This document shows positions 1 to 64,000 of a stretch of DNA of 64,000 nt, piece after piece. How positions within the stretch are numbered: the first letter of the stretch is position 1; every line of letters begins with the position of its first letter. Source of the stretch: Puniceibacterium sediminis (GTDB lineage Bacteria > Pseudomonadota > Alphaproteobacteria > Rhodobacterales > Rhodobacteraceae); assembly GCF_900188035.1 (NCBI RefSeq), contig NZ_FZNN01000001.1, positions 1 to 64,000 of the forward strand. The letters are read 5' to 3'. The position numbers and the translations under genes are program-made. Below the pieces are notes generated by a model that did no database searches, was not told the origin of the DNA, and saw only the letters and a program-made list of their open reading frames with translations.

Positions 1-196
1 GCGCCGCGACATGGGCGCGTGTCGCCTCGCTGATAGGCACATGTCGCCTGAACGCCGTAAACCCCGAAGCCTATGTCGCCGCCACACTCCGAAAGATCCT
101 CGATCAGCACATGCAGACTGACATCGACACTCTCATGCCATGGAACTTCGGCAAGTAGTAAAACCACAGTGCCATGGGTGATGGACTGCCGCTTAC
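1..196 (+). mobile_element. IS66-family element, right end
   Basis: The window opens inside an IS66-type element. The last 51 codons of its transposase end at 158, and the element appears to end at 196 with a terminus finishing CCGCTTAC, the usual IS66 right end (family knowledge). The sequence then changes at once to the body of an IS110-type transposase gene. IS66 elements make 8-bp target duplications, so 197-204 (accggatc) should recur just outside the element's left end, which lies beyond the window. Confidence 0.75.
3..158 (+). CDS. IS66 transposase, C-terminal fragment (5' end outside window)
   Basis: Frame 3 is open from the window edge to TAG at 156-158 and encodes 51 residues. The fragment contains CRLNAVNPEAYV and ends in LMPWNF followed by GK. 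Both match the C-terminal segment of IS66 TnpC transposases, which read roughly CRLNGVDPxAYL...LLPWNW. The catalytic DDE region would lie upstream of the window, so nothing can be said about whether the protein is intact. The gene belongs to the element that ends at 196. Confidence 0.75.
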   Translation, partial: AATWARVASLIGTCRLNAVNPEAYVAATLRKILDQHMQTDIDTLMPWNFGK

Positions 197-1089
197 ACCG
201 GATCGTACATGAGAGCGGGATGCTTTCTATCTGGCTGCAGCGCGGGATGACGAGGCTTGGCCTTCCCACCACATGCATCGATGCCCGCAAAGCGCACAAG
301 AGCCTGTCGGCGCGGCTCAATAAATCGGATTCTGCCGATGCCGAAGGCTTGGCGCAGCTCGCACGCACCAACTGGTTTACTCCGGTTCATATCCGTAGCG
401 AAGAGGCCGATCGGCTCCGCAGCCTGATTGGCGCACGCGAGCGTCTGATCCGCTTGCGCAAGGACTTGGAGGGGCACATCCGGGGCGTCCTGAAAACCTT
501 TGGCATCCGCATGATCGGGATCGGTCATGGTCGACAGAGACAGGCGTTCCGCGATCAACTCGCAGCAGCTGGAGAGACTGATCCGATCCTGCGCACGATC
601 GCTGACGGCTTCATCGCGGCCCATTCGACCCTGTGCCTGGCGGCTGATGATCTCGACAAAGCCGTGAAGAGAAAAGCCAAGGCGCACCCCGTCGCGCGCC
701 GTTTGATGACCATTCCGGGCGTCGGGCCGGTGAACGCGCTCAGTTTCATTGCCCTGGTCGATAACCCAAACCGGTTCAGCCGGGCATCTGATGTCGGCGC
801 GTTTCTCGGGCTTACACCAAAACGGCATCAGTCCGGCGAAATAGATTGGTCGGGACGGGTGTCAAAGTGGGGAGACGGGACGATGCGCGGACTGCTGTTC
901 GAGGCGGCGTCCTGCTTGATCCGCCAGGTGAAGCGTTTCTCACCACTGAAATCATGGGCAGTACGACTGGCCAGTCGACGCGGGTTCCGAAAGGCCGCAG
1001 TCGCGACCGCGCGCAAGATCTCAGTCCTGATGCTGACGATCTGGAAATCTGGCGCAGACTATCAATGGACAAAGGAGGCGGCTGCCTGA
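197..1089 (+). pseudogene. IS110-family transposase, 5' end removed by the IS66 insertion
   Basis: IS110 transposases use a RuvC-like DEDD domain plus a C-terminal serine-containing transposase domain. Here homology starts abruptly after 196 with RIVHESGMLSIWL (the E of DEDD). NKSDSADAEGLAQLAR follows with the later acidic residues, then the C-terminal IPGVGPVNALSF, FLGLTPKRHQSGE and GRVSKWGD segments. The N-terminal part with the first catalytic Asp is missing. An open frame continues upstream to an ATG at 73, but that stretch is IS66 DNA read out of frame and is not transposase. The remaining about 297 codons have no stop, so the disruption looks recent. The 5' half is probably beyond the left edge, on the far side of the IS66 element. 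Confidence 0.8.
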
Positions 1090-1433
1090 TCTGAATTTCC
1101 GCCGCTGAGAAGGCGGGAAGCGAAGTCCCGACGGGACGGAGGTAGATCGATCTCGTAAAAACGGTTGGGAGGCAGGCTCGCTTGCTCACCCCGCAAACGA
1201 CATTGGAGACGATCCACCACCGAACACCATCATGAGGCGCAATGCGCGACCTCGGAGAGAACCACGACCCCGAACGGACAGATCGCCATCCCGCTTGACA
1301 AAGCCGCAATCAGAGAACCGTTTTTGTCCGACTCGGTTTCTCAAAGCAGACCTTGGCGCAGCCGCAGCGAAATGGTGCTTTGTCCGCATAGCCGACGCAA
1401 GCGGTGCTCATCTGTCCGTGTCAGTATTTGGTC
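1090..1433. other. Gene-free stretch after the IS110 transposase
   Basis: No convincing coding frame is seen in these 344 bases. Short open frames exist on both strands but lack family motifs and good ribosome binding sites. At least the left part should be the 3' non-coding end of the IS110-type element. The right end of the element cannot be placed by eye because IS110 elements usually lack terminal inverted repeats. No clear promoter for a neighbouring gene is visible. Confidence 0.5.
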
Positions 1434-2234
1434 CTAATGCGCCGGTGCGGCCGCCGGATCCAGCAGGGTGCGGCCGCCGTCGACGGTCATTACCTGACCG
1501 GTCATGAAGCCCGAGCCTTCGGAGGCGAGGAATTGCACCGCCTCGGCCAGTTCCATCGGCGATGCGATGCGCCCCAGCGGGGTGTGGCTTTCGATGTCGT
1601 CGCGGTAGTCGGGGTTGTCCTTCAGCGCCGCCTTGAGGCTGGCCGACATCACCGAGCCAAAGGCCAGCGCGTTGACCCGGATGCGGTTGGGCGCCAGCGC
1701 CACGGCCAGCGACCGGGTCATCTGATCAAGCGCGGCGCAGGACACGGAATAGGCCAGCAGGTCGGGGTGGGTCAGCCGTGCGGCGATCGAGCTGAGGTTG
1801 ACGATGGTGCCGATCGGGCCTTCGGAGTCGTCGCCCGCCTGCTTGATCATTCGCCGCGCCACCACCTGACTAAGCCGCAGCGCCGTCATCAGGTTCTGAT
1901 CCAGCAGCGATTCGACCGAGGTATCGTCGATATCCAGCGGATCCGAAGCGATGATCTGTCGGCTGCCGTTCACCAGAATATCCACCCGGTCATAGGCATC
2001 CAGAGTGGCCGAAAGCAGGTTCGCCAGCGTCAGGCGTTCACGCAGATCACCGGCAAAGTAGCGCATGTTGCCGTCTTCGACGACCTCGCCCACCTCTTTG
2101 CAGAGGCGGGTTTCGTCGATATCGGCGAACATCACATTCGCGCCGCGCTGGGCAAAGTGCCGGGCAATGGCGAGGCCTACGCCATTGGCGGCGCCGGTGA
2201 CGATGGCGGTCTTACCTTCGATCGAAAAGGACAT
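1434..2234 (-). CDS. SDR-fold oxidoreductase-like protein with non-canonical active site
   Basis: A 266-residue protein of the short-chain dehydrogenase/reductase superfamily. The N-terminal Rossmann cofactor motif TGAANGVG is at residues 13-20, an NG pair follows beta 4 (about 89-90), and the active-site Ser lies in NLSS (about 147-149). Tyr162 of the YxxxK motif is present, but the Lys position (166) is Cys: the segment reads YSVSC. The C-terminal part has the typical PxELAEAVQFLAS and VDGG segments. SDR enzymes normally need Tyr and Lys together, so this protein may be inactive, bind a ligand, or use altered chemistry. Substrate unknown. It lies beside the RsmC-like gene on the same strand, 48 bp downstream of it. 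Confidence 0.85.
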   Translation of the reverse strand: MSFSIEGKTAIVTGAANGVGLAIARHFAQRGANVMFADIDETRLCKEVGEVVEDGNMRYFAGDLRERLTLANLLSATLDAYDRVDILVNGSRQIIASDPLDIDDTSVESLLDQNLMTALRLSQVVARRMIKQAGDDSEGPIGTIVNLSSIAARLTHPDLLAYSVSCAALDQMTRSLAVALAPNRIRVNALAFGSVMSASLKAALKDNPDYRDDIESHTPLGRIASPMELAEAVQFLASEGSGFMTGQVMTVDGGRTLLDPAAAPAH

Positions 2235-2282
2235 GTATGCGTTGGACCCCGGGCTGTTGTTCTGGCGCGAACCTAGACCAGT

Positions 2283-3275
2283 TCAGCGCCGGGGGCGAGA
2301 GGGGCGTTGCGCATGCAGTATCTTGAAGCGTCCGTCGCCGCCGACTTCGGTGGTTTCGCCAAAGTGTTCGGCAAGCGTCGTCTCATAGGGCAGGTGCCGG
2401 TTGGCGACGATCCAGAGATGCCCGCCGGGCTTCAGCGCCTTTGCAGCAGCGGCGATAAAGGACTGACCGATGGCGGGGTCGGCGTTGCGCGTGGTGTGGA
2501 ACGGCGGGTTCATCACCACGGTGTCGAGCCGTTCGGGCGAGGGCCAGCTGGGCACGTCGGCCCAGTAGAACTTGGCCCGGGGGTCATCGATGTTGGCGCG
2601 GGCACAGGTCAGGGCGGTGTGATCCGCCTCGATCACATGCAGTACGGCGATTTCGGGGCGGGTCAGGATCTGTGTTGACAGATACCCCCAACCGGCGCCG
2701 AAATCCGCAACGCTCTGACCCAGTTTGGCGGGCAGGGCGGCGGCCAGCGCGGCCGAGGCCGGGTCGATGCCATCGGCGGAAAACACGCCCGGCGCGGTCA
2801 GGTATCCATCCGCCGTGCGGCTGGGGCCGGGGCTGGTCCAGTCGGTGAATGCGTCGGTCGAGGGGAACCAGACCGCCTTGCCATGCGCCTTGGAAATCTG
2901 GCCCTGCACATCCGCACGGGCGCGGCAGGCCTTGAGCATCGGCTCGATTCCGTCGGTCTTGAGACCGTCGACCAAAATCGTACCCTCGGGCACGGCGGCG
3001 CAGGCGGCGGCAACCATCGCCTGACCCTGTGCGCGGGCGCGGGGCAGAAACACCACGGCCATGGCATAGGGCCCGGCGGGCTCTGTCACACAGTCAAAAC
3101 CGCGCGCGGTCAGCGCGTCATGTTCCGGGCGGAAGGTCTGGATCACCTGACAGCGGTCTGTCGGCAGCTCTGAAAGGTCATGATCAGCGGTGGCGCCGAA
3201 CAGGGCGATGGTGCCCTCTGAAGGCAGAACAACGCTGCCGTCTTCCAGGCATGTGGTCAGTCGGGATGTGGCCAT
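2283..3275 (-). CDS. rsmC: Class I SAM-dependent methyltransferase, RsmC-like (16S rRNA guanine-N2)
   Basis: 330 residues, the length of RsmC-type enzymes. The N-terminal half (1-160) is a degenerate methyltransferase-like domain. The C-terminal half carries the SAM-binding motif DFGAGWGYLS (191-200) and the NPPF catalytic motif at 256-259, which is characteristic of N2-guanine and N6-adenine methyltransferases. RsmC methylates G1207 of 16S rRNA in E. coli; the same target is inferred here. The gene is on the same strand as clpS and 27 bp downstream of it, so the two may be cotranscribed. The symbol is assigned by architecture, and RlmG is a related alternative. Confidence 0.75.
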   Translation of the reverse strand: MATSRLTTCLEDGSVVLPSEGTIALFGATADHDLSELPTDRCQVIQTFRPEHDALTARGFDCVTEPAGPYAMAVVFLPRARAQGQAMVAAACAAVPEGTILVDGLKTDGIEPMLKACRARADVQGQISKAHGKAVWFPSTDAFTDWTSPGPSRTADGYLTAPGVFSADGIDPASAALAAALPAKLGQSVADFGAGWGYLSTQILTRPEIAVLHVIEADHTALTCARANIDDPRAKFYWADVPSWPSPERLDTVVMNPPFHTTRNADPAIGQSFIAAAAKALKPGGHLWIVANRHLPYETTLAEHFGETTEVGGDGRFKILHAQRPSRPRR

Positions 3276-3302
3276 GTCAGCAGCGCCGCGCCAGGCGAGG
3301 CG

Positions 3303-3632
3303 TCATTCTTTTTCCATCGTGCATTGCAGCGGATGCTGGTGGCGGCGCGCGAAATCCATAACTTGTCCTACTTTTGTCTCGGCAATCTCGTGGCTGAAGA
3401 CGCCAACCACGGCGACACCCTTTTTGTGCACGGTCAGCATGATCTCGAACGCCTGAGCGTGGGTCAGACCAAAGAACCGTTCCAGAATGTGCACCACAAA
3501 TTCCATCGGGGTGTAGTCATCGTTCAGCAGCAGCACCTTGTAAAGCGGCGGGCGCTTTGTCTTGGGCTTGGAGTCAACGACCACATCCACGTCATTATCA
3601 CCCCCCGGGGGGGGATTCGGGTCCTTGCTCAT
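3303..3632 (-). CDS. clpS: ATP-dependent Clp protease adaptor ClpS
   Basis: ClpS binds N-degron substrates and delivers them to ClpAP in the cytoplasm. The 109-residue protein has a flexible, Pro- and Asp-rich N-terminus followed by the ClpS core: [17 protein letters not shown], then [15 protein letters not shown], then the ending with EIAETKV. These include the substrate-pocket DDYT and the VHxxG segment. The open frame extends 21 codons upstream, but the ATG at 3632 gives the usual family length and starts just before the disordered leader MSKDPN. ClpA is not in the window. Confidence 0.95.
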
Positions 3633-3697
3633 AAAGGGATGGTTAACGGTTTGTCCGTAGGTCATGAGACTCTGTCTGGTTTGTGGTGTCGACATAG

Positions 3698-3715
3698 GAG
3701 GTTCTATATAACCTC
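3698..3715. promoter_or_regulatory. Inverted repeat around a TATATA box between clpS and the HAD gene
   Basis: The arms GAGGTT (3698-3703) and AACCTC (3710-3715) enclose CTATAT, so a -10-like TATATA sits in the centre of a palindrome between two divergent genes. It could be an operator overlapping a promoter for clpS (minus strand) or for the HAD gene. No clear -35 element was found, so this is only a candidate. Confidence 0.3.
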
Positions 3716-3758
3716 TCGGGGCCCTTAGAAAAGGGCCGAGAACAGTGGCAAGGGAACA

Positions 3759-4457
3759 ATGGTGCAGAATCTGCTAACAATCGGTTTCGATGCGGATGAC
3801 ACGCTTTGGCACAACGAACGGTTTTTCAAGCTGACCCAAAGCCGATTCGCCGAACTGCTGGCGGATCATGCCGATCTGGACACGCTGGATGCCCGCCTGC
3901 TGGACGCGGAGCGGCGCAATATCGGACACTACGGATTCGGCGTGAAGGGTTTCGTGCTGTCGATGATCGAAACCGCGATCGAGGTGACAGAGGGACGTGT
4001 GCCCGCCAGCGTGATTTCCGAACTGCTGAGCGCGGGGCAGGAGCTGCTGGCGCATCCGCTGGAACTGCTCCCCCATGCCGAAGAGGCCGTGCGCGAAATG
4101 GCCGACAGCCATCACCTTGTCCTGATCACCAAGGGCGACCTGCTGCATCAGGAACGCAAGTTGGCGCAGTCGGGGCTGGGGGAGTTGTTCGACGGGGTGG
4201 AAATCGTTTCGGACAAGACGCCCGCAACCTATGCGCGGATCTTTGGCGCGACGCCCGGCGGGGCGGCGGGGGCCATGATGGTGGGCAATTCGCTGAAGTC
4301 CGACGTGGTCCCGGCGATCGAGGCCGGCGGTTGGGGCGTCTTCGTCCCGCAGGAGTTGATCTGGGATCTGGAACATGCCGACCCGCCCGAGTCCCCGCGT
4401 TTTCGCACGCTGAAGGATCTGGGCGACCTGCCGAAACTGGTGCGCGATATCGGCTGA
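3759..4457 (+). CDS. HAD-superfamily hydrolase
   Basis: 232 residues of the haloacid dehalogenase-like phosphatase superfamily. Motif I is GFDADDTLW, with nucleophile Asp11 and general acid Asp13. Motif II is LITKGD (Thr/Ser position), a Lys follows in the VSDKTPAT segment, and motif IV is around GNSLKSDV, with the metal-binding Asp in the KSDV position. A helical cap is inserted between motifs I and II. Substrate unknown; many relatives dephosphorylate small metabolites. It is divergent from clpS and stands alone. Confidence 0.85.
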
Positions 4458-4680
4458 ACGCCGGATCCCGCCGATGACGTATTTTTGCCGCAATCGCCTG
4501 TCTTGCGTCGCCATTCGCTTTGTGCGCTAGATATGGTTAAGCGCGCGACAATAAAACTGGATTTGTTAACCACTTGAAGGGTTTATCCGAAGCGCTTCAT
4601 GTGTTACGTTGAGAGAAATAGAACAATAAAAAGCCCACCGAAAAAATTCGGGGGCACGAGGCAGCAGAAGGCGACATATC

Positions 4681-6195
4681 GTGACGGGACGGCATAGGCA
4701 GCCGGGCCGATTAGGCCTGTATTTCATCACCTTTCTCTGGCTGGTACTTCTTGTACCGCTCAGCGCATGGGCAGCACCCTACGCGGCGTTCGTCATGGAC
4801 GCCCGATCTGGCGAAGTTGTTTATGCGGAAAACGCGGATACACCTTTGCATCCCGCCTCCCTGACCAAGATGATGACGCTCTACATCGCGTTTCAGGCGG
4901 TCGAACACGGCGAAATCAGCATGGATACCGAGGTGACGATTTCGCGCAATGCCGCCGCCGAGCCGCCGTCGAAACTGGGCCTGCGCTCCGGCCAGAAAAT
5001 CAAACTGCGCTATCTGGTGCGCGCGGCGGCGGTGAAATCCGCAAACGACGCCGCCACCGCGATAGGCGAGGCGATATCGGGGTCCGAATCCGCCTTTGCG
5101 CGCCGCATGAACCGCACGGCGAAACAGCTGGGCATGACGCGCACCAACTTTAAAAACGCCAACGGCCTGACCGAATCGGGGCACCTGTCGACCGCCCGCG
5201 ACATGTCGATCCTGGGCCGTCACGTCATCTATGATTATCCCGAATACTATAACCTGTTTTCCCGCCAGACGGCGGATGCCGGGGTCAAGACCGTGTCGCA
5301 CACCAACCGCCGCATGCTGCAAAGCTATGCGGGCGCGGACGGGATCAAGACCGGGTATACCAGCGCCGCGGGATTCAACCTTGTCGCATCGGCCGAGCGG
5401 GGCAGCGAACGGGTGATTGCGACTGTCTTTGGTGGTCGTTCCACCGCGTCGCGCAATGCCAAGGTGGCCGAGCTTATGGATCTGGGGTTTCGCAAGATGC
5501 CCAGCCGTGTCGCGTTTCGCGCGCCGGGAAAGCCGTCCTATCAGGGCCGCGGCGAAGTTGATGTGATGGTCGCCCAAAGCTCGGATCCGATGCCGGGCAC
5601 GCGCGGGAAATCGGTCCGCGTCGTCTCGTCTGCGGTAAGCAAAAGCCTGCGGCCGATGGCGCGCGCCACGGCGGCACCTGTGCCGCTGCTGGTCGCAGAG
5701 GTGCGCACCGACATCGATACACTCCTTGAAACCGTTCAGACTGCGGCGGTTGAGCCCGTCACGGCACCGACGGCCCCCGTGGCCGCGCCCGAGGTGGTCG
5801 AGGTGGCCCCAGAGGTCGTGCAGGTTGCCAACGCGGTCGCGCCGACCGCCTCGATCAAGCCTGTACGGCGGCCGGCACAGGTGGTTCTAGCCAGCGCCGC
5901 AGTCGTTCTGCCCCCCAAGCCCGAAGCCGAGGTGGTCGAGCGGATTTCGACATCCGGCGGACGGCACTGGGGCATCAACGTCGGTCGCTATCCCAGCAAA
6001 TATGCCGCCGAAAAGGTGCTGTTGCAGACTGCATTGTCCGAGATGTCGACGCTGGATGGCTCGCTTCGCAAGGTGGTCAACCGCTCTTCGGGATATGATG
6101 CGAACTTCATGGGGCTGAGCCGCGAAATGGCGGACCTTGCCTGTCGCCGCCTGCAGGCCCGTCAGGTCACCTGCTTCATGATCGGACCCAGCTGA
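4681..6195 (+). CDS. D-alanyl-D-alanine carboxypeptidase (PBP5/6 type) with C-terminal SPOR domain
   Basis: 504 residues, GTG start. A hydrophobic signal segment (about 11-32) sends the protein to the periplasm, where such enzymes trim the terminal D-Ala from peptidoglycan stem peptides. All three penicillin-binding motifs are present: SLTK (60-63), SAN (120-122) and KTG (GIKTGYTSA, near 222). An Ala/Pro/Val-rich linker (about 310-410) leads to a C-terminal SPOR domain (about 425-504) that would bind denuded glycan at the septum. The SPOR fusion suggests septal recruitment (inference from the family). No upstream ATG fits better than the GTG at 4681. Confidence 0.9.
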   Translation: MTGRHRQPGRLGLYFITFLWLVLLVPLSAWAAPYAAFVMDARSGEVVYAENADTPLHPASLTKMMTLYIAFQAVEHGEISMDTEVTISRNAAAEPPSKLGLRSGQKIKLRYLVRAAAVKSANDAATAIGEAISGSESAFARRMNRTAKQLGMTRTNFKNANGLTESGHLSTARDMSILGRHVIYDYPEYYNLFSRQTADAGVKTVSHTNRRMLQSYAGADGIKTGYTSAAGFNLVASAERGSERVIATVFGGRSTASRNAKVAELMDLGFRKMPSRVAFRAPGKPSYQGRGEVDVMVAQSSDPMPGTRGKSVRVVSSAVSKSLRPMARATAAPVPLLVAEVRTDIDTLLETVQTAAVEPVTAPTAPVAAPEVVEVAPEVVQVANAVAPTASIKPVRRPAQVVLASAAVVLPPKPEAEVVERISTSGGRHWGINVGRYPSKYAAEKVLLQTALSEMSTLDGSLRKVVNRSSGYDANFMGLSREMADLACRRLQARQVTCFMIGPS

Positions 6196-6413
6196 GACCT
6201 CGCGTCTCACGCCCCACATCCCCTGCGCCACCGGCCTTGCCAAACTGTCCGCGATGTCGGACAAGCAGCGCCGTGCGGTCCCGACGCTCAACTGGAAACA
6301 GTGGCTGACTTCCCAGCCAGAGGTCTGGGGCCCCAAAGGCGAAATCAAACGAACGGGCACGAAAATGGCAGGCGCTTGCGCACCGTTTTCCGAACCGGTA
6401 TCAGAAGGTTCAC

Positions 6414-6490
6414 GGTCCTGTAGCTCAACTGGATAGAGCACCTGACTTCTAATCAGGATGTTGGGGGTTCGAGTCCTCCCGGGATCGCCA
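6414..6490 (+). tRNA. tRNA-Arg (anticodon TCT), CCA encoded
   Basis: The cloverleaf can be drawn base by base. The acceptor arm GGTCCTG (6414-6420) pairs with CGGGATC with two wobble pairs. The D-arm stems are GCTC/GAGC. The anticodon stem CCTGA/TCAGG holds the loop CTTCTAA, so the anticodon is TCT. The T-arm is GGGGG/CCTCC with loop TTCGAGT. Discriminator G is followed by an encoded CCA at 6488-6490. It reads AGA and AGG, codons rare in this GC-rich genome. No integrase gene or att duplication is seen beside it. Confidence 0.95.
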
Positions 6491-6571
6491 CTTTCCTTTT
6501 AAATCAAGCCATAGTCGCGCAAACCCGCGCTGAACGACTGGCAGGTCAACGCCAGCCCTCCAGATGGCATT

Positions 6572-7516
6572 TCACCGTCCCACCGTGCCGCCCGCATCTG
6601 TGCGGATGGTCGCAGCGGCCTGTTCCAGCGCAGTGACAAAGATCTGCCGCGCGGGCGAGGGTGGGTCGTCGGGGCGGATCATCAGCCCGACCGGCCCCGC
6701 CGTCAGCCCGGTGTCCAGCGGCAGCGCGCTCAGCCGCCCGTCGGTCATGTCCTGCGCGACGACGCCTTCCGAGATGATCCAGATGGCATCGGATTGCCGC
6801 ACATAGTTGCGCCCGAAGGCACCGGACACCGTTTCGATCCGGTCGCGCAGCGGCGGCACGCCCTGCGCAATCAGCGTCCGGTCGACCAGCGGGCGGATCG
6901 CGGCGTCGGCGGGCGGGTGGATCACCGGCCAATCGGCAATCGCGGTCAGATCCAGCGCGCCACGCTCCAGCAGCGGATGCCCCGGCCGCACCACGAACAC
7001 CACCCGTTCAAGGTATAGCTGCGTGAACGACAGGCCCGTCATCGTTTCGGGCGCACCCAGCCGTCCGATCACCAGATCGACGCTGCCCGACCGCAGTTGT
7101 TCGGTCAGATGCCCATGCGCGCCGTCCTGCAGATCCAGCACCACATCCGGCGCCTGAGCGCGAAACCGCGCCACCGCCTGCGGCAACAGCCGCGCCGCCA
7201 CGCTGGGCAGCGCCCCCACCCGCAGCACGGCACCACCGCTTTCGCGCAGCGATGTCACCCCGTCGACCCCGCGCCGCAGGGCGGCGAGGCTCATTTCAGC
7301 GAATTCCAGAAACACCCGGCCTTCGGGGGTCAGCCGCACACCGCCCCGGTCCCGGCTCATCAGGGTCACACCCAGGATTTCTTCCAGCTCTTTCAGGGTC
7401 TTGGACAGCGCGGGCTGGGTCAGGTTCAGCACCGCGCAGGCACGTTTCAGGCTGCCCTGCCGGTGGATCGCGGCAAAGCATTCGATATGGCGGAACTTGA
7501 TACGGCGGTCGATCAT
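6572..7516 (-). CDS. pcaQ: LysR-type regulator PcaQ (protocatechuate pathway)
   Basis: 314 residues: an N-terminal winged HTH (RIKFRHIECF ... LTQPALSKTLKELEE) followed by a LysR substrate-binding domain. The opening MIDRRIKFRH is typical of PcaQ, the beta-carboxymuconate-responsive activator of pca genes in alphaproteobacteria. It is divergent from pobA-pcaCHG with an 87-bp shared control region, as expected of a LysR activator. The ATG at 7516 is preferred over the GTG one codon upstream because MIDRRIKF is the conserved opening. Confidence 0.85.
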   Translation of the reverse strand: MIDRRIKFRHIECFAAIHRQGSLKRACAVLNLTQPALSKTLKELEEILGVTLMSRDRGGVRLTPEGRVFLEFAEMSLAALRRGVDGVTSLRESGGAVLRVGALPSVAARLLPQAVARFRAQAPDVVLDLQDGAHGHLTEQLRSGSVDLVIGRLGAPETMTGLSFTQLYLERVVFVVRPGHPLLERGALDLTAIADWPVIHPPADAAIRPLVDRTLIAQGVPPLRDRIETVSGAFGRNYVRQSDAIWIISEGVVAQDMTDGRLSALPLDTGLTAGPVGLMIRPDDPPSPARQIFVTALEQAAATIRTDAGGTVGR

Positions 7517-7544
7517 CACTTATTCATTTGGGTAAGCAATCTGC

Positions 7545-7569
7545 ATGAAATGTCATTTTACATGTCATT
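7545..7569. promoter_or_regulatory. Candidate PcaQ operator between pcaQ and pobA
   Basis: The palindrome AAATG-T-CATTT (7548-7558) lies in the divergent control region, and ATGTCATT occurs twice, at 7550-7557 and 7562-7569, 12 bp apart. LysR regulators bind dyads with a T-N11-A core and often a second half-site one turn away, which fits. The sequence does not match the ATAACC-N4-GGTTAA site reported for Sinorhizobium PcaQ, so this is a candidate only. Confidence 0.4.
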
Positions 7570-7588
7570 CCCGTTCAGTATCTAGTAA

Positions 7589-8782
<1,194 letters not shown>

Positions 8783-8809
8783 ATGGCCCCGAACGGAAAG
8801 GCCCTGCTG

Positions 8810-9190
8810 ATGACTGACAAATACGACACCGGAATGACCGTCCGCCGGTCCGTGCTGGGCGATGCCCACGTGGACCGCGCCGAGGCGGCCAAGACTGACT
8901 TCGACCTGCCGTTCCAGACCCTGATCACCGAAGGTGCCTGGGGCACGGTCTGGGCATCCGACAACATCACGCGGCGCGAACGGTCGATGCTGACACTTGC
9001 ACTGCTGGCCGCCACTGGCAATTTCGAAGAAATCCCGATGCACATCCGCGCCTGCGCCCGCACCGGCGCCACCAAGACCGATGTGCAAGAGGCGTTCCAG
9101 CACGTTGCAATCTACGCTGGCGTGCCAAAGGCCAATCATGCGATCAAGCTGGCCAAACAGACATGGTCAGAGATGGAGGAAAACTCATGA
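8810..9190 (+). CDS. pcaC: 4-carboxymuconolactone decarboxylase
   Basis: 126 residues of the AhpD-like carboxymuconolactone decarboxylase family, containing [20 protein letters not shown] and an [17 protein letters not shown] segment typical of PcaC. It decarboxylates gamma-carboxymuconolactone to beta-ketoadipate enol-lactone. The frame runs upstream to an ATG at 8783, directly after the pobA stop, but the ATG at 8810 (MTDKYDTGM) follows a GGAAAGG sequence and gives the normal length. Its TGA overlaps the pcaH ATG (ATGA), which implies translational coupling. Confidence 0.93.
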
Positions 9191-9906
9191 CCGGTTTCAT
9201 TCCCCGCGACCGCCGCTGGCATCCGCCCGCCCTGACGCCGGATTACAAGACATCCGTCAAACGTTCGCCCAGCTTTGCGCCGCTGTCCTTCCCGACCTCG
9301 CTGCCCGAAGAAACCGGGCCAATGTTCCGCGATGACATGCTCGGCCCCAACGACAGCGACCTGATTCACAACTTTGCAAAGGCGGGCGAATCCGCCGTCG
9401 GCCCGCGCATCATCGTGCATGGCCGGGTGATCGACGAATTCGGCCGCCCCGTCCCGAATACCCTGGTCGAGGTCTGGCAGGCCAACGCCGGCGGGCGCTA
9501 CCGGCATAAAAAGGAAAGCTACCTTGCCCCGCTTGACCCCAATTTTGGCGGTTGCGGGCGGGTGGTGACCGACGATCACGGCTATTACGAATTCCGCACG
9601 ATCCAGCCGGGGCCATACCCCTGGCCCAACACGATGAACGACTGGCGTCCGGCGCATATCCACTTTTCCGTCTTCGGCCATTCCTTTGCCCAGCGGCTCA
9701 TCACCCAGATGTACTTTGAGGGCGATCCGCTGATCTGGAAATGCCCGATCGTCGACACCATCCCGACGCGCGAAGGCATTGAATCGCTGGTGGCCGCGCT
9801 GGATATGTCCCGCGCGATCCCGATGGACAGCCTGGCCTATAAATTCGACATCGTGCTGCGGGGCCGTCGCCAGACACATTTCGAAAACCGGCCAGAGGGG
9901 CTGTGA
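9187..9906 (+). CDS. pcaH: Protocatechuate 3,4-dioxygenase, beta subunit
   Basis: 239 residues. This is the iron-bearing subunit of the intradiol dioxygenase that opens protocatechuate to 3-carboxy-cis,cis-muconate. The Fe(III) ligand pattern is visible: a Tyr in the GYYEFRTI region, a Tyr in PGPYPW, and two His in [12 protein letters not shown]. The ATG at 9187 overlaps the pcaC stop, and the [14 protein letters not shown] opening is family-typical. The longer frame from 9163 lies inside pcaC. The stop is next to pcaG with two bases between. Confidence 0.96.
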
Positions 9907-9908
9907 AC

Positions 9909-10511
9909 ATGGTACAGAAACTCGAATCCTACCGCGAAAGCCCGTCCCAGACCGCCGGGCCCTATGTCCACATCGGCTGCACGCCGAATTTCTCCGGCAT
10001 CACCGGGGTCTATCCCGAAGACCTTGGCACCACGATGATCACCGGCGATGTTTCCGGGCAACGCATCACCATCAAGGGCACCGTTTATGACGGCGCCGGC
10101 ACCGCCCTGCGCGACGCGCTGATCGAGGTCTGGCAGGCCGACGCAAACAGCAAATTCGCTGGAAAAGGCGGCGATACCGGGTTTACCGGCTGGGGCCGTT
10201 CCGCAGGCGACATGGCGACCGGCGAATTCACCTTTGAGACGGTCAAACCGGGCCGCGTCGCATGGCCTGATGGCCGCCTTCAGGCACCGCATGTCACCTT
10301 CTGGATCGTCGCGCGCGGTATCAACCTTGGCCTGCACACGCGGATGTATTTCGCGGACGAAGCCCCAGCCAACGCCGAGGATCCGATCCTCACCCGGCTC
10401 GAACATTCGCAGCGCATCCCGACCCTGCTGGCTCAGTCTGAGGCCGACGGCACCTACCGTTTCGACATCCACCTGCAAGGCGCGCAGGAAACCATATTCT
10501 TCGACATCTGA
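9909..10511 (+). CDS. pcaG: Protocatechuate 3,4-dioxygenase, alpha subunit
   Basis: 200 residues, the partner of PcaH. It has the intradiol fold but lacks the full iron-ligand set, as alpha subunits do. Family motifs: SQTAGPYVHIG, DALIEVWQADANSKF and APHVTFWIVARGI. Both GTG at 9903 and ATG at 9909 are in frame. An AGAGGGG element at 9893-9900 is better spaced for the ATG, and MVQKLESYRES matches the usual PcaG opening. The BKACE gene follows after 9 bp. Confidence 0.95.
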   Translation: MVQKLESYRESPSQTAGPYVHIGCTPNFSGITGVYPEDLGTTMITGDVSGQRITIKGTVYDGAGTALRDALIEVWQADANSKFAGKGGDTGFTGWGRSAGDMATGEFTFETVKPGRVAWPDGRLQAPHVTFWIVARGINLGLHTRMYFADEAPANAEDPILTRLEHSQRIPTLLAQSEADGTYRFDIHLQGAQETIFFDI

Positions 10512-10520
10512 AAGCTGACA

Positions 10521-11351
10521 ATGACCAAACCCTGTATCATCTGCGTCGCCATCACCGGATCGCTTCCGAAAAAGGCCGACAACCCCGCCGTGCCGATCAC
10601 CATTTCCGAACAGATCGAATCCACGCAACAGGCGTTCGAGGCCGGTGCCACCATCGCCCACTGCCATGTGCGCAACGACGACGAAACCACCACCTCGGAC
10701 CCCGAAAAATTCGGCCTGCTGCTCGACGGGCTGCGCAAGCATTGCCCCGGCATGATCGTGCAGCTGTCGACCGGGGGCCGGTCCGGTGCCGGGCACGCGC
10801 GCGGCGGGATGCTGTCGCTGCGCCCCGACATGGCGTCGCTCTCCGTCGGGTCGAACAACTTTCCGACCCGCGTGTACGAGAACCCGCCGGATCTGGTCGA
10901 CTGGCTCGCCTCCGAGATGAAGAAATACGGCGTGAAGCCCGAGATCGAAGCGTTCGATTTGTCGCACATCCACAAGGCGGCCGAGATGAACCGCGACGGG
11001 CGCATCCCGGGCAAGCTGTATGTGCAGTTCGTGATGGGTGTGAAAAACGCCATGCCCGCCGACCGCGATACGTTCGATTACTACATCAAGACGGTCGAAC
11101 GTCTGGCCCCCGGCGCCGAATGGTGCGCCGCCGGGATCGGTCGTCATCAGGCCGAAATCAACGAATGGTGCATCTCGTCCGGTGGCCACACCCGCACGGG
11201 GCTCGAGGATAACATCCGCCTCGACAAGAACACCCTCGCGCCGTCAAACGCGGCATTGGTCGAAAAGGCCGTGAAGCTGTGCGAGAAATACGAACGCCCG
11301 GTGGCAACCTGGCAGCAGGCCCGCGAAATGCTCGGGCTGGCAGCGGTCTGA
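10521..11351 (+). CDS. BKACE-family beta-keto acid cleavage enzyme (DUF849), pca-linked
   Basis: 276 residues of the Kce/BKACE family, zinc enzymes that condense a beta-keto acid with acetyl-CoA and release acetoacetate plus a new acyl-CoA. The zinc ligands His47 and His49 are in AHCHVRND, and GLEDNIRLD near the C-terminus carries the expected Glu. As the last gene of the pob/pca operon it is well placed to act on beta-ketoadipate, giving succinyl-CoA and acetoacetate and so replacing PcaIJ and PcaF. That role is inferred from context; the family fold is clear. Confidence 0.85.
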   Translation: MTKPCIICVAITGSLPKKADNPAVPITISEQIESTQQAFEAGATIAHCHVRNDDETTTSDPEKFGLLLDGLRKHCPGMIVQLSTGGRSGAGHARGGMLSLRPDMASLSVGSNNFPTRVYENPPDLVDWLASEMKKYGVKPEIEAFDLSHIHKAAEMNRDGRIPGKLYVQFVMGVKNAMPADRDTFDYYIKTVERLAPGAEWCAAGIGRHQAEINEWCISSGGHTRTGLEDNIRLDKNTLAPSNAALVEKAVKLCEKYERPVATWQQAREMLGLAAV

Positions 11352-11386
11352 AGCGAACAGCAGGCCCGGAATCAAGCGCGCAGCGC

Positions 11387-11571
11387 GCCGGGCCAGCGCC
11401 GGACCGCCGTCGCACCAAAGGTGCGCCACTCTGCATCTTCTCGCCTTTGGCGAGGCGGTCTGGCGCTTTTGTGAAGTCAGCGCATAGCCATGCTCAACGA
11501 ATGACCTCACAGCCATAAAGCGCCCCGCTCAACCGGGGCAGCGCCCTCCCGCGGTCCGGCGCTGGCCCGGC
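11387..11571. repeat. Short element with terminal inverted repeats, copy A (MITE-like)
   Basis: A perfect 21-bp inverted repeat bounds this 185-bp segment: 11387-11407 (starting GCCGGGCCAGCGCC) and 11551-11571 (ending GGCGCTGGCCCGGC). Inside are two small hairpins (11411-11425 and 11440-11454), a degenerate third copy of the arm at 11454-11467, and a 57-nt box (11475-11531) that recurs at 46729-46785 with 46 of 57 positions identical and no gaps in my hand alignment. Homology with copy B also extends left of the arm (11364-11377). No transposase gene is seen in it. It lies between the convergent BKACE and RND genes. Confidence 0.75.
11395..11470 (+). terminator. Branched hairpin plus TTTT, likely end of the pob/pca transcript
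   Basis: The arm at 11395-11408 (AGCGCCGGACCGCC) can pair with 11454-11467 (one mismatch), enclosing two 6-bp hairpins, CGCACC-AAA-GGTGCG and CTCGCC-TTT-GGCGAG. TTTT follows immediately (11467-11470). It lies 44 bp after the BKACE stop codon, so a transcription terminator is a reasonable reading. The left arm is shared with the element's terminal inverted repeat and could pair there instead. Confidence 0.55.
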
Positions 11572-11600
11572 TTGCGTTGCAAAGCGTTCACCGGCCAAAC

Positions 11601-11651
11601 CCATACCGCGAGCCATACGGTTTCCATACCAAAACCATACGCTTGCCATAC
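11601..11651 (+). repeat. CCATAC array, five copies phased at 11-12 bp
   Basis: CCATAC occurs at 11601, 11613, 11624, 11635 and 11646, with steps of 12, 11, 11 and 11 bp, so the copies lie on nearly one face of the helix. The bases between copies vary. A second array of the same motif, strand and spacing lies at 47200-47238, and the first stretch of both reads CCATACGGTTTCCATAC. No coding frame explains the pattern. The array sits between the BKACE gene and the RND gene, 16 bp beyond the RND stop codon. Confidence 0.75.
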
Positions 11652-11666
11652 GCCGTTTCCGCTGTC

Positions 11667-14600
11667 TCAGACCGCCGTCGCGTCGCGCAATTCGGCTTGC
11701 AGCCGCGCCGTCTCTTCCGCCTTGGGTCTGGAAAATCCGGCCAGCAGCAGATAGGCCACCGGCGTCAGGTAAAGCGTTGAAATCGTGGCCAGACCCAGCC
11801 CCCCGACGATCACCCATCCCAGCGCCTCGCGCGCCTCGGCCCCCGCACCAGACGACAGGATCAGCGGCACACCCCCCAGAACGGTCGAGATCATCGTCAT
11901 CATCACAGGCCGCAGCCGGATGGTCGACGCATCAAATATCGCATCACGCACAGAAGCGCCTTTGTCCCTGAGTTGATTGGCAAATTCCACGATCAGGATG
12001 CCATTCTTGGCCATGATCCCGATCAGCATCACCAGCCCGATCTGGCTATAGACATTCAGGCTCATCCCGGAAAACGCCAGCGCAAAGGCGGCACAGCCCA
12101 GCCCCAGCGGCACCGTCGCCATCACCACGATGGCCGAGATGAAGCTCTCGAACTGCGCCGCAAGTACCAGAAAAACCACGAGAATCGCAAAGCCAAAGGT
12201 CATCATCAACCCACCCGCCGTCTGGTCCAGCGTCGCTGCCTCGGCCAGTGGCACGATGCGGTTTTCCTCGGCCAGAACCTCACCCCCCAGCGTCTGAACC
12301 TGCGCCAGCGCCTCGCCCAATGCCAGCTCGGGCGTCAGCCCCGCAGTGATCTCGACCGAGCGGTTCTGCCCCTCGCGGCTCAGCTCGGGGGCGATGGCGC
12401 GTTCCTCAAGTCGCACAAAACTCGACATCGGCACCATCTGCCCGTCGCCCGTCTGCACAAAGACGTTTTCAAGGTCGCCGGGGTCGTTCACCGGGTCAGT
12501 GGTCGACAGCATCTGCACATCATAGCTCTTGTCCTGCACAAACACCGTACCAATGCTGCGCCCTTCAAGTGCGGCGCGCAGGGCGTCGCCCAAGCCACTG
12601 ATATCAATGCCAAGATCGGATGCGCGGGTGCGGTCTATCTCGATGAACAACTGCGGCTGCGTGGTTTCATATTCCAGCCGAACCTGACCAAACGCGGGGT
12701 TTTCCTGCATCCGTTCCACCAGCTTTTGCGACACCTCGGCCAGTTGCGCATAGCTGTCGCCGGTCAACGCAAATGTCAGCCCGCGACCCGCCCCGCGAAT
12801 GCCGAGGCTGTTGGGCTGAATGGCAAAGGCGCGCACGCCGATGATGCCGCGCAGCTTGCCGTTGATCTCGCCCACGATCTCGGCCTGTCCGCGTGTGCGT
12901 TCATCCCAGGGGGCCAGCGCCATCACCATGAAACCACCGTTGTTCGCACCGAAACCGGCAATGGCGAACACATTCCGGATGTCTCCGCTGTCAACCAGCG
13001 GCTGCACGGCACGTTCGATTTCCTGCATCTTGGAGGTTGTATAATTCAGCGAAACGCCCTGCGGCGCGCTGACCCGGAGCAGGGCGATGGCGCGGTCCTC
13101 GGGCGGGGTCAGTTCCTGCCGGATGCCGCTGCCAACGAACAACGCCGTCACCGCGAACAGCGCCGCCGCCAGCACGATCACCAAGGGCACGGCCAGCGCG
13201 CCCTTCAGCGTCACCGCGTAAAACCCGGCCAGCCGGTTGCCCAGCCAAATCATCGGCCCGCGTGGGTTTTTTGCCGGTTCGGCGGTCAACAGGCGGCTTG
13301 CCAACACCGGGCACAGGGTCAGCGCGACGACCGATGACAGCGACACCGCGATGGCAAGGGTAAAGCCGAATTCGCGGAACAGCCCACCCGCCTGACCCGG
13401 CAGAAAGGACAGCGGGATGAACACCGCCGCAAGCGTCGCGGTGGTGGTGACGACGGCAAAGAACACCTGCTGCGTGCCGATCACCGCCGCCGCGCGCGGG
13501 CCCATCCCGGCGGCGCGCTGGCGCACGATGTTTTCCAGCACCACGATGGCATCGTCCACCACCATGCCCGTCGCCAGAACCAGCGCCAGAAGGGTCAGGA
13601 TGTTGACGGAAAAGCCAACCATGTAGATCGCCGCCAGCGTGCCGATCAGTGAGACGGGCAGGGTGAGCGTGGGGATCAGCGTGGCGCTGACATTGCGCAG
13701 GAACAGGAAAATCACCACGACCACGATGGCCACGGCAAGGGCCAGCGTCCAGAGCACCTCCTTGATGGATCCGTTGATGAACACCGCATCATCCGAAGTG
13801 ACAAAGATGTTCACATCCTGTGGCAAGGTCTGGGCAAGCTGCGCCACCACCTGATGGACCGAGGCCGAGATTTCCAGCGTGTTTGACGTCGCCTGACGGA
13901 TCACGCCCAGACCCAGCCCGGTTTGACCGTTGGCGCGCAGGATGGTTTCGTTCGGGGCGGGGCCAAGGGTGACCGAAGCGACATCGCCAAGGATCACATC
14001 GTCCTTGATTTTCAGCGCCTCAAAGTCCGCCGGGGTGCTGACCGCCGCCGTGGTGCGCACGTTGATCGACTGCCGGTCGCCGGTCAGGTCCCCGGCTGGC
14101 GCGTCAAAGGCGATTGTCCCCAAGGCATTGCGCAAATCGGCCAGGGTCAGGCCGCGGCTGGCCAGTTGCATCTGGTCGATGTCGACGCGAAAGATCGGGT
14201 CGCGGTCGCCGTAGATTTGCAGATCCGCCACCCCGTTGATGGAAATCAGCCGGTCCTCGACCCGGTCCTGCACGATCTGGGTCAGCTCCTGCGGCGACCG
14301 GCTGGCCGAGGTGACGGCAACCCGGATCACCGGTTGGGCATTGGCGTCGGCCTTGACGATCTGGGGCTGGTCGGCGTCATCGGGCAGGGCGTTGGCGATC
14401 CGCGCCACCGCATCGCGGGTGTCGGTTGCGGCGACGTCAATGTCGACGTCATCGTTGAATTCCAGCGTCACGCGGCTGCGCCCGAAACGCGAGTTGGACG
14501 AGATGCTGCGCACCCCGGCGAGGCGGCCCACCGCGCCCTCGACGCGGGCGGTGATTTCCTGATCCACGGTTTCGGCCGATGCGCCGTCAAATTGGGTGGT

Positions 14601-14768
14601 CACGGTGATGACCGGGCGGTCCACGTCGGGCAATTCGCGGATTTCGACGCCGAAAAGTGCCGCGATCCCGGCAATCACGATCAGTGCGTTCAGCACAAAG
14701 GCAAGGATCGGCCGCTGTACGAATAGCGCCGTGCCTGATGTCTTCTCGGGTGCCGGGGTGTTGCTCAT
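11667..14768 (-). CDS. RND-family multidrug efflux permease (AcrB/MexB type)
   Basis: 1033 residues, a full-length inner-membrane RND pump that exports drugs or lipophilic compounds in exchange for protons. There is one N-terminal TM helix (about 17-40), then a large periplasmic porter domain. The central TM bundle includes GMVVDDAIVVLENI, with the paired Asp of the proton relay, and a second periplasmic domain and C-terminal TM bundle follow. Its start lies 1 bp from the adaptor's stop, so the two are one operon (adaptor first). No TolC-like gene is adjacent. Substrate unknown. Confidence 0.93.
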   Translation of the reverse strand: MSNTPAPEKTSGTALFVQRPILAFVLNALIVIAGIAALFGVEIRELPDVDRPVITVTTQFDGASAETVDQEITARVEGAVGRLAGVRSISSNSRFGRSRVTLEFNDDVDIDVAATDTRDAVARIANALPDDADQPQIVKADANAQPVIRVAVTSASRSPQELTQIVQDRVEDRLISINGVADLQIYGDRDPIFRVDIDQMQLASRGLTLADLRNALGTIAFDAPAGDLTGDRQSINVRTTAAVSTPADFEALKIKDDVILGDVASVTLGPAPNETILRANGQTGLGLGVIRQATSNTLEISASVHQVVAQLAQTLPQDVNIFVTSDDAVFINGSIKEVLWTLALAVAIVVVVIFLFLRNVSATLIPTLTLPVSLIGTLAAIYMVGFSVNILTLLALVLATGMVVDDAIVVLENIVRQRAAGMGPRAAAVIGTQQVFFAVVTTTATLAAVFIPLSFLPGQAGGLFREFGFTLAIAVSLSSVVALTLCPVLASRLLTAEPAKNPRGPMIWLGNRLAGFYAVTLKGALAVPLVIVLAAALFAVTALFVGSGIRQELTPPEDRAIALLRVSAPQGVSLNYTTSKMQEIERAVQPLVDSGDIRNVFAIAGFGANNGGFMVMALAPWDERTRGQAEIVGEINGKLRGIIGVRAFAIQPNSLGIRGAGRGLTFALTGDSYAQLAEVSQKLVERMQENPAFGQVRLEYETTQPQLFIEIDRTRASDLGIDISGLGDALRAALEGRSIGTVFVQDKSYDVQMLSTTDPVNDPGDLENVFVQTGDGQMVPMSSFVRLEERAIAPELSREGQNRSVEITAGLTPELALGEALAQVQTLGGEVLAEENRIVPLAEAATLDQTAGGLMMTFGFAILVVFLVLAAQFESFISAIVVMATVPLGLGCAAFALAFSGMSLNVYSQIGLVMLIGIMAKNGILIVEFANQLRDKGASVRDAIFDASTIRLRPVMMTMISTVLGGVPLILSSGAGAEAREALGWVIVGGLGLATISTLYLTPVAYLLLAGFSRPKAEETARLQAELRDATAV

Positions 14769-14769
14769 C

Positions 14770-15936
14770 TCAGCCCCGCCTGCGGTTCGTGGCGTCGGCG
14801 CTGGCGCGGTTTTCCGCCTGATCCTTCGCGATCTCCACCTCGGTTCCTGGGCGCAGACTTTGCACGCCCTCGGTCACCACCTGTTCACCGGGGGTCAGCT
14901 CTGCCTCGACCAGAACGGAATCGCTGTTGCGCTGACGGATCACGATCGGCACGCGCTCTGCGCGGCCTTCGCGCACCACCCAGACAAAGGAACCCTCGCT
15001 GGACCATTGCACCGACAGCGGGTTGATGGATGGGTATTGTTCGCCTGCGAAGTGCAGCACGACCGAAAACGCCATGCCTTCGCGCAGGGTGTCATCGCCG
15101 TTGTCGATCCGCGCCTGCACCCGCAGGGTCCGGCTTGAGCGATCCACAACGTTGTCGAGCGTGGCGACCGTGCCGATCAGCACTTGACCGCGATTGGCCA
15201 GAGGCGAAAGTTCCACCGTCATGCCCGGTTTCAGCTGGCCGATCACCCGTTCCGGCACGCGAAAGTCGATCAGCAGCTGAGACCGGTCGGTCATCGTCGC
15301 AAGCTCTGCCTGCGCCGGGATGCGATCACCCTGATCAACCTCAAACAACCCGATCCAGCCCGAGATCGGCGCCCTGATCACCCGCTGGGCCAGATCGAAT
15401 TCCGCCTGACGGATTTCAAGCTCGGCATTGCGCAGAGCCAGCTCTGCCGTACGGATCTGCACCGTCGTGACGGCGCCCGAGTTCTGCAGGGACGACAGGC
15501 GATCCACCTCGTCGCGCGCATCGGTCAAGGTCAGACGGGCACGTTCCAGCGCGATCTGCTCGGCCTCGTCATCCAGCCGCACCATGACCGCGCCTTCCTG
15601 CACATAGCTTCCGGCGTCAAAAGCGATTTCGATGATGCGCCCCGTCGCCTCGGACCGGACGATGACCGAACGCAGGGCGCGCCCGTCGCCCACCGCGGTG
15701 ATCCGGTCGTTCAGCGTGCCCTGCGTGACCGCCGCCGTGATCACCTGCGTCGCACCGCCGCCAGACCTGCGCGCCTCGGGTGGGGGCGGGGTGGTGTCGG
15801 TCAGCTCGATGCCCAATGCATCCAGCAGCCCGGTCCCTGCAACCCATGTCGCCGCCGAGGGGACATAGGCCAGCCAGATCGCCAGCGTTCCGGCGATCAC
15901 GATCGCCCCAAGGAAGAACTGTCTCAAGATGGCCAT
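14770..15936 (-). CDS. RND efflux periplasmic adaptor (membrane fusion protein)
   Basis: 388 residues. An N-terminal hydrophobic segment (about 8-30) anchors it in the inner membrane. A lipoyl/barrel-sandwich part follows (IVRSEATGRIIEIAFDAGSYV), then a short alpha-helical hairpin rich in Ala, Glu and Arg (about 120-165), a beta-barrel, and a C-terminal membrane-proximal domain ending in VVTEGVQSLRPGTEV. It would link the downstream RND pump to an outer-membrane channel. It is the first gene of the two-gene operon. No regulator gene is adjacent. Confidence 0.9.
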   Translation of the reverse strand: MAILRQFFLGAIVIAGTLAIWLAYVPSAATWVAGTGLLDALGIELTDTTPPPPEARRSGGGATQVITAAVTQGTLNDRITAVGDGRALRSVIVRSEATGRIIEIAFDAGSYVQEGAVMVRLDDEAEQIALERARLTLTDARDEVDRLSSLQNSGAVTTVQIRTAELALRNAELEIRQAEFDLAQRVIRAPISGWIGLFEVDQGDRIPAQAELATMTDRSQLLIDFRVPERVIGQLKPGMTVELSPLANRGQVLIGTVATLDNVVDRSSRTLRVQARIDNGDDTLREGMAFSVVLHFAGEQYPSINPLSVQWSSEGSFVWVVREGRAERVPIVIRQRNSDSVLVEAELTPGEQVVTEGVQSLRPGTEVEIAKDQAENRASADATNRRRG

Positions 15937-16097
15937 CTGTTTGCTCTACCCTCAATGTCGGCTTTGCCTACACCAGGCAGACAGCGGCCCGCTGCAAAAG
16001 CACAGAAGGTCACGCAGATATTACCTGATTCTACGCGCTGTCACATGATTTCCGTCGGATGGCTCTGGCCTTGGACAGACTTCCCCCGGGGGACGCG

Positions 16098-16826
16098 TCA
16101 TGCATCATGCGCCTTCAGCCAATCACGGACCATGCCGTGCAGGCGTTCACCGCTGAAACTCGGGAAATGTCCGCCGTGCACGACCCGCACCGGCAGGTCC
16201 AGCAGGCGGCGCATGGAGGCGATGTAATCCCCGATATCCGCATGGTAAGTGTCTTCGATCAGCGGCCCGTCATAGATGATATCGCCTGAAAACAGCACGC
16301 CCGTTGCGCGTTCCAGAAGGGCGATGCCGCCGGGCGAATGCCCCGGCGTGTGGACCACCTCAAAGAACCGCCCACCGGCGTCGATCACCTCACCATCGTC
16401 AAGCAGACGTGTCGCGGGGGCCGGGGTGACGGTGTAACGCGCGGATTGGTAGGGTTCGGGGGGAAGCGTTTCGAAAATCTCGTCCGTCACATAGGGGTCG
16501 GCCAGAACGGCGCGGCGTTCCGGGTTGGCCAGCAGGTGTGCTTCGGCCCGGTGCACGGCGCGGTGGTCAAATTCGTGGTGGCAGCCGATATGGTCGAAAT
16601 GCGTGTGGCTGGCGACGGCAAGCAGCGGGCGTTCGGTGACCAGCGGCACCCAGTCGCGCAAGGAAACCACGCCCATGCCGCTGTCGACCAGAAGATCGCC
16701 GTCCTTGCCCTGCACATGCCAGCAGTTGCAGCGGTAGAAGGGCAGAATATGCGGCTCATCGATCAGGCTGATCCCGTCATCCAGCCGGGTGACACGCCAC
16801 CAGTCTTCGGCTCTTGCACGCATCAT
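16098..16826 (-). CDS. MBL-fold metallo-hydrolase
   Basis: 242 residues of the metallo-beta-lactamase superfamily. The metal motif HxHxDH is seen as SHTHFDHIG, with the later ligand His in VVHTPGHSPGG and an Asp in FSGDIIYDGP. Substrate unknown; relatives include glyoxalase II-like and lactonase-like hydrolases. Its ATGA start overlaps the stop of the polyamine-type ABC ATPase, so it is the last gene of that importer operon. That context suggests action on the imported compound or a product of it (inference). Confidence 0.85.
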   Translation of the reverse strand: MMRARAEDWWRVTRLDDGISLIDEPHILPFYRCNCWHVQGKDGDLLVDSGMGVVSLRDWVPLVTERPLLAVASHTHFDHIGCHHEFDHRAVHRAEAHLLANPERRAVLADPYVTDEIFETLPPEPYQSARYTVTPAPATRLLDDGEVIDAGGRFFEVVHTPGHSPGGIALLERATGVLFSGDIIYDGPLIEDTYHADIGDYIASMRRLLDLPVRVVHGGHFPSFSGERLHGMVRDWLKAHDA

Positions 16827-17863
16827 GCGTCCTCCAGCAGGGTAACGTGACCGCTGTCCAGCGCCAGTGTCAGCACGTCATTCACCATTGCATCCATGCC
16901 CACGGGCAGTTGCGCGCGCAATGTCGTATCGGGGGCGGCCTCGGGGGTTACGGTCACCCTGCGGCTGCTTCCCTGAAACACCGATTCCCGTACGGTGGCT
17001 TTGCCAAGCGTCTCTCCCGCCCCGGGGAACAGGTGTTCCGGGCGGGCACATACCGCGACGCGGCTGCCGTCGCGCAGGTCCGTTTTGGGCCCCAGCGGGC
17101 CAAAGGCAGTCACGGCGCGGCCCGCCTGCACGGTTGCGGGGATGAAGTTCATCTCGCCCAGAAAGGCGGCAACAAAGCGGGTGGCGGGGCGGCGGTAAAC
17201 CCGTTCGGGCGGGCCCTGATCCTCGATCCGTCCGGCGTTCATCACCACGATGCGATCGGCGATGGCCATGGCTTCTTCCTGATCGTGGGTGACGTGGACA
17301 AAGGTGGCACCGACCCGGCGCTGGATGTCCTTCAACTCGTCCTGCATGGCGCGCCGCAGGTTCAGGTCCAGCGCACCCAGGGGTTCGTCGAGCAGCAGCA
17401 CATCCGGGTCCACCGCCAGCGCCCGGGCCAGCGCCACGCGCTGCCGCTGACCACCGGACAGCGCCGCGGGACGTTTGCGCCCGGCACCGGCAAGGCCGAC
17501 GAGGTCCAGCATCTCTTCGGCCTTTGCGTGCCGCTTTGAACGCCCCACACCGCGCATCCGCAGGCCAAAACCGACGTTGTCGAGCAGGCTCATGTGTGGA
17601 AACAGCGCGTAGTCCTGAAACACCGTCGTCGTCGGGCGCTGCGCCGCAGGCACACCGACCATGTCGCGCCCGCCAATCCGCAAGGTGCCACCCGAAGGGT
17701 CGGCAAACCCGCCGATGATGTTCAGCAGCGTTGTCTTACCACAGCCCGACGGCCCCAGCAGCACGCAGTATTCCCCGGCATCAATTCCCAGGTCCACACC
17801 GGCCAGCGCCATCGCGTCGCCATAGCGTTTGGTCAGGCCGTTTATGTCGATGGGTGCAGTCAT
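16823..17863 (-). CDS. ABC importer ATPase, spermidine/putrescine type (PotA-like)
   Basis: 346 residues. Nucleotide-binding domain (about 1-235) with Walker A GPSGCGKTT (about 38-46), signature LSGGQRQRVALARAL, Walker B LLLDEPLGALD, and the switch His in THDQEEAMAIADR. A C-terminal TOBE domain follows (about 270-340), as in PotA/FbpC-type importers. It overlaps the permease gene upstream (17860-17863) and the MBL gene downstream by ATGA junctions, so the operon is translationally coupled. Confidence 0.92.
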   Translation of the reverse strand: MTAPIDINGLTKRYGDAMALAGVDLGIDAGEYCVLLGPSGCGKTTLLNIIGGFADPSGGTLRIGGRDMVGVPAAQRPTTTVFQDYALFPHMSLLDNVGFGLRMRGVGRSKRHAKAEEMLDLVGLAGAGRKRPAALSGGQRQRVALARALAVDPDVLLLDEPLGALDLNLRRAMQDELKDIQRRVGATFVHVTHDQEEAMAIADRIVVMNAGRIEDQGPPERVYRRPATRFVAAFLGEMNFIPATVQAGRAVTAFGPLGPKTDLRDGSRVAVCARPEHLFPGAGETLGKATVRESVFQGSSRRVTVTPEAAPDTTLRAQLPVGMDAMVNDVLTLALDSGHVTLLEDA

Positions 17864-18630
17864 TTCCGCCTCATGGTTGCGAGTTCCACCCCCAGCACCG
17901 CTATTGCCGACAGCATGAACACCAGTGATCCAACGGCGTTGGTTTTGGGGTTCAGGCCGGACCGCAGCAGCGACCAGATTTCGACTGGCAGGGTCACGTC
18001 AAAGCGTGACAGCAGGAAGGCGATGATGAATTCATCCCAGCTGAAGGTCACTGACAGCAGGAACGCGGCCAGAAGTGCAGGCAGGATCATCGGAGCCGTC
18101 ACCAGCCACATCACCCGCAACTCTGACGCGCCAAGGTCGCGTGCCGCCCGTTCCGCGCTTTGCTGCGCCGGGCCAATGGCGGCGGCGCAGATGGCAAAGC
18201 ACAGCGGTGTGTTGATGACGATATGGCCCACCGCGACGGTGGCCAGCGACAGGCTCTGACCCATCAGGTTAAAGCTTGCCAGCAGGCCCAGACCGATCAC
18301 CAGATAGCTGACCGAAAGGGGGGCGGTCAGCGCGGCACTGATCGCCTTGGCCCTGGGCAGGCGGCCTGTGGCCACGGCACGGGCCGCCAGAAACCCCAGC
18401 GTGACCGCCATGGCGGAGGACGCAAAGGCCACCATCAGGGAATTCAGCAGGGCGGCGATCAGGTCCGCATCGCCCAGCACCTCGGCATGCCAGCGCAGGG
18501 AAAACCCCTGAAATGGCGGAATCGGGAACCGCCCGTCCTGAAACGAAAACAGAGCCAGCACGCCCACCGGAAGAAAGATGAACCCGTACAGCAGCGCCAT
18601 ATAGGTCGCGCAGGCGGCAAAGCGCATCAT
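17860..18630 (-). CDS. ABC importer permease, PotC-like
   Basis: 256 residues with about six TM helices. The EAA loop, the docking site for the ATPase, is seen in AARDLGASELRVMWLVTAPM. The open frame extends upstream to 19206 only because it shadows the next gene. The ATG at 18630 overlaps the PotB-like stop by four bases and starts right before the first TM helix (MMRFAACATYMALLYG). It forms the channel with the PotB-like subunit. Confidence 0.9.
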   Translation of the reverse strand: MMRFAACATYMALLYGFIFLPVGVLALFSFQDGRFPIPPFQGFSLRWHAEVLGDADLIAALLNSLMVAFASSAMAVTLGFLAARAVATGRLPRAKAISAALTAPLSVSYLVIGLGLLASFNLMGQSLSLATVAVGHIVINTPLCFAICAAAIGPAQQSAERAARDLGASELRVMWLVTAPMILPALLAAFLLSVTFSWDEFIIAFLLSRFDVTLPVEIWSLLRSGLNPKTNAVGSLVFMLSAIAVLGVELATMRRK

Positions 18631-19487
18631 TTTGACGGCTCCTTCATCCAGCGCGCCATGGCGATATAGGCCAGTGTCACCGCCGCCATCAACACAATCG
18701 ACAGCGCTGCCGCCATCGGCAGATCCGCCCGTCGCCCGATCTGCAGCATCACCAGCTGCGGCAGGGCAAGGTCGTTGCCGCCGCCCAGAATCTGCGGCGT
18801 CACATAGTCCCCGATGCACAGCGCGAATGTCAGAAAGGCACCCACCATCACCCCGGGCAGGGCCAGCGGCCAGACGATAAACCGAAAGATCTGCACCGGT
18901 CCCGCGCCCAGATCGGCGGCCGCGCGGCGCAGGTTGGGCGGCAATTGCACAAGGCTGGCGTAGATCGTCAGCGTCAGCAGCATGGTGAAAAAATGGGTGA
19001 ACCCGATCACCGTGGCCGCGCGCGAATTGGCAAGGTCCATCAGCGGCAGGCCCAGATCGCCCAGCCATCCGTTCAGCACGCCACGTTTGGCAAGCACCAG
19101 CGACCACGCATAGGATCGCACCACATATGACGTCCAGAACGGCACCACCGCCAGCGCGAGCGCAAGGCGGCGGTATTTCGCGGGCAGTTCCACCGCGATG
19201 ATCCACGCCAGCGGATAGGCCAGCGCCACAGACAGGACCGTGACGACCACTGTGATCTCAAGCGAATTCAGCGCCGCCTGCAGATAGGCGGGGCTGCTGG
19301 CGAACTTGGCGTAGTTGGCCAGCGTCCAGGCGGCTTCCAGCCCCTGATCGGTGCGCTGCCACAGGCTCAGCACCGCCATGACCCCGAAAGGCAGGGCAAA
19401 GAACACAAGCGTCCACAGCAGCGCCGGGGCGGCAAGCGCAAGCGCCCGCCGCCTGTCGCGACCCTCGATCGTCAGGGTCTTGCTCAT
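18627..19487 (-). CDS. ABC importer permease, PotB-like
   Basis: 286 residues. A short cytoplasmic N-terminus is followed by a TM helix (APALLWTLVFFALPFG) and about five further helices. The EAA-type loop reads AAADLGAGPVQIFRFIVWPLALPG. It pairs with the PotC-like gene that overlaps it by ATGA. The binding-protein gene ends 3 bp upstream. The operon order is binding protein, PotB, PotC, PotA, MBL hydrolase, which departs from the E. coli potABCD order. Confidence 0.9.
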   Translation of the reverse strand: MSKTLTIEGRDRRRALALAAPALLWTLVFFALPFGVMAVLSLWQRTDQGLEAAWTLANYAKFASSPAYLQAALNSLEITVVVTVLSVALAYPLAWIIAVELPAKYRRLALALAVVPFWTSYVVRSYAWSLVLAKRGVLNGWLGDLGLPLMDLANSRAATVIGFTHFFTMLLTLTIYASLVQLPPNLRRAAADLGAGPVQIFRFIVWPLALPGVMVGAFLTFALCIGDYVTPQILGGGNDLALPQLVMLQIGRRADLPMAAALSIVLMAAVTLAYIAMARWMKEPSK

Positions 19488-19490
19488 GCC

Positions 19491-20543
19491 CTAGTGCGCA
19501 AGAAAGCGTGTCCAGACATCCTGCATCGCCGCATCCAGATCGGCGTCCGGCGTGGGGTAAAGATCGGCCTTGTTCAGATAGTCCACCTGCTGATCCCAGC
19601 GCAGCGCGGCTTTCTGTTCGTCGGTCATCATGGCGCCGGCCATTCTGTTGGCGGGCATCGCCCAGTAACAGGACGACGTCGCAAGTGCGGCCTGTCCCTG
19701 CGGGGAAAGCACGTGTTTCACGAATTCCACCGCCAGATCGGGCTGTTTGCTGTCGGCAAAGACACCGATGGACTGTGACCAGCGCACAGCACCCTGTTCC
19801 GGGATCAGCCAGTCGAGATCCGGCAGATCGCCCGTGAGGCCCGCCGTAACCCATTCGCCGCCGCCGAACAGGATATCGACCTCTCCGGTCGCGATGGCGG
19901 TCTGAGATGACACCACTTCGCCAACCGACGACGCATTGTCCTTGAGCTTCATCAGCGCCGCCTCGATCGCGGGCAGGTCGTCCAGTGTGATGTCGGCCGT
20001 GGGAATGCCCAGACCCATGGCCACCATGCCCATCACCGGCACGTAATAGTCATAGACCGCCATGCTGCCGGGGGCATTGTCGGACCACAGCGCGGTCATG
20101 TCCGACAGATCCTCGGCGCTGACTGCGGCCGAGTTGAAGGACACGGTGTTATAGCCGAACTTTTCCGAAATCGCGTAGGTCTGCCCGTCGATGACATGGT
20201 TTTCTTCCATCACCATCTCGGGAAACAGTGAATCATAAGGCAGGTCTCCCACCGGCAGCGGCCCGAGGATTCCGGCCGAAACAACGCGTGGAACATCGAT
20301 CCCGTCGACCACCAGCACATCCCAGTCGCCCGGCTGGCTCTGTTCAATCAGGGACAGCGCGGCACCGGTGCCCTCATATTCCTTGAGGTTCACTTTCACG
20401 CCGAACTTGTCCTCGAACGGTTTGATCAGCGCGTCATCGGTATGATCGCACCACACCAGCGCGTTCAACTCCTGTGCGGCGGCCGCCTGGGTCAGAAGCG
20501 TGGTGCCGGCCAGAACGGCCAGCAGTCGGGTCGTGGTTTTCAT
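19491..20543 (-). CDS. ABC importer periplasmic binding protein, polyamine type (PotD-like)
   Basis: 350 residues. The Sec signal MKTTTRLLAVLAGTTLLTQAAAAQ precedes a mature domain of the SBP_bac_1/PotD class, opening with ELNALVWCDH. The frame runs 12 codons upstream of 20543, but this ATG begins the signal peptide directly and has a GGGAGACAAC-type ribosome binding site just upstream. It would deliver a polyamine or related amine to the permeases encoded next; the substrate is not proven by sequence. Confidence 0.88.
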   Translation of the reverse strand: MKTTTRLLAVLAGTTLLTQAAAAQELNALVWCDHTDDALIKPFEDKFGVKVNLKEYEGTGAALSLIEQSQPGDWDVLVVDGIDVPRVVSAGILGPLPVGDLPYDSLFPEMVMEENHVIDGQTYAISEKFGYNTVSFNSAAVSAEDLSDMTALWSDNAPGSMAVYDYYVPVMGMVAMGLGIPTADITLDDLPAIEAALMKLKDNASSVGEVVSSQTAIATGEVDILFGGGEWVTAGLTGDLPDLDWLIPEQGAVRWSQSIGVFADSKQPDLAVEFVKHVLSPQGQAALATSSCYWAMPANRMAGAMMTDEQKAALRWDQQVDYLNKADLYPTPDADLDAAMQDVWTRFLAH

Positions 20544-20813
20544 GGTGTTGTCTCCCTCGTCTTTTGTACCACAATACATAGCATGCGTTCAGCCTGAGTC
20601 CCGCAGCATCTGGATCATCGCAGCGCCTCGTCCGGGAAGGCCAGCGCAAATCCCTTGCATGCGTGAAATGGTGAATATCCGGACCAGATTTTTTCCCACT
20701 GGCACATAGATTAATCCCTGCTCTCACGTCTGGGCACCATCGCACCCGGACATGGCAGTTCAGACAATCCGAATGATGGCCGGGCGGTGCCGATCTGGCG
20801 TTCCACCGATTTG

Positions 20814-21869
20814 TCAGCGCAGATCCTGGTTCGAAAAATTCTCGCGCCAGCGTCGGATGAACTGGGCGCGCTTCTGCTGATCCATCGCAACAATCAGCGC
20901 GGGCGACAGCCCGATGGGGCGCAGGGTGGTTTCGGACACCGGGGGGCGTTCCTCGGCGCTGGCATCGTCGGTCAGCGGGTCGATCAGTAGCACGTCGGCA
21001 AGCACTGCGCGCCCCTGAACCGACAGCAGGAAATCCAGAAACGCCGCTGCCTCGGCGCTATGGGTGGCCGCCTTGGGGATCATCAGCGCCCGCGACAGGA
21101 CCAGCGTATAATCCTGCGGCAGCACGATCCCGATGCGCGGATCGCTTTGGGCTGCGACCTGTGCATAGGACCCCAGCACATTGTAGGCGATAAGGTAGGT
21201 CCCGTCGGCCACCCCCGCGATAATCTCGGCGGAACAGCAGGTTGCAACCGCACCGGTCCGGCCCAGACTTTCCAGCAAGGCGCCGAATGTCGTCGCCTCG
21301 CGCGCGTCCGAGAACGCAAAGAGATACCCCAATCCCGAGGATTCGACATCATAGGTCGCAACCTTTCCGGCATAGGGCGACGCCGTCGGGCGCAGCAGGT
21401 CCAGCAGGTCAAAGCGTGTCAGCGGCACGTCATCCAAGGGGACCAGATCGCGGTTGTAGGCCATCACTGCCGCCTCTCGCGTGATCCCCCACAGCTCATC
21501 CCGCCAGCGCAGTGCGGGGGGCAGGGCGGTCGTCAGCGCGGAAACATGCGGCGCGGCGCAGGCGTTGTTCACCATTTGCACCATCTGATGCACGCCCGAG
21601 GATATGACCACATCGGCCCCCGGCCTGCCGACAGCACAATCCGCAAGGCTGAGGTCGAATAGCGCGTTCGACCCCCATTGTTCGTAATCGATGGCCAGTC
21701 CCGGGCGGGTGGCCAGAAAGGCATCGATCACCGGGCCAAAGACGTTGATATCCGTGGTCGAACGGACCAGCAGACGGGTTGTGGCCAGTGCGGGGCCAAA
21801 GCTGCGGCTGACCTCTTGCGCGGTGGCAGGCAGGCCCCAGAGGCATATCATCAGAAACAGAATTCTCAT
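20814..21869 (-). CDS. Periplasmic binding protein encoded in a two-component operon
   Basis: 351 residues with a signal peptide (cleavage likely after ...WGLPATAQ, about residue 18). The rest resembles bacterial solute-binding proteins of the iron/thiamine-like class: LLVRSTTDINVFGPVIDAF near the start and IPKAATHSAEAAAFLDFLLS near the end. It has several Cys residues, including a Cys-Cys pair, unusual for this class. Its ATG overlaps the histidine kinase stop (ATGA), so it is the third gene of a regulator-kinase-binding protein operon. It may present ligand to the kinase rather than serve a transporter (inference); no permease gene is beside it. Confidence 0.8.
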   Translation of the reverse strand: MRILFLMICLWGLPATAQEVSRSFGPALATTRLLVRSTTDINVFGPVIDAFLATRPGLAIDYEQWGSNALFDLSLADCAVGRPGADVVISSGVHQMVQMVNNACAAPHVSALTTALPPALRWRDELWGITREAAVMAYNRDLVPLDDVPLTRFDLLDLLRPTASPYAGKVATYDVESSGLGYLFAFSDAREATTFGALLESLGRTGAVATCCSAEIIAGVADGTYLIAYNVLGSYAQVAAQSDPRIGIVLPQDYTLVLSRALMIPKAATHSAEAAAFLDFLLSVQGRAVLADVLLIDPLTDDASAEERPPVSETTLRPIGLSPALIVAMDQQKRAQFIRRWRENFSNQDLR

Positions 21870-23254
21870 ACCGACCCCTCTGCCAGTGGCAGCACCAGCG
21901 CGGCCCGAAATCCCGCATCGACCCGTTCCAGAACCAGCTCACCACCATAGGCCTGCGCCACGGCTGCCGCGATGGCCAGACCCAGCCCCGCCCCATCGCC
22001 CCGCACGGCTGAATTGTGAGCGAACCGGCTGCCGAGCCGATCAAGGATGGCCGGTGCCGGTCCGCTGCCACCATCCTCGACCCACAGAACAGCGCGCCCC
22101 TCTTCGACCGAGGCACCGACCCGCACCGGAGAGGCGCCGTATTTCACCGCATTGCCCAGCAAGTTCTTTGCCGCCTCGGTCAGCGACAGCAGGTCGCCCT
22201 GTACCGGCACTTCGGCCTCCCCGATCACCAGTCGTATCTCGACCCCCGGCGTGGTCAGGGCAAAATCCCCGGCCTCGACGACCTCAAGCGCGGCATCGCG
22301 CAAATCCACCGCTTCGCGCCGCACGGATTCGGCTCGGTGGATCACCAGCGCGCGGCTTAGCATCTGATCCAGCAGATGGCCCAGATCGACCGTCCGTCGG
22401 TGAATACGCATGACGATGGCATCCCGCCGTGTCCCGTCCGGTTCGCCCGCTGCCAGATCGGCCTGCGCCCGCAGCGCTGCGACGGGTGTGCGCAGCTGAT
22501 GCGCGGTGTCCGAAATCAGCCCGCGCATCGCCCGGACCTGCTGATCAATCCGCCCCATGAACCCGTTCAGGGCGCTAACCATGCCGATCGCCTCTTTCGG
22601 CACGGGCGCCTTGATCGGGGTCAGGTCGTAAGGATCGCGCCGGGCCACCGCCTCGGCCAGACGGTCCAGCGGGCGCAGGGCAGACCGCACCACAAACACC
22701 GCGAGCAAGGACATCAGCACCCCGGCGCCGGCCATGACCACCAGCGCACGCTGGGTGATCTCAAGCGCCAGTGCGCGGCGCGCGCGCAGGGTCTGGCCCA
22801 CGATCACCTCGACCGGACCCGAAACGTTGCGCTCGGCAAACCGCCGCGTGACCGCTGCATATCGCGCGGCCTCGCCGAAAAACGCCGCGTCGTAGAAATC
22901 AAGCCCGGTTGCAGGGGTTTCGGGCGGGTCGGGAAGGTCAGCGTAGCCGGTCAGCACCTCTCCGCCCGGGCCTGTGACGCGGTAGGCGATGCGGTCGTCC
23001 GGGGCCAGCGCAAGCAGCTGAAAGGCAGAGATCGGCAGATCCACCAGCAGATCGCCCCCGTCGACCGAGATTGACGCCGCGATATCCGTCGCCGCCCCGA
23101 CCAGCAGCCGATCATAGGCATCCTGCGCCGCCTGCCGCCCATAGGCAAAGGCCGCAATCGACACCAGCACACCGCCGACCCCCAGCAACAGCGCGACGGC
23201 CAGCGCCACGCGGGCGACCAGCGACATTTGCCACGGCGGAATGTGGCTATTCAT
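21866..23254 (-). CDS. Sensor histidine kinase, TctE-like
   Basis: 462 residues. TM1 (about 12-35) and TM2 (about 165-190) flank a periplasmic domain, then a HAMP-like linker, the H-box DTAHQLRTPVAALRAQ (phospho-His), and an HATPase domain with an N-box (LTEAAKNLLGNAVKYG) and G-boxes (EDGGSGPAP, GDGAGLGLAIAAAVAQ). Kinases of this TctE/QseC class control carboxylate uptake operons. The ATG at 23254 is chosen over TTG at 23257. It overlaps the response-regulator gene by 8 bp. It lies opposite tctCBA, the probable target. Confidence 0.9.
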   Translation of the reverse strand: MNSHIPPWQMSLVARVALAVALLLGVGGVLVSIAAFAYGRQAAQDAYDRLLVGAATDIAASISVDGGDLLVDLPISAFQLLALAPDDRIAYRVTGPGGEVLTGYADLPDPPETPATGLDFYDAAFFGEAARYAAVTRRFAERNVSGPVEVIVGQTLRARRALALEITQRALVVMAGAGVLMSLLAVFVVRSALRPLDRLAEAVARRDPYDLTPIKAPVPKEAIGMVSALNGFMGRIDQQVRAMRGLISDTAHQLRTPVAALRAQADLAAGEPDGTRRDAIVMRIHRRTVDLGHLLDQMLSRALVIHRAESVRREAVDLRDAALEVVEAGDFALTTPGVEIRLVIGEAEVPVQGDLLSLTEAAKNLLGNAVKYGASPVRVGASVEEGRAVLWVEDGGSGPAPAILDRLGSRFAHNSAVRGDGAGLGLAIAAAVAQAYGGELVLERVDAGFRAALVLPLAEGSV

Positions 23255-23918
23255 CAACCACGATCCGGTACCCCAGCCCGCGCTGGGTTTCGATGCGCAC
23301 GCCGCTGCCGGACAGCTTTTTGCGCAGCCGCGCGATATATAGTTCGATCGCGTTCAGACCCACGTCCGCATCGTCAAAGGAAAACAGCCGCTCGTACAGC
23401 CGTTCCTTGGCCATCAGCGTCCCCATGTTGCGGATCAGCAGCCCCAGTAACGCGAATTCCCGGCGTGTCAGGGCCAGCAACTGCCCCTGCACCGTCACCG
23501 TCTTGGCGGTTGGATGAAACACCAGATCGCCAAGGGTGATATCTTCGCTCTTTTGCCCCTGCTCACGGCGATAAAGTGCATGAATGCGCGCCTCCAGTTC
23601 CCGCTGATCGAATGGCTTCACCAGATAATCATCTGCGCCAAGGTTCAGCGCCGATACCCGGTCATCCACCGAAAACAAGGCCGTCAACATGATCACCGGC
23701 GTGCGCAACCCGCGTGCGCGCAACTCCTGCAGCAGTTCGGTGCCAATGCCATCCGGCAGGTTGATGTCGAGCACGATCACGTCATAGCCCTGCACATCGA
23801 CGTATCCGCGTGCCTCATCCAGTGTACCGGCCATATCGCAGGCCATGCCCGCGCGCTCCAGCCGGATCACGATGGCCTCGGCCACGTCCCGCGTATCCTC
23901 GACCAGCAGCACCCGCAT
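23247..23918 (-). CDS. Response regulator, OmpR/TctD-like
   Basis: 223 residues. Receiver domain (1-115): MRVLLVEDTRD acidic pocket, phospho-acceptor Asp in VIVLDINLPDG (about residue 51), Thr in MLTA, and Lys in DYLVKPF. The C-terminal winged-helix DNA-binding domain is of OmpR type (LTRREFALLGLL ... IELYIARLRKKL ... RGLGYRI). The long upstream frame is dropped: the ATG at 23918 starts the conserved MRVLLVEDT. First gene of the regulator-kinase-binding protein operon, divergent from tctC. Confidence 0.93.
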   Translation of the reverse strand: MRVLLVEDTRDVAEAIVIRLERAGMACDMAGTLDEARGYVDVQGYDVIVLDINLPDGIGTELLQELRARGLRTPVIMLTALFSVDDRVSALNLGADDYLVKPFDQRELEARIHALYRREQGQKSEDITLGDLVFHPTAKTVTVQGQLLALTRREFALLGLLIRNMGTLMAKERLYERLFSFDDADVGLNAIELYIARLRKKLSGSGVRIETQRGLGYRIVVDE

Positions 23919-23989
23919 GTCTCTGATTTCCCCCCAAACTGTGCCCGGGCGGGATCTTGTGTCCCCCGTGGCGTCAGTCCGGGCAGGGT

Positions 23990-24010
23990 GTGACAGGTTG
24001 GTGACAGGTT
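23990..24010. promoter_or_regulatory. Tandem direct repeat, candidate response-regulator site
   Basis: GTGACAGGTT occurs twice, at 23990-23999 and 24001-24010, an 11-bp step. OmpR-family regulators bind as head-to-tail dimers to direct repeats about one helical turn apart. It lies between the divergent regulator gene and tctC, where a TctD-like site would be expected. Confidence 0.5.
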
Positions 24011-24080
24011 CAAGGCCTATCAACCGCCAACCAGCCGCGCGCGAGGAGACCGGGACCGTCCCGGAGCGTGCTGCCGGTCT

Positions 24081-24190
24081 GCCAGCCTTGCTGGCCACAA
24101 AGACTTGCCCGCCAGTGCAACTGGCAAAACAGACGTGCCCGCCAGTGCAACTGGCAAAACAGACGTGCCCGCCAGTGCAACTGGCAAAAT
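24081..24190 (+). repeat. 30-bp tandem repeats with a palindrome in each, tctC leader
   Basis: Three near-identical 30-bp units fill 24101-24190, two differing from each other only at their last base and the first with one T/G change. A partial fourth follows. Each unit has the palindrome GCCAGTGCAACTGGC at 24111, 24141 and 24171. A diverged palindrome GCCAG-CCTTG-CTGGC lies exactly one period upstream at 24081. The block ends 7 bp before the GGAGGAG ribosome binding site of tctC. The unit length is a multiple of three and the frame upstream of tctC stays open through it, but no protein family is evident. Confidence 0.85.
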
Positions 24191-24211
24191 AGACTTGGAG
24201 GAGTCACCCAA

Positions 24212-25201
24212 ATGACCATCACAACACCCCGCCTGACGCTTGCCGCGGCGTTCCTGGGCCTTTCCGCCCTGACCGCAGGCGCGCAGGGTTTCACCCCCGA
24301 AAACCCCGAGTGCATCGCGCCCGCCAACCCCGGCGGCGGCTGGGATTTCACCTGCCGTCAGGTCGGCAAGGAACTTCAGGACCTTGGCCTGCTGGACAAG
24401 ACCGTTCAGGTCGTCAACCTCGCCGGTGGCGGAGGTGGCGTGGCCTATGCTGAGGTCGTGAACAAGCGTAACGACGACAACGATCTGATCGTTGCTGCCT
24501 CGTCCGCCACCGCGACCCGCCTCGCGCAGGGTGCCTATCCGGGCAACACGATGGATCAGGTCCGCTGGCTCGCCTCTGTTGGCGCTGACTACGGCGTGAT
24601 CGCCGTGGCCGCCGACAGCGAGATCGAGACACTGCCCCAGATGCTCGACATCATGAAGAACGACCCGACAGCAATTTCCGTCGCCGGTGGTTCGGCTGTT
24701 GGTGGCTGGGATCACCTCAAGGTGCTGATCGCGGCCAATGCCTATGGCATCGAGGACGTGCGCACCGTGAAATACATCGCCTTTGACGGCGGTGGCGAGG
24801 CTGTGACCCAACTGCTGGCCGGCTCAGTGCAGGCCTTTACCGGTGACATCTCCGAAGCCAAGGGTTTCGTCGATTCCGGTGACATCAAGGTGATCGCGGT
24901 TCTGGCACCCGAGCGTCTGGACGGCGAATTCTCCAAGTTCCCGACCGCGAAAGAGCAGGGTGTGGATGCGGTTGGCGCCAACTGGCGCGGCTTCTATGCA
25001 CCGGGCGGCATGTCGGACGAGGCATATGACGCATGGGTCGACAAGATCGCCACTCTCTACGCTTCGGACGAATGGAAAGCGACCATGGCCGCCAACGGCA
25101 TGGCCCCGCTCGACCTGCAGGGTGCTGAATTCCAGGCCTTCGTAGCGGCCTCGGTTCAGCAGATCCAGGACATCTCGAAAGAGATCGGGATCATCAAGTA
25201 A
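24212..25201 (+). CDS. tctC: Tripartite tricarboxylate transporter binding protein TctC
   Basis: 329 residues. Signal peptide (about 1-23, ending LTAGAQG), then the TctC/Bug fold, with the family's PANPGGGWDFTCRQVG segment near the start that shapes the ligand pocket. It captures a carboxylate such as citrate in the periplasm for TctBA. The frame is open upstream to 24068 through the repeats, but the ATG at 24212 begins the signal peptide and follows GGAGGAG at 24197-24203 with 8-nt spacing. Confidence 0.93.
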   Translation: MTITTPRLTLAAAFLGLSALTAGAQGFTPENPECIAPANPGGGWDFTCRQVGKELQDLGLLDKTVQVVNLAGGGGGVAYAEVVNKRNDDNDLIVAASSATATRLAQGAYPGNTMDQVRWLASVGADYGVIAVAADSEIETLPQMLDIMKNDPTAISVAGGSAVGGWDHLKVLIAANAYGIEDVRTVKYIAFDGGGEAVTQLLAGSVQAFTGDISEAKGFVDSGDIKVIAVLAPERLDGEFSKFPTAKEQGVDAVGANWRGFYAPGGMSDEAYDAWVDKIATLYASDEWKATMAANGMAPLDLQGAEFQAFVAASVQQIQDISKEIGIIK

Positions 25202-25220
25202 GCGCGCACCGCTTGCTGCC

Positions 25221-25247
25221 GCGCCCGGAAGTCGATCTTCCGGGCGC
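25221..25247 (+). terminator. Hairpin between tctC and tctB (possible attenuator or mRNA stabiliser)
   Basis: A perfect 11-bp stem GCGCCCGGAAG/CTTCCGGGCGC with a 5-nt loop, 20 bp after the tctC stop. There is no long T-run after it, so partial termination or 3'-end protection of tctC mRNA is more likely than full termination. Binding proteins are usually needed in excess over the membrane subunits. Confidence 0.55.
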
Positions 25248-25330
25248 ACCTCATTTTCCCGCCGTGTTTCCCCCTGTGTCACCCACATTTCCGGCCCGCC
25301 CCCGCGCGCGCCGAACCGAAGGAGACCCTC

Positions 25331-25762
25331 ATGAGTGATCGTATATTCGGTGTGGTCGGGCTGTTGCTGGCCGCGTTCTACATCTGGGCCGCCCTGATCA
25401 TCGAGGAAAGCTTCCTCTCCGACGCTGTCGGCCCCAAAGCCTTTCCGATCATCATTGCCTGCGTGCTGGCTCTGGCATCCATCGTGATCGCCCTGAAGCC
25501 CGATCCCGAACCGGTCTGGCCCAGCCTTGGCCGCCTGGCCGAGATCCTTGCCGCCGCCGTGGTGATGTTCCTCTATTCCATGCTGCTGCCCGAGATTGGC
25601 TTCATCTTCGCCACCATCTTCGCCGCCAGCTATCTTGCCTGGCGTCTCGGCTCGACCTTCATCGGCTCGGTCCTGACCGGCGTCGGCACATCGGTCGGCA
25701 TCTACGTCATCTTTCACCTCGTTCTGGGTCTGTCGCTTGCGCGCGGCCCGTTCGGCTTCTGA
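25331..25762 (+). CDS. tctB: Tripartite tricarboxylate transporter small membrane subunit TctB
   Basis: 143 residues with four predicted TM helices: FGVVGLLLAAFYIWAALII, FPIIIACVLALASIVIAL, LAEILAAAVVMFLYSMLLPE, and a C-terminal pair around GSVLTGVGTSVGIYVIFHL. This is the TctB/DUF1468 family, the small poorly conserved subunit. It lies between tctC and tctA with 15 bp to tctA. ATG with an AAGGAGA ribosome binding site. Confidence 0.9.
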   Translation: MSDRIFGVVGLLLAAFYIWAALIIEESFLSDAVGPKAFPIIIACVLALASIVIALKPDPEPVWPSLGRLAEILAAAVVMFLYSMLLPEIGFIFATIFAASYLAWRLGSTFIGSVLTGVGTSVGIYVIFHLVLGLSLARGPFGF

Positions 25763-25777
25763 TTCCAGGGGACATTC

Positions 25778-27307
25778 ATGGAAACGCTCTCCTCTCTCGC
25801 CGACGGCTTTGCCATCGCCATCACCTGGCAGAACATGCTTCTGGCCCTGCTGGGCTGCTTTCTGGGTACCGTCATGGGCGCGCTGCCGGGGCTTGGCCCG
25901 TCGAACGGCGTCGCCATCCTGATCCCGCTGGCTTTTACCCTTGGCCTTGGCGCGACACCCTCGCTGATCCTGCTGACCTCGGTCTATTACGGCGCGATGT
26001 ACGGCGGGCGGATCAGTTCGATCCTGCTCAACATCCCCGGCGATGAACCTGCGATGATGACCTGCCTTGACGGCTATCCGATGGCGCAAAAGGGGCAGGC
26101 GGGCGAGGCGCTGGCCATCTCTGGCATCGCGTCCTTTGTCGGGTCGTTCTTTGCCACCTGGGGTCTGATCTTCCTCGCGCCGCAGCTGGTCAAGATCGCG
26201 CTGCTGTTCGGCCCTGCCGAATACTTTGCCCTCTTCGCGCTGGCCTTTGCCACGCTGGGCGGCGTCAGTTCGACCAATCAGGCGAAATCAGCCTTTGCAG
26301 CTGCCCTTGGCCTTGGCCTTGCGATGATCGGCGTCGACACCCAGACCGGCGTGCCGCGCTTTACCTTTGGCGAGGTGCATCTGTACGACGGTCTGGACTT
26401 CCTTGTCGCCATCGTCGGTCTGTTTGCCCTGTCCGAGGTTTTCATCTTCCTCGAACACCGCCACGGCAATGCCGACGCCGCCGACAAGAAGATCACCATT
26501 GGCCGCCTGACGCCGCCCATGTCGATGATCAAGCAATGCACACCGACCATGCTGCGCTCGACCTTCCTTGGCTTCCTTGCCGGGGTGCTTCCGGGGGCGG
26601 GCGCCTCGCTCGGGTCCTTCATCTCCTACTCCATGGAAAAGAAGCTGGTCGACAAGGGCACATTCGGCAAAGGCGATCCTCGTGGCGTTGCCGCGCCCGA
26701 GGCTGGCAACAACGCCGCCGCCGGTGGTGCGCTGGTGCCGATGCTGGCGCTCGGCGTGCCGGGTTCTGGCACCACGGCGGTCCTGCTGGCGGTTCTGCTG
26801 AGCCTCAACATCACGCCGGGGCCGCTGCTGTTCACCCAGAACCCCGATGTGGTCTGGGGCCTGATCGCGGCGCTGTTCATCGCAAACTTCATGCTGCTGG
26901 CGATGAACATCCCCATGGTGGGCCTGTTCACCCGCATCCTGATGGTCCCGCCCAAGGTGCTGATGCCGGTCGTCGCGATGGTCAGCTTTGTTGGCATCTA
27001 CGGCATCTCGGGGTCGACCTTTGACCTTCAGGTGATGATCGGGTTTGGCCTGCTGGGCTGGGTGCTGCGCAAGTTCGACGTGCCCTTGGTGCCGATCATC
27101 CTTGGCACGCTGCTGGGCAACGCGATGGAGAGCAACATGCGCCGCGCCATCACCATCGACGACGGCAACTGGGGCACGCTGGTGGACAGCCCGCTGGCGC
27201 TGGGTCTTTGGGCGATCGCGATCATCGGGTTCATCCTGCCGGTTCTGGTTGGCAAGATGATCAAGTCCAAGATGCGCCGGGACGACGAGTCCTCGCTGTC
27301 TGACTAA
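25778..27307 (+). CDS. tctA: Tripartite tricarboxylate transporter large membrane subunit TctA
   Basis: 509 residues, the usual length for TctA (DUF112), with about 12 TM helices. Family signatures include GALPGLGPSNGVAILIPL, YYGAMYGGRISSILLNIPG and, in the second half, GVLPGAGASLGSFISY and ALGVPGSGTTAVLL, two repeated Gly/Pro-rich re-entrant motifs. It forms the ion-coupled channel fed by TctC. Last gene of tctCBA; a strong terminator follows after 20 bp. Confidence 0.94.
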   Translation: METLSSLADGFAIAITWQNMLLALLGCFLGTVMGALPGLGPSNGVAILIPLAFTLGLGATPSLILLTSVYYGAMYGGRISSILLNIPGDEPAMMTCLDGYPMAQKGQAGEALAISGIASFVGSFFATWGLIFLAPQLVKIALLFGPAEYFALFALAFATLGGVSSTNQAKSAFAAALGLGLAMIGVDTQTGVPRFTFGEVHLYDGLDFLVAIVGLFALSEVFIFLEHRHGNADAADKKITIGRLTPPMSMIKQCTPTMLRSTFLGFLAGVLPGAGASLGSFISYSMEKKLVDKGTFGKGDPRGVAAPEAGNNAAAGGALVPMLALGVPGSGTTAVLLAVLLSLNITPGPLLFTQNPDVVWGLIAALFIANFMLLAMNIPMVGLFTRILMVPPKVLMPVVAMVSFVGIYGISGSTFDLQVMIGFGLLGWVLRKFDVPLVPIILGTLLGNAMESNMRRAITIDDGNWGTLVDSPLALGLWAIAIIGFILPVLVGKMIKSKMRRDDESSLSD

Positions 27308-27327
27308 GCCTCTGGGCCATGACACTT

Positions 27328-27360
27328 AAAAGGGCGCGCCATCCCACGGCGCGCCCTTTT
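27328..27360 (+). terminator. Rho-independent terminator after tctA
   Basis: A perfect 13-bp stem, AAAAGGGCGCGCC (27328-27340) with GGCGCGCCCTTTT (27348-27360), around a 7-nt loop. The T-rich 3' arm completes a textbook intrinsic terminator. The symmetric A/T ends would let it work on both strands. Confidence 0.9.
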
Positions 27361-27486
27361 GCATTTGCGTTGCAGCCCAAGCCCCACCAAAGTGGAAATA
27401 CCCGGTCAATAAGAGTGAGTACCCTCGTGGATTCCTTCGAAGGTGCCGCGCTATTTGATAGGTCGGTTGTGCGGACAAAGTTTCAG

Positions 27487-27515
27487 TTGACGAATGGCTT
27501 GCGCAGGTCAGCAAT
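27487..27515 (+). promoter_or_regulatory. Candidate promoter of the FMN riboswitch-ribH unit
   Basis: TTGACG (27487-27492) is followed after 17 bp by AGCAAT (27510-27515). The -35 is good and the -10 is weak. Transcription would begin around 27522, shortly before the riboswitch P1 stem at 27534, which fits. No other promoter-like pair was found in the 170 bp between the tctA terminator and the riboswitch. Confidence 0.4.
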
Positions 27516-27533
27516 AACAGCGATGGGTAACAT

Positions 27534-27671
27534 ATTCTCAGGGCGGGGCGAAATTCCCCACCGGCGGTAAGCAGTATCAACTGCAAGCCCGCGAGCGCCT
27601 TCCTATTGGAAGGGTCAAGCAGATCAGGTGTAATTCCTGAGCCGACGGTTAAAGTCCGGATGAAAGAGAAT
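27534..27671 (+). ncRNA. FMN riboswitch (RFN element) upstream of ribH
   Basis: Closing stem P1 is ATTCTC (27534-27539) with GAGAAT (27666-27671). Between them are the conserved RFN blocks AGGGCGGGGCGAAATTCCCC, then ACCGGCGGTA, AGCCCGCGAGCG, CAGATC, and CCGACGGTTAAAGTCCGGATG. Downstream, GTGATC (27709-27714) can pair with GATCAC (27743-27748), which overlaps the end of the AAGGAG ribosome binding site (27738-27743). FMN could therefore shut off translation of ribH. The switch mechanism is inferred; riboswitch identity is firm. Confidence 0.95.
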
Positions 27672-27749
27672 GCGCCTCTGATTCACATCCAGTGGAGAGG
27701 GCTGGCGCGTGATCGCCTTGGGTGAAGTGTCACTAAAAAGGAGATCACT

Positions 27750-28184
27750 ATGACACCCACCCGATACGCCTTCATCAAAGCAAATTGGCATGCGGAAATT
27801 GTTGATCAAGCGTTGATAGGTTTTATGCAGATAATCCCTTCGAAGCAAATAGATGTGTTCGATGTTCCGGGAGCATTTGAACTTCCGCTTCTCGCGCGTC
27901 GTTTGGCTAAGAGTGGAAAGTATGACGCTATCATAGCAGCAGCGTTTGTTGTTGATGGGGGCATATATCGACACGATTTCGTTGCTCAAGCGGTCGTGAA
28001 TGGTCTGATGCAGGCAGGGTTAGATGCTGATGTTCCCGTTCTTTCGGTCTCTTTGACACCTCACAATTTCCACGAGACGGAGCATCATATGGGCATCTAC
28101 CGCGAACATTTCATCGTAAAAGGGCGTGAGGCTGGTGAGGCTGCGCTTGCTGTCATAAAAACGCTAAAAGAGGCTGCAGACTAA
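27750..28184 (+). CDS. ribH: 6,7-dimethyl-8-ribityllumazine synthase, type II-like
   Basis: 144 residues. RibH condenses 5-amino-6-ribitylaminouracil with dihydroxybutanone phosphate in riboflavin synthesis. Motifs: FIKANWHAEIVDQA (substrate-binding FxxxW), FDVPGAFELPLLA (the PGAxE(I/L)P signature), and an AAFVVDGGIYRHDFVAQAV segment. The sequence resembles the RibH2 form of Brucella and other rhizobia, a gene often placed under an FMN riboswitch. The base composition is clearly more AT-rich than its neighbours, with codons such as ATA, AGA and TTA, suggesting acquisition by transfer. An AAGGAG site lies 6 nt before the ATG. Confidence 0.93.
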   Translation: MTPTRYAFIKANWHAEIVDQALIGFMQIIPSKQIDVFDVPGAFELPLLARRLAKSGKYDAIIAAAFVVDGGIYRHDFVAQAVVNGLMQAGLDADVPVLSVSLTPHNFHETEHHMGIYREHFIVKGREAGEAALAVIKTLKEAAD

Positions 28185-28324
28185 AGTAGACTGGCGGCGT
28201 CGAGATGCCGCCACGACTTGCATCAATGATGTTAGGTCTGGACACGAACCGGTCCTTCCCTGCAAGGGGAAAGCCGCGCACATCAGGTAAGACGCACCAT
28301 AAACCAGCTTGCCCTGCTTCCAGT

Positions 28325-29047
28325 CTAGCCCAGAGTGACCGACACCTCGCCCAGCCCGTCGATCTGCCCGGTGACTTCGCCCGGTTCGCTGACATAGGTC
28401 AGCGGATGCAGCGTGCCGGTGATGACTATCTGACCCACCTGCAACCCACCGCAGTGATCGCCGATTTCGGACACCAGCGCGCGGAGTGTGCCAAGGGCCG
28501 ATCCGCCGGGCACTGTTGTCTGCCCGTCGAGGATGACCTGCGCGCCCTTCTGCATTCGCGCCGTGACCACCCCGAAATCCCGCCCGTCCCAATCCGCCAA
28601 AGGGGTGCCGATGATCAGCCCGTGATTAATCTGAAAATCAGCCAGCTTTGTGATCGGACCTTCGGCCATCGGCCCGCTCAGCCGGGTGTCGACCAGTTCG
28701 ATCACCGGCACCGGCAGGACGCAACGCACCAGCGCCTCGTCGAAGTCAGCAGCACCCGGCGCGGGCAGGGGGGCGATGATCTTCCAGCCGACCTCAAGCT
28801 CGATCCCCATACGGTCGCCCATCGCCACCCGCGCGCCAGAGGGCAGGGCATGCTGCGCACGGATCGGCGCCGCATCGGGCTTCAGGGCGGTCTTGAACCC
28901 TGCCACCGGCCCAAGGGCGGCGATCACCCGGCGTTGGACGTGGTAGGCTTCGGCCACAGTGCTGGGCGCGCCACCATCCGGGGCGACACGTGTCCCGGTG
29001 CGGTGGGCGTCAATCAGGGCGTCGGCAAAGGCATCTAGGTGGGTCAT
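28325..29047 (-). CDS. 2-keto-4-pentenoate hydratase-like protein (FAH superfamily)
   Basis: 240 residues of the fumarylacetoacetate hydrolase/MhpD superfamily. The metal-binding acidic cluster is seen in GIELEVGWKI (ExE) with a following Asp/Glu further on, and the Lys in GFKTALKPD. Relatives hydrate 2-oxo-4-pentenoates or decarboxylate 4-oxalocrotonate. It is the last gene of the long minus-strand operon, and its start overlaps the racemase-like stop by four bases. The substrate of the pathway is unknown. Confidence 0.8.
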   Translation of the reverse strand: MTHLDAFADALIDAHRTGTRVAPDGGAPSTVAEAYHVQRRVIAALGPVAGFKTALKPDAAPIRAQHALPSGARVAMGDRMGIELEVGWKIIAPLPAPGAADFDEALVRCVLPVPVIELVDTRLSGPMAEGPITKLADFQINHGLIIGTPLADWDGRDFGVVTARMQKGAQVILDGQTTVPGGSALGTLRALVSEIGDHCGGLQVGQIVITGTLHPLTYVSEPGEVTGQIDGLGEVSVTLG

Positions 29048-29694
29048 GATATATCCTGAAGAAGGGAGAGGAGACGGCGCGCCGCCTCGGGGATTGGCGC
29101 GACAAGAGCGCAGGGAGCCTGCGGGCGCAAGCGCTCTGCCGCCTCGCCCAGCGGGCCGCCGCCGATGATCACCGCCTCGGCCCCCGCCGCATGTGCGCGC
29201 CGCGCCGCCGCCAGAAGCGCGGTGTCCAGAGCCTGCGCATCGGCGGCCAATGCCAGCGCATCACCCGAAGCAAGGAACGTTCCCAGATAGGCACCCCCGG
29301 GTGCCGAGGCACGCATCAACGCATCGATCCCGTCGACCAGTCCCGGAGTATGCGTCACCACGGCGTAGCGACGCCCGCCCTTTGCTGCGGCCAGCGCCGC
29401 CGACTCTCCGATGCCCACGACAGGCACCGCCAGCCGCGCCGCCAGATCCGCGCGCCCGGGATCACCAAAGGCCGAAACGATCACGCCGTCGATCCCGGCG
29501 GGGATCTCAGCCCCGGCCACCTGCTCGGCAGCGGTGGCAAGAAGGTCCATTGTCATCAACAGACCCGGCCCGTCTGGCGCGGTCCAGCCCTGCACGTGCC
29601 GAAGGGTACGCGCGGCAATTGTAACCATCGCCCGGGTGGTCGCCGCGTTGCTGTTGGGGTTCATCAGCAGAACCCGGGGATTGGCGGCGCGCAT
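29044..29694 (-). CDS. Asp/Glu/hydantoin racemase-family protein
   Basis: 216 residues. The opening RVLLMNPNSNAATTRAM is typical of the hydantoin racemase/HyuE branch of the aspartate/glutamate racemase superfamily. These enzymes use a pair of Cys, usually in a GCxG(T/D)-type and a later C-containing loop. Here the first position reads SAFGDPG and the second IIGGGPLG, so neither canonical Cys is present. Relatives in this fold include maleate isomerase and arylmalonate decarboxylase, so the activity is open. The start at 29694 overlaps the RidA stop (ATGA). The longer frame to 29949 is a shadow of the RidA gene. Confidence 0.7.
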   Translation of the reverse strand: MRAANPRVLLMNPNSNAATTRAMVTIAARTLRHVQGWTAPDGPGLLMTMDLLATAAEQVAGAEIPAGIDGVIVSAFGDPGRADLAARLAVPVVGIGESAALAAAKGGRRYAVVTHTPGLVDGIDALMRASAPGGAYLGTFLASGDALALAADAQALDTALLAAARRAHAAGAEAVIIGGGPLGEAAERLRPQAPCALVAPIPEAARRLLSLLQDIS

Positions 29695-30158
29695 CAGCCC
29701 AGTTCGACCACCGCATCCACTTCGACCAGTGCGTTGGCGGGCAGGGAGGCCACATTGACCGCCGTGCGCGCGTGGCGCCCCGCATCGCCCCAAAGGTCGA
29801 TGAACAGCCGCGACGCACCATTCACGATCAACGGCCCGTCGGGATATCCGGGATCGGCGGCGACAAAGCCGCCCAGCCGCACCACAGACCGCACACGCGA
29901 CAGCGACCCGGCCACGGCCTTGATGGAAAACAGCAGGTTCAGCGCGCACATCTGCGCCGCCTCCTGCCCGATTGCGGTATCAAAGCCCTTGCCGATGGGG
30001 CCGAAATACTTGGGCACGCCCTGCCATTCGCAGATCTGCCCGGACAGGAACAGCAGGTTGCCGGTGATCTTGCCGGGCAGGAACAATGCGCGCGGCGGGG
30101 CAGACGGCGGCAGGGTCAGGCCAAGTTCGGCCAGATTGGCTTCGATGGGGCAGTTCAT
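29694..30158 (-). CDS. RidA/YjgF-family protein
   Basis: 154 residues of the RidA superfamily, the branch with an N-terminal extension (about 150 residues). It contains GNLLFLSGQI, AAQMCALNLLFSIKA, and the ending NGASRLFIDLWGDAGRHARTAVNVASLPANALVEVDAVVE. Many RidA proteins hydrolyse enamine/imine intermediates, and some pathway-specific ones are 2-aminomuconate deaminases. The Arg in GRHAR that binds the carboxylate is present. It is coupled by four-base overlaps to the amidase gene upstream and the racemase-like gene downstream, so a catabolic imine role is plausible. Confidence 0.85.
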   Translation of the reverse strand: MNCPIEANLAELGLTLPPSAPPRALFLPGKITGNLLFLSGQICEWQGVPKYFGPIGKGFDTAIGQEAAQMCALNLLFSIKAVAGSLSRVRSVVRLGGFVAADPGYPDGPLIVNGASRLFIDLWGDAGRHARTAVNVASLPANALVEVDAVVELG

Positions 30159-31333
30159 GACGGGACCTCCTTGGACAGCTTCTCGGCCAGCGCAATCAGC
30201 GACACGTCCGATCCGCGTGGCCCGATCAGCGAGAGGCCATAGGGCGCGCCATCAATCCAGCCCGCGGGAAAGGTCACCTGCGGCAGACCGGCCAGACCGG
30301 CAACGCACAACAGGCGCATGGCGTCGTGGCGGTAGCTGTCAAAGACCTCGACCGGCGCGTCGAGCCGGAAAGGGGCGGTCGGCACCGTCGGGGCGAGCAG
30401 GACCCCGGTGGTCCCCAGAAGGGTCTGCATGTGCGTCGCATAGGCCGCGCGTGCGGTGTTGGCGGTCGCAAAATCCGCCGCGCTGATCTGTTCCGCCGAT
30501 GCCACGCGCCCGTCGATCCCGTGTACCAGTGGCATGGCAGAGGCGCGGATCCACGGGATAATCGCCGCTTTGGCGTCCCAGCCCATGGTGGTCAGGAAGG
30601 TGTGATAGGCCGCTTCGACACCGCCGGGAAAGACCGTGACTTCGCGCGCCGTGAACGGGCCGAACACCGCCTCGTAAATTACGCGGGATTCGGGTGCGAG
30701 TTGTGAGGCCATGTCCATCGGGCGCAGCAGGATAGGCGTTTGCGGCAGCGAAACGGTGTCCGGTCCGATCAATGCCTGTGCCACACGGCCCAGTGTCTGG
30801 CCGTCGCGGGCAAAGAAACCGGCGCTGTCGTAGCTGGGCGCCAGTGGCTGAACTGCCTCCAGCGAAACGCGCCCGTGGGTGGGCCGCAACCCCCAGATGC
30901 CGCAAAAGCTGGCAGGGGCACGCACCGACCCACCAGTGTCCGATCCGATGGCGATGTCCGCCAGGCCCCCAGCCACGGCGACGGCAGAACCTGAGGATGA
31001 TCCCCCGGGAATGCGGTCTGGTGCTGCGGGGTTCACGGGCGTACCGAAATGCGCGTTCATGCCGTACATCGACCAGGCGAGCTCATCCGTGTGGGTTTTA
31101 CCAACGAACCGCGCCCCGGCATCGAGCAGACGATGCACTGCCGGTGCCGTCACACTGGCCACCGGGCTTTGGGCCAACCGCAGAGGGCAGCCCGATCCGG
31201 TGCGGTATCCCGCGACGTCGTAGATATCCTTGACCGCCAGCGTCAGGCCGGACAGCGGGCCGCTGTCGGCATTGGTCACCGGGATCGGCTCGTATGGCAT
31301 GAAGCAGCGGAAGGGATCGTGGGAAATCAGCAT
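30155..31333 (-). CDS. Amidase (amidase-signature family)
   Basis: 392 residues. The Ser-cisSer-Lys triad of the family is visible: Lys35 in TLAVKDIYDV, cis-Ser near 112 in PGGSSSGSAVAVA, and nucleophile Ser near 136 in GSDTGGSVRAP. Length fits the short amidases related to AtzF and glutamyl amidotransferase subunit A. It lies directly after the ABC ATPase genes, with 3 bp from the DppD-like stop, and overlaps the RidA gene. It probably hydrolyses an amide imported by the adjacent ABC system (inference). Confidence 0.87.
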   Translation of the reverse strand: MLISHDPFRCFMPYEPIPVTNADSGPLSGLTLAVKDIYDVAGYRTGSGCPLRLAQSPVASVTAPAVHRLLDAGARFVGKTHTDELAWSMYGMNAHFGTPVNPAAPDRIPGGSSSGSAVAVAGGLADIAIGSDTGGSVRAPASFCGIWGLRPTHGRVSLEAVQPLAPSYDSAGFFARDGQTLGRVAQALIGPDTVSLPQTPILLRPMDMASQLAPESRVIYEAVFGPFTAREVTVFPGGVEAAYHTFLTTMGWDAKAAIIPWIRASAMPLVHGIDGRVASAEQISAADFATANTARAAYATHMQTLLGTTGVLLAPTVPTAPFRLDAPVEVFDSYRHDAMRLLCVAGLAGLPQVTFPAGWIDGAPYGLSLIGPRGSDVSLIALAEKLSKEVPS

Positions 31334-31336
31334 GTC

Positions 31337-32317
31337 CTACTCCGCCGCCACAAATGCATTCGCATGGATACAGGCAACCCGGCGTCTGTCGCTGGGCACA
31401 TGCACCGGGGGCAGGGCGGCGCGACAGGCCGGTTCTGCCAGCGGACAGCGCGGGGCAAAAGAACAGGCGTCGGGGCGCGTATCCAGCGACGGCGGCGCAC
31501 CCGGGATGGCATTCAACCGCGCGCCACGCGCCGCGTCGTGCAGATTGGCCGCCAGCAACCCGCGTGTATAGGGGTGGCGCGGGTCCTTGATGACCTCGCG
31601 CGTGGTGCCCTCTTCCACGATCTGTCCGGCGTACATCACCGCGATGCGTTCGGACACTTCGACCGCGACGCCGATATCGTGGGTGACGAATATCACCCCC
31701 ATGCCGAATTCGCGCTGCAGGTCGCGCAGCAGCAGCAGGATCTGTATCTGCACCGTCGCATCCAGCGCCGTGGTCGGCTCGTCCGCCAGCAGCAGGCGTG
31801 GACGGCAGGCCAGCGCCAGCGCGATCATCACCCGTTGCAGCATCCCGCCGGACAGTTCGTGCGGATAGTTGCGCAGACGGCGTTCGGGCGACGGGATGCG
31901 CACCCGCCGCAACATGTCGAGCGCGGTGGACAGCGCCTCTTCCTTTCGCACGCCCTTGTGGCGCATCACGGATTCCGCGATCTGGTCGCCGACGGTGTAC
32001 ACAGGGTCCAGCGCCAAACCCGGTTCCTGAAATACCATCGAAACCTCTTCGCCCCGATAGGCCTGAAGCTTTTTCCCCGACAGGGTCAGCACATCGACAC
32101 CGTTCACCTCGATCTCGCCATCAATCTGGGTGCGTTTCGGTGGCAGCAGGCGCAGCAGTGTTTTCAGCGTCACCGACTTGCCCGACCCGCTTTCCCCCAG
32201 CAGCGCCAGCGTTTCGCCCTGTTTCAATGTCAGGGTCAGGTCGTTGATCGCGTGCACCGTGCGCGCGCCGGTAAAGCGGACGTTGAGATTGCGGATATCG
32301 ACAAGGTTCCCGGTCAT
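31337..32317 (-). CDS. Peptide-type ABC importer ATPase, DppD/OppD-like
   Basis: 326 residues. Walker [11 protein letters not shown] (about 38-47), signature [15 protein letters not shown], Walker [13 protein letters not shown], switch [14 protein letters not shown]. The C-terminal oligopeptide-ABC extension has the Cys-rich FeS-type motif ([14 protein letters not shown] ... RRVACIHA). It overlaps the DppF-like gene by four bases. It energises the DppBC-like permeases and may accept peptides, opines or amide-containing compounds. Confidence 0.92.
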
Positions 32318-33366
32318 GCCAGCACGTCCTTTCCGGCCTTGCTGTGTCCCGACCCTAGGTCGTGCAGATGGCAGGCCGCCAAATGTTCGGACCCGACCGA
32401 CAGCGGGCGCAGGGTCGGCACCTTGGCTTTGCAGACCGTTTCCGCAAACCGGCAGCGGGTGTGAAACCGGCAGCCCGACGGCGGGTTGATCGGGTTGGGC
32501 GGATCACCGGCAAGCGGCGGTTCCATCGTGCGGTTGTCCGGATCCATCGACGGCATCGCCGAAAACAGCGACCGCGTATAGGGATGCGCCTGCGACGACC
32601 AGATCTGATCCACCGGTGCGATCTCGACCACCTCGCCCAGATACATCACCAGAATCCGGTCCGAGATATAGCGCACCACGTTCAGATCGTGGCTGATAAA
32701 GATATAGGTCAGGCCAAACTCGGCGCGCAGGTCAGCCAGCAGGTTCAGCACCTGTGCCTCGACCGATTTATCCAGCGCCGAAACCGCCTCGTCCAGCACC
32801 ACCAATCGCGGTGACATCGCCAGCGCGCGGGCGATGTTGATGCGCTGCCGCTGGCCGCCGGATACCTCGTGCGGATACCGCTGGGCGAACCGGTCGGGCG
32901 CCAACCCCACACGCTCCATCAACCGGCGGGCGCGGCCCACGGGATCGGACAGCCCCTGAATGCGCGCACCAAAGGCGATGCTCTCCTCGATAGTCAGCCG
33001 CGGGTTGAGCGAGGCATAGCTGTCCTGAAACACCATCTGCACCCCGCGCCGTAGATCGCGCAGCGACAGCGTGCCGCCAAGGTCCTGACCGTCATAGATG
33101 ATCTCGCCCTTGTCCTTGTCGATCAGGCCGATCAGCAGCCGCGCGGTGGTGGATTTGCCACAGCCGGATTCACCGACGATGCCCAGCGTCTCGCCCTTCT
33201 TTACCTCGAACGACACGCCATCGACGGCCTGCACCAGCGCCTTTTTCCCGCCAAGGATGCCGCCGCGCACGGGGAAATACTTTTGCAGATTGCGCACGAT
33301 CAGCAATGGCTGCGCCGGGCCGCCCTTGTCGGCAAGGCCGTCGGGCAGGGGGTTAGTCACGGACAT
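32314..33366 (-). CDS. Peptide-type ABC importer ATPase, DppF/OppF-like
   Basis: 350 residues. Walker A GESGCGKSTTARLL, signature VSGGQRQRINIARALA, Walker B LVVLDEAVSALD, and switch SHDLNVVRYIS. The C-terminal Cys motif is CRFHTRCRFAETVC followed by a later Cys in AACHL. In Walker B the residue after DE is Ala rather than Pro, common in OppF proteins. Its start overlaps the end of the DppC-like gene by 14 bp, indicating coupling. Confidence 0.92.
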   Translation of the reverse strand: MSVTNPLPDGLADKGGPAQPLLIVRNLQKYFPVRGGILGGKKALVQAVDGVSFEVKKGETLGIVGESGCGKSTTARLLIGLIDKDKGEIIYDGQDLGGTLSLRDLRRGVQMVFQDSYASLNPRLTIEESIAFGARIQGLSDPVGRARRLMERVGLAPDRFAQRYPHEVSGGQRQRINIARALAMSPRLVVLDEAVSALDKSVEAQVLNLLADLRAEFGLTYIFISHDLNVVRYISDRILVMYLGEVVEIAPVDQIWSSQAHPYTRSLFSAMPSMDPDNRTMEPPLAGDPPNPINPPSGCRFHTRCRFAETVCKAKVPTLRPLSVGSEHLAACHLHDLGSGHSKAGKDVLA

Positions 33367-34240
33367 TCATCGCACTCCTTACGCCATCGCTCAGCAGGTT
33401 GAGGCAAAGCGAAGTGACAAAGATCATCATCCCCGGTAGCGCCGACAGCCAGGGGTTCACATAAATGGCCGACCGCAGCGTGTTCAGCATCAGCCCCCAT
33501 TCGGGTTCCGGCGGGCGCACCCCGATACCCAGAAACGACAGCCCGGCGGCAAGGATCATGCAGACCGACGTCAGCGAGGTGGCATAGACAAAGATCGGCG
33601 ACAGCACGTTGCCGATCACATGAACCCGGATAACCGTCAGTGCGTTGGCACCCGATGCCCGCGCCGCATCGATGTAATCCAATGCCCGCACGCCCGAGGT
33701 GACCGCCTCGGACACGCGGGTGATCGGCGGGATGAACACGATGGTGAGCGAGACAAGCGAATTCACGATCCCCGCCCCCAGCGCGCCGGAAATGGCGATG
33801 GCCAGCAGGACCGACGGAAAGGCAAAGAACACATCCACCGTGCGCATGATCACCGTGTTGACCCAGCCGCCCGCATAGCCCGCGACGATCCCCAGCGTGC
33901 CGCCGATAAAAAACGCCAGAACAACGGGCGTGAGGCCAATGAACAGCGTCAGCCGCCCGCCATAGATCAGCCGGACCAGCATATCGCGGCCCTGTTCATC
34001 GGTGCCAAGGATGTGGCCGGGCGTGCCGATGGGTTTCAACCGGGCGATCATCGACCCCTTGTAGGGATCGGCAAGCCCAAGGTAGGGCGCGAAAATTGCC
34101 GACAGGATCAGCAGCAGGATCACCGCCATGCAGATCAGCGTGACGGGATCGCGCATCAGACGTGCCCCCACGCCGGACCAGTAGCCCTTGCCTGATTCCG
34201 TGACCGGCTCTTCGAGGATGTCGGTATCGACCGCCGCCAT
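33353..34240 (-). CDS. Peptide-type ABC importer permease, DppC-like
   Basis: 295 residues. A cytoplasmic N-terminus with the OppC_N helix (DPVTLICMAVILLLILSAIFAPYL) is followed by five TM helices. The EAA loop reads YIDAARASGANALTVIRVHVIGN. HILGTDEQGRDMLVRLIYGGR before it is typical of DppC/NikC. It pairs with the DppB-like subunit, whose stop is 3 bp upstream. Confidence 0.92.
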   Translation of the reverse strand: MAAVDTDILEEPVTESGKGYWSGVGARLMRDPVTLICMAVILLLILSAIFAPYLGLADPYKGSMIARLKPIGTPGHILGTDEQGRDMLVRLIYGGRLTLFIGLTPVVLAFFIGGTLGIVAGYAGGWVNTVIMRTVDVFFAFPSVLLAIAISGALGAGIVNSLVSLTIVFIPPITRVSEAVTSGVRALDYIDAARASGANALTVIRVHVIGNVLSPIFVYATSLTSVCMILAAGLSFLGIGVRPPEPEWGLMLNTLRSAIYVNPWLSALPGMMIFVTSLCLNLLSDGVRSAMNVRD

Positions 34241-34243
34241 GGT

Positions 34244-35197
34244 TCAGCTCCTCTTGATACGCGGGTCGATGGCGGCCTGCGCCACGTCGACGATCAGGTT
34301 CATGCCCACAAAGAACAGCGCGAGCACCAGAATGGTCCCCTGCAACAGCGGCAGATCGCGCTGGAAAATCGCGTTGGACAGCAGGAACCCGGAGCCGGGC
34401 CAGTTGAACACCGTCTCGATCAGGATCGACCCGCCCAGCAGATAACCCAGCTGCAGCCCCATGACCGACAGCGCGGTGGCGGCGGCGTTGCGGGCCACAT
34501 GGCGCAGCACGTCGCCCCGGCTCATCCCCTTGGCATATAGCGCCAGCACGAAATCCTGTGTCAGCAGGTCCCCGGCCAGCGCGCGCACGGTGCGCGCGAC
34601 GATCCCGATGGGCACCACGGCTAGGGTCACGGCAGGCAGCACAAGGTGGCGAATATGCAGCCAGTCCCAGGACCAGTCCTGCGATCCACCCGGACCGGCC
34701 CCCATCGACGGCAGCCAGCCAAGGTTGACGGAAAAGATGATGACCAGAACGATGCCCAGCCAGTAGTTCGGCACCGATACGCCCGCGATCGAAATGGCCG
34801 TAACGGCGCGATCCAGCAGGGTGTCGCGGAAATACCCGGCCAGAAAGCCAAGGAAGATGCCGATGGGAAAGGCGATGACCGCGGCGCTGGCGGCCAGCAG
34901 CAGGGAATTCTGAACGGCGCCAAAGACTTCGCCGGCAACGGGTCGTCCGGTGGCGATGCTCTTGCCCATGTCGCCCTGCGCAAGGTTGCCAATCCAGATC
35001 GCGTATTGCACCGGCAGTGGTTTATCGAGGCCATAAATTGCGCGCATGGCGGCCTGTTCATCCGCCGTTGCATCGACCGGCATGATGGCGGTCAGCGGAT
35101 CGCCCGGGGCAATCTGGACCAGCAGGAAACAGATCACCGAGACGCCAAAGGCAACGGGCAGCATCAGGATCACGCGGCGTAGGAAATAGCTGAACAC
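34244..35197 (-). CDS. Peptide-type ABC importer permease, DppB-like
   Basis: 317 residues, six TM helices. The N-terminal helix (MFSYFLRRVILMLPVAFGVSVI) and the family's QIAPGDPLTAIM segment are present, and the EAA loop reads YAKGMSRGDVLRHVARNAA. It is the first permease gene of the operon and is separated from the binding-protein gene by a terminator-like hairpin, which probably limits read-through. Confidence 0.92.
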   Translation of the reverse strand: MFSYFLRRVILMLPVAFGVSVICFLLVQIAPGDPLTAIMPVDATADEQAAMRAIYGLDKPLPVQYAIWIGNLAQGDMGKSIATGRPVAGEVFGAVQNSLLLAASAAVIAFPIGIFLGFLAGYFRDTLLDRAVTAISIAGVSVPNYWLGIVLVIIFSVNLGWLPSMGAGPGGSQDWSWDWLHIRHLVLPAVTLAVVPIGIVARTVRALAGDLLTQDFVLALYAKGMSRGDVLRHVARNAAATALSVMGLQLGYLLGGSILIETVFNWPGSGFLLSNAIFQRDLPLLQGTILVLALFFVGMNLIVDVAQAAIDPRIKRS

Positions 35198-35213
35198 TTG
35201 GCATTCCTTGGAT

Positions 35214-35250
35214 AAAAAAGCCCCCCGCCACGGTGGGCGCGGCGGGGGGC
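35214..35250 (-). terminator. Terminator or attenuator between the binding protein and DppB-like genes
   Basis: On the minus strand a perfect 10-bp stem GCCCCCCGCC/GGCGGGGGGC with an 11-nt loop is followed by a run of six T (complement of 35214-35219). It lies 10 bp after the binding-protein stop. The position inside an operon suggests partial termination, giving more binding protein than permease. Confidence 0.8.
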
Positions 35251-35260
35251 GGGGCTCAGA

Positions 35261-36862
35261 TCATTCCATCGTGATGGACGAAAAGTTCTGATACCAGTTC
35301 TGCGCCTGCACAAAGCCTTTGACCTTGGGGGACAGGGCGCGCGGGGCAACGTCGTGGGTGACCATCAGGAACAGTGCGTCGTCCACGTATTTCTCGTGTG
35401 TCTTGCGCAGGACCTTGTCCTGTTCCTCGGGGTCGAAGGTGGTCTTGATCTCGTCAAACAGCGCCTGCATTTCCGGGTCGCAATAGTGGCCCCAGTTGGT
35501 GCCGTTCGGCGCAATCAGATCGCAGGACAAATGGCGGATCAGGCCGGTGAACGGGTCCTGGATGAAGTAGGTGAAGTTGATCGACATCGCCCCTTCGACC
35601 GCCGCATCGGCAGCACCGGCACGCCACAGGTTGATCATCTGGTTCCACTCGACAACCATGAATTCAACCTCGATGCCGACTTCGGCAAGGCTCTGCTGGA
35701 GGTATTCGTTCATCGGCAGCGGCAGCATCTGGCCCGACCCCGAAGGAGAGATCAGCGCCTTGACCTTCAGCGGGTTTTCAACGCTGTAACCTGCCTCGGC
35801 CAGCAGGGCCTTGGCGGCTTCGGGGTCGTACTTGACCTCGAATGTCGGTTCACCGAACCACTGCGACGACGGCGGCAGGAAGCCCTTGGCCGGGACCATC
35901 AGGCCACCCAGCAGGGCGCCCATGCCTTCGCGGTCAATGGCAAGGTTTGCCGCCTTGCGCACGCGGATATCGTTCCAGGGCGACCCTTCCAGACGCGACA
36001 GGTGCCAGGTCCAGTTGTGCGGATAGGCGTTGGACGAAATGGTGAACCCATTGCCGGTCATCGCCGGGATGGTGTCGGGCGCTGGTGCCTCGATCCAGTC
36101 GACCTGACCGGACAGCAGGGCAGCGGCGCGGGCGTTCGGCTCGGGCAGGGGGATCAGCACCATCTTGTCGAGCTTGGGGATACGGGTTTCGTCCCAATAC
36201 GCCTCGTTCGGGACCAGTTCGGCGCGCTCACGCGGCACAAAGGCTTCCAGCTTCCAGGGGCCGGTACCCGACGGCGTGTTGGCGACCTTTTCCCAGTCCT
36301 TGTCCAATGCTTCCCAGTTCGCCTTGGACGACATCAGGATCCATGCCAGCTGATAGGGCAGCGTGGCATCCGGGGTCTTGGTGATGATTTCAAGCGTGTA
36401 GTCGTCAACGGCCGAATAGCTGGCGACGGCCGGAATACGCGATTTGCCCTGCGCAGCCTGACGGGAATCGTACTGTTCGGAGGTGTCGACCAGCAGCTTG
36501 TCAAAGTTCCAGACCGCGTCGGCGGCGGTAAAGGGGCTGCCGTCATGGAAGGTGACGCCTTCGCGCAGCTTCAGGGTCCACTTGGTCTTGTCCTCGGCAT
36601 CGACCGACCATTCGGTGGCAAGGCCGGGGATCAGAACCGACGGTTTGTCGGCGCTGGTCAGGTCCCATTCGATCAGCGAATCATAGACCGTATAGCCCAT
36701 GAACCGCATGCCTTCGCCGCCCTGATCGGTCTGGCCGGTGGTCAGCGGAATGTCGGATGCCGTCATGCCGATACGCAGGGTGCCCTGGGCTGCGGCGCCC
36801 TGTGCACATGTGAGGGAGGCAGCCAGCAGCAGGGCCGCGATCCCTTCCTTGAAGTGTCTCAT
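35261..36862 (-). CDS. Peptide-type ABC importer binding protein (SBP_bac_5)
   Basis: 533 residues, the length of DppA/OppA proteins. The signal peptide (MRHFKEGIAALLLAASLTCAQGA) is cleaved before about residue 26, then the SBP_bac_5 fold: WTLKLREGVTFHDGSPFTAADAVWNFDKLL is typical. The ATG at 36862 is used; a TTG two codons upstream is in frame but less likely. The downstream amidase, RidA, racemase-like and hydratase-like genes suggest the ligand is broken down as a carbon or nitrogen source. The ligand cannot be read from sequence. Confidence 0.9.
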   Translation of the reverse strand: MRHFKEGIAALLLAASLTCAQGAAAQGTLRIGMTASDIPLTTGQTDQGGEGMRFMGYTVYDSLIEWDLTSADKPSVLIPGLATEWSVDAEDKTKWTLKLREGVTFHDGSPFTAADAVWNFDKLLVDTSEQYDSRQAAQGKSRIPAVASYSAVDDYTLEIITKTPDATLPYQLAWILMSSKANWEALDKDWEKVANTPSGTGPWKLEAFVPRERAELVPNEAYWDETRIPKLDKMVLIPLPEPNARAAALLSGQVDWIEAPAPDTIPAMTGNGFTISSNAYPHNWTWHLSRLEGSPWNDIRVRKAANLAIDREGMGALLGGLMVPAKGFLPPSSQWFGEPTFEVKYDPEAAKALLAEAGYSVENPLKVKALISPSGSGQMLPLPMNEYLQQSLAEVGIEVEFMVVEWNQMINLWRAGAADAAVEGAMSINFTYFIQDPFTGLIRHLSCDLIAPNGTNWGHYCDPEMQALFDEIKTTFDPEEQDKVLRKTHEKYVDDALFLMVTHDVAPRALSPKVKGFVQAQNWYQNFSSITME

Positions 36863-36940
36863 GTTCAAACTCCATGTCGTTTCGGGACAGTTGTTGCGTC
36901 CCTTGCGGCACAGGTTGCGCGAGGCAAAAACTCATTCCTG

Positions 36941-36960
36941 CACCAATGAGTCTATTGGTG
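36941..36960. promoter_or_regulatory. Inverted repeat upstream of the peptide-type binding protein gene, candidate operator
   Basis: CACCAAT (36941-36947) and ATTGGTG (36954-36960) form a perfect 7-bp dyad with a 6-bp spacer, about 80 bp upstream of the ATG. A second dyad AATTGA/TCAATT lies at 36977-36997. ATTGGTGCGCT at the first and ATTGGCGCGCT at the second are similar, so the pair may bind one regulator. No regulator gene is beside them. Confidence 0.45.
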
Positions 36961-37290
36961 CGCTAGAAGGCGTTCAAATTGATTGGCGCGCTCAATTGAT
37001 GTGCGGCGCAATGATGGATGGCGAAAAATTGGGCGTGGGTGGGACTTTTGGATCGCGTGTCGCAGGGCGCAGACAGATCCGCTGATGTCGGGGGCAAAAT
37101 TCGGGCCGCACTCAAGCAAAAGGCACCGGGTCGGCGCATTTGAGAGTGTCGATTCGAGCAGCGGACATCAACCGCAGCGCTTGCTGCAAGGGTGGTGAAT
37201 CCGCGCGTCATCACGCAGGGTTCAGCGCCGCAAATCTACCTCGGGCCTGTGACCGGGCCGAAGTCGCTCAGCCAAGCTTATGGGGGAGGG

Positions 37291-37321
37291 GGACTCTGCC
37301 AGGGGGCGCCCGGCAGAGTCC
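37291..37321. terminator. Hairpin downstream of a transglutaminase-like gene
   Basis: A perfect 10-bp stem GGACTCTGCC/GGCAGAGTCC with an 11-nt GC-rich loop lies 30 bp beyond the stop codon of the gene ending at 37351. There is no clear T-run on the minus strand, so it may act as a weak terminator or 3'-end stabiliser. Confidence 0.5.
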
Positions 37322-37350
37322 TGTCTGTCTTGATCTGGCTTTGCGTCGGC

Positions 37351-38448
37351 TCAGGCCGTCAGTTCGCGCGCGGTGATGGTGTAATAGCGGCGGTCCATGT
37401 CCAGCGGATCGAACCGCTCACCAGCCACTTCGGCCTGCGGGTACATCAGGAATTCAACCGCACCATTGTCCGAACCGGGCAGCACCACGTCATGGGCAAA
37501 GTTATAGGCGATCCAGTTGCCTTCCCAGCCGCCGAACAGCGCGGCGCGGGCATCGACGACCTTGGGGTCATCCAGCGCCAGATCCTTGGGCGGCTCTTCC
37601 AGCATGACCTTGCGCACATCTGCCGGATCAACCGCGACCCAGCCGAAGCCGTCGAGGAAGACTTCGGCGCGGCAATGCTGCGCCTTGGTCACATCGGGGG
37701 AACCGGCGCCAAGGCTCTTGTAGCCAAAGGCCGATTTCGCCACGCGCAGGCCATAGACATCCCGCGACGGCAGACCGGCAGCGCGGGCCAGCCCGACATA
37801 CAGCGAATTGAGGTCGGCACATTTGCCCGTCAGGTCACCCACGGCCAGCATCGATGCCACATCACCCAGCCCGCAGCCACGGGTTTCCGGGTTGCGCGCG
37901 GTGTTTTCCACGATCCAGTCATAGATCAGGCGCGCCTTTTCCAGATCGCTGTCCGCACCGGCGGTGATCTTGTCCGAGGTTTCCTTGACCAGACCATCAG
38001 TCGGGATCAGCGCGGTTGCAGATGTATAAAGCGTACGCTCCTGCGCCGACAGTTCCGGCGTCTGGCCGGGCTGGGTCAGGTCCGTGTCGCGGCCCTGGGC
38101 CGAGATGGTATTGACCAGATCAAGCACCTTGTCGCTGGTGCCTGCATCCCATTCAGCATGCAGCATGGCCACACCATTGTCCGGGTTGGTCACGATTTCG
38201 GCGCGGTCTGCGTTGGTCGTCCAGTCGGTCGCGCCGGGCGTCATCCAGCCTGCTTCGTCAACGGCGGGCAGCGGCACCCAGATCTGCGCCGCTTCGGTTG
38301 TTGCGGGCAGGGCGATGCGCGTGGTGATTTCAAACTTGTGCCATCCATCGGGCGCGGGGCTGAAGGCCGCCATTGCGCCGCGGGGCAGCATGGCAAACAT
38401 CGATGCTGCAACACCGGCTGTCATCACTGTGCGTCTGTTCATGTCCAT
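37351..38448 (-). CDS. Transglutaminase-like protein with twin-Arg-type signal
   Basis: 365 residues. The N-terminus MDMNRRTVMTAGVAASM ... AMA is a signal with an Arg-Arg pair, suggesting Tat or Sec export. The C-terminal half is a transglutaminase-like (papain-fold) domain: nucleophile Cys in LTGKCADLNSLYVGLARAAG, His in QHCRAEVFLDG, Asp in WVAVDPAD. Such domains are often peptidases or amidases. The ATG at 38448 follows AGGAG (38456-38460) with 7-nt spacing. The frame upstream of it lacks a ribosome binding site. It is one of three related genes in a row; substrate unknown. Confidence 0.82.
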   Translation of the reverse strand: MDMNRRTVMTAGVAASMFAMLPRGAMAAFSPAPDGWHKFEITTRIALPATTEAAQIWVPLPAVDEAGWMTPGATDWTTNADRAEIVTNPDNGVAMLHAEWDAGTSDKVLDLVNTISAQGRDTDLTQPGQTPELSAQERTLYTSATALIPTDGLVKETSDKITAGADSDLEKARLIYDWIVENTARNPETRGCGLGDVASMLAVGDLTGKCADLNSLYVGLARAAGLPSRDVYGLRVAKSAFGYKSLGAGSPDVTKAQHCRAEVFLDGFGWVAVDPADVRKVMLEEPPKDLALDDPKVVDARAALFGGWEGNWIAYNFAHDVVLPGSDNGAVEFLMYPQAEVAGERFDPLDMDRRYYTITARELTA

Positions 38449-38518
38449 GTCGCAACTCCTATGAATAAGGTCGGCAGCTTTAGGCACCTGTCGGGCGATC
38501 TGCAAGCCGGTGGCGGAA

Positions 38519-39388
38519 TCAATCCATATTGGTAACGGTGACCGAAACGGTAAGGCCCAGAAAGACAGCGCCGTTGCCACTGTAGCTGCCGGAAATCGGT
38601 GATGCCTGTGTCGGTGTGCGGGTCGTCGCAACCCGGATCAACGCGCTGCCCGCAGTCAGCCGGTTGGTCGGATCGAACTCGATCCAGCCCTCGCCCGGCA
38701 CAAAGACATCGGCCCAGGCATGGGTCGCCCCGCCACCGACCGGCGCATCCGGCCCTGCACCGGAATCTAGGTATCCTGTGACGAACCGCGCGGCAAAGCC
38801 GAACCGGCGCGTCGCCTCCATGAACAGAAAGGCAAAGTCACGGCAGGTGCCCAGCCCCTTGGCAATGGTTTCGCCCGCCGTCTGTGTGCCCATCTCTTCG
38901 CGCCGGGAATATCCGGTGACGCGGTGGATGGTGTGGCTCAGGCTGCGCAGAAAGGGGACCGCGCTGCCGGGCCGGTCGGTGAAATGCTGCGCAAGCCACT
39001 GGTCCAGCACCCCGGCATCCTGCGGATTGTGAAGATCCACATAGGGCGACAGATCCCGCGCGTCTTCGTCGGAATAGACAAAGGGGTAGGGGCAGACATG
39101 GTCCCCCTCCATCCGGGCATGGACGTCTGACCCATAGCGCCGCAACAGCAGCTCACTTTCGATGAAAAGCGAGTCGGTGGGTTCTGAAAAGGTCGCCTCG
39201 GCAATGGAATTCCCGAAGGTGTCGAAATACCAGCGCAGCTCGGCCCGGGGACGGATCGTCAGCACCGCGTCATCCACCCACAGATCGTGCCCGTCGCGTG
39301 GCCGCAACATGAGCTTGTGCGGGTTCAGCGTGATCTTCCGGTCGTACTTGTATTCGGTCCGGTGGAGGATGCGTAAACTTCGGGGCAC
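38519..39388 (-). CDS. Transglutaminase-like protein with bacterial N-terminal domain
   Basis: 289 residues, cytoplasmic. The N-terminal Bact_transglu_N-type region opens LRILHRTEYKYDRKITLNPH. The catalytic domain follows: Cys in LGTCRDFAFLFMEATRRFG, His in GGATHAWADVFVPG, Asp in WIEFDPTN, so the triad is complete. No ATG fits; GTG at 39388 is preferred because it precedes the conserved opening and has GGAAAGG just upstream. A longer frame exists to a TTG at 39481. It is divergent from the third transglutaminase-like gene. Confidence 0.82.
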   Translation of the reverse strand: MPRSLRILHRTEYKYDRKITLNPHKLMLRPRDGHDLWVDDAVLTIRPRAELRWYFDTFGNSIAEATFSEPTDSLFIESELLLRRYGSDVHARMEGDHVCPYPFVYSDEDARDLSPYVDLHNPQDAGVLDQWLAQHFTDRPGSAVPFLRSLSHTIHRVTGYSRREEMGTQTAGETIAKGLGTCRDFAFLFMEATRRFGFAARFVTGYLDSGAGPDAPVGGGATHAWADVFVPGEGWIEFDPTNRLTAGSALIRVATTRTPTQASPISGSYSGNGAVFLGLTVSVTVTNMD

Positions 39389-39483
39389 TGGAACCTTTCC
39401 GGTACAGGCGCGTTTCCACTCTGCGCAATGGCTCTGCAATGCTGAACCATCGCCCTCTCTACTCCTAAAAACAAGGACCAACC

Positions 39484-40377
39484 ATGCTCATCCGTTTCGG
39501 ATTCGAGATTGATATCGAATGTTCGGCCCCGGTGCCGATGCTCCTGGCTCTCTCGACCCACAGTGCGCTTGACGGGCGGTTGATCGGAAACGACGTCGTG
39601 CGCGCGCCTCAGCAAAGCGACGCGCGAAGCTATATCGACCGCTTCGGGAACCGCATTACCCGGATTGTCGCCCTTCCCGGATCGACCAGGCTTTGGTCGG
39701 ACTGCGTTGTCGATTTCGATGGCCAGAAAGACGTGCAGGCCCCAGCCGCCGCGCAGCATGCAATTTCCGAACTTCCCGACGAGGTCCTCAGCTACCTGCT
39801 GCCCAGCCGCTATTGCGACAGTGACAACCTCACCTCGCAGGCCTGGGGAATGTTCGGCCAGACCGCCAAAGGCTGGCAGCGGGTCGAGGCGATCGTGGCC
39901 TACGTCAACAACCACGTGACCTTTGGCTATCACTACGGTCGGGCGAACAAGACCGCGTCCGAGGTGTTTCACGAAAGGACCGGCGTCTGCCGCGACTTTG
40001 CGCATCTGTCGATCGCATTCTGCCGCGCGATGAACATTCCGGCGCGCTATGCCAGCGGTTATCTTGGCGACATCGGCGTGCCCTATTCCGGGCCGGGCGA
40101 TTTCTGCGCCTGGTTCGAGGTGTATCTGGACGGCCGCTGGTACACCTTCGATGCGCGCTACAACACGCCCCGGGCGGGGCGCATCCTGATGGTGCGCGGC
40201 GCGGATGCTGCCGATGTGGCGATGATCACATCCTTTGGCAGCCATAACCTCAAATATTTCCGGGTCTGGACCGATCAGATAGAAGACGGCCTGTCGGACA
40301 CGGCAATACGCGACATGCTCCAGACCCGCCCCAACGGCGAGCCGCTGGTCTATCCCTCATCCGCGCGGGTGGCCTGA
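39484..40377 (+). CDS. Transglutaminase-like protein with Cys in the catalytic His position
   Basis: 297 residues, cytoplasmic, related to the neighbouring gene. Nucleophile Cys169 is in TGVCRDFAHLSIAFC and Asp223 in WYTFDAR. The motif that normally reads HAWFE reads CAWFE, with Cys208 (codon TGC) where the catalytic His is expected. The protein may thus be inactive, use another base, or bind a ligand. The ATG at 39484 has an AAGGA site about 6 nt upstream. The gene is divergent from 38519-39388. Confidence 0.82.
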   Translation: MLIRFGFEIDIECSAPVPMLLALSTHSALDGRLIGNDVVRAPQQSDARSYIDRFGNRITRIVALPGSTRLWSDCVVDFDGQKDVQAPAAAQHAISELPDEVLSYLLPSRYCDSDNLTSQAWGMFGQTAKGWQRVEAIVAYVNNHVTFGYHYGRANKTASEVFHERTGVCRDFAHLSIAFCRAMNIPARYASGYLGDIGVPYSGPGDFCAWFEVYLDGRWYTFDARYNTPRAGRILMVRGADAADVAMITSFGSHNLKYFRVWTDQIEDGLSDTAIRDMLQTRPNGEPLVYPSSARVA

Positions 40378-40405
40378 GACGGGTTCTCAGGCCACGACAC
40401 TCGGC

Positions 40406-40720
40406 TCAGTCCTTCTTGCCGACATTCTCGGCAAAGGCGGTCTCGAACGCCGCCTGCTTGGCCCCTGACGCCTCGGTTTGGTGCTGGGCTTTCCATTCGT
40501 CCATCGTCATGCCGTAGAAGGCCTCGCGGCCCTCGTCCTTGCTCATCTCTATGCCGCGTTCGTTCGCGGACTCCTGATACCAGCGGGACAGGCAGTTGCG
40601 GCAGAAACCGGCCATGTTCATCAGGTCGATGTTCTGCACATCGGTGCGGTCCTGCATCAGGTGCTGGCGCAACCGGCGAAAGGCCGCAGCCTCAAGCTCG
40701 ATACGGGTCTGTTCATCCAT
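40406..40720 (-). CDS. DUF1244 family protein
   Basis: 104 residues, matching the DUF1244 family of alphaproteobacteria, helical, with the conserved AAAFRRLRQHL, NIDLMNMAGFCRNCLSRW (a CxxC pair) and EAFYGMTMDEWK segments. Function not established. It follows the N-formylglutamate amidohydrolase gene by 20 bp on the same strand, so cotranscription is likely. The C-terminal tail after about residue 85 is Ala/Glu-rich and less conserved. Confidence 0.88.
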   Translation of the reverse strand: MDEQTRIELEAAAFRRLRQHLMQDRTDVQNIDLMNMAGFCRNCLSRWYQESANERGIEMSKDEGREAFYGMTMDEWKAQHQTEASGAKQAAFETAFAENVGKKD

Positions 40721-40740
40721 GTCTCAAATCCTCCATAGCT

Positions 40741-41478
40741 TCATACATCGGCACGCCGCAGCGCCTCTTCAAGCATGGGGGCCAGTCGCGCACCCCATGC
40801 CGCCTGCGTTTCTTCCGTCTCGATCAGATCGCTGCGCAGCTCGATCAGCGTGTTCTGCCGCCCGTGTTTCAGCCCGTGCTGATCAACGCAATCGCCTGGC
40901 AGGTGCCCGGGATAGGGCTGGTTGCGCCCCACGGCCAGATCCGGCTCTGCATCCAGCAGCGTGATCAGCGGGTCCGACAGACGCCGGTCCCAGGCGTGCA
41001 GGATACCGATGTGCCAGGGCCGTTCAGGGCGACCGCGCAACTGGCGTGTAAAGGAATGCACCGCCACGATCACAGTATCCTCGCGCCGCGCTGCCAACTC
41101 CTCCAGCGCCGTGTGATAGGGCCGGTAATAGGCCGCCAGCCTGCGCTCTTTCTCTGCGGCGTCCGCCTTGCGGTTCGCAGGGATCACCGATCCGTCATAA
41201 AGCCGCATCAGCAGCGTCGGATCATCCTCGCCCCGGTTCGGGTCGATCACCAGCCGCGAAAAGTTCGAACAGATCACCGGCGCGCCCAAAGCCTCCCCCA
41301 GCGCGCGCGACACCCCCGCTGCGCCAATGTCATAGGCGATGTGGCGTGCCATATCTTCGGGCGGCAGTCCCAAAGATGCCTCTAATTCGGGCGGCACGAT
41401 GTTGGCCGCATGGTCGCAGGTGATCAGCCACGGGCTGTTTCGCCCGGCGCCAACTATATGGTAAGGGGTGTAGGTCAT
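40741..41478 (-). CDS. N-formylglutamate amidohydrolase family protein
   Basis: 245 residues of the FGase superfamily, which releases formate and glutamate from N-formylglutamate in histidine degradation. Motifs: WLITCDHAANIVPPEL, AYDIGAAGVSRALGE, FSRLVIDPNRGEDDPTL, and VHSFTRQLRGRPERPWHIGIL. No other hut genes are near, and many marine alphaproteobacteria keep this gene beside DUF1244, so the substrate could differ. The ATG at 41478 gives the family opening MTYTPYHI; an ATG 8 codons upstream lacks a good ribosome binding site. Confidence 0.85.
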   Translation of the reverse strand: MTYTPYHIVGAGRNSPWLITCDHAANIVPPELEASLGLPPEDMARHIAYDIGAAGVSRALGEALGAPVICSNFSRLVIDPNRGEDDPTLLMRLYDGSVIPANRKADAAEKERRLAAYYRPYHTALEELAARREDTVIVAVHSFTRQLRGRPERPWHIGILHAWDRRLSDPLITLLDAEPDLAVGRNQPYPGHLPGDCVDQHGLKHGRQNTLIELRSDLIETEETQAAWGARLAPMLEEALRRADV

Positions 41479-41620
41479 GGGTATGTCATCTCTCCGGCGC
41501 ATCTCATAGAGGAGTTGCGCGCTTTAGGGAAATACGCAATAAGGGCACTAATATGTTAGCGGTAACTAAGGCTCGGGAGACCCCGGTCAGGCCGCTGAAA
41601 TTCCGAACAGGACAGTGAAT

Positions 41621-43066
41621 ATGAGACGTTTGCGCAATGTGAAAATCGTGGCCACGCTCGGGCCGGCTTCGTCCGATTACGAGATGATCCGCAAGCTGCA
41701 CGAGGCCGGGGCTGATGTGTTCCGCCTCAACATGAGCCACGGCAGCCATGACGAGATTCGCGAACGCCACGCGATCATCCGCCAGATCGAGGTGGATCTG
41801 AACAGCCCCATCGGCATCCTGGCTGACCTTCAGGGGCCGAAACTGCGCGTCGGTGTCTTTGCCGGTGACGAAGAAGAGCTGGTTGCAGGTGCCGAATTCC
41901 GTCTGGATCTCGATAGTGCCGAAGGCGACGCGAACCGCGTGAACCTTCCCCATCCCGAAATTTTTGCAGCACTCGAACCCGGCGCGCACCTGTTGGTGAA
42001 CGACGGCAAGATCCGCCTCAAGGTCAAGGATTGCGGCAAGGATTACGCAAATTGCATCGTGATCACCGGCGGGACGATTTCCAACCGCAAGGGCGTGAAC
42101 GTTCCCGACGTGGTGCTGCCGCTGGCCGCCCTGTCGGAAAAGGACCGCAAGGATCTGGAATTCGTCTGCCAGCTGGGTGTCGACTGGCTCGCCCTCAGCT
42201 TTGTGCAGCGTCCCGAGGATGTGCTTGAGGCGCGCGAGCTGTGCAAAGGCCGCGCCGCGATCCTGTCCAAGATCGAAAAACCGGCCGGTGTGAAAGCCTT
42301 TAACGAGATCCTCGAAGTGTCCGACGGCATCATGGTCGCACGCGGCGATCTGGGCGTCGAACTGCCGGTGCAGAACGTCCCGCCGATCCAGAAACGCCTG
42401 ATCCGCAAGTGCCGCGCCGCCGCCAAGCCGGTGATCGTCGCCACTCAGATGCTCGAATCGATGATCGAATCGCCGATGCCGACCCGGGCCGAAGTTTCGG
42501 ACGTCGCAACCGCCATCTATGAAGGTGCCGATGCCATCATGCTCTCGGCTGAATCCGCGGCCGGCTCCTATCCGGTCGAGGCAGTGACCACCATGCACAA
42601 CGTCGCGATGGAGGTCGAAAGCGACCCGACCTACCGCGAGGTGATCGAAGCATCGCGCACCGCCAAGCGCACCTCGATCGCCGATGGTATCGTGGCCGCC
42701 GCGCGCGAGATTGCCGAGACGACGGATATCAAGGCGATCTGCTGTTTCACTCAAAAGGGCACGACCGCCCTTCTGGTGGCGCGCGAACGCCCCCGCGTTC
42801 CGATCCTGGCGCTGACCTCATCGCTGTCCACGGCGCGGCGTCTGGCGCTGCTCTGGGGGACGAATACCGTTCAGGTCGGCGTGCTCGAACGCTTCAAAGA
42901 GGCGGTGGTCAGTGCGGCCCGCGCCGCGCGCGAAGGCGGCTATGCCACGACAACCGATCAGATCGTGGTCACGGCCGGTGTGCCCTTCAATACCTCGGGG
43001 ACGACCAACATCCTGCGCGTCGCGCCCTGCGACGAACGGCTGATCTACGCCACCGATCCGGGTTGA
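41621..43066 (+). CDS. pyk: Pyruvate kinase
   Basis: 481 residues. It converts phosphoenolpyruvate and ADP to pyruvate and ATP. Motifs: KIVATLGPAS and FRLNMSHGSH near the N-terminus, ILADLQGPKLRVG, the active-site ILSKIEKPAGV segment (catalytic Lys), MVARGDLGVELP (Mg ligands), and ATQMLESMIESPMPTRAEVSDVATA. The C-terminal effector-type domain is present. The ATG at 41621 is preferred over a GTG two codons earlier; AGGACA lies upstream. Monocistronic by context. Confidence 0.96.
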   Translation: MRRLRNVKIVATLGPASSDYEMIRKLHEAGADVFRLNMSHGSHDEIRERHAIIRQIEVDLNSPIGILADLQGPKLRVGVFAGDEEELVAGAEFRLDLDSAEGDANRVNLPHPEIFAALEPGAHLLVNDGKIRLKVKDCGKDYANCIVITGGTISNRKGVNVPDVVLPLAALSEKDRKDLEFVCQLGVDWLALSFVQRPEDVLEARELCKGRAAILSKIEKPAGVKAFNEILEVSDGIMVARGDLGVELPVQNVPPIQKRLIRKCRAAAKPVIVATQMLESMIESPMPTRAEVSDVATAIYEGADAIMLSAESAAGSYPVEAVTTMHNVAMEVESDPTYREVIEASRTAKRTSIADGIVAAAREIAETTDIKAICCFTQKGTTALLVARERPRVPILALTSSLSTARRLALLWGTNTVQVGVLERFKEAVVSAARAAREGGYATTTDQIVVTAGVPFNTSGTTNILRVAPCDERLIYATDPG

Positions 43067-43179
43067 TCCGGCTCTGGTGATCGGGCGGCTGATCTGACCG
43101 GGGTTCCTCCCGCAAGGCTCAGCGCCCGATCCACAGTACCCGTCCGGCCCGGTCGGGCACTCGCCCATACGATACCCCC

Positions 43180-43208
43180 TTGCAACACCGATCCAGCCCG
43201 CCTATACG
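43180..43208 (+). promoter_or_regulatory. Sigma-70-type promoter of rpmI-rplT
   Basis: TTGCAA (43180-43185), a 17-bp spacer, and TATACG (43203-43208) form a good housekeeping promoter. Transcription would start near 43215, leaving a leader of about 75 nt before rpmI. The infC gene that often precedes rpmI is absent here, so a dedicated promoter makes sense. Confidence 0.65.
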
Positions 43209-43289
43209 GCCCGCTCAATCACCGTGTGTCCGGCCCACGTGGCATGCCGAGTCGCACGTCCTACCGACCCAAAAGTTAAGGAGACGGAA

Positions 43290-43490
43290 ATGCCCAAGAT
43301 GAAGACCAAGTCGAGCGCCAAAAAGCGCTTCAAGGTGACTGCCACCGGCAAGGTGATGGCAGGCCAGGCCGGCAAACGGCACGGCATGATCAAACGCTCC
43401 ACCAAGTTCATCCGCGACGCGCGCGGGACGACAGCCCTGTCGGCCCCCGACGCCAAGATCGTCAAGGGCTATATGCCCTACGACCGCTGA
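43290..43490 (+). CDS. rpmI: 50S ribosomal protein L35
   Basis: 66 residues, highly basic. The opening [17 protein letters not shown] and the KRHGMIKRS segment are typical of L35. An AAGGAG site lies 8 nt before the ATG at 43290; the frame continues upstream, but those residues are not L35. rplT follows after 31 bp, the usual pair. Confidence 0.97.
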
Positions 43491-43521
43491 TAGACCTGTA
43501 GATAGTTAAGGAGCCGCAATC

Positions 43522-43887
43522 ATGGCAAGAGTCAAAGGTGGGACAGTTACCCACGCCCGTCACAAGAAAATCACCGACCAAGCCAAAGGTTACTATGGCC
43601 GTCGCAAGAACACCTTCAAGGTAGCCGCACAGGCCGTCGACAAGGCAAACCAGTACGCCACACGTGACCGCAAGAACCGCAAGCGCAACTTCCGCGCGCT
43701 GTGGATCCAGCGGATCAACGCTGCTGTGCGCATGTACGACGATACGCTGACATATTCGCGTTTCATCAACGGCATGGCGCTGGCAGGGATCGAAGTCGAC
43801 CGCAAGGTTCTGGCCGATCTCGCCGTGCACGAGCCCGAGGCGTTCAACGCCATCGCCGCTCAGGCAAAGGCCGCACTGCCCGCCTGA
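43522..43887 (+). CDS. rplT: 50S ribosomal protein L20
   Basis: 121 residues, the normal length. It opens [35 protein letters not shown] and contains the [19 protein letters not shown] block. L20 helps assemble the 50S subunit and represses its own operon in E. coli. No leader pseudoknot was tested here. AAGGAG precedes the ATG. A strong terminator follows. Confidence 0.97.
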
Positions 43888-43913
43888 CCCTTTCAAGGTC
43901 ACGAATTTGAAAT

Positions 43914-43941
43914 CGCCGCGAGTAACCCTCGCGGCGTTTTT
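43914..43941 (+). terminator. Rho-independent terminator after rplT
   Basis: The 9-bp stem CGCCGCGAG (43914-43922) / CTCGCGGCG (43928-43936) has a 5-nt loop and is followed by TTTTT (43937-43941). It ends the rpmI-rplT transcript 27 bp after the stop codon. Confidence 0.92.
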
Positions 43942-43994
43942 GCATGTCCGGACCAGTGCGCCCCTAATGAATCCGAACCGCGCCGCCAGGACCA

Positions 43995-44045
43995 AGAATT
44001 TTCGAACGAAAATTCTCACTCCAAAAATCTTGGTCTAAGATTTTT
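43995..44045. terminator. Paired A/T-rich hairpins, likely terminator of the epimerase-like gene
   Basis: Two hairpins lie side by side: AGAATTTTCG-AA-CGAAAATTCT (43995-44016) and AAAAATCTT-GGTCT-AAGATTTTT (44023-44045). Both are perfect, and both are symmetric in A and T, so either strand ends in T. The pair sits between the convergent rplT and epimerase-like genes. A similar pair of A/T-rich hairpins lies at 52784-52830. Confidence 0.7.
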
Positions 44046-44076
44046 GCCGCCCCGACCGTTTGTACGGCGCCTGCAG

Positions 44077-44949
44077 CTACAGCCGCACCTCGACAGACCA
44101 TGAAAACCGCGCCACCCCGCCGGGGGCGAGTGTCTGGCTATAGGGCCGTTCGGAAATCTGATGTGACGCGCCGACCCTTGCGGCCATGCCGTGCCAGGGC
44201 TCGATGCACAGAAACGGCGCGCCGGGCTTGCTCCACAGCGCAAGGTTGGGCAGGTTCTCGAACCGGAACGCCAGCTGCGCTCCGCCCGCCATACCATAGC
44301 GCAACCCCGTGCCAGCCCCCTCGGGGAACACCATCGCATCCTCGGCAAACTGTTCCGGCCGCAGCTCAAGCCGCCCACCGTGGAAAGGGGATGGCAACAG
44401 GCTCTCACTCAGCAGGCCACCTTCCAGCCGGGCCATCTCAGGTTCCCCGCCGTTATCCAGAACCACCTCATGCGGCTGGCCATCGCAGCCGGGCAGGGGC
44501 CAGCGGAACGCCGGGTGAAAGCCAAACCCAAAGGGCATCTCGACGTCGCTGCAATTCTCGACCTCGGCACTTACAGTAAGTTCAAGACCCTCCAGCCGGT
44601 GCGTGATCCGCAGCGCAAAGGAAAAAGGATAGACCGCCCGCGTGGCTTCAGTGTCGCGCAGGACATGACGGCACATCCCGGGGCCGTTTTCCTCCAGCGT
44701 AAAAACCGACCGGCGGGCAAACCCGTGCTGCGCCATCTCGGCCTGGAACCCGCCCACCGCGATCCGGTTGTCTGGCGCACGCCCGACGATGGGGAACAGC
44801 ACCGGCGCGCGCCCACCCCACCACTTTGCATCGCCATGCCACAACAGCTCCCGCCCATCGGCGGTGCGCAGGCTTTGCGCCTCGGCACCCAGATCGGTGA
44901 TGGTCATACTAAGATCGGAACTCTGAATCCGGGTGAGGTTGTCAGTCAT
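44077..44949 (-). CDS. Aldose 1-epimerase-family protein
   Basis: 290 residues of the galactose mutarotase-like superfamily. Features include [12 protein letters not shown] near the substrate pocket, the His in [10 protein letters not shown], and a second His in [11 protein letters not shown], matching the two active-site His of GalM-like proteins, followed by a C-terminal Glu-rich strand. It could be a hexose-6-phosphate or other sugar epimerase. The ATG at 44949 opens [10 protein letters not shown]; the longer frame upstream is not supported. It is divergent from pheS across 278 bp. Confidence 0.83.
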
Positions 44950-45227
44950 GGGGCAATCCTGATCGGGTCTTTTACGGGACCCTGCCGCATCCGCCGGGGC
45001 AGGGCCAGTATCACCGCTCGCGAACGGACATGACAGGCTGGGAAAAGGCGGCGTTGCACAAATCCCGGGATCAGCCCCCGGCTCAACCGTTACATCCTGC
45101 CGCAAAAGGCCGCGCCGGGCGCGCATCAACACAGGCCCTCGGCCAAAGGCGTGCCACACATCGCCCCGAAAGCTTGCATTCCCGGGATGCTGTGCTAGCA
45201 GAGCGCCAAGGACTTCCGGAGGCCCCC

Positions 45228-46301
45228 ATGACAGATCTGCGTGACAAATACATCCAGGCCATCGCGGCTGCAGGCGACGAATCCGCGCTCGAGACGCTGC
45301 GCGTCCAGGCGCTTGGCAAAAAGGGCGAGATCAGCCTGCAAATGCGCGAACTTGGCCGCATGACGCCCGAGGAACGCCAGACCGCAGGCCCCGCGCTCAA
45401 TGCGCTGAAGGACGAGATCAACTCGGCCCTCGCCGCACGCAAGGAATCGATGGCCGATGCCGCGCTGGATGAACGTCTGCGCACCGAATGGCTGGACGTG
45501 ACGCTGCCTGCACGCGGCCAGCGCACAGGGACGATCCACCCGATCAGCCAGGTCACCGAAGAGGTCACCGCGATCTTCGCCGACATGGGTTTTGCCGTGG
45601 CCGAAGGCCCGCAGGTCGACACCGACTGGTACAATTTCGATGCGCTGAACATCCCCGGCCACCACCCCGCGCGGGCCGAGATGGACACCTTCTACATGCA
45701 CCGCGCGACAGACGACGACCGCCCGCCGCATGTGCTGCGCACCCACACCAGCCCGGTGCAGATCCGCCATATGGAAAAGGTCAACGCGCCCTGCCGCATC
45801 ATCGCCCCGGGCCGCGTCTATCGTGCCGATTACGACCAGACCCACACGCCGATGTTCAATCAGGTCGAAGGCCTTGCCATCGACAAGGATATCTCGATGG
45901 CCAACCTCAAATGGGTGCTCGAGGAATTCTTTGCCGCGTTTTTCGAAGTCGACGGCATCAAGACCCGTTTTCGCGCCTCGCATTTCCCCTTCACCGAACC
46001 CTCGGCCGAGGTTGATATCCAGTGTTCCTGGGTCGACGGTCAGCTCAAGATCGGCGAAGGCGACGGCTGGCTCGAAGTGCTGGGTTCCGGCATGGTTCAC
46101 CCGCATGTGCTGCGGTCCGCCGGGGTCGACCCCGACCTGTGGCAGGGTTTTGCATTCGGCATGGGCATCGACCGGATCGCGATGCTGAAATACGGCATCC
46201 CCGACCTGCGCGCCTTCTTTGATTCCGACCTGCGCTGGCTGCGCCACTACGGCTTTGCCTCGCTGGACGTGCCGACACTGCATGGCGGGTTGAGCAGGTG
46301 A
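45228..46301 (+). CDS. pheS: Phenylalanine-tRNA ligase, alpha subunit
   Basis: 357 residues. Class II synthetase core: motif 2 around [20 protein letters not shown] with the preceding [12 protein letters not shown] region, motif 3 near [22 protein letters not shown]. The N-terminal helical arm is the tRNA-binding coiled coil. The ATG at 45228 follows CCGGAGG; the frame upstream is not conserved. The stop overlaps the GTG start of a DUF2513 gene. pheT lies 1.07 kb further on, so the usual pheS-pheT neighbour pair is split. Confidence 0.97.
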
Positions 46302-46651
46302 AACGCGACGATGATCTGATCCGCGATCTTCTCTTCAAATACGAAGGAGACGCGGATTGGATAGCTTTAATGCCCGGGGGAACTTCAAGCTCAACAGGCC
46401 AAGAGGAAAAGGAACATTACCACGTTCTTTTGATGTCGGATCAGGGGCTTGTGACGAGCGTAGGCCCCGATAGTTTTCGTGTGACTGCGTCTGGGCATGA
46501 TTATATCAACGCCATTCGCTCCGACACCATTTGGCGAAAAGCCAAAGAGGGCGCAAAAGAAATTGGCGGGGCGACCTTCGGTATTTTGAAGGATTTGGCA
46601 GTTGCCTATCTAAAACAAGAAGCTGCCATAAAACTCGGCCTGGAACTTTAA
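46298..46651 (+). CDS. DUF2513 family protein inserted after pheS
   Basis: 117 residues, GTG start overlapping the pheS stop. It matches DUF2513: [15 protein letters not shown], a [13 protein letters not shown] segment resembling a winged helix, [16 protein letters not shown], and a C-terminal helix with [13 protein letters not shown]. This family is common in phages and mobile DNA, with unknown function. The gene is more AT-rich than its neighbours and has codons such as ATA and TTA-like choices, suggesting transfer. It is followed by a repeat element (46686-46825). Confidence 0.8.
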
Positions 46652-46685
46652 GATATCAGTCCCCGCCCGGAATAAAGCCGACGGC

Positions 46686-46825
46686 GCCGGGCAGCGCCAG
46701 CCCGTCCCCTGGGCTGGCGCTTGGGTACTGTCGGCGCATTGCCATGATCGAAAACTGACCTTGCAGCCATAAAGCGCCTCGCTCACCAGTTGTGAACGCT
46801 ATCCAACGGGCAGGCGCTGCCCGGC
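46686..46825. repeat. Short element with terminal inverted repeats, copy B (MITE-like)
   Basis: A perfect 13-bp inverted repeat, GCCGGGCAGCGCC (46686-46698) and GGCGCTGCCCGGC (46813-46825), extends inward to about 20 bp with one mismatch. Inside are an alternative perfect 10-bp hairpin, GCGCCAGCCC (46694-46703) with GGGCTGGCGC (46711-46720), followed by TTGGG, and the 57-nt box 46729-46785 shared with copy A. The sequence left of the arm (46665-46678) also matches copy A (13 of 14). No transposase is encoded. It lies between the DUF2513 and YrhK genes. Confidence 0.75.
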
Positions 46826-46880
46826 TCCGCATCCGCAGATGGCGCCAATCGGGTTTCAAACTCAGACAGAGGAACTGCTG

Positions 46881-47159
46881 ATGAACCTCTTTGACCACAG
46901 CAACCGTGATCGCAACGACGGCACGCGGCGCATCTATGCGCTATATGAAATCGCCCATACCTCGGTCGATTTCTCGGCCGCCGCCTGCTTTCTGATCGGC
47001 TCCGTGCTCTTTCTCTGGCCCGCTTACGAAACCGCCGCCATCTGGCTATTCATCATCGGCTCGGTCTTTTTCATGGCCAAGCCGACATTGCGCCTGCTGC
47101 GCGAACTGCATCTCTACCGCATGGGAAAGCTCGACACCCTTGCCAAGCGGACAGACTGA
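46881..47159 (+). CDS. YrhK-domain membrane protein
   Basis: 92 residues. Two TM helices (AAACFLIGSVLFLWPAY, about 34-50, and IWLFIIGSVFFMAKPTL, about 56-72) are preceded by RRIYALYEIAHTSVDF and followed by RLLRELHLYRMG, the pattern of the YrhK domain, whose role is unknown. The ATG at 46881 follows AGAGGAA; the longer frame from 46839 reads into the repeat element. It lies between pheS and pheT in the same direction. Confidence 0.75.
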   Translation: MNLFDHSNRDRNDGTRRIYALYEIAHTSVDFSAAACFLIGSVLFLWPAYETAAIWLFIIGSVFFMAKPTLRLLRELHLYRMGKLDTLAKRTD

Positions 47160-47199
47160 GCGCGCGCCGCGTTAACGCTCGCTCTGCCAGACGTCGGAG

Positions 47200-47238
47200 C
47201 CATACGGTTTCCATACGCACTCCATACGGCTTCCATAT
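47200..47238 (+). repeat. CCATAC array, four copies phased at exactly 11 bp
   Basis: CCATAC starts at 47200, 47211 and 47222, and CCATAT at 47233, all steps 11 bp. The first 17 bases are the same as in the array at 11613. It lies 129 bp upstream of the pheT ATG and 41 bp after the YrhK gene, in the pheT leader or promoter region. Same strand as the array at 11601-11651. Confidence 0.75.
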
Positions 47239-47366
47239 CGGCCAAAACCCTTGTTAACCGGGGCCATCCCCCCGATTCGGGGCAGTGGTTAACGCGCACC
47301 GCCTCTTTCCCCCCGGACTCCGATCCGCTATGGGGGGTGCAACACGCAATTAACGGGTTGAGACCG

Positions 47367-49763
47367 ATGAAATTCACCTTTTCCTGGCTCAAGGATCACC
47401 TCGACACTACCGCCTCTCTGGATGAGATCCTGGAGGCGCTGACCGACCTCGGCCTCGAGGTTGAAGGTGTTGAAAACCCACTGGAAAAGCTGTCGGGATT
47501 TACCATCGGTAAGGTGCTTGAGGCCGAGAAACACCCCGATGCGGACAAGCTCAAGGTCTGCAAGGTCGCCATTGACGACGGTGAGACCCAGATCATCTGT
47601 GGCGCGCCCAATGCGCGGGCCGGGATCACTGTGGTCGTGGCAAAGCCGGGCACCTATGTCCCTGGAATCGATACCACAATCGGCGTGGGCAAGATTCGCG
47701 GCATCGACAGCTTCGGCATGATGTGTTCCGAACGCGAGATGGAACTGTCCGAAGAACACGACGGCATCATCGAGCTGCCCTCGGGTGAGGTAGGTCAGAG
47801 CTTTGCCGACTGGCTGGCACAGAATGATCCGTCCAAGGTCGATCCCGTCATCGACATCGCCATCACCCCCAACCGCCCCGATGCGCTGGGTGTGCGCGGC
47901 GTCGCCCGTGACCTTGCCGCCCGTGGCCTTGGCGCGCTGAAACCGCACGACGTGGCCCCGGTTGACGGCACCTTCCCGTGCCCCATTGGTGTCAGCATCG
48001 ATGACGATACGCTGGACGCCGCCCCGGTGTTTTATGGCCGCGTTATCAAGGGTGTAAAGAACGGACCCAGCCCGCAGTGGCTGCAGGAAAAGCTGCGCGC
48101 CATCGGATTGCGCCCGATCTCTTTCCTGGTCGATGTGACCAACTTCTTCACCTACGACCGCAACCGCCCGCTGCACGTCTTTGACGCTGACAAGCTGGCC
48201 GGATCCCTGCGCATCCATCGCGCCAAGGGCGGCGAAACCATGATGGGTCTCGACGACAAGAGCTATACCTTTCAGCCGGATATGACGCTGATTTCAGACG
48301 ATAACGGCGTGCAGAGCATTGCCGGCGTCATGGGTGGCCTGCCCACCGGTGTGACGATGGAAACCACCAATGTCTTTGTCGAATCCGCCTATTTCGACAC
48401 CGTCCGCACCGCCTATACGGGCCGCGCGCTTAAGATCAACTCCGACGCCCGTTACCGTTTCGAACGTGGCATCGACCCGGCTTGGACACCGGTTGGCTTG
48501 GAACACGCGACCCGCATGATCCTTGATATCGCGGGCGGTGAGGCGTCCAAAATAGTTGTCGCGGGCGAGATCCCCGACACTTCCCGAGCCTACAAGCTTG
48601 ACCCGGCGCGCGTGGTCTCTCTGGTCGGTATGGACATCTCGGAATCCGAGCAACGCCAGACACTTACCCGGCTTGGCTTTGTTCTTGAAGGCAATATGGC
48701 CAAGGTGCCCAGCTGGCGCCCCGATGTCATGGGCGAGGCGGATCTGGTCGAGGAAGTCGCGCGTATCGCCTCCCTCACCAAACTGCAGGGCAAGCCGATG
48801 CCGCGCATTCAGGCCGGCGTGCCCAAACCGATCCTGTCGCCGCTGCAAAAGCGCGAACAGACCGGACGGCGCACCGCCGCATCGCTGGGCTACAACGAAT
48901 GTGTGACCTACAGCTTTATCGACAAGGCCGCCGCGACCCTGTTCGGCGGTGGCGATGATGCGACGATGCTGGCCAACCCGATCAGCGCCGACCTCAGCCA
49001 CCTGCGGCCCGACCTGCTGCCGGGCCTGCTACAGGCCGCAGCGCGCAATCAGGCACGCGGCTTCCCGGATCAGGCGCTGTTCGAAATCGGCGCGGTATTT
49101 TCCGGCGGTGAGCCGGGTGAACAGTCCTTGCAGATCTCGGGCCTGCTGGTCGGGCGCACCGGGCCCAAGGATGTGCACGGCACGTCGCGCGGTGTGGATG
49201 TCTTTGACGCCAAGGCCGACGCCGAGGCGATCCTCGCCGCGATGGGCGCCCCCGCAAAGGTCCAGATCCTGCGCGGCGGCGATGGTTGGTGGCATCCGGG
49301 CCGTCACGGCCGTATCTGCCTTGGACCCAAGAAAACCCTTGGAATCTTTGGCGAAGTTCACCCCAAGGTGCTGAAGGCGCTGGATGTGAAAGGCCCTGCC
49401 GTGGCCTTCACCATTTGGCCCGCCGAAATCCCCTTGCCGCGCAAGACCGGATCGACCCGGCCCGCGCTGGTGCTGAACGATCTGCAAGCCGTCGAACGCG
49501 ATTTTGCCTTTGTCGTCGATGCCGAAGTCGAGGCGCTGAACCTCGTCAATGCCGCCGCTGGCGCGGACAAGGCGCTGATCGCCGATGTGCGCGTCTTTGA
49601 CGAATTCATCGGCGGCTCGCTGGGCGAGGGCAAGAAATCCATCGCCCTGACCGTGCGCCTGCAACCGGTCGATGCGACGCTGAAGGAAAAGGACATCGAA
49701 GCGATTTCCGCGAAGATCGTCGAAAAGGTCCAGAAGGCAACCGGCGGCATCCTGCGCGGCTAG
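47367..49763 (+). CDS. pheT: Phenylalanine-tRNA ligase, beta subunit
   Basis: 798 residues. Domains in order: N-terminal MKFTFSWLKDHL, the OB-fold tRNA-binding domain (about 40-150, with CGAPNARAG), B3/B4 editing region (about 210-380), B5 domain with PSWRPDVMGEADLVEEVARI, and a C-terminal anticodon-binding FDX-ACB domain (about 700-798). It joins PheS in an (alpha-beta)2 enzyme. The ATG at 47367 starts the conserved MKFTFSWL. Preceded by a CCATAC array and by several GTTAAC sites. Confidence 0.97.
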   Translation: MKFTFSWLKDHLDTTASLDEILEALTDLGLEVEGVENPLEKLSGFTIGKVLEAEKHPDADKLKVCKVAIDDGETQIICGAPNARAGITVVVAKPGTYVPGIDTTIGVGKIRGIDSFGMMCSEREMELSEEHDGIIELPSGEVGQSFADWLAQNDPSKVDPVIDIAITPNRPDALGVRGVARDLAARGLGALKPHDVAPVDGTFPCPIGVSIDDDTLDAAPVFYGRVIKGVKNGPSPQWLQEKLRAIGLRPISFLVDVTNFFTYDRNRPLHVFDADKLAGSLRIHRAKGGETMMGLDDKSYTFQPDMTLISDDNGVQSIAGVMGGLPTGVTMETTNVFVESAYFDTVRTAYTGRALKINSDARYRFERGIDPAWTPVGLEHATRMILDIAGGEASKIVVAGEIPDTSRAYKLDPARVVSLVGMDISESEQRQTLTRLGFVLEGNMAKVPSWRPDVMGEADLVEEVARIASLTKLQGKPMPRIQAGVPKPILSPLQKREQTGRRTAASLGYNECVTYSFIDKAAATLFGGGDDATMLANPISADLSHLRPDLLPGLLQAAARNQARGFPDQALFEIGAVFSGGEPGEQSLQISGLLVGRTGPKDVHGTSRGVDVFDAKADAEAILAAMGAPAKVQILRGGDGWWHPGRHGRICLGPKKTLGIFGEVHPKVLKALDVKGPAVAFTIWPAEIPLPRKTGSTRPALVLNDLQAVERDFAFVVDAEVEALNLVNAAAGADKALIADVRVFDEFIGGSLGEGKKSIALTVRLQPVDATLKEKDIEAISAKIVEKVQKATGGILRG

Positions 49764-49913
49764 TCGCAAGGCGGGCAGACCGGCCAGGGTTTACCCGGTG
49801 CCTTTGGCCTGTTTTTGGGCGAATTCGCCCGATCCGCGGACAGCCACAGGCTTGCGTCCGAAGCATTAAACCTTAGGTAACGGTATCAACCGATATTTCA
49901 AAGCGAGGCACCC

Positions 49914-50363
49914 ATGGGACTGACCGTTTACCTGTCCGGCGAAATCCACACCGACTGGCGTGATCAGATCATCGACGGCGCTCAGGGCCTTGATGTGACG
50001 TTCACGGGCCCCGTCACCGATCACGCTGCCTCGGATGACTGCGGCGTGGCGATACTGGGCGTCGAGCCGAACAAATACTGGCACGACCACAAGGGTGCCA
50101 TGGTCAACGCCATCCGCACCCGCAAGGGGATCGCCGATGCCGATGTGGTCGTTGTCCGCTTTGGCGAACAATACAAGCAGTGGAACGCCGCTTTTGATGC
50201 GGGCTATGCCGCCGCGCTTGGTAAATCCCTGATCATCCTGCAGCAGCGCGACCATGATCATGCGCTGAAAGAGGTTGACGCGGCCGCCCTCGCCGTGGCC
50301 CGCGAACCCGGCGAAGTGGCAGATATCCTGCGCTATGTCCTGACCGGGACATTGCCGGCCTGA
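49914..50363 (+). CDS. YtoQ family protein
   Basis: 149 residues matching YtoQ: LTVYLSGEIHTDWRDQI at the start, then TGPVTDHAASDDCG, NKYWHDHKGAMVNAIRT and VVRFGEQYKQWNAAFDAGYAAALGK. The last segment resembles nucleoside 2-deoxyribosyltransferase-like folds (GEQYxQWNxAFDxGYxxAxGK). Activity is not established. Single gene, ATG with a GCGAGG-type ribosome binding site. Confidence 0.88.
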   Translation: MGLTVYLSGEIHTDWRDQIIDGAQGLDVTFTGPVTDHAASDDCGVAILGVEPNKYWHDHKGAMVNAIRTRKGIADADVVVVRFGEQYKQWNAAFDAGYAAALGKSLIILQQRDHDHALKEVDAAALAVAREPGEVADILRYVLTGTLPA

Positions 50364-50469
50364 TCCACGCGGGTTTTCTGGAGCGCCTGCACCGGAAGAT
50401 CGAAAATCACGACAGATCCTATGCGCGGTGGGACCTTCCCGCCGCAGAACGCGCTGAACGTAACGGAAC

Positions 50470-50484
50470 TTAATCGACAATTAA
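50470..50484. promoter_or_regulatory. Perfect CtrA-type site upstream of mscL
   Basis: TTAA-N7-TTAA (TTAATCGACAATTAA, 50470-50484) matches the full CtrA consensus of alphaproteobacteria. It is also a dyad (CTTAAT/ATTAAG). It sits 94 bp before the mscL ATG. CtrA in the Roseobacter group controls motility, gene transfer agents and related traits. Occupancy is inferred only. Confidence 0.55.
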
Positions 50485-50577
50485 GCATAAAATTGGTGCA
50501 AAATAGAAAGATCGGTGTCTATAGACCCGCAGAGTCGGGCAGAAAGCCCGCCGTAGTCAAATAGTAGGGACAGATTT

Positions 50578-51000
50578 ATGCTTCAGGAATTCAAAGATTT
50601 TATCGCCAAGGGCAATGTCATGGATATGGCCGTCGGCATCATCATTGGCGCGGCTTTCACCGCGATCGTGGCGTCGCTGGTCGGTGACATCATCAACCCG
50701 ATCATCGCGCTGTTCACTGGCGGCATCGATTTTTCCGGCTGGTTCTACACGCTCGACGGCAGCACCCACGCGTCGCTGGCCGCAGCAACAGAAGCCGGCG
50801 CGCCGGTCTTTGCCATCGGCAAATTCATCATGGCCGTGATCAACTTTCTGATCATCGCCTTTGTGGTCTTCATGCTGGTCAAGATGGTCAACCGCGTAAA
50901 AGCTGCTGCTGAAAAGCCCGACGATGTGGCACCCGAGGTGCACACTGGTCCGTCACAGCTCGACGTGCTGCTGGAAATCCGCGATTCACTGCGCAAGTAA
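50578..51000 (+). CDS. mscL: Large-conductance mechanosensitive channel
   Basis: 140 residues. It opens under membrane tension and releases solutes on osmotic downshock. Amphipathic N-terminus [22 protein letters not shown]1 [24 protein letters not shown] with the tight Gly/Ala pore packing, a periplasmic loop, TM2 (about 80-103, [19 protein letters not shown]), and a C-terminal helix (ending [10 protein letters not shown]) that bundles in the pentamer. ATG with a GGGACAG ribosome binding site. A CtrA-type site lies upstream. Confidence 0.96.
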
Positions 51001-51017
51001 GTCGTTCTGAATAAAGC

Positions 51018-51046
51018 AAAAGGCCGGGGTACATCCCCGGCCTTTT
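51018..51046. terminator. Bidirectional terminator between mscL and ald
   Basis: A perfect 12-bp stem AAAAGGCCGGGG (51018-51029) / CCCCGGCCTTTT (51035-51046) with a 5-nt loop. The T-run on either strand lets it serve both convergent genes. Confidence 0.92.
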
Positions 51047-51056
51047 CGATTCTGCC

Positions 51057-52175
51057 TCAGGCCTTCAGCACCAGCTGTGGTGACATAACATCCATCCCCA
51101 GCGCGCGCCCGACCGCATAGTAGGTCAGCTTCCCGGCATGAACGTTCAGCCCGTTCAGCAGGTGCGGATCGTCAGCGCAGGCCTGTCGCCAGCCCTTGTC
51201 TGCAAGCGCCAGCATGAAGGGCATCGTCGCGTTTCCAAGCGCGATTGTGGATGTCCGCGCCACGGCCCCCGGCATGTTCGCCACGCAGTAATGCATGATC
51301 CCGTCCACGTCATAGATCGGATCCTGATGGGTGGTGGCGCGCGAGGTTTCGAAACAGCCGCCCTGATCGATCGCGACGTCGACGATGGCCGCTCCGGGCT
51401 TCATTGTCGAAAGCTGCTCCCGGCTCACCAGCTTGGGCGCGGCGGCCCCGGGGATCAGCACGGCGCCGATCACCATATCCGCTTGGGCAACCAGCTCGGC
51501 CGTAGTGGCGGCACTGGCATAAACCGTATTGAAAACATTGCCGAAAACATCATCCAGATAGCGCATCCGCCCCAGTGACCGGTCCAGGACCGAGACGCTC
51601 GCGCCCATGCCCGCCGCGACCCGCGCCGCATGTGTGCCCACAACGCCGCCGCCGATGACCACGACCCGCGCAGGGGAAACGCCGGGCACGCCGCCCATCA
51701 GAACGCCGCGCCCGCCATTGGCCTTTTGCAGGGTCCAGGCCCCGACCTGCGGCGCGAGCTTGCCTGCCACCTCGGACATCGGCGCCAGCAGCGGCAGCCC
51801 GCCACGGTCGTCGGTGACGGTCTCATAGGCGATGCAGGTCGCGCCGGATGCCAGCAGTTCTCTGGTCTGCACAGGGTCCGGTGCCAGATGCAGATAGGTG
51901 AACAGCAACTGCCCCTCGCGCAGCATCTTGCGTTCGCCAGCCTGTGGCTCCTTGACCTTGACGATCATCTCCGCCTCGGCAAAGATCTCCTCGGCCGTGT
52001 CGACCATCCGGGCACCTGCGGCGATGTAATCCGCATCCTCGAACCCGGCACCACGCCCGGCACCGGTCTGGATGAGCACCTCATGACCATGGCGCACCGC
52101 CTCATGCGCGGCGTTCGGGGTGATCCCGACGCGGAATTCCTGTGGCTTGATCTCAGTCGGACATCCGATCTTCAT
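51057..52175 (-). CDS. ald: Alanine dehydrogenase
   Basis: 372 residues, NAD-dependent, deaminating L-alanine to pyruvate and ammonium. [25 protein letters not shown] start, substrate residues in VKVKEP and YLHLA, the Rossmann motif [19 protein letters not shown] (about 174-192), and catalytic segments near [22 protein letters not shown]. It is divergent from an Lrp-type regulator gene, the usual arrangement in which alanine induces ald through the regulator. Confidence 0.96.
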
Positions 52176-52281
52176 TACTCTCTCCCTTGTGTCAATGATG
52201 CCACCTTCTGCTTATCGGCTTGCAATTTCCGCACAGATTTGATGCGGTGATAGCGAAAACAGTCGAAGGATCTTCGTCTAT

Positions 52282-52770
52282 GTGCGCCTCTTGAGAAAGG
52301 ACCCGCCCGGTTTGAGCCTTGATGAGACAGACCGCCGTATCCTGCGCGTCCTGCAGCGCAGGGGGCGCATGTCCAACGCGGATCTGGCCGAGTCCGTGCA
52401 TCTTTCGGCATCGGCCTGTCACAGGCGGGTGCAGCGGCTCGAAGAGGACGGCTATATCCGCGACTACGTGGCGCTTCTCGATGAACGCAGGCTTGGGTTG
52501 CCGACGACGGTCTATGTGGAAATCAAGCTCAGCGCACAGGCCAACGAGGTTCTTGAGGCGTTTGAGAAGGCCGTAGCGCGGATCCCGGACGTGCTCGAAT
52601 GTCACCTGATGGCAGGGGCGGCTGATTACATCCTGAAGATCGTCGCCGAGGATACCGAGGATTTTGCCCGTATCCACCGCCAGTACCTGACCCGGCTGCC
52701 CGGGGTGGCGCAGATGCAATCCAGCTTTTCCCTGCGCACTGTGTGCCGCACCACTGCACTGCCGGTCTGA
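52282..52770 (+). CDS. Lrp/AsnC-family regulator, probable regulator of ald
   Basis: 162 residues. N-terminal HTH (LDETDRRILRVLQRRGRMSN ... LSASACHRRVQRLEEDG) and C-terminal ligand-binding RAM domain (VLECHLMAGAADYILKIVAED). It is divergent from ald over 106 bp, like AldR. Start uncertain: GTG at 52282 (GAAGGA 11 nt upstream) or TTG at 52312, which would open directly at SLDETDRRIL; neither is ideal. The family binds ald promoters in response to alanine. Confidence 0.87.
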   Translation: MRLLRKDPPGLSLDETDRRILRVLQRRGRMSNADLAESVHLSASACHRRVQRLEEDGYIRDYVALLDERRLGLPTTVYVEIKLSAQANEVLEAFEKAVARIPDVLECHLMAGAADYILKIVAEDTEDFARIHRQYLTRLPGVAQMQSSFSLRTVCRTTALPV

Positions 52771-52783
52771 CGGGGCGCAACCC

Positions 52784-52830
52784 CAAATTTTTTCAGAAAA
52801 AAATTTGCCAAAAACCTTTTAAAGGTTTTT
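52784..52830. terminator. Paired A/T-rich hairpins between the Lrp gene and rpsU
   Basis: First hairpin: C plus AAATTTTTT (52784-52793) with AAAAAATTTG (52798-52807) around CAGA. Second: AAAAACCTTT-T-AAAGGTTTTT (52810-52830). Both are perfect and T-tailed on both strands, so they could end both convergent genes. The layout parallels 43995-44045. Confidence 0.7.
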
Positions 52831-52966
52831 GCGAGCCGCCCAAAACGACAAACCCCCGAAGCCAAGGCCCGGGGGTCGTCAAATCGCTTATTTTAGTGTG
52901 GAAAACAGCCCAGTTCTGGCCGTGCAATTCATCCGAAAACCGGTAACCGCCTTTCGGATTGCACGA

Positions 52967-53173
52967 TCAGATCATGCCTTCGCGTTCTGCCTTTTTGCGT
53001 GCCAACTTGCGGGCACGGCGGATCGCTTCGGCACTCTCCCGCGCTTTTTTCTCAGACGGTTTCTCGAAATGTTGCTTGAGCTTCATTTCACGGAACACGC
53101 CTTCGCGCTGGAGCTTTTTCTTCAGAACCCGGAGGGCCTGATCGACATTGTTGTCGCGAACACTAACCTGCAT
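52967..53173 (-). CDS. rpsU: 30S ribosomal protein S21
   Basis: 68 residues, very basic. It opens [31 protein letters not shown] and has the [15 protein letters not shown] tail. S21 binds 16S rRNA near the anti-Shine-Dalgarno end. The length with this tail is usual in alphaproteobacteria. Monocistronic; COQ9 is divergent. A small dyad AATAGCAA/TTGCTATT lies 55 bp upstream (53228-53247). Confidence 0.97.
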
Positions 53174-53347
53174 GTGGTTTTCACCACCTTTCTAGTTTGA
53201 GTTGCAATGATTTGCAGGAAGGCGCCCAATAGCAAGGCTTTGCTATTTTGTCCACAGCGCAACACCGCCCCCCTGCGGGCATCTGTCTCTGGTCAAATCC
53301 GGCGAAACGCTTAGGTTCTGTACAGATATCTGACGGAAGCGAATATC

Positions 53348-54040
53348 ATGACACCACAGTATGACCCGACCGAAACCAGCCTGCTGCAGGCCGCGCTGAC
53401 GCATGTGCCGTTCGACGGCTGGTCCGAGGCGACGTTCAACGTCGCCGTCGCCGACTCCGGCGTCGATCCGGTGGTCGCCCGGGCGCTGTTTCCCCGTGGC
53501 GCGCTTGATCTGGCTATGACCTTTCACCGGCGCGGCGACGATGAGATGGTGCGTCGGCTGGACGCGACCGACATGAGCGACATGAAATTCCGCGACAGGG
53601 TCACGCTGGCTGTGCGGCTACGCCTTGAAGCGGCTGAGGATCGCGAGACAGTACGTCGCGGCACCACGCTGTTTTCCCTGCCGATACATGCGGCGGACGG
53701 CGCAAAACTGATCTGGGGCACGGCGGACAGGATATGGACGGCGCTCGGGGATACCTCGGACGACGTAAACTGGTACACCAAGCGCGCAACGCTCAGCGCG
53801 GTCTATTCCTCGACCGTGCTGTATTGGTTGGGCGACGTGTCTGTTGATCATCAGGCGACCTGGGCGTTCCTCGACCGGCGGATCGGTGACGTGATGCAGA
53901 TCGAGAAGGTCAAGGCACAGCTGCGCGGCAATGCGCTGATAGGCAGGGTTTTCGCCGGACCAGCCTGGGTGTTAAGCAAGGTAAAGGCGCCCGTAGCGGC
54001 GCGTGATGATCTGCCCGGCCAGCAGACGAAATCGTCTTGA
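53348..54040 (+). CDS. COQ9 family protein (ubiquinone biosynthesis)
   Basis: 230 residues. COQ9 binds lipid intermediates and supports the Coq7 hydroxylation step in ubiquinone synthesis. The N-terminal HTH-like part (LLQAALTHVPFDGWSEATFN) and the C-terminal lipid-binding core (DVNWYTKRATLSAVYSSTVL and WAFLDRRIGDVMQIEKVK) are both clear. The last 20 residues are variable. The stop overlaps the next frame, whose real start is 26 bp downstream. Both proteins deal with quinones. Confidence 0.9.
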   Translation: MTPQYDPTETSLLQAALTHVPFDGWSEATFNVAVADSGVDPVVARALFPRGALDLAMTFHRRGDDEMVRRLDATDMSDMKFRDRVTLAVRLRLEAAEDRETVRRGTTLFSLPIHAADGAKLIWGTADRIWTALGDTSDDVNWYTKRATLSAVYSSTVLYWLGDVSVDHQATWAFLDRRIGDVMQIEKVKAQLRGNALIGRVFAGPAWVLSKVKAPVAARDDLPGQQTKSS

Positions 54041-54066
54041 CAAACGCAGACACAAGGACCCGACCC

Positions 54067-55050
54067 ATGACCCAGACCATGCGCGCCGTCGAGATCACCA
54101 AACCCGGTGGCCCTGATGTTCTAAAGATTGCAGAGCGGCCGGTTCCGCAGCCCGGACCGGGGCAGGTGCTTTTGAAGGTGGCCTATGCCGGCGTCAATCG
54201 CCCTGATGCCCTTCAGCGGGCGGGTTCCTACGCCCCGCCGCCGGGGGCCAGTGACCTGCCGGGGCTGGAGGCGTCGGGTGAGGTCGTGGCACTGGGCGAG
54301 GGCGTCACGGGACTGGGCCTCGGGGATCAGGTCTGTGCCCTGCTGCCCGGGGGGGGCTATGCCGAATATGTGGTGACCCCGGCGGCCCATTGCCTGCCGG
54401 TGCCGGACGGTTTGGACCTGAAACAGGCGGCCTGCCTGCCTGAGACTTATTTCACCGTCTGGACCAACGTCTTTCTGCGCGGCAACCTGCAGGCAGGCGA
54501 GCGGTTCCTCGTGCACGGCGGGTCGTCGGGCATCGGTACAACGGCGATCCAACTGGCGCATCACTTCGGTGCGCGGGTTTTTGCCACTGCCGGATCCGCC
54601 GACAAGTGCAAGGTCTGCGTGGATCTGGGGGCCGAAAAGGCGATCAACTACCGCGAAGAGGACTTTGTCGAGGTGCTGCGCGCCGAGGGTGGTGCCAACC
54701 TCATCCTCGACATGGTGGGTGGCGATTACCTGCCGCGCAACGTCAAGGCGCTGGCAGATGACGGGCGACTGGTCCAGATCGCCTTTCTGCAGGGGCCCAA
54801 GGTCGAACTGAACTTTGCCCAGGTGATGATGCGCCGCCTGACAATCACCGGCAGCACCCTGCGCCCGCAAAGCGATTTGGCAAAGGCGCGGATCGCTGAT
54901 GATCTGCGCGCCAGGGTCTGGCCTCTGCTTGCGGCCGGGCGGATCGCGCCGGTGATGGATTCCGAATACCCGCTGGCCGAGGCTGCCGCCGCCCATGCCC
55001 GGATGGAAACCTCAGGTCATATCGGCAAGATCGTCCTGAAGGTGGCCTGA
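54067..55050 (+). CDS. NAD(P)H quinone oxidoreductase, PIG3/zeta-crystallin family
   Basis: 327 residues of the zinc-free medium-chain reductase group. Substrate domain KVAYAGVNRPDALQRAGSY (about 39-57, PIG3-like), then the NADPH-binding motif VHGGSSGIGTTAIQLAHHFGARVFATAGS. There are no zinc-binding Cys. It reduces quinones by one or two electrons. The ATG at 54067 opens MTQTMRAVEITKPGG; the frame upstream to 54037 uses TTG. It follows COQ9, with a hairpin terminator after it. Confidence 0.9.
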   Translation: MTQTMRAVEITKPGGPDVLKIAERPVPQPGPGQVLLKVAYAGVNRPDALQRAGSYAPPPGASDLPGLEASGEVVALGEGVTGLGLGDQVCALLPGGGYAEYVVTPAAHCLPVPDGLDLKQAACLPETYFTVWTNVFLRGNLQAGERFLVHGGSSGIGTTAIQLAHHFGARVFATAGSADKCKVCVDLGAEKAINYREEDFVEVLRAEGGANLILDMVGGDYLPRNVKALADDGRLVQIAFLQGPKVELNFAQVMMRRLTITGSTLRPQSDLAKARIADDLRARVWPLLAAGRIAPVMDSEYPLAEAAAAHARMETSGHIGKIVLKVA

Positions 55051-55060
55051 CGCCAACACA

Positions 55061-55094
55061 ACTGCAGCCGACCGTCACGCTGGTCGGCTGCAGT
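55061..55094 (+). terminator. Hairpin after the PIG3-type oxidoreductase gene
   Basis: A 13-bp perfect stem ACTGCAGCCGACC (55061-55073) / GGTCGGCTGCAGT (55082-55094) with an 8-nt loop and CTTCT after it. It lies between convergent genes and probably terminates one or both, though T-runs are short. Confidence 0.65.
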
Positions 55095-55120
55095 CTTCTG
55101 ATGCAATGCGGATTGTGGAT

Positions 55121-55981
55121 TCAGCCCACCGCCCGCCGGTACAGATGCCAGGTCGCATGTCCCAGCACTGGCAGTACCACGATCAGCCCCAACAGCAGCG
55201 GAACAGCCCCCAGCGCCAGACCCAATGCGACGACCGCACCCCATGTCAGAACCACTCGCGGATTGCGGCGCAGCACCTCGACCGAGGTGGCGATGGCCAC
55301 AGGGACCCCCACATGCCGGTCGATCAGCAGTGGAAACGACACAACCGAAATCGCCAGCGCCACGACGGCAAAGATGAAACCGACGCCGCAGCCCAGCACG
55401 ATCATCGCCCAGCCGCCCGGGGTGGTCAGCACCTGTCCGGCAAAGGCCGAAAGGGTCGCGGGGGTGCTCTCGCCCAGGGTGAGTTTGTGAATTTCGGCAG
55501 CGGTCAGCATCCAGAGCACAAACAGCGCCGTCAGGTAAAAGGCCATCACCAGAACGGCCCCGAAGCTGGGTGATTCCACCACCCCGAGCGCATCAAACCA
55601 GCGTGGTTCCGCACCCTGTTCCCGGCGGCGGCTTATTTCGTATACGCCCACCGCCGCGACGGGCCCCAGCAGGGCAAAGCCCGCCAGCAGAGGGAACAGC
55701 AACGGCAGCATCGCCATCTGCAAGCCTATCCCGACCAGCACGAGGCCAATGACCGGGTAGACCAGAACGATGAACATCACGTCGCTGCGCGAGGCGGTAA
55801 AGTCTTCCCATCCCTCGGCCAGAGCCGCGCGGATGTCGCTTATGTCCAGGGGCCGTACACGCGGCGCGGCGCTGCCGTCATTCGCAAGCTCGCGGGCCGA
55901 AGCGGCAATATGACTGCCGGACCGGCCCAGAGCCTGCGCGGTCCATGAAAGGGGATTTCCAATTGTCTGGGTCACGCTCAA
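55121..55981 (-). CDS. DUF2189 membrane protein
   Basis: 286 residues with about six TM helices (for instance VMFIVLVYPVIGLVLVGIGL, FPLLAGFALLGPVAAVGVY, AVLVMAFYLTALFVLWML, AMIVLGCGVGFIFAVVALAI and a C-terminal pair). The conserved FPLLAGFALLGPVAAVGVYEISRR region and the pattern around PLLIDRHVGVPVAIATSVE are typical of DUF2189, whose role is unknown. The first 45 residues are cytoplasmic. It is divergent from the next oxidoreductase gene. Confidence 0.85.
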   Translation of the reverse strand: MSVTQTIGNPLSWTAQALGRSGSHIAASARELANDGSAAPRVRPLDISDIRAALAEGWEDFTASRSDVMFIVLVYPVIGLVLVGIGLQMAMLPLLFPLLAGFALLGPVAAVGVYEISRRREQGAEPRWFDALGVVESPSFGAVLVMAFYLTALFVLWMLTAAEIHKLTLGESTPATLSAFAGQVLTTPGGWAMIVLGCGVGFIFAVVALAISVVSFPLLIDRHVGVPVAIATSVEVLRRNPRVVLTWGAVVALGLALGAVPLLLGLIVVLPVLGHATWHLYRRAVG

Positions 55982-56163
55982 ACACCTTTCGCAACGCGGC
56001 GACAGTGATTTACGGGTCCGACCCCCGCCGCATTGATGGTCAGACCGATCTGCAGCAACTATGGGAAATCATAACACGGATTCGCGCAAACACTGATCAC
56101 TCTTTGCAGAGCAGACCTGTCCGTGGCAGGCATGGATCGGCAGCGCCAAATGGAGAAGACAAC

Positions 56164-57147
56164 ATGACCACCACAGCCAGAACCGCGATCATCCGGGAAC
56201 ACGGCGGCCCCGAAGTGTTCGTTATCGAAGACCGCGAAGTAGGCATCCCCGGCAAGGGCGAGATCCGTATCCGCCACGCGGCCTGCGGGCTGAATTTCAT
56301 CGACGTCTACCAGCGCACCGGGCTTTATCCTATGCAGCTGCCCCACGCGCTGGGAATGGAAGCCGCCGGCACGATCGAAGCGGTGGGCGAGGGGGTCACC
56401 CACCTCAAGGTCGGTGACCGCGCCGCCTATGCCTCTGCCCCTCCGGGCGCATATACCGAGGCGCGGGTAATGCCCGCCGCGCAGGTCTGCCCGCTGCCTG
56501 ACGAAATCTCCTTCGACGAAGGTGCCGCCATGATGCTCAAGGGCCTCACAGTGCAGTATCTGTTCCACCGCACCACGCCGATCAAGCGCGGCGATACCGT
56601 GCTGTTTCATGCGGCGGCGGGAGGGGTTGGCCTGATCGCCTGCCAATGGGCGCGCTCAGAAGGGATCACCCTGATCGGCACGGCGGGGACGGACGAAAAA
56701 TGCCAGCTGGCCCTCGATCATGGGGCAAGTCACTGCATCAACTACCGCACCGCCGACTGGGCGGCAGAGGTGAAAAAGTTGACTGGCGGCGTAGGCGTCG
56801 ATGTTGTGATGGACGCCGTCGGCGCGGACACGTTCGACGGGTCGCTCGACAGCCTGAAACCGCTGGGCATGATGATCTCATTTGGCAATGCGTCCGGCCC
56901 GGTGCCGCCGTTCAACCTTGGTATCCTCGGACCCAAGGGCTCGCTCAAGATTACCCGCCCGACACTTTTCACCCATATCAGCGACCATGCCGTCTGTCAG
57001 GAAATGGCGAAAATGCTGTTCGGCAAGGTTATCTCGGGTGATGTGAAAATCCGCATCGACCAGCGATTTGCTTTGTCGGATGTGGCGGACGCGCACCGCG
57101 CGCTTGAGGCTCGCAAGACCACCGGCAGCACGATCCTCACGCTCTGA
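56164..57147 (+). CDS. Quinone oxidoreductase, QorA-like
   Basis: 327 residues, zinc-free MDR family. IRHAACGLNFIDVYQRTGLYPMQLPHALGMEAAG (N-terminal domain) is QorA-like, with the NADPH motif LFHAAAGGVGLIACQWARSEG (about 143-163). It reduces quinones with NADPH. The ATG at 56164 follows GGAGAAGACAAC; the frame upstream to 55945 overlaps the divergent gene and is a shadow. The gene is distinct from the PIG3-type paralogue 1.1 kb upstream. Confidence 0.9.
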   Translation: MTTTARTAIIREHGGPEVFVIEDREVGIPGKGEIRIRHAACGLNFIDVYQRTGLYPMQLPHALGMEAAGTIEAVGEGVTHLKVGDRAAYASAPPGAYTEARVMPAAQVCPLPDEISFDEGAAMMLKGLTVQYLFHRTTPIKRGDTVLFHAAAGGVGLIACQWARSEGITLIGTAGTDEKCQLALDHGASHCINYRTADWAAEVKKLTGGVGVDVVMDAVGADTFDGSLDSLKPLGMMISFGNASGPVPPFNLGILGPKGSLKITRPTLFTHISDHAVCQEMAKMLFGKVISGDVKIRIDQRFALSDVADAHRALEARKTTGSTILTL

Positions 57148-57230
57148 ACATGCACAGGATCTGTGCGCCCGGGGAGGTTCGGTAAAGGCCTCCCCGGGGC
57201 TAGATACTGCTGAACAAAAGGAGGCTCCTC

Positions 57231-58259
57231 ATGGAAGTCGGACTCTATACATTTGGCGATATCGGCACCGATCCGGTCACTGGCAAACACATCGACGCGC
57301 CTGAGCGCCTCAATAACCTGATCGAGGAGATCGAGCTGGCCGATCAGGTCGGCCTTGATGTCTTTGGCCTTGGGGAACATCACCGTCCGAACTACGCCAT
57401 CTCGGCCCCGGCGGTCGTGCTGGCCGCCGCCGCCCGCACGACGCGCAACATCCGCCTCAGTTCGGCGGTTTCGGTGCTCAGTTCAGACGATCCGGTTCGG
57501 ATCTACCAGCAATTCGCCACGCTGGACGGGCTTAGCAATGGGCGCGCCGAACTGATGGTCGGGCGCGGCAGTTTTATCGAAAGCTTTCCGCTGTTCGGCT
57601 ATGATCTGGACGATTACAATGCGCTGTTCGACGAAAAGCTGGCGCTGCTCATGGCCCTGAACGAGGGTGAGGTCGTGACCTGGCCGGGCAGTGGTTTCAC
57701 GCAGGCCATCGACGGGCTGGGCATTTATCCGCGCCCTGTGCATGGCAAGCTGCCGATCTGGATCGCTGCCGGGGGTACGCCGCAAAGCATGGTGCGCGCG
57801 GGTACGCTGGGGCAGCCGCTGGCGCTGGCCATCATCGGTGGTGAACCCCGCCGTTTTGCGCCACTGGCCGATTTATACCGTCGCGCGGCGGCGCAATCAG
57901 GCCACGCGGACGTGGCGCGGGTGTCGCTGAACGTGCACGGCTTCGTGGCCGAGGACGGTAAGCAGGCGGCGGACATCTTTTTCCCGGCGCAGAAACAGGT
58001 GATGGATCAGATCGGACGCGAACGCGGCTGGGCGCCGCAGACCCGTGCGCAGTTCGATGCAGGCATGGGCCCCGAAGGCGCGATGTTTGTCGGCTCTCCT
58101 GCTCAGATCACCGACAAGATCCTGAGCCTGCGCGAAGATCTTGGCTTTGACCGGGTGAGCATCCAGATGGCGATCGGCGTGATCGAACACAGCACGATGA
58201 TGAAGGCGATCGAGGTACTGGGAACAAAGGTTGCGCCAGAGTTGCGCAAGGCGGGGTGA
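57231..58259 (+). CDS. Luciferase-like (LLM class) flavin-dependent oxidoreductase
   Basis: 342 residues of the bacterial luciferase-like monooxygenase superfamily: EVGLYTFGDIGTD start, VGLDVFGLGEHHRPNYAISAP, IRLSSAVSVLSSDDPVRIYQQFATLDGLSNGR (the typical ATLDxLSNGR), and GRGSFIESFPLFG. Binds FMN; substrate unknown. It follows the QorA-like gene by 83 bp on the same strand. AAAGGAGG precedes the ATG. Confidence 0.9.
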   Translation: MEVGLYTFGDIGTDPVTGKHIDAPERLNNLIEEIELADQVGLDVFGLGEHHRPNYAISAPAVVLAAAARTTRNIRLSSAVSVLSSDDPVRIYQQFATLDGLSNGRAELMVGRGSFIESFPLFGYDLDDYNALFDEKLALLMALNEGEVVTWPGSGFTQAIDGLGIYPRPVHGKLPIWIAAGGTPQSMVRAGTLGQPLALAIIGGEPRRFAPLADLYRRAAAQSGHADVARVSLNVHGFVAEDGKQAADIFFPAQKQVMDQIGRERGWAPQTRAQFDAGMGPEGAMFVGSPAQITDKILSLREDLGFDRVSIQMAIGVIEHSTMMKAIEVLGTKVAPELRKAG

Positions 58260-58316
58260 GGGGGACGAGCAATCCGCTGGCCCTGTGATCTTATCGTTGC
58301 GCAACACGCTGTTCTC

Positions 58317-58946
58317 TCAGCGCACCGGGTCGAACAGGGCGTCCTTCATCCGACAATCCCGCACCACATCCTGACCGCAGGGCACCGGGTCCAGAGATTT
58401 CGACAGGCAGACCCGCGCCTCCTGGATTCGGGCGTCCTTGCAGGTGATGGTGATCATGTCCGGCTCCAGTACGGGATTGTCCCTGATGAAAGCCTGTTCG
58501 ATCAGCGACGCGGGCAGGGTCACGGGTTTGTCCAGCTTGCGCAGCACCTCGGGGCGGGTGATCCGACCGTAAGCCTCGCGCGCCAGGGCAAAATAGTCCG
58601 GCGCCGACAGCCCCGAGCACACCCCATGCTTTTTCCACTGATGCCAAGCACTGCCCCCCGTGCCCATTACATCGGCCATTGCGGCGGTCATTGCGCGGCT
58701 CGGTGGCGGGGTGGCGCTGTGGCAGAACGACGGATAGCCGCGCGTGTTCTGGGGCCAGAGCCCGTGCAACACCCAGCCGAAATCGCGTTCAGGATCGCAC
58801 TGGGGCGAACGTCGCGCATCCCCGGTCACGGCGCACCAACTGGGCGACCAGCTGAGCGAAAGCACGTAATAGTCGAACTCGCCGGGGCGTTCACCCTCGG
58901 CCCGGGCAAAGGTGGCGGTAAGACAGAGCAGAATCAGCCAGCGCAT
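58317..58946 (-). CDS. Ribonuclease T2 family protein
   Basis: 209 residues with a signal peptide (MRWLILLCLTATFARA). Both catalytic segments are present: CAS I FGWVLHGLWPQ with His, and CAS II HQWKKHGVC with the His/Glu-Lys-His positions (here HQWKKH, so the usual Glu after Trp is Lys). Several Cys pairs could form disulfides. RNase T2 enzymes act in the periplasm or outside the cell, cutting RNA without metal. It is convergent with the LLM gene. Confidence 0.87.
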   Translation of the reverse strand: MRWLILLCLTATFARAEGERPGEFDYYVLSLSWSPSWCAVTGDARRSPQCDPERDFGWVLHGLWPQNTRGYPSFCHSATPPPSRAMTAAMADVMGTGGSAWHQWKKHGVCSGLSAPDYFALAREAYGRITRPEVLRKLDKPVTLPASLIEQAFIRDNPVLEPDMITITCKDARIQEARVCLSKSLDPVPCGQDVVRDCRMKDALFDPVR

Positions 58947-59119
58947 TTTCTCTTTCCACTTGGGGTCTGGGCGACTATAAGGCGCGCAAGTTCCCCGACA
59001 ACGGTAACCTGTTCCGGCCCAAACCGGAACCGCCTGGACCCCCGGGCGATAGCGAAGCTATGCGTCGGGACAGGCATATGCCGCGATAGATGCGCGGAAA
59101 GATATGAAGGAGACGTGGA

Positions 59120-59890
59120 ATGAGTAAACCGATCATGGCACGCGCCACGGCCGTCTGGCTGGTGGATAACACGACCCTGACCTTCAAGCAGATTGCGGAT
59201 TTCACCGGCATGCACGAGCTTGAAGTGCAGGGCATCGCAGACGGCGACGTGGCCACCGGCGTCAAGGGGTTCGACCCCATCGCCAACAACCAGCTTGAGC
59301 AGGCGGAAATCGACAAGGGTGAAAAAGACCCGATCTACAAGCTCAAGCTCAAGTTCAACGCCGCCGCTGTCGGCGAGGAAAAGCGCCGTGGCCCGCGCTA
59401 TACTCCGCTGTCCAAGCGTCAGGACCGTCCGGCGTCGATCCTCTGGCTGGTAAAGTTCCACCCGGAACTGACAGACGGGCAGGTTGGCAAGCTGGTCGGC
59501 ACCACCAAGCCGACCATTCAGGCAATCCGCGAGCGGACCCACTGGAACATTGGCAACATCCAGCCCATCGATCCCGTCGCTCTTGGGTTGTGCAAGCAGT
59601 CCGAACTGGATGCGGCGGTACAGAAGGCGTCCAAGAAGGCGGATGTTCTGTCCGACGATGAGCGTCGCAAGCTGGTGAGCACCGAACAGAGCCTTGGCAT
59701 GGGCGAAGAACCGCGCCTGCCGACCGCGATCGAAGGTCTCGAAACCTTCAGCCTGTCGGACCCGCGTGAGGACGATGGCGAAGACAAACGCTCGGACAAG
59801 GACTTCGCCGACGCGGACAGCTTCTTCAATCTGCCGGATGCGGAAGACAATGATGACGAGGATGACGACAGCGACGACCCGCGCCGCTGA
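59120..59890 (+). CDS. trcR: DUF1013 regulator, TrcR-like cell-cycle transcription factor
   Basis: 256 residues, matching the DUF1013 family of alphaproteobacteria, known as TrcR in Caulobacter, where it is a cell-cycle transcriptional regulator. The N-terminal AVWLVDNTTLTFKQIADFTGMHELEVQGIADG is HTH-like. The second conserved part has RPASILWLVKFHPELTDGQVGKLVGTTKPTIQAIRERTHWN, also HTH-like. The C-terminal 50 residues are very acidic (runs of Asp and Glu). ATG with AAGGAG 8 nt upstream; monocistronic with a terminator. Confidence 0.88.
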   Translation: MSKPIMARATAVWLVDNTTLTFKQIADFTGMHELEVQGIADGDVATGVKGFDPIANNQLEQAEIDKGEKDPIYKLKLKFNAAAVGEEKRRGPRYTPLSKRQDRPASILWLVKFHPELTDGQVGKLVGTTKPTIQAIRERTHWNIGNIQPIDPVALGLCKQSELDAAVQKASKKADVLSDDERRKLVSTEQSLGMGEEPRLPTAIEGLETFSLSDPREDDGEDKRSDKDFADADSFFNLPDAEDNDDEDDDSDDPRR

Positions 59891-59915
59891 ACTCCTCGTC
59901 TGACCGACAACCTTG

Positions 59916-59947
59916 AGACCCGCAGGCCCCTGCGGGTCTTTTGTTTT
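59916..59947 (+). terminator. Rho-independent terminator after trcR
   Basis: A 10-bp stem AGACCCGCAG (59916-59925) / CTGCGGGTCT (59930-59939) with loop GCCC is followed by TTTTGTTTTTTT. It lies 25 bp after the stop codon. Confidence 0.93.
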
Positions 59948-60121
59948 TTTGAGCCGCCATTGTCGCAGCCGAGCTATGCTCTCATAACCGAACGGCTCAG
60001 TCGCGCGTTCATTTGCCAGCGTGTTCGGGCGACCATGGCAAGCCATGATCGATTGACAGTATCGGCGCCGCAGCCATATTGCGGTGTGGATGCAGGCGGA
60101 TAGAACACATCGGATTCCCGG

Positions 60122-61408
60122 ATGAACACTGGCTCGACCGGGCGCACACAATCAGCCATTGCCGAGGTTCTGGCCGGCACCCGGCGCGGGCCACGCGCGG
60201 CGCTTGTGTTTGCCGGTCCGGCCATCGTCGCATCGGTCGCCTATATGGATCCCGGCAACTACGCGACGAACATTCAGGCGGGTGCGGGCTATGGTTATTC
60301 CCTGCTTTGGGTGGTGCTGGCCGCCAACCTGATCGCGATGCTGTTTCAGGCATTGTCGGCGCGGGTCGGGATCGTGACAGGGCGCAATCTGGCCGAGCTG
60401 TGCAAGGATCATTTCCCACGCCCCGTCGTGCTTGCCATGTGGTTCGTCAGCGAAATCGCTGCAATGGCCACCGATCTGGCCGAGTTCCTGGGCGGCGCAA
60501 TCGGTCTTGCCCTGCTGTTCGACATGCCGCTGATGTCGGGCATGGTGGTAACTGCCATCGTCACCTATGGCATCCTGCTGTTCGAAGCTCAGGGTTTCCG
60601 GCCACTGGAACTAATCATCGGTGCAATGGTCGGGGTAATCGGGTTATGCTTCCTGATCGAGGTGTTCATCGCGCCCATCGCCTGGGGGGATGCGGCGCGC
60701 GGTGCCATCATGCCAAGCCTGCCGGATGCCACGGCGCTGACCATCGCCGTGGGGATCATCGGGGCCACGGTCATGCCGCATGCGATCTATCTGCACTCGG
60801 GCCTCACTCAGGCCCGCGCGGTTGTCAAAAATGATGCCGACAGGCGCAAGGTGGTTCGGTTCTCAAATATCGAGGTGGTGCTGGCGCTGGCTGCGGCCGG
60901 CCTTGTGAATATGGCCATGGTCATGATGGCGGCGAGCGCCTTCCACGTGGGCTACAGCGAAGTGGCCGAGATCGAAACCGCTTATCACACGCTCACACCG
61001 CTGTTCGGTGCGGCGGCGGCGGGGGTGTTTCTGGTATCGCTGATCGCCTCGGGCATCTCAAGCTCGGTCGTGGGCACGATGGCGGGGCAGCTGATCATGC
61101 AGGGCTTCATCAACATGCGCCTGCCAATCTGGTTCCGCCGTCTTGTAACAATGACCCCGGCCTTTGTGGTCGTCGCCCTGGGGGTGAATGCGACCGAGGC
61201 GCTGGTCATGTCGCAAGTGGTGCTGAGCATCGCGCTGCCGGTGCCGATGGTGGCGCTGATCGTGTTTTCCGGGCGCGTGGATATCATGGGGGATTTCCGC
61301 ACCGGGGCCTTGGTGCGGGGGCTGGCAATCCTTGGTGCGGTGATTGTCCTGACGCTGAATTTCGTACTTCTGGCGCAGACCTTTGGCCTGCCGATCCCGG
61401 GCTTGTAA
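60122..61408 (+). CDS. Nramp-family divalent metal transporter (MntH type)
   Basis: 428 residues, about 11 TM helices. Proton-coupled import of Mn(II) and possibly Fe(II). The signature metal-binding motifs are present: MDPGNYATNIQAG in TM1 (Asp-Pro-Gly-Asn) and TVMPHAIYLHS in TM6 (Met-Pro-His). The early YMDPGN and MVVTAI segments fit the family. The symbol is not assigned because paralogues differ in specificity. No Fur/MntR-type box was identified upstream. Confidence 0.92.
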   Translation: MNTGSTGRTQSAIAEVLAGTRRGPRAALVFAGPAIVASVAYMDPGNYATNIQAGAGYGYSLLWVVLAANLIAMLFQALSARVGIVTGRNLAELCKDHFPRPVVLAMWFVSEIAAMATDLAEFLGGAIGLALLFDMPLMSGMVVTAIVTYGILLFEAQGFRPLELIIGAMVGVIGLCFLIEVFIAPIAWGDAARGAIMPSLPDATALTIAVGIIGATVMPHAIYLHSGLTQARAVVKNDADRRKVVRFSNIEVVLALAAAGLVNMAMVMMAASAFHVGYSEVAEIETAYHTLTPLFGAAAAGVFLVSLIASGISSSVVGTMAGQLIMQGFINMRLPIWFRRLVTMTPAFVVVALGVNATEALVMSQVVLSIALPVPMVALIVFSGRVDIMGDFRTGALVRGLAILGAVIVLTLNFVLLAQTFGLPIPGL

Positions 61409-61458
61409 GGGCTGTCGGACATCTGCGGTATGGGAGCAGCACCGGCACCGGTCAGTGC

Positions 61459-62055
61459 TTATTCGATCCGCTTGCGCGCGTTCAATGCGGCGGTAATAGT
61501 GCCGTCGTCAAGATAGTCCAACTCTCCGCCGATCGGCACCCCTTGGGCAAGCGAGCTGAGCGTCACGCGCCCCTCAAGCTGATCGGTAATATAGTGTGCA
61601 GTCGTCTGGCCATCCACGGTGACGTTCAGCGCGAGTATGACTTCGGTGATCTCTTCGGCATCCACGCGGTGGATTAGGCGCGGGATGCGCAGTTCCTCGG
61701 GGCCGACTGAATCCAGCGCCGAGAGCGTGCCACCCAGGACGTGATAACGCCCCTTGAAAGTCGCCGATCGTTCCATCGCCCATAGGTCGGCCACATCTTC
61801 GACGACACAAAGCAGCCCATTCGCGCGTTTCTCGTCTGCGCAAATGGTACAGATGTCGCCGGTGCCGATATTGCCGCAGTTCAGACATTCGCGCGCTGTG
61901 GCGGCAACCGTCTGCATGAGATCTGCCAGAGGCGTCAGCAGCAGGGCGCGCTTGCGGATGAGGTGCAGCACGGCGCGGCGCGCAGACCGGGGCCCGAGGC
62001 CCGGCAAGCGGGCCATCAGGTCGATCAGTGCGTCGATGTCGGTGCGTTCGCTCAT
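61459..62055 (-). CDS. recR: Recombination mediator protein RecR
   Basis: 198 residues. HhH motif [18 protein letters not shown] near the N-terminus, a Cys4 zinc finger ([18 protein letters not shown], about 57-74), and a Toprim domain with [15 protein letters not shown] and [15 protein letters not shown], ending in [18 protein letters not shown]-like residues. Works with RecFO to load RecA at single-strand gaps. Third gene of dnaX-ybaB-recR, with 83 bp to ybaB. Confidence 0.96.
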
Positions 62056-62138
62056 GCCGGTAGGGTGCCTAAGTCAGACCCGGGCTACCGGGACGTGCGG
62101 GGCAAACCGCAGCTGTCCGCGCGGCGCCCGTTTCAGCA

Positions 62139-62483
62139 TCAAAACGGAAGCTTCATGTCTGCCGGAAGGCCCATGGCTTCGGTCAGTTTGGACATTTCCT
62201 GCTGGGCGCGGTCAGATGCCTTGCCCTGCGCGTCCTTGACTGCGGCCATGATCAGATCCTCGACCACTTCTTTTTCGTCCTTGTTGAAAATCGAAGGATC
62301 GATATCCAGCCCCTTGAGTTCGCCCTTGGCCGAGCAGGTCGCCTTGACCAAGCCCGCGCCGGACTCTCCTACAACCATGATGTTGTGCATCTCTTCCTGC
62401 AGGGCGGTCATCTTGGTTTGCATTTCCTGCGCGGTCTTCATCATCTTGGCCATATCGCCAAGCCCGCCTAGTCCCTTGAGCAT
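62139..62483 (-). CDS. ybaB: YbaB/EbfC nucleoid-associated protein
   Basis: 114 residues: MLKGLGGLGDMAKMMKTAQEMQTKM opening with Gly-rich and Met-rich helix, then GLVKATCSAKGELKGLDIDP and EVVEDLIMAAVKDAQGKASD. A dimeric DNA-binding protein that coats the nucleoid. The ATG at 62483 is fixed by the conserved opening; the frame upstream runs into the dnaX end. Lies between dnaX and recR. Confidence 0.94.
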   Translation of the reverse strand: MLKGLGGLGDMAKMMKTAQEMQTKMTALQEEMHNIMVVGESGAGLVKATCSAKGELKGLDIDPSIFNKDEKEVVEDLIMAAVKDAQGKASDRAQQEMSKLTEAMGLPADMKLPF

Positions 62484-62634
62484 GTCTGTCTCCTGTCCGT
62501 TGAGTTGTTCCAGAGATACGCGCGGGGGGGGCGCGTCACAAGGGGAGCATTGTTCCTGAACTGGCAACTTTGTGGCACTTCGCAGAATTGTCCTGCGTTT
62601 TTGTGGGGGCCACGCGACTGTTGCGCTGGTGAAT

Positions 62635-64000
62635 TCAGCCGTCCTCGAACGGGTCCCATTCATCCTCGACCTCGGGAAGGGCCTCGGCCTGAGCCAGATT
62701 GGCAATGGCCTCGGCGCTGCGGATGTCGCGGATGCTGGCCTTGGGAAAGGCGGCGAGCGCGGCCACGACCAGCGGGTGTTCCGACGCGGTGGCGCGCAGG
62801 GCGATGTCGGCCGCGTCACGCTTTTCCGCGATGGTTGGCGTTTCGCAATCATTGACCAGGGTCACGGCCCAGCGGTTGCCGCTCCACCTTTGCAGCGCCG
62901 CGCCGAGTTTCTGGGCAAGGTCAGAGGGCGCGTTGTCGGCCGGAGTGAATTCGATCCGGCCCGGCTGATAGGCAGCAAGGCGCACACCGGTTTCCACATC
63001 GACCAACAGTTTCACATCCCGGTTGATGCGGATCAGTTCGACAACATGCTCAAAACTGGGGAAACGGGCCAGCGCGGCGTCGACTTCAGTCGCCAGCGCC
63101 TGAACGGGCTGGCCGCCGGAACCGCCGCCTGCGCGTTGATGTGATACCGCAGAGGTCGCACCACTCATCGTGCCGCCGCCCGATGCCCCGCCGATTGCAC
63201 CAGAGCCACCCGGCCCGGGCGCAGGCGGTGCGCTGTTCTGGAGTTTGCGCACAAGATCCTCAGGCGAGGGCAGTTCCGAGACATGGGTCAGCCGGATCAC
63301 CGCCATTTCGGCCGCCATCATCGCATTCGGTGCCGAAGCGACTTCGTCCAGCGCCTTGAGCAACATCTGCCACATCCGCGTCAGCGGGCGCATTCCCAGA
63401 CGCTGGGCCATGGACTGGCCGCGCGTGCGTTCATCCGGGCTGATTGTCGGATCCTCGGCAGCTTCGGGCGTGATCTTGACGACTGAAATCCAATGCGTGA
63501 CCTCGGCCAGATCGCGCAGCACGGCCATTGGATCGGCACCTTCGGAATACTGCGCGCTGAGTTCGGACAATGCCCCCCCCGCGTCGCCCTGCATGATCAG
63601 GTCGAACAGGTCCATCACCCGACCACGGTCGGCAAGGCCCAGCATGGCGCGGACCTGTTCTGCCGTCGTCTCGCCTGCGCCATGACTTATCGCCTGATCA
63701 AGAAGCGAGGTCGCGTCGCGGGCTGATCCTTCGGCGGCGCGGGTGATCAGGGCAAGCGCGTCGTCACTGATCTGCGCCTCTTCGGAACCGGCGATCTTTT
63801 GCAGCAGGGCGATCATCACCTCGGGTTCGATGCGGCGCAGATCGAACCGTTGGCAGCGCGACAGGACCGTCACCGGAACCTTGCGGATTTCAGTGGTAGC
63901 AAAGATGAATTTCACATGCGCGGGCGGTTCTTCAAGCGTCTTCAGCAGCGCGTTAAAGGCCCCGGTGCTCAGCATGTGCACTTCGTCGATGATGTAGACC
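62635..64000 (-). CDS. dnaX: DNA polymerase III gamma/tau subunit, 3' part (5' end outside window)
   Basis: 455 codons are visible, open to the right edge. The first residues in the window read VYIIDEVHMLSTGAFNALLKTLEEP, the Walker B/DExx region of the clamp-loader AAA+ domain. LPVTVLSRCQRFDLRRI follows with the Arg-finger SRC motif, then domain III and a long Gly/Pro/Ala-rich linker (about 63150-63260) leading to the tau-type C-terminal domain ending EVEDEWDPFEDG. So the long tau form is encoded. No obvious slippery A-run for a gamma frameshift was seen in the linker. Confidence 0.95.
   Translation of the reverse strand, partial: VYIIDEVHMLSTGAFNALLKTLEEPPAHVKFIFATTEIRKVPVTVLSRCQRFDLRRIEPEVMIALLQKIAGSEEAQISDDALALITRAAEGSARDATSLLDQAISHGAGETTAEQVRAMLGLADRGRVMDLFDLIMQGDAGGALSELSAQYSEGADPMAVLRDLAEVTHWISVVKITPEAAEDPTISPDERTRGQSMAQRLGMRPLTRMWQMLLKALDEVASAPNAMMAAEMAVIRLTHVSELPSPEDLVRKLQNSAPPAPGPGGSGAIGGASGGGTMSGATSAVSHQRAGGGSGGQPVQALATEVDAALARFPSFEHVVELIRINRDVKLLVDVETGVRLAAYQPGRIEFTPADNAPSDLAQKLGAALQRWSGNRWAVTLVNDCETPTIAEKRDAADIALRATASEHPLVVAALAAFPKASIRDIRSAEAIANLAQAEALPEVEDEWDPFEDG

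Follow-up and report, generated by a model that had tools for sequence, protein, structure and literature searches.

Two intergenic regions within 64,000 nucleotides of the Puniceibacterium sediminis genome carry rows of the motif CCATAC repeated at about one turn of the DNA helix, which raises the question of what reads such rows and to what end. The whole stretch analysed here, called the window, is C45:1-64000 of a source genome (G000) of 4,642,053 bases in 69 contigs. Our answer, to which we assign a probability of roughly 0.7, is that an autoregulated RHH protein may load row-wise onto one face of the DNA at spaced stations, where it would serve to organise the chromosome and not to control promoters. 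Outside the window lie the gene of this candidate binder, the other 60 of 62 arrays and the changes of motif from species to species.

Both window arrays described in the initial annotation have exactly the positions and steps given there (Table 1). The window contained 7 pairs matching CCATAYN{4,7}CCATAY, whereas 100 shuffles that preserved dinucleotides had 0.03 on average, and single CCATAC hexamers were not enriched (16 against 14.2 expected). Since lone copies occur at chance frequency, the signal lies in the phasing. Rfam gave no match at either window array.

Table 1 Arrays and other features (positions are those of the window unless a contig is named)
Feature	Position	Strand	Remarks
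Array 1	11601-11651	+	Five CCATAC at 11601, 11613, 11624, 11635 and 11646 (steps 12, 11, 11, 11); convergent intergenic region, ~15 bp from the stop codon of the gene at 11667-14768
Gene beside array 1	11667-14768	-	Presumably an RND efflux pump gene (name by sequence reading)
Array 2	47200-47238	+	CCATAC at 47200, 47211 and 47222, CCATAT at 47233; the pheT-like gene lies downstream
Gene downstream of array 2	start 47367		Presumably pheT (name by sequence reading)
TTAAC sites	47171-47355		Four sites around array 2, ahead of the pheT-like gene, likewise in G001; we take them to resemble CtrA half-sites
Inverted-repeat element, copy 1	11360-11570		~74% identity to copy 2 over 117 bp
Inverted-repeat element, copy 2	46660-46830
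FMN riboswitch	27530-27675		RF00050, 118.5 bits
tRNA-Arg gene	6414-6490		Anticodon tct
RHH protein gene	G000:C43:78299-78772		Outside the window; Pfam BrnA_antitoxin family

The same phasing recurred throughout the source genome. Pair and triple patterns matched 231 and 164 times, against 1 and 0 matches for the reversed-pattern control, and a four-copy pattern that allowed 3 mismatches gave 124 matches against 12. Phased arrays therefore stand far above shuffles and reversed controls in window and genome alike, which was the comparison with chance that the initial annotation had proposed. Its remark that both window arrays lie on the plus strand describes a coincidence, because the four-copy matches divide genome-wide into 60 forward and 64 reverse. 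Among the matches listed, we counted at least 62 arrays of at least four copies each, copies with one mismatch at the ends included; 10 had 4 copies, 49 had 5, 2 had 6 and 1 had 7. Consecutive copies were separated by steps of 11 bp in 228 cases, 12 bp in 13 and 10 bp in 1. The unit, derived from 228 copies, is CCATACG followed by 4 bp: positions 1-5 are conserved at 99-100%, C6 at 93% and G7 at 90%, 97% of units have A or T at position 10, and the remaining positions are free. CAG often stands before the first copy, and GCCGTTTT often comes after the last; beyond ~10 bp, a by-eye comparison of the array flanks revealed nothing in common. Recent duplication of the copies is unlikely given that the spacers vary. 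Arrays also keep their distance from each other: in a test that covered 55 of these 62 arrays, spread over 13 contigs, only 3 of 42 within-contig gaps were shorter than 15 kb where 11.4 were expected, and 0 of 5000 random placements reached 3.

An inverted-repeat element precedes both window arrays, as had been pointed out earlier, and the two signals had been suggested to belong together. The first part of that claim stands and the functional pairing does not: a copy of the element lies within 500 bp of only 6 of the 62 arrays (besides the two in the window, further copies occur near some other arrays), and pieces of it are present in two same-genus genomes (G002 and G003) that have no arrays. 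We thus discarded the element as a partner of the arrays; it is an independent repeat family that is unrelated to them.

The arrays have a patchy distribution among relatives. Across 120 genomes, G000 included, they were found in number in three, namely G000, a second member of the genus (G001) and a member of another genus (G053), and six further genomes had one or two stray matches; G002 and G003, which are good assemblies from the same genus, had no arrays. A strict triple pattern was found in 10 of 394 family members, again including G000, with the reversed control matching once each in two of these ten (G156 and G354). Together with G001, these ten make 11 CCATAC carriers in total. The unit in G354 is mostly CCATACC, and the 17 and 26 matches of the reversed-pattern control in that genome most likely come from the arrays themselves. 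Where arrays are shared, their places are kept: 17 of 21 examined G001 arrays lie in the same neighbourhood and orientation as in G000, and for 13 of these 17 the offsets differ by less than about 200 bp. At the locus of array 2, an array with matching place and orientation occurs in G001 but in neither G002 nor G003. Arrays are thus conserved at orthologous loci of one same-genus genome, and the earlier reading, repeated binding of a protein along a single DNA face, having survived this comparison and the one with chance, is still the best available.

A candidate for this protein came from the arrays themselves. In G000, G053 and G156, an array lies 55-77 bp from the start of a gene for a small protein, which made that protein stand out. 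All four proteins scanned matched Pfam BrnA_antitoxin (PF14384) with scores of 49.5, 41.4, 60.8 and 59.1 bits, the gathering cut-off being 26.1, and the proteins have N- and C-terminal parts beyond the Pfam match. No NCBIfam model scored above its cut-off, phmmer against the PDB gave no useful match, and Foldseek found no PDB match at E <= 0.001; the AlphaFold monomer has helices at 68-77 and 81-97 and no strand. The gene for this RHH protein is encoded in all 11 CCATAC-array genomes against 17 of 49 others tested, and a search of the array-free G002 and G003 gave no match to it. We assembled 102 relatives from the best 80 of 164 genes in a scan of a contig collection and 22 earlier genes, three of which are identical to kept ones. 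By record title, the best 80 of 164 all belong to Rhodobacteraceae or Rhodobacterales except one titled only 'bacterium', and the nearest to the G000 protein among the loci listed is from Puniceibacterium antarcticum (82%). Three genomes have two RHH paralogues, one with R61 and a GTRCAC motif and one with K61 and TATGG (residues and motif classes are described below); in these pairs, L242/L247 of Octadecabacter ascidiaceicola, L241/L246 and L245/L254, the self-arrays differ.

Phased motifs upstream of the RHH gene proved to be widespread, and their spelling varied. At least two exact GTATGG (the complement of CCATAC) at an 11-bp step precede the gene in 10 of 11 carriers, and the eleventh, G419, has GTATGC followed by GTATGG. 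Several genomes without CCATAC arrays have other phased motifs in the same place, namely ATGCACA in G036, GTGCACA in G015, GTGCACC in G022 and G042 (the latter by eye), GTCGG in G039 and TCATAAC in G005. Over all 102 upstream regions, a lag of 11 was the best self-match lag in 76, compared to 60 of 267 upstream regions of other genes, a control set that may include regions sharing an array. The mean best 33-bp self-match was 21.5 at lag 11, 18.05 at lag 22 and 13.5-14.9 at other lags. A fixed rule with six motif classes labelled 77 of the 102 RHH upstream regions against 9 of 267 controls, and 25 of the 102 genes carried no label; the classes were defined after inspection of the upstream regions, so that the genome searches below are the independent test. 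In an earlier set of 30 loci, L210, L228 and L230-L235 fell outside the parsed upstream regions, and L210 was read by eye. A further motif class may be represented by an AGAAA-containing phased stretch upstream of L296, one of two loci (with L301) in which strand residue 65 is E or D.

We also found TTAACC or GGTTAA within 120 bp upstream of 55 of 102 RHH genes against 10 of 184 other genes, a count that covered the parsed loci of L206-L229 and L236-L315. TTAACC clusters ~40-55 bp ahead of the RHH start and presumably resembles a CtrA half-site. Its presence in about half of the family hints at cell-cycle control. Near the arrays themselves it was unconvincing as a signal: 48 array regions had 9 occurrences (0.88/kb) and 70 other regions had 7 (0.52/kb). 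No sigma-70-like promoter was found upstream of the RHH gene.

The spelling of the motif is largely predicted by three amino acids of the predicted strand. Alignment columns 61 and 65 have the most excess mutual information with motif class, and residue 63 has the second highest z among the 16 columns listed. In known RHH proteins, alternate strand positions form the face that touches DNA, and 61, 63 and 65 fit this alternation. The TATGG/TCTGG class has K61-T63 in 33 of 34 cases (the exception, L274, has S61), the GTRCAC class R61-T63-R65 in 19 of 19, the ATRCAC class R61-T63 plus A65, S65 or M65 in 12 of 12, the TCTTCC class N63 in 6 of 6 and the GTACAKA class P61 in 5 of 6 (the exception, L267, has R61); L267 and L274 are thus the code-breakers. 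Labelled genes with K or R at residue 61 and a GG or CAC motif pair K with GG and R with CAC in every one of 64 cases (61 of 61 once duplicates are removed), and R or A/S/M at residue 65 matches GTRCAC or ATRCAC in 31 of 31. On a tree built without the strand columns, the best topology requires 11 changes for residue 61 and 11 for the motif. Well-supported branches yielded three independent pairs, all concordant (sign test 0.25), so this formal phylogenetic test is low in power.

If the gene-side motif is the word that each protein reads, then the rest of the genome should be dotted with that same word. RTRCAC triples were found in 10 of 10 chosen R61 genomes and in 0 of 6 others, with no match in the reversed control; the 3 to 49 matches per genome include GTGCAC palindromes counted on both strands (G042). 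Likewise, all 7 genomes examined from the TCTTCC and TCTGG classes had GTCTKSC triples (2 to 11 matches each) and 0 of 5 others did, the reversed control matching once in each of two K-T genomes. Spelling follows the protein here too: the five N63 genomes have GTCTT almost throughout, and the two K-T genomes have GTCTG. Of 6 genomes picked for the array at their RHH gene, 5 had GTACAKA triples; of 5 others, one did (G448, an R61 genome, with a single match). Within the four P61 genomes, three had 2 to 10 matches and G463 had none, and the genomes of the two code-breakers L274 (S61) and L267 (R61) had 10 and 3. Covariation and genome-wide prediction together lend strong support to the predicted binding of the RHH protein to the arrays.

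What such binding might be for is suggested by where the arrays lie, which we assessed using a home-made gene caller based on codon usage. In G000, 57 of the 62 arrays are between two called genes, 4 are inside a called gene and 1 is at a contig edge. By type of region, 36 are tandem, 13 convergent and 8 divergent, compared to 47, 13 and 26 for control intergenic regions of at least 70 bp from the same loci; if anything, arrays are underrepresented in divergent, promoter-bearing regions. Minus-strand genes to the right of an array end close to it, with the stop codon within 30 bp in 18 of 25 cases. Some neighbourhoods recur between genomes. An array lies between leuC- and leuD-like genes in two genera (G000 and G053), and three genera have one ahead of a sulfotransferase-like gene. 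Around an argG-like gene, the arrays of G053, G167 and G186 fall between the same two genes; in G000 the array is ~1.2 kb away, past the second of the two. We take these gene names from sequence reading, as presumptive labels.

On a larger scale, the array matches of G053 and G354 are all on the largest contig, C1, which is chromosome-sized in both. The 38 arrays of G354 have a minimum gap of 15.1 kb (P 0.001), and their overall evenness is not significant (CV P 0.09); the 14 arrays of G053 are clustered and not even (CV 1.39). With ori placed by parS at 3.24 Mb of a 3.33-Mb contig in G053 and near 2.40 Mb of 3.54 Mb in G354, the terminus quarter contains 0 of 14 arrays in the former (KS P 0.03) and 10 of 38 in the latter (KS P 0.77). 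Avoidance of the terminus, seen in G053 and absent from G354, was accordingly dropped as a general rule. By hand count, about 24 arrays in G354 point towards ori and 14 away from it.

The mechanism we propose has four steps. Strand residues 61, 63 and 65 would recognise a core of 6-7 bp in every 11-bp unit, in which case several molecules, probably dimers, would align on one face of the helix, and several units in a row would form a cooperative station of high specificity. The array upstream of the protein's own gene, spelled like the others, would provide autoregulation, and the protein very likely controls its own level in this way. The dispersed stations, which number from a handful (strict pattern) to about 60 (G000) per genome and are mostly intergenic, would organise or mark the chromosome, the protein acting as a nucleoid protein that bends, bridges or anchors DNA. 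Their intergenic placement, indifference to orientation and separation by at least 11-15 kb in G000 and G354 make chromosome organisation or marking the most likely use, and it is from this distribution, along with the precedent of CdbA described below, that we infer such a role. Lastly, comparison between genomes shows that the strand residues and the array motif have changed together several times within the Rhodobacteraceae.

Several known systems resemble parts of this scheme. MatP, SlmA and Noc use a few dozen short, strict sites dispersed over the chromosome for organisation and not for promoter control. The arrays are likewise short, strict and dispersed; the folds of MatP, SlmA and Noc differ from RHH, and the arrays have no consistent relation to the terminus between G053 and G354. 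A closer parallel, within the portions of its description drawn on here, is CdbA of Myxococcus xanthus, an RHH nucleoid protein that is also a c-di-GMP receptor and has over 500 sites on the chromosome, many of them intergenic, a direct-repeat motif one helical turn apart, minor effects on transcription and a role in chromosome organisation and segregation (PMC7156744). The array system shares with it an RHH protein, many dispersed sites (here predicted ones) and repeats one turn apart. The CdbA motif, according to the same portions, is present in 296 of 569 peaks and is weakly specific (PMC7156744). In contrast to that single weak direct repeat, the arrays consist of 3-7 strict copies at few stations, and they differ further from the CdbA system so described by the self-array at the gene and the switching of motif between species.

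In type II plasmid partition, as far as the excerpts of two accounts go, dimers of the RHH protein ParR occupy successive direct repeats of roughly one turn each, forming a helical row, parC may adjoin the promoter of the operon to which it belongs and cause repression there, and specificity varies by family (PMC5016525, PMC9426499). A row on direct repeats and a precedent for self-repression are therefore in common. Unlike the single centromere cluster of such systems, the arrays are short, many and dispersed over the chromosome, and no ParM-like motor gene was recognised beside the RHH gene among the called genes of G000, G053 and G156. The array system most likely works like CdbA and ParR/parC, but the RHH protein is, on the basis of the dispersed sites and of no motor gene being recognised, not ParR. 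Our searches of the open-licence literature yielded no description of these arrays, nor of the RHH protein as a chromosomal binder, which agrees with the statement in the initial annotation that no described alphaproteobacterial site with this pattern was known.

The distribution of arrays could also be explained if the RHH protein were an ordinary global transcription regulator, each array being an operator and the set a regulon. The self-array is placed like an operator, and arrays occur upstream of the pheT-like gene and at the leuC/leuD- and sulfotransferase-like genes mentioned above; tandem arrays, moreover, run in the same direction as the flanking genes in 24 cases and in the opposite direction in 12. 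This bias and the leuC/leuD placement make some regulation possible. A regulon as the whole explanation is nonetheless unlikely, because arrays favour convergent over divergent regions where other regions do the reverse, often sit hard against stop codons, and in G000 avoid each other beyond random expectation, and a regulon has no need for such spacing.

Two other explanations fare worse. Arrays might be selfish or mobile REP-like repeats, with the RHH protein as part of the mover or as a domesticated repressor, and their high copy number, intergenic placement, patchiness within the genus and traceless absence from the array 2 locus of G002 and G003 fit that idea. We consider it improbable: flanks beyond ~10 bp, compared by eye, are not shared, core and step are constant while spacers differ, positions are kept between G000 and G001, arrays are mutually avoiding, and no transposase was recognised by sequence reading among the called genes beside the RHH gene in G000, G053 and G156. 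Still harder to credit, to the point that we give it hardly any weight, is that the RHH protein is the BrnA antitoxin of a BrnT/BrnA pair and that the arrays are titration sites setting its free level. The Pfam match of the RHH part favours it, and BrnAT is reported, in the sections of the source relied on here, to bind its own promoter (PMC5086665); autoregulation would be expected of such a protein. Against it are the parts of the protein N- and C-terminal of the Pfam match and the lack of a visible toxin partner, as an approximate BrnT-like motif matched none of the 102 RHH loci. For BrnA, too, our searches of the open-licence literature brought up no chromosome-wide phased arrays.

Taken with our preferred reading of spaced stations for an autoregulated RHH protein, these data suggest that Rhodobacteraceae carry a chromosome-scale DNA-binding system whose protein matches the name of a toxin-antitoxin family and whose sites are easily missed because their spelling changes from species to species. 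The family offers a natural series of specificity switches in which the DNA word can largely be predicted from three amino acids. The idea of an RHH recognition code can thus be tested directly, and one may ask how dozens of sites come to change in concert. We suggest more tentatively, at somewhat less than even odds, that this is a chromosome-marking system of the whole family, with one self-regulated RHH protein per system and with arrays and protein respelled jointly many times. If true, it would provide a natural, readable code for RHH recognition and a bacterial counterpart of centromere or barcode systems that evolve rapidly, which could allow a cell to tell its own chromosome from incoming DNA.
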